NCBI GenBank assembly: GCA_012515365.1
Contig: JAAYYM010000191.1
Coordinates: forward strand, 1 to 7,560
Direction: 5' to 3'
DNA from: Clostridia bacterium
GTDB lineage: Bacteria > Bacillota_A > Clostridia > Lachnospirales > Lachnospiraceae
Length of the DNA stretch: 7,560 nucleotides
A program made the position numbers and the translations under genes. The notes below the pieces were generated by a model that ran no database searches, was not told where the DNA came from, and worked only from the letters and a program-made list of their open reading frames with translations. Below, in pieces: positions 1 through 7,560 of the stretch. Every line of letters starts with the position of its first letter. Position 1 is the stretch's first letter.

Positions 1-725
1 AGATATACACCGGATATCCAAAAGCACCAGAGGTAACTGTTCTGGATCATTCCTTGGACGTACCAGTCCGACTGGCAGCAGGAACAGACTACAAACTTAC
101 CTATAAGAACAATACAAATCCTTCAACCGAAAGAAAATATGCGACTGTCTCGATTACCGGAAAAGGAAATTATACAGGAACTGTGAACACCTCTTTTCAT
201 ATTTTGAAAAATACATTTTCTGATTCACAGCTTTTGGTATATCCGAAGATACCGTCTCTATATTATAATGGAAAGACGCAAAAGGCTGAAATTATTGTTT
301 ATGACAAGTTGACACAGGAAGTACTAAAACCACAGACTGCCTATAAACTAACCTACTATAATATGAAAGAGCCGGGAACAGCAACCGTGCTTATCACTCC
401 TGCAGGCTCAGGATGGAGCAATGTCACAGCTACGAATAAGCCGATGCTAAGTACACAGTATGAAATCTTACCGGGAGATTTAAGTGATTCTGCAATTGTG
501 TCGATAAAAGCAATTAAGAGACAGAAATATAAAGGTAAGGCAATTGAGCCAAAACCGATTGTAAAGGTCAATGGACGACTATTGAAGCAGGGTGTTGATT
601 ATCAGGTTGAATATACCAATCATACTGGTATCAGCCGTCCTGATTACCGTCCGTTCTTAGTAATCAGGGGCATCGGACCAAGATATACAGGCAGTTCGGA
701 AAAAATGTATTTTGATATTTACTAA
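1..725 (+). CDS. C-terminal part of a secreted Ig-like repeat protein (5' end outside window)
   Basis: The reading frame is open from the first full codon at base 3 to the TAA at 723-725, so this is the 3' end of a longer gene; the TTG at 54 has no ribosome site and is not a credible start. The visible 240 residues are three diverged copies of one module. Each begins with an aromatic-x-G(K) motif (YTG near base 6, YNGK near 264, YKGK near 528) and continues with a proline/valine strand. An AYKLTY- or GTDY/GVDY-type motif is followed by a TYxN strand, then (in copies 1 and 3) a glycine-rich xIxGxGxxYTG strand, and closes with a short hydrophobic strand (FHIL, YEIL, FDIY). This pattern is familiar from bacterial Ig-like modules repeated in large secreted or surface proteins of gut Clostridia, where they act as stalks or adhesive spacers. 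No LPXTG, transmembrane anchor or SLH motif follows the last module, so attachment, if any, must lie upstream. The N-terminal functional domain cannot be seen. Confidence 0.8.
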   Translation, partial: IYTGYPKAPEVTVLDHSLDVPVRLAAGTDYKLTYKNNTNPSTERKYATVSITGKGNYTGTVNTSFHILKNTFSDSQLLVYPKIPSLYYNGKTQKAEIIVYDKLTQEVLKPQTAYKLTYYNMKEPGTATVLITPAGSGWSNVTATNKPMLSTQYEILPGDLSDSAIVSIKAIKRQKYKGKAIEPKPIVKVNGRLLKQGVDYQVEYTNHTGISRPDYRPFLVIRGIGPRYTGSSEKMYFDIY

Positions 726-754
726 TTGCCTTAAAAAGTGAATCATGATATCAT
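726..754 (+). promoter_or_regulatory. Possible sigma-A promoter for the diguanylate cyclase gene
   Basis: TTGCCT (726-731) and TATCAT (749-754) are separated by exactly 17 bases and match 4/6 and 5/6 of the consensus boxes. Transcription would begin near 761, downstream of the ATG at 745 and upstream of the ribosome site at 778. This agrees with translation starting at 790. No terminator is visible between the stop at 725 and this promoter, so read-through from the upstream gene is also possible. Confidence 0.4.
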
Positions 755-777
755 TAGATTTGGTTTTTGAGGGTGAT

Positions 778-782
778 AGGGG
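778..782 (+). promoter_or_regulatory. Ribosome binding site that decides the cyclase start
   Basis: AGGGG lies 7 bases before the ATG at 790. The in-frame ATG at 745 is preceded only by AAAAAGTGAATC, which has no convincing Shine-Dalgarno match. This is the main reason for placing the start at 790. Confidence 0.6.
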
Positions 783-789
783 TTATATC

Positions 790-1890
790 ATGAAGAGCAT
801 GAGTTATTTTAAACTTGATAAAAAGGATAAAGAGGCATTTTACCAGTCACAGTACAATTACTACCAGAGATTTAATCTCATGGTAGTAATTGTTGCGTGT
901 CTGGCTTCGACCACGTACTTTATTTCTGACTGCCAGCTTTTTGACCGTTTTGCTTTTGAGACGATCTTGCCAAGATTTGCAATTCTGATCCCACTTCTTA
1001 TTTATATTTATTTACAAAAACGTTGTAAAAACTATAAGATCATGGTGCCCTTTTCGCTTTTGATTCCACATCTGATCATGTGGGGAACTATCGGAGCAAT
1101 TTGGTTTTTACCGGACAGAAGTCATGCAAGAGAGGGCTTTATCATTATCCAGCTGGTATTTCTCGTTGTTTCATTTGCGGCACCGCCACTATGGGCATCT
1201 GCAAATGCAGCATTTTCTATTGCCAACATTCTGTTGTCTAATTTGTTTATTCATTATGAAGAATTTGATCTGATGATGTCACTGAACATACCGATGGTAT
1301 TTGGAATGTGCCTGGTGGTGTTTGTAATCACGGATACCTACTACGAACATTATGTTATGAAAAATGAACTGGAAGCATCACTGATGCAGGATCCGCTGAC
1401 CAGAGTGTTTAACAGAAACAAAATCGAAAGCCTGATTAATGATGGAAAGGATCTGCTAAGCATCAGCAAAAACATTACGATTATGATGTTAGACATTGAT
1501 TTCTTTAAACGTGTCAATGATGTTTACGGACATGATAAAGGAGACGAAATCCTGCAGTTCATTGCCGAACACATCAATCAGAGTGTGAGAAAAAATGATG
1601 TCGTGATCCGCTGGGGCGGTGAAGAATTTGTGATCATTATGTTTGACTGCAAACCAGAAAATGCGTTTGGTGTAGCAGAAAAGATGCGCAAGTCAATAGA
1701 GGAAGCAGATAATCATGTATGCAAGATTACCGTTTCTGTCGGTATTGCATTTTATGTGGATGACTATGAAAAAACAGTGAAGAGAGCGGACGAAGCATTG
1801 TACCATGCAAAGCAGACAGGCCGTAATAAAGTCGTAAGCTATGGACAAATGCTGGAAGAGAAAGCAGTGAATAACAGCGAAAAACAGTGA
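790..1890 (+). CDS. Membrane-anchored diguanylate cyclase (GGDEF family)
   Basis: Predicted to make cyclic di-GMP from two GTP. The 366-residue protein has a hydrophobic N-terminal half with about six membrane segments (roughly residues 30-47, 55-74, 84-106, 114-134, 138-152 and 165-182), then a C-terminal GGDEF domain from about residue 200. The active-site loop is GGEEF (276-280). The LDID motif (235 and 237) supplies the usual metal-binding aspartate, and FKRVND follows. RKND at 267-270, five residues before GGEEF, is a complete RxxD inhibitory site, so product feedback is likely. The membrane half matches no sensor family I can name; it could sense a ligand or simply anchor the enzyme. 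The start at 790 is preferred over 745 (381 residues) because of the ribosome site at 778-782. No terminator is seen downstream, and the operon promoter begins 19 bases after the stop. No other c-di-GMP gene is in view. Confidence 0.9.
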   Translation: MKSMSYFKLDKKDKEAFYQSQYNYYQRFNLMVVIVACLASTTYFISDCQLFDRFAFETILPRFAILIPLLIYIYLQKRCKNYKIMVPFSLLIPHLIMWGTIGAIWFLPDRSHAREGFIIIQLVFLVVSFAAPPLWASANAAFSIANILLSNLFIHYEEFDLMMSLNIPMVFGMCLVVFVITDTYYEHYVMKNELEASLMQDPLTRVFNRNKIESLINDGKDLLSISKNITIMMLDIDFFKRVNDVYGHDKGDEILQFIAEHINQSVRKNDVVIRWGGEEFVIIMFDCKPENAFGVAEKMRKSIEEADNHVCKITVSVGIAFYVDDYEKTVKRADEALYHAKQTGRNKVVSYGQMLEEKAVNNSEKQ

Positions 1891-1908
1891 AAAACAGAAA
1901 ACTAGTAG

Positions 1909-1937
1909 TTGACAAGAACACAAAATATGAATATAAT
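1909..1937 (+). promoter_or_regulatory. Perfect-consensus sigma-A promoter of the ior operon
   Basis: TTGACA (1909-1914) and TATAAT (1932-1937) are both exact consensus hexamers separated by the ideal 17 bases. Transcription would start near 1944, giving a leader of about 400 nt that contains the T-box before iorA. A strong constitutive promoter followed by an attenuator is the usual arrangement for T-box operons, so most control probably happens at premature termination. Confidence 0.88.
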
Positions 1938-1994
1938 TAATCTCAATTAGAATTTATGCAATCGTAAAATGCATTGATGGTGTTGTTTTATCGT

Positions 1995-2265
1995 AGATTA
2001 TGATAAGCGCAGTAGAAGATTGTTTTCTTTAAGAGAGAGGGAGTCACCGGCTGAGAGCTTCCTTAAGTTCAGACAATCATTCGAATTTCCCACCGGAGCA
2101 GTTTCCTTGAAATGAATTTCTTTCACAATAAGAGTTCGCAGTAAAGGAAAACGTCACTGTACGTTACACAGACAGAGTGCCTGTATGCCTTCATAGGTCA
2201 ACAGGAATTTGGGTGGTACCGCGAGCTGATTAGTTTCGTCCCTTTTATGGGATGGAGCTTTTTTT
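1995..2265 (+). promoter_or_regulatory. T-box riboswitch, probably tRNA-Phe responsive
   Basis: The canonical T-box GGGTGGTACCGCG is at 2211-2223. It reads UGGU at 2214-2217, which pairs with an uncharged tRNA 3' end carrying A73. The antiterminator pairs GGG (2211-2213) with CCC (2240-2242) and GCG (2221-2223) with CGT (2237-2239), around the 7-nt bulge. Stem I is visible. AGTA (2011-2014) faces GAA (2083-2085) as the loop-E motif of the specifier loop. The helix above it pairs 2015-2017 with 2080-2082 and 2019-2023 with 2073-2077. The upper part contains AGAGAG and GGGAG/CTTCC (2039-2043/2058-2062) around a CTGAGAG motif. Directly after GAA comes TTTC: reading from either 2086 or 2087 gives a Phe codon (UUU or UUC). 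The nucleotide after the specifier is C rather than the usual purine, and CCC just before ACC would be a less likely Pro reading. Stem III is near 2180-2205. Confidence 0.93.
2232..2265 (+). terminator. T-box intrinsic terminator
   Basis: An 11-bp helix pairs 2232-2242 with 2249-2259 (loop TTTTAT, a few G-U pairs) and ends in seven T at 2259-2265. Its left arm includes CGTCCC (2237-2242), the same bases needed for the antiterminator. The two folds are therefore mutually exclusive, as a T-box requires. Confidence 0.9.
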
Positions 2266-2269
2266 ATTA

Positions 2270-2288
2270 TCATAAGGATTTCTTATGA
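2270..2288 (+). other. Small hairpin between T-box terminator and iorA
   Basis: TCATAAG (2270-2276) and CTTATGA (2282-2288) are perfect 7-bp arms around a 5-nt loop. There is no T-run, so it is not a terminator. It would form only in read-through transcripts and could protect or position the mRNA 5' of the iorA ribosome site. No function can be assigned. Confidence 0.4.
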
Positions 2289-2343
2289 GATGCCTATTTT
2301 ATCAATCGAACTATGAAACGTTGAATCAGAAGGAGAAAATCAA

Positions 2344-4095
2344 ATGAGTGATCAGAAACAAAAAGTCGTAATGTTAGGAAATGAAGCCATTGCAAGAGGC
2401 GCCTATGAAGCAGGAGTAAAGGTATCCGCTGCTTATCCGGGTACACCAAGTACAGAAATCAGCGAAAACCTTGTACAATATAAGGACAGTTTGTACTGTG
2501 AATGGTCTCCAAATGAAAAGGTGGCCATGGAAGTAGCAATCGGTGCTTCTATCAGCGGTGTCCGTTCTATGGCATCTATGAAGCATGTGGGTGTTAATGT
2601 GGCAGCAGATCCTTTATATACCAATGCATATATGGGCGTTGGCGGTGGACTTGTAATGGTCGCAGCTGATGATCCGGGATTATATAGCTCACAGAATGAG
2701 CAGGATACCAGAATGGTGGCAAGAGCAGCACAGGTTCCTGTTATAGAGCCATCTGACTCTCAGGAAGCAAAAGATTTTATGAAATATGCATTTGAACTGA
2801 GTGAAAAATATGACACACCAGTCATTTTGAGAACAACAACAAGACTTGCACATTCTCAGGGAATGGTTGAGCTGTGTGAGCGTGAAGATATTGCAGATAA
2901 GCCATATGAAAGAAATCCAGTCAAAAACGTTATGATGCCTGCAAATGCAGTAAAGCGTCATTTGGTAGTGGAGGCTAGAAATAAACAGCTTGAGGAAGAT
3001 GGATGTACGTTTCCGATTAACCGTATCGAAATGAATGATACAAAGATCGGTATCATTACAAGCGGTATCCCTTATCAGTACGTGAAAGAAGCCATCCCGA
3101 GTGCCTCCGTATTAAAGCTTGGTATCGTGAATCCGCTTCCTAGAAAACTGATCGAAGATTTTGCGAAGAAAGTAGATACACTTTATATCGTAGAAGAGCT
3201 TGATCCATTGATTGAAACACAGGTTAAATCTTGGGGAATCAAGGCAATCGGTAAAGAAATTCTGACTGTGCAGGGTGAATACAGTGCCAATATGCTAAGA
3301 CGTGCAATCCTTCAAATAGAAGTGAATACAGAGGCACCGGCACAAATCCCTAACAGACCTCCAATTCTTTGTCCGGGTTGTCCACATAGAAGTGTATATT
3401 CTGTGTTAAATAAACTTAAAATCCATGCAGCAGGTGATATCGGATGTTATACACTCGGAGCGGTGCCACCGCTTAGTGTAGTTGATACGTGCGTACGTAT
3501 GGGTGCCAGCATTTCCACACTTCATGGTATGGAGAAGGCAAAGGGAAAAGATTATATTAAAAACTGGGTAGCCGTAATCGGTGATTCCACATTTATGCAT
3601 ACAGGTGTTAATTCTCTGATCAACATGGTTTACAATCAGGGCACCGGAACTGTTATGATCCTTGATAATTCTACAACAGGAATGACAGGGCATCAGGATC
3701 ACGCAGCAACAGGAACAACGCTGCAAGGAGATCCGACCTATGCAATCAATATTATGAAACTTTGTGAATCAATCGGTATCAAACATGTTATAGAGGTCAA
3801 TGCATTTGACACTACAGCACTTGAAAAGATTGTAAAAGAGGAAACAGCAAGAGATGAAGTGTCAGTGATCATTACAAAGTCTCCATGTGTATTGCTGAAT
3901 AAAACTCCGATTACGAAAAAGTGTGTGGCAGATCCTGCAAAATGTAAGAAATGCGGCATGTGTATGAAACCGGGATGCCCTGCACTTACAAAAAATGCAG
4001 ACGGTACGGTATCTGTTAACGATACAATGTGTAACGGTTGCGGACTTTGTAAGAGCTTATGTAAGTTTGGCGCAATCGAGGATGTTGCAATATAG
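2344..4095 (+). CDS. iorA: Indolepyruvate ferredoxin oxidoreductase, alpha subunit
   Basis: Catalytic subunit of the thiamine-diphosphate enzyme that interconverts aryl-pyruvates (indolepyruvate, phenylpyruvate, hydroxyphenylpyruvate) with arylacetyl-CoA, CO2 and reduced ferredoxin. At 583 residues it is close to the family's usual length. The N-terminal pyrimidine-binding domain has AYPGTPSTE (about 30-38) and the NEK glutamate E58 expected to activate the cofactor. A middle domain follows to about 330. CPGCPH (343-348) opens the pyrophosphate-binding domain, with GDS at 413-415 and LDNSTTGMTGHQDH after it. A C-terminal two-cluster ferredoxin domain holds C534, C537, C540, C545 and C563, C566, C569, C573. 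The first motif has the four-residue gap before CP known from IorA, and the last cysteine is followed by K rather than P. AGGAG at 2331-2335 sits 8 bases before the ATG. It is the first gene after the T-box and forms a complex with the next gene product. The pathway direction is inferred from the leader. Confidence 0.96.
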   Translation: MSDQKQKVVMLGNEAIARGAYEAGVKVSAAYPGTPSTEISENLVQYKDSLYCEWSPNEKVAMEVAIGASISGVRSMASMKHVGVNVAADPLYTNAYMGVGGGLVMVAADDPGLYSSQNEQDTRMVARAAQVPVIEPSDSQEAKDFMKYAFELSEKYDTPVILRTTTRLAHSQGMVELCEREDIADKPYERNPVKNVMMPANAVKRHLVVEARNKQLEEDGCTFPINRIEMNDTKIGIITSGIPYQYVKEAIPSASVLKLGIVNPLPRKLIEDFAKKVDTLYIVEELDPLIETQVKSWGIKAIGKEILTVQGEYSANMLRRAILQIEVNTEAPAQIPNRPPILCPGCPHRSVYSVLNKLKIHAAGDIGCYTLGAVPPLSVVDTCVRMGASISTLHGMEKAKGKDYIKNWVAVIGDSTFMHTGVNSLINMVYNQGTGTVMILDNSTTGMTGHQDHAATGTTLQGDPTYAINIMKLCESIGIKHVIEVNAFDTTALEKIVKEETARDEVSVIITKSPCVLLNKTPITKKCVADPAKCKKCGMCMKPGCPALTKNADGTVSVNDTMCNGCGLCKSLCKFGAIEDVAI

Positions 4096-4136
4096 ATAGA
4101 ACTGATCAAAGTTATCAATTAAATGGAGGATTCGTC

Positions 4137-4709
4137 ATGGAAACGAAAAATATAATGATTGTTGGTGTAGGTGGACAGGGAACATTACTTACGAGCCGTA
4201 TTTTAGGCGGTATTACTATAGATGCAGGTTATGATGTGAAGCTTTCTGAGGTACATGGAATGGCCCAGAGAGGTGGCAGTGTCGTAACGTTTGTCAGATA
4301 TGGGGAACAGGTAGCAGAGCCTATCGTAGAAGAGGGTCAGGCAGATGTTCTCATCGCATTTGAGCAGCTTGAAGCGCTGCGATATGCACATTTTTTGAAA
4401 CCGGATGGAGTCATCATCGCAAATGACCAGCGAATTGACCCTATGCCCGTGGTCATCGGAGCAGCAGAATATCCGGATCATATATTAGAAGATCTTTCAA
4501 AAAAATACAAGGTGATCACCGTAGATGCTATGAGTGAAGCAAAGAAGCTTGGTAATTCCAGAGTCTTTAATGTAATTGTATTAGGCATCGCTGCAAGGCA
4601 TATGGATTTTTCTAAGGAAGACTGGATGAAGGTAATCGAAAAGACAGTCAAACCAAAAACAATTGAGATAAATAAACGAGCATTTGAGGTAGGTTTTGAG
4701 GAATTATAA
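4137..4709 (+). CDS. iorB: Indolepyruvate ferredoxin oxidoreductase, beta subunit
   Basis: Gamma/beta-type subunit of 2-oxoacid:ferredoxin oxidoreductases, partner of IorA in the cytoplasm. The 190-residue length is normal for stand-alone IorB. The glycine-rich GVGGQG (10-15) near the N-terminus and EVHGMAQRGGSV (38-49) are the family signatures. The rest is the expected alpha/beta domain, with ADVLIAFEQLEALR and RVFNVIVLG segments. GGAGG at 4125-4129 lies 7 bases before the ATG. It follows iorA after 41 bases with no promoter or terminator between them, so the two should be translated from one message. There are no iron-sulfur cysteine motifs, as expected; the clusters are in IorA. Confidence 0.95.
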   Translation: METKNIMIVGVGGQGTLLTSRILGGITIDAGYDVKLSEVHGMAQRGGSVVTFVRYGEQVAEPIVEEGQADVLIAFEQLEALRYAHFLKPDGVIIANDQRIDPMPVVIGAAEYPDHILEDLSKKYKVITVDAMSEAKKLGNSRVFNVIVLGIAARHMDFSKEDWMKVIEKTVKPKTIEINKRAFEVGFEEL

Positions 4710-4757
4710 CTTGAAATGTTCGCGCAATAGGATGATAATGAAAGAGAGGAAACTGCT

Positions 4758-6056
4758 ATGATATGGAATGAAGCAAGAGAATGCATGAGCAGAGATGAAA
4801 TGCAGCATTTACAGAGCGCAAGACTAGTGAAGTTAGTCGACCGCGTTTATCATAATGTAGAATTCTACCGGAAGAAAATGCAGGCACTTGGCTTGGAACC
4901 CGGAGATATACATGGAATAGAAGATTTAAATAAGCTTCCCTACACAACGAAGCTTGACTTAAGAGATAATTACCCATTTGGATTATTTGCAGTACCACAG
5001 TCAGAGGTGGTACGTGTCCATGCATCATCAGGTACAACAGGCAAAGCAACTGTTGTTGGATATACCAGACGTGACATCGAGATCTGGAGTGAATGTGTTG
5101 CCAGAGCGATGTCTCAGGCGGGCATTACAAAGAATGACATCATCCAGGTCGCATATGGCTACGGGTTATTCACTGGAGGACTTGGCGCACATTATGGTGC
5201 AGAGAAGCTTGGTGCAACTGTTGTTCCGATGTCTACCGGAAATACAAAGAAATTGACGACAATGATGCAGGATTTTGGTGCAACAGCAATCGCATGTACG
5301 CCGTCCTATCTGTTACATATTGCTGAAACACTTGAGGAATCAGGCGATATCAAACATATCAAATTAAAAGCAGCCATTTGTGGCGCAGAGCCATGGACAG
5401 AAAATATGCGTCTTCAGATCGAAAAACGTCTGAATATTAAAGCGTATGATATTTATGGATTGTCAGAAGTCATGGGACCAGGTGTTGCATGTGACTGTGA
5501 ACATCATAATGGTCTGCATGTTTATGAGGATCATTTCCTTCCTGAAATCATCAATCCTGACACATTAGAGCCTGTAGCGCAGGGGGAGACAGGAGAGCTT
5601 GTATTTACGACACTGACAAAAGAGGCTTTGCCGTTGCTTCGTTACCGTACCAAAGATCTGACAAGCATCGACTATTCAACATGTGAGTGTGGACGTACAC
5701 TTCCGAGAATCTCCAGATTTAAGGGACGTAGTGATGATATGCTGATTATCCGTGGCGTTAACGTATTCCCTTCACAGGTGGAAGCAGCGCTTCTTGAAGT
5801 GAGTGAATCAACACCGTACTATCTGATGATCGTAGATCGTGTTAACCATCAGGATACGTTGGAAATCTGGGTAGAAGTCAATGAGAAATTCTTCTCAGAT
5901 GATATGCGTGCACTGGATGCTTTAAATAAGAAAATTGCAAATACGATTAAAATGGCATTGGGACTTGCTGTCAAAGTGAAATTGGTTGAGCCGAAGACCA
6001 TTGAGAGAAGTGAAGGCAAGGCAAAACGTGTAATCGATAAACGTGTCTTAGTGTAA
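4758..6056 (+). CDS. paaK: Phenylacetate-CoA ligase (arylacetate-CoA ligase)
   Basis: Adenylate-forming ligase that makes phenylacetyl-CoA, or a related arylacetyl-CoA, from the acid, ATP and CoA. At 432 residues it is full length for PaaK. Visible motifs are the nucleotide loop SSGTTGK (90-96), YGLSE (233-237), LLRYRTKDL, the hinge region [21 protein letters not shown] and SEGKAKR near the C-terminus, with K421 as the expected adenylation lysine. Four cysteines in two CxC pairs (C245/C247 and C309/C311), with histidines at 249-250 and 254, could bind zinc; this is inference. AGAGG at 4745-4749 precedes the ATG by 8 bases. Its place between iorB and the ACT gene links it to the same metabolites: it can supply arylacetyl-CoA to IorAB for reductive carboxylation. 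In the opposite sense, PaaK-type ligases can act with IorAB in ATP-yielding amino-acid fermentation. The exact aryl group cannot be told from sequence. Confidence 0.93.
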
Positions 6057-6069
6057 AGGAGGGGTCTAT

Positions 6070-6486
6070 ATGTCAGTAAAACAAGTATCAGTCTTTATGG
6101 AGAACCGAGAGGGCAGGCTGTCAAAAGTAATGAAGACACTTGCAGACGAGCAGATCAATGTGGCATCACTCAGCATGGCTGAGACAGAAGACTATGGTGT
6201 ACTGCGTCTGATCGTTTCTAAACCGGAACGTGCCTTGGAGGTTCTGAAGGAACATGAAATATCAGCAAAACTGACGAATGTCGTAGCAGTTAAGATTTCC
6301 AATGAAATCGGATCATTTAATCAACTGCTCAAGCCGCTTGAAAATTTAAATATTGAATACCTGTATGTACTCTCAACAAAGAGCTATGTATCAATGATCC
6401 TTAAGATTGCAGACGTCGTAACAGCAGAAAAACAGCTGACTGACGCCGGATATGAGCTGCTTAGTGAAGAAGAGGCTTACAAATAA
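6070..6486 (+). CDS. Tandem ACT-domain protein (amino-acid-binding regulator)
   Basis: A 138-residue protein made of two ACT domains and nothing else: about residues 4-70, opening VSVFMENREGRLSKV, and about 72-135, opening VKISNEIGSFNQLLKPL. ACT domains bind amino acids at domain or dimer interfaces. Stand-alone double-ACT proteins of this size often sit beside PaaK/IOR genes in anaerobes, and their role is mostly unproven. The very strong AAAGGAGG ribosome site (6055-6062) overlaps the paaK stop codon, and the gap is only 13 bases, so translation is probably coupled to paaK. A plausible job is sensing phenylalanine or another aromatic amino acid and modulating PaaK or IorAB. It has no DNA-binding or catalytic domain. 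Confidence 0.88.
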   Translation: MSVKQVSVFMENREGRLSKVMKTLADEQINVASLSMAETEDYGVLRLIVSKPERALEVLKEHEISAKLTNVVAVKISNEIGSFNQLLKPLENLNIEYLYVLSTKSYVSMILKIADVVTAEKQLTDAGYELLSEEEAYK

Positions 6487-6546
6487 TACAGATTTAAGTG
6501 ATCATGATTCTGGATGGAAGTATATACGAGATAAGGTGGAAGTTAT

Positions 6547-7227
6547 ATGGTTATTACAGAGCGTTTCGCTGGAGAAACGGCGCGTGAATACGCATTCCGT
6601 ATGTTAAAAGATAATATTGTATCCTTAGAGTTAAAACCCGGAAGCAGCATCAGCGAAAACGAGTTGTCAAAAGAATTAGGGGTAAGCAGAACTCCAATCA
6701 GGGAAGCAATCATTGACTTAAACAAAGCTATGATCGTCGAAATCTATCCACAGCGGGGAAGCTACATTTCTTTAGTGGATCCGCAAATGGTAGAGGAGTC
6801 CAGATTCTTAAGAAAGGTACTCGATACCGCGGTTATAGAGCTTGCCTGCAAACTGGCAACGAAAGAGGATATCCTGAAACTTGAAGAGAATGTTAAACTA
6901 CAGGAATTCTATCTTCAAAATATTGTAGCAGACAAAATCCTACAGCTTGATAATGAATTTCATAAAATGATATTTTCAATAGCCAAAAAAGAAAGCATCT
7001 ATACCATGAAAAGTACAATGATGATCCACTATGACCGTGTACGTACCATGACGATGGTCGCTGTTAAAGATATGAAGATCGTCAAGGATCATCGCATGAT
7101 GTTAGAAGCCATCCGCGACAACGACCCGGAAACAGCCAAACAGCTGGTCGAAAAACATCTAGGCCGATATGATGTAGACGAAGGTCAGATCCGCAAGCAA
7201 TACCCCGAATACTTTGTATTTGAATAA
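6547..7227 (+). CDS. GntR-family transcriptional regulator, FadR/FCD subfamily
   Basis: A 226-residue DNA-binding regulator. The N-terminal winged helix-turn-helix covers about residues 10-75, with LSKELGVSRTPIREA (40-54) as the recognition segment typical of GntR. The all-helical C-terminal FCD domain (about 85-215) keeps the usual metal/ligand set D135, H139, H182 and H204, so it probably binds a metal and a small carboxylate. Family ligands are organic or fatty acids, so an arylacetate or aryl-pyruvate is a reasonable guess here. AGGTGG (6534-6539) is 8 bases before the ATG. It follows the ACT gene by 60 bases without a clear promoter, though that gap holds two 8-bp palindromes (ATCATGAT 6501-6508, GTATATAC 6520-6527) that could be an operator. 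A terminator follows, so it is probably the last gene of the operon and may control it or the palindrome region downstream. Confidence 0.92.
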   Translation: MVITERFAGETAREYAFRMLKDNIVSLELKPGSSISENELSKELGVSRTPIREAIIDLNKAMIVEIYPQRGSYISLVDPQMVEESRFLRKVLDTAVIELACKLATKEDILKLEENVKLQEFYLQNIVADKILQLDNEFHKMIFSIAKKESIYTMKSTMMIHYDRVRTMTMVAVKDMKIVKDHRMMLEAIRDNDPETAKQLVEKHLGRYDVDEGQIRKQYPEYFVFE

Positions 7228-7258
7228 AAACATATCAATCACAATAGCTTTCTTAAGC

Positions 7259-7287
7259 AGCCCTGATGAAAAAACAGTCAGGGCTTT
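7259..7287 (+). terminator. Probable terminator of the ior operon
   Basis: AGCCCTGA (7259-7266) and TCAGGGCT (7278-7285) form a perfect 8-bp GC-rich stem with an 11-nt loop, 31 bases after the gntR stop. The following tract (TTTCTCTATT, overlapping the stem end) is T-rich but broken by C. Termination is therefore likely but may be incomplete. Confidence 0.7.
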
Positions 7288-7311
7288 CTCTATTCCATTC
7301 CAAGTCAATTT

Positions 7312-7338
7312 ATGGTATAATGTCAACGACATTATACC
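7312..7338 (+). repeat. Palindromic repeat, copy 1
   Basis: Arms GGTATAATGTC (7314-7324) and GACATTATACC (7328-7338) are perfect 11-bp inverted repeats around AAC. The whole 27-nt unit recurs exactly at 7381-7407. It embeds an extended -10 (TGGTATAAT, 7313-7321) on the + strand, but no good -35 lies upstream. It could be an operator over a promoter, or one end of a small palindromic element. Confidence 0.85.
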
Positions 7339-7339
7339 G

Positions 7340-7383
7340 GCGCATGTATTAGTGCGCATAAATGATCATGTGTGAAACACATG
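7340..7383 (+). other. Two small hairpins between the palindrome copies
   Basis: GCGCA (7340-7344) pairs with TGCGC (7353-7357). CATGTGT (7367-7373) pairs perfectly with ACACATG (7377-7383) around GAA, and this second hairpin overlaps the left arm of palindrome copy 2. Transcribed or single-stranded, the block 7312-7409 would be four consecutive stem-loops. TGATCA (7363-7368) lies at the start of the second hairpin. Confidence 0.6.
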
Positions 7384-7390
7384 GTATAAT
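7362..7390 (+). promoter_or_regulatory. Possible extended -10 promoter for the right-edge gene
   Basis: TGGTATAAT (7382-7390) is an extended -10 with a perfect TATAAT at 7385-7390. At 17-base spacing the -35 is only ATGATC (7362-7367), 3/6 of consensus, which an extended -10 can tolerate. The box lies inside palindrome copy 2, so any protein binding the palindrome would block it. Transcription would start near 7397. Confidence 0.45.
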
Positions 7391-7409
7391 GTCAACGACA
7401 TTATACCAT
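7381..7409 (+). repeat. Palindromic repeat, copy 2
   Basis: Same 27-nt unit as at 7312, here extended to 13-bp perfect arms (7381-7393 and 7397-7409) around AAC. Copy-to-copy distance is 69 bp, about 6.5 helical turns. Because of the longer arm, the extended -10 TGGTATAAT reads on both strands of this copy. It lies just before the possible gene start at 7419. Confidence 0.88.
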
Positions 7410-7418
7410 TAGAATAAC

Positions 7419-7560
7419 ATGGAACAAAAACACGACAAGGAAGATATATCATTGAATATAAAACATCTACAGACAAAACTCAAAATGCAAGTGAATTCTT
7501 TGGAGCCCAAATACCGGATCAAGTGTGTTCTATGCACGATTGCATATTTTATATTATTAA
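7419..7560 (+). CDS. Start of an unidentified gene, truncated by the window end
   Basis: The frame from ATG 7419 stays open for 47 codons to the window end. It encodes a charged, lysine-rich N-terminus (MEQKHDKEDISL and a KHLQTKLK stretch), followed from about residue 36 by a hydrophobic run (CVLCTIAYFILL). This looks like a short cytoplasmic segment entering a first membrane helix. I do not recognise the family, and too little is visible to name it. The start is uncertain: ATG 7419 has no ribosome site, whereas TTG 7452 has AAGGAAG 8 bases upstream and would shorten the protein by 11 residues. It lies directly downstream of palindrome copy 2 and its extended -10 box. Confidence 0.5.
   Translation, partial: MEQKHDKEDISLNIKHLQTKLKMQVNSLEPKYRIKCVLCTIAYFILL
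7437..7443 (+). promoter_or_regulatory. Ribosome binding site inside the right-edge frame
   Basis: AAGGAAG lies 8 bases before an in-frame TTG at 7452. The ATG at 7419 has no Shine-Dalgarno sequence (TTAGAATAAC precedes it). This favours TTG 7452 as an alternative start of the right-edge gene. Confidence 0.4.

Follow-up and report, generated by a model that had tools for sequence, protein, structure and literature searches.

A phenylalanine-type T-box leader upstream of indolepyruvate ferredoxin oxidoreductase genes and its bearing on phenylalanine synthesis from phenylacetate

Does a T-box located in front of genes for indolepyruvate ferredoxin oxidoreductase (IOR) and a PaaK-family ligase indicate that phenylalanine is made from phenylacetate, as proposed in the preliminary description of this locus? 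Phenylacetate is the precursor of phenylacetylglutamine, and this link gives the question of gut bacteria making or using it a wider interest. A sensor of Phe-tRNA on such a cluster would be independent regulatory evidence for biosynthesis. According to passages of PMC13285125, opposite directions have been argued in the literature for IOR and arylacetate-CoA ligase clusters of gut anaerobes.

The window, meaning the whole analysed stretch of 7,560 nt, carries all features described below on its plus strand. An incomplete reading frame (3-725), for which the Pfam and NCBIfam searches gave no match, and a gene for a GGDEF protein (745-1890) precede the leader. It is followed by iorA, encoding the IOR alpha subunit (2344-4095), iorB for the beta subunit (4137-4709), and genes for a PaaK-family AMP-forming arylacetate-CoA ligase (4758-6056), an ACT domain pair protein (6070-6486; PF19571, 77.6 bits) and a GntR/FCD regulator (6547-7227; PF00392 and PF07729), the last of which is possibly the final gene of the operon. 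IorA passes the curated cut-off of TIGR03336 (698.7 vs 650.9 bits) and IorB that of NF005325 (269.4 vs 230 bits); the 22 proteins closest to the window IorA in a protein search are 82-85% identical to it. The ligase matches PF14535 and misses the cut-off of the PaaK equivalog TIGR02155 (567.3 vs 646.3 bits), and it is therefore named only as a PaaK-family ligase; phenylacetate-CoA ligases are its best solved relatives. No aminotransferase gene was found within the 7,560-nt window. Downstream of the GntR gene, two identical copies of a 27-nt near-palindrome (7312-7338 and 7381-7407) are spaced 69 nt apart.

Anatomy of the leader

The T-box noticed in front of iorAB and the ligase gene is matched by RF00230 at 2001-2246, with 82.1 bits and an E value of 2.4e-18 in a 501-base search at a permissive threshold. 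The score falls below the RF00230 gathering score of 93 bits, which is why a search of the whole window at the default Rfam threshold listed no T-box. Both the low score and the late start of the match are probably caused by a 28-nt hairpin inserted at 1983-2010.

A candidate sigma-70-type promoter, TTGACA-17-TATAAT, is located at 1909-1937, identified by consensus match only (12/12 positions), and the same arrangement is found upstream of the related iorA leader in genome G001 (locus L001). The 5' side of stem I begins with the K-turn strand at 1970-1982, a motif also present in L001. Its helix strand GGUG (1979-1982) forms 4/4 pairs with CACC, and this pairing is seen in the minimum free energy fold of 1966-2105. 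The inserted hairpin (1983-2010; -4.8 kcal/mol, z -2.06) separates the K-turn helix from the S-turn and faces the specifier; L001 has 3 nt at this position. Hairpin-like inserts, about 19-28 nt in length, were observed at this 5' side of the specifier loop in the Phe T-boxes L085, L102 and L117 as well. The leader start, set in the preliminary description at 1995, has to be corrected, as this base lies inside the hairpin, while the K-turn strand and the promoter are upstream of it.

The 5' strand of the S-turn (loop E), AGUA at 2011-2014, was read directly and aligns with the AGUA of the Rfam consensus. Upper stem I (2015-2082) includes the AGAGAG and CACCGGCUG motifs and is closed by a helix between 2015-2022 and 2074-2082. 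This helix has 8/8 pairs in the window and in L001, as in 17 of 29 leaders in total, counts biased to pairing because the position of a floating bulge was chosen for most pairing. Its third pair above the S-turn is A-U in the window and U-A in L001. The S-turn is completed by GAA at 2083-2085, followed by the specifier codon UUC (Phe) at 2087-2089, in the register common to pheS leaders, and by the 3' strand of the lower helix and K-turn (CACC-GGA-GCA, 2091-2100). The Rfam alignment places the antiterminator, with the T-box bulge UGGUACC, at 2211-2242; the letters UGGU were checked at 2214-2217. Both GAA and UGGU are thus situated where they had been reported. An intrinsic terminator with 11 pairs and a T run folds at 2232-2259 and overlaps the antiterminator at 2235-2242.

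Judged on these sequence features, the T-box in the window is real, combining the RF00230 match, the K-turn, S-turn and specifier of stem I, and a UGGU antiterminator that competes with a terminator. We consider it very improbable that the leader has decayed and lost its switching, with the 28-nt insert and the C after the codon spoiling tRNA binding. Such decay would agree with the RF00230 score under the Rfam cut-off and with a minimum free energy of 1966-2105 that is not better than that of shuffles (z 0.12). However, the K-turn strands are paired in that fold, as are the inserted hairpin and the helix above the S-turn, and no element is missing from the series of K-turn, S-turn, codon, UGGU bulge, antiterminator and terminator. 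Furthermore, the pheS leaders L085, L102 and L117 carry inserts in the same place, and C is the usual base after the codon among leaders of this kind.

Specifier and kinship with pheST leaders

Used as a DNA query, the window leader found matches in 145 of 299 genomes of the family of G001. Among the best 30 loci, 28 are positioned before pheS on the same strand, one is the iorA leader of G001, and one is at a contig end. For comparison of specifiers, 32 leaders were taken (window, L001, L085 and L089-L117). The core was readable in 31 of them, all with UGGU (31/31), and the full codon motif in 26, comprising 23 pheS leaders, the two iorA leaders (window and L001) and one at a contig end. UUC occupies one and the same register in 26/26. 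The strings are GAA-U-UUC-C-CACC-GGAGC in the window, GAA-G-UUC-C-CGCC-GGAGC in the L001 iorA leader, and GAC-A-UUC-A-CACC-GGAGC in the pheS leader of G001.

The earlier suggestion that the codon specifies Phe in either register holds for the amino acid, on the grounds of homology to pheST leaders, and not for the register: the alternative UUU would read GUU in L001, and it was rejected. The codons CCC (Pro) and UCC (Ser) were rejected in the same way, the register being set by the pheS leaders and L001, and all three are unlikely as the window specifier. The letters UUUCCC in the window do permit other registers, yet the probability of a Pro or Ser specifier appears negligible once the register is fixed by these relatives. 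Ser tRNAs usually have G73, which is incompatible with UGGU. The comparison of leaders did not bear out a non-aromatic specifier such as CCC, the refuting outcome named in the preliminary description.

A purine after the specifier has been described as conserved in T-boxes, and the window, with C at 2090, lacks it. This base is C in 18, A in 5 and U in 3 of the 26 readable leaders, and the purine criterion does not discriminate within the subgroup of pheS-like leaders. In TBDB, 99% of Phe specifiers are UUC, and the codon is taken as positions 2-4 counted back from the 3' end of the specifier bulge; by this rule the window codon is UUC. No tRNA-Phe gene was detected in the 44 loci scanned. Homology to pheST leaders and the shared codon register make Phe specificity of the window T-box well supported.

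The pheST leaders in the family of G001, themselves RF00230 T-boxes, have in common with the window leader its sequence, the UUC register, the UGGU bulge and the stem I motifs. Unlike them, the window leader precedes iorAB and an arylacetate ligase gene and carries the 28-nt hairpin in the specifier loop. The L001 iorA leader scores 120.7 bits with RF00230 and has no inserted hairpin; it aligns with the window over 2011-2267 at 75%. The spacer between leader and iorA is about 80 nt long in the window vs 400-430 nt in L001, where segment 5560-6000 contains remnants of reading frames with stops, possibly a decayed gene.

In a tree of 29 leaders, the window, L001, L105 and L112 compose one clade (support 0.92), with support of only 0.115 for the window and L001 as sisters. 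A single origin of the two iorA leaders is likely, and the pheST leader was most likely copied to iorAB and the ligase gene in one small lineage, the source being a duplication that would have remained confined to it. Genome G001 retains a separate pheST leader in addition to the one before iorA. Its seven T-boxes (E <= 0.001) precede iorA and genes for a TrpX-like binding protein (201 bits, below cut-off), a TrpB-like protein and pheS (both above cut-offs), valS, a transporter and ileS. The last three were named by eye from translations, and the transporter had no NCBIfam match at 1e-30. Another pheST-like T-box was noted on the minus strand of L152 (G172:C18; core at 2881), with GAAUUUCA at the specifier. 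The gene immediately following it is not pheS and encodes a D-ribitol-5-phosphate cytidylyltransferase (2729-2025; 383 bits against a cut-off of 166).

T-boxes in the vicinity of related iorA genes

To follow the suggested survey of T-boxes upstream of iorA homologues, we inspected 80 related genome loci, which we take to belong mostly to Lachnospiraceae or to genera placed there. In one of the 80 related loci, a Phe-type T-box stands immediately in front of iorA; three of the 80 have less than 210 nt of upstream sequence. The proposal of the Phe T-box as a general feature of iorA clusters was rejected on this count. The gene block itself is common: iorB is present in 79 loci, a downstream PaaK-family ligase in 54, a downstream ACT protein in 57, and all three in 51, although some of the 80 loci end before downstream genes could show. 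A tblastn match to the GntR/FCD regulator of the window was obtained in 0/80 related loci. An IlvE-type aminotransferase gene is located directly upstream of iorA in 6/80, the one in L003 being above the NCBIfam cut-off.

A regular expression for the T-box core missed four of the seven T-boxes in G001, and the surveys were repeated with a covariance model that covers the 3' domain of the T-box and was constructed from 13 leaders including the window and L001. On held-out leaders, the model found 10/10 pheS leaders and L083 (30.3 bits), while L087 was recovered only at E 0.25, so that divergent non-Phe T-boxes may escape the survey. The same model disclosed no other convincing T-box in two additional sets, 29 loci from the family (of which at least 5 repeat some of the 80) and 30 from the class, the next best hit having E 0.78. 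Among the 60 loci searched in this round, the iorA leader of G001 was the only match found. Comparison of contigs by eye likewise indicated G001 as the only one with a leader match near iorA, among the matches listed. Retention of the leader before iorA is thus observed in two lineages, which is a small sample.

The covariance model also revealed T-boxes overlooked by the regular expression in 3/80 loci, all of them before leuA (L066 3769-4015, L074 3803-4049 and L077 3768-4014; Rfam 125-131 bits). By our reading of the string GAA-CUC-C, their specifier is Leu. The 2-isopropylmalate synthase of L066 scores 798.9 bits against a cut-off of 455. In all three loci, leuA ends about 150 nt before iorA, and the T-box is on the same strand; iorA of L066 may have its own promoter (9/12 match). 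These loci resemble the window in having a T-box upstream of a related iorAB, and they differ from it in the CUC specifier, in leuA placed in between, and in the absence of any PaaK-family or ACT match beside iorAB in L066, L074 and L077. The leuA-iorAB arrangement possibly ties carboxylation of isobutyrate or isovalerate to leucine synthesis. IorAB under or near amino-acid-starvation switches on two occasions favours biosynthesis, and not one fixed substrate; from the neighbouring leuA (3/80) and ilvE (6/80), related IorAB may serve other 2-oxoacids.

Direction and substrate of the proposed pathway

It is probable, in our view, that a tRNA-Phe T-box controls iorAB and the PaaK-family ligase gene, and that their products salvage phenylacetate to phenylalanine; the direction, the substrate and the response to starvation are derived here from the logic of regulation, gene content and precedent. 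In the proposed mechanism, uncharged tRNA-Phe would bind the leader at two places, through its GAA anticodon to UUC at 2087-2089 and through its ACCA end to UGGU at 2214-2217. The tRNA-bound leader would form the antiterminator, and the downstream genes would be transcribed; with charged Phe-tRNA, the terminator at 2232-2259 would form and transcription would end. Since a T-box acts on uncharged tRNA, expression of the operon is expected to increase when Phe is short. Control by this T-box probably extends to the ACT and GntR genes. The ligase would convert phenylacetate into phenylacetyl-CoA, ferredoxin-driven reductive carboxylation by IorAB would yield phenylpyruvate, and an aminotransferase encoded outside the window would produce phenylalanine. 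Switching on by uncharged tRNA-Phe together with an AMP-forming ligase fits such reductive synthesis. The window supplies the ligase and IOR of this set, and in related loci the IlvE-type genes upstream of iorA, together with leuA and its Leu-type T-box, represent biosynthetic surroundings.

For the opposite, oxidative direction (Phe to phenylacetate), the T-box would have to be a pheST leader captured by chance that only sets the level of expression. We regard this as quite improbable. Work cited in passages of PMC13285125 links the B. thetaiotaomicron IOR to phenylalanine breakdown and reports Bacteroides IOR in the conversion of Phe to phenylacetate, and nearly all relatives were seen without a Phe T-box. 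On the other hand, induction by Phe starvation would be counterproductive for breakdown, two lineages retain the leader with intact helices, and the ligase is of the AMP-forming type, said in the same passages to favour acyl-CoA synthesis.

It appears unlikely, though less so than oxidation, that the T-box senses Phe while the enzymes take broader acids (hydroxyphenylacetate, indoleacetate, branched), phenylalanine being one product only. This would accommodate the ligase score under the PaaK cut-off, the leuA genes with Leu-type T-boxes before iorAB (3/80), the IlvE-type genes (6/80), and the activity on phenylpyruvate, hydroxyphenylpyruvate and indolepyruvate that passages of PMC13285125 describe for IORs. 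The leuA leaders shift weight to this broader range and away from phenylacetate salvage. Against it, Phe is the only amino acid with a tRNA sensor found on the window operon, the leuA loci are without a PaaK-family gene near iorAB, and iorA may have a separate promoter there (L066, 9/12).

Phenylacetate salvage stands as the preferred reading of the locus, with several observations counted against it: the rarity of the Phe T-box before iorA, the long spacer with reading-frame remnants in L001, the leuA and ilvE neighbours pointing to branched-chain acids, the lack of an aminotransferase gene in the window, the ligase below cut-off, the prephenate dehydratase gene of G001, and the phenylalanine breakdown linked to IOR in B. 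thetaiotaomicron. With respect to the preliminary description, its regulatory half is strengthened by pheST homology and by the second lineage, while direction and substrate keep their conditional standing, and the route would not be the sole source of phenylalanine in G001. A prephenate dehydratase gene adjoins that of DAHP synthase in this genome, and none of the seven T-boxes (E <= 0.001) is on its contig; a prephenate dehydratase match was obtained in 24 of 25 genomes tested (one a fragment). The idea of a lineage obliged to salvage Phe was rejected on account of this gene in G001, and salvage would be supplementary, used under shortage.

Precedents for the enzymatic steps exist in several anaerobes. 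In Bacteroides, IOR is encoded beside an AMP-forming arylacetate-CoA ligase, the same pairing as in the window, and the authors of PMC13285125 propose a biosynthetic role because such a ligase favours acyl-CoA synthesis. This system differs in belonging to another phylum, and the term T-box has 0 occurrences in the available text of that paper. For Methanococcus, two papers state that aromatic amino acids are made from aryl acids, a conversion for which they name indolepyruvate oxidoreductase. The aryl-acid route of Methanococcus maripaludis has a reductive, CO2-fixing step of the IOR type like that proposed for the window, and it differs in being archaeal and in having no T-box in the accessible part of its description. 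Synthesis of phenylalanine from phenylacetate, the reaction proposed for the window, is stated for rumen cultures of anaerobes in a sentence citing Allison 1965; that sentence and the title of the cited work name no genes or regulation. The RNA itself is an ordinary pheST-type T-box, and its placement before IOR genes is undescribed within the literature searched. No paper joining T-box and IOR genes was found there, passages of PMC5171806 and PMC9045289 included.

T-box anatomy, the UUC register, pheST kinship and presence in two lineages are properties of the sequences themselves, and they allow a broader proposal, to which we give somewhat less than even confidence. A duplicated pheST T-box would have been recruited so that tRNA-Phe charging gates conversion of arylacetate to Phe, and IorAB of Lachnospiraceae would be reductive 2-oxoacid synthases whose regulation follows the amino acid produced (Phe in the window, Leu in leuA-iorAB). 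If this were true, many gut and rumen species would consume phenylacetate and related acids, and not release them.

In addition, a second ior cluster was observed in G001 (L157, G001:C27, 1301-6262, minus strand). It comprises genes for threonine ammonia-lyase (above cut-off), iorA, iorB and a PaaK-like ligase, the last two recognized by eye, and its IorA is 43% identical to that of the window.
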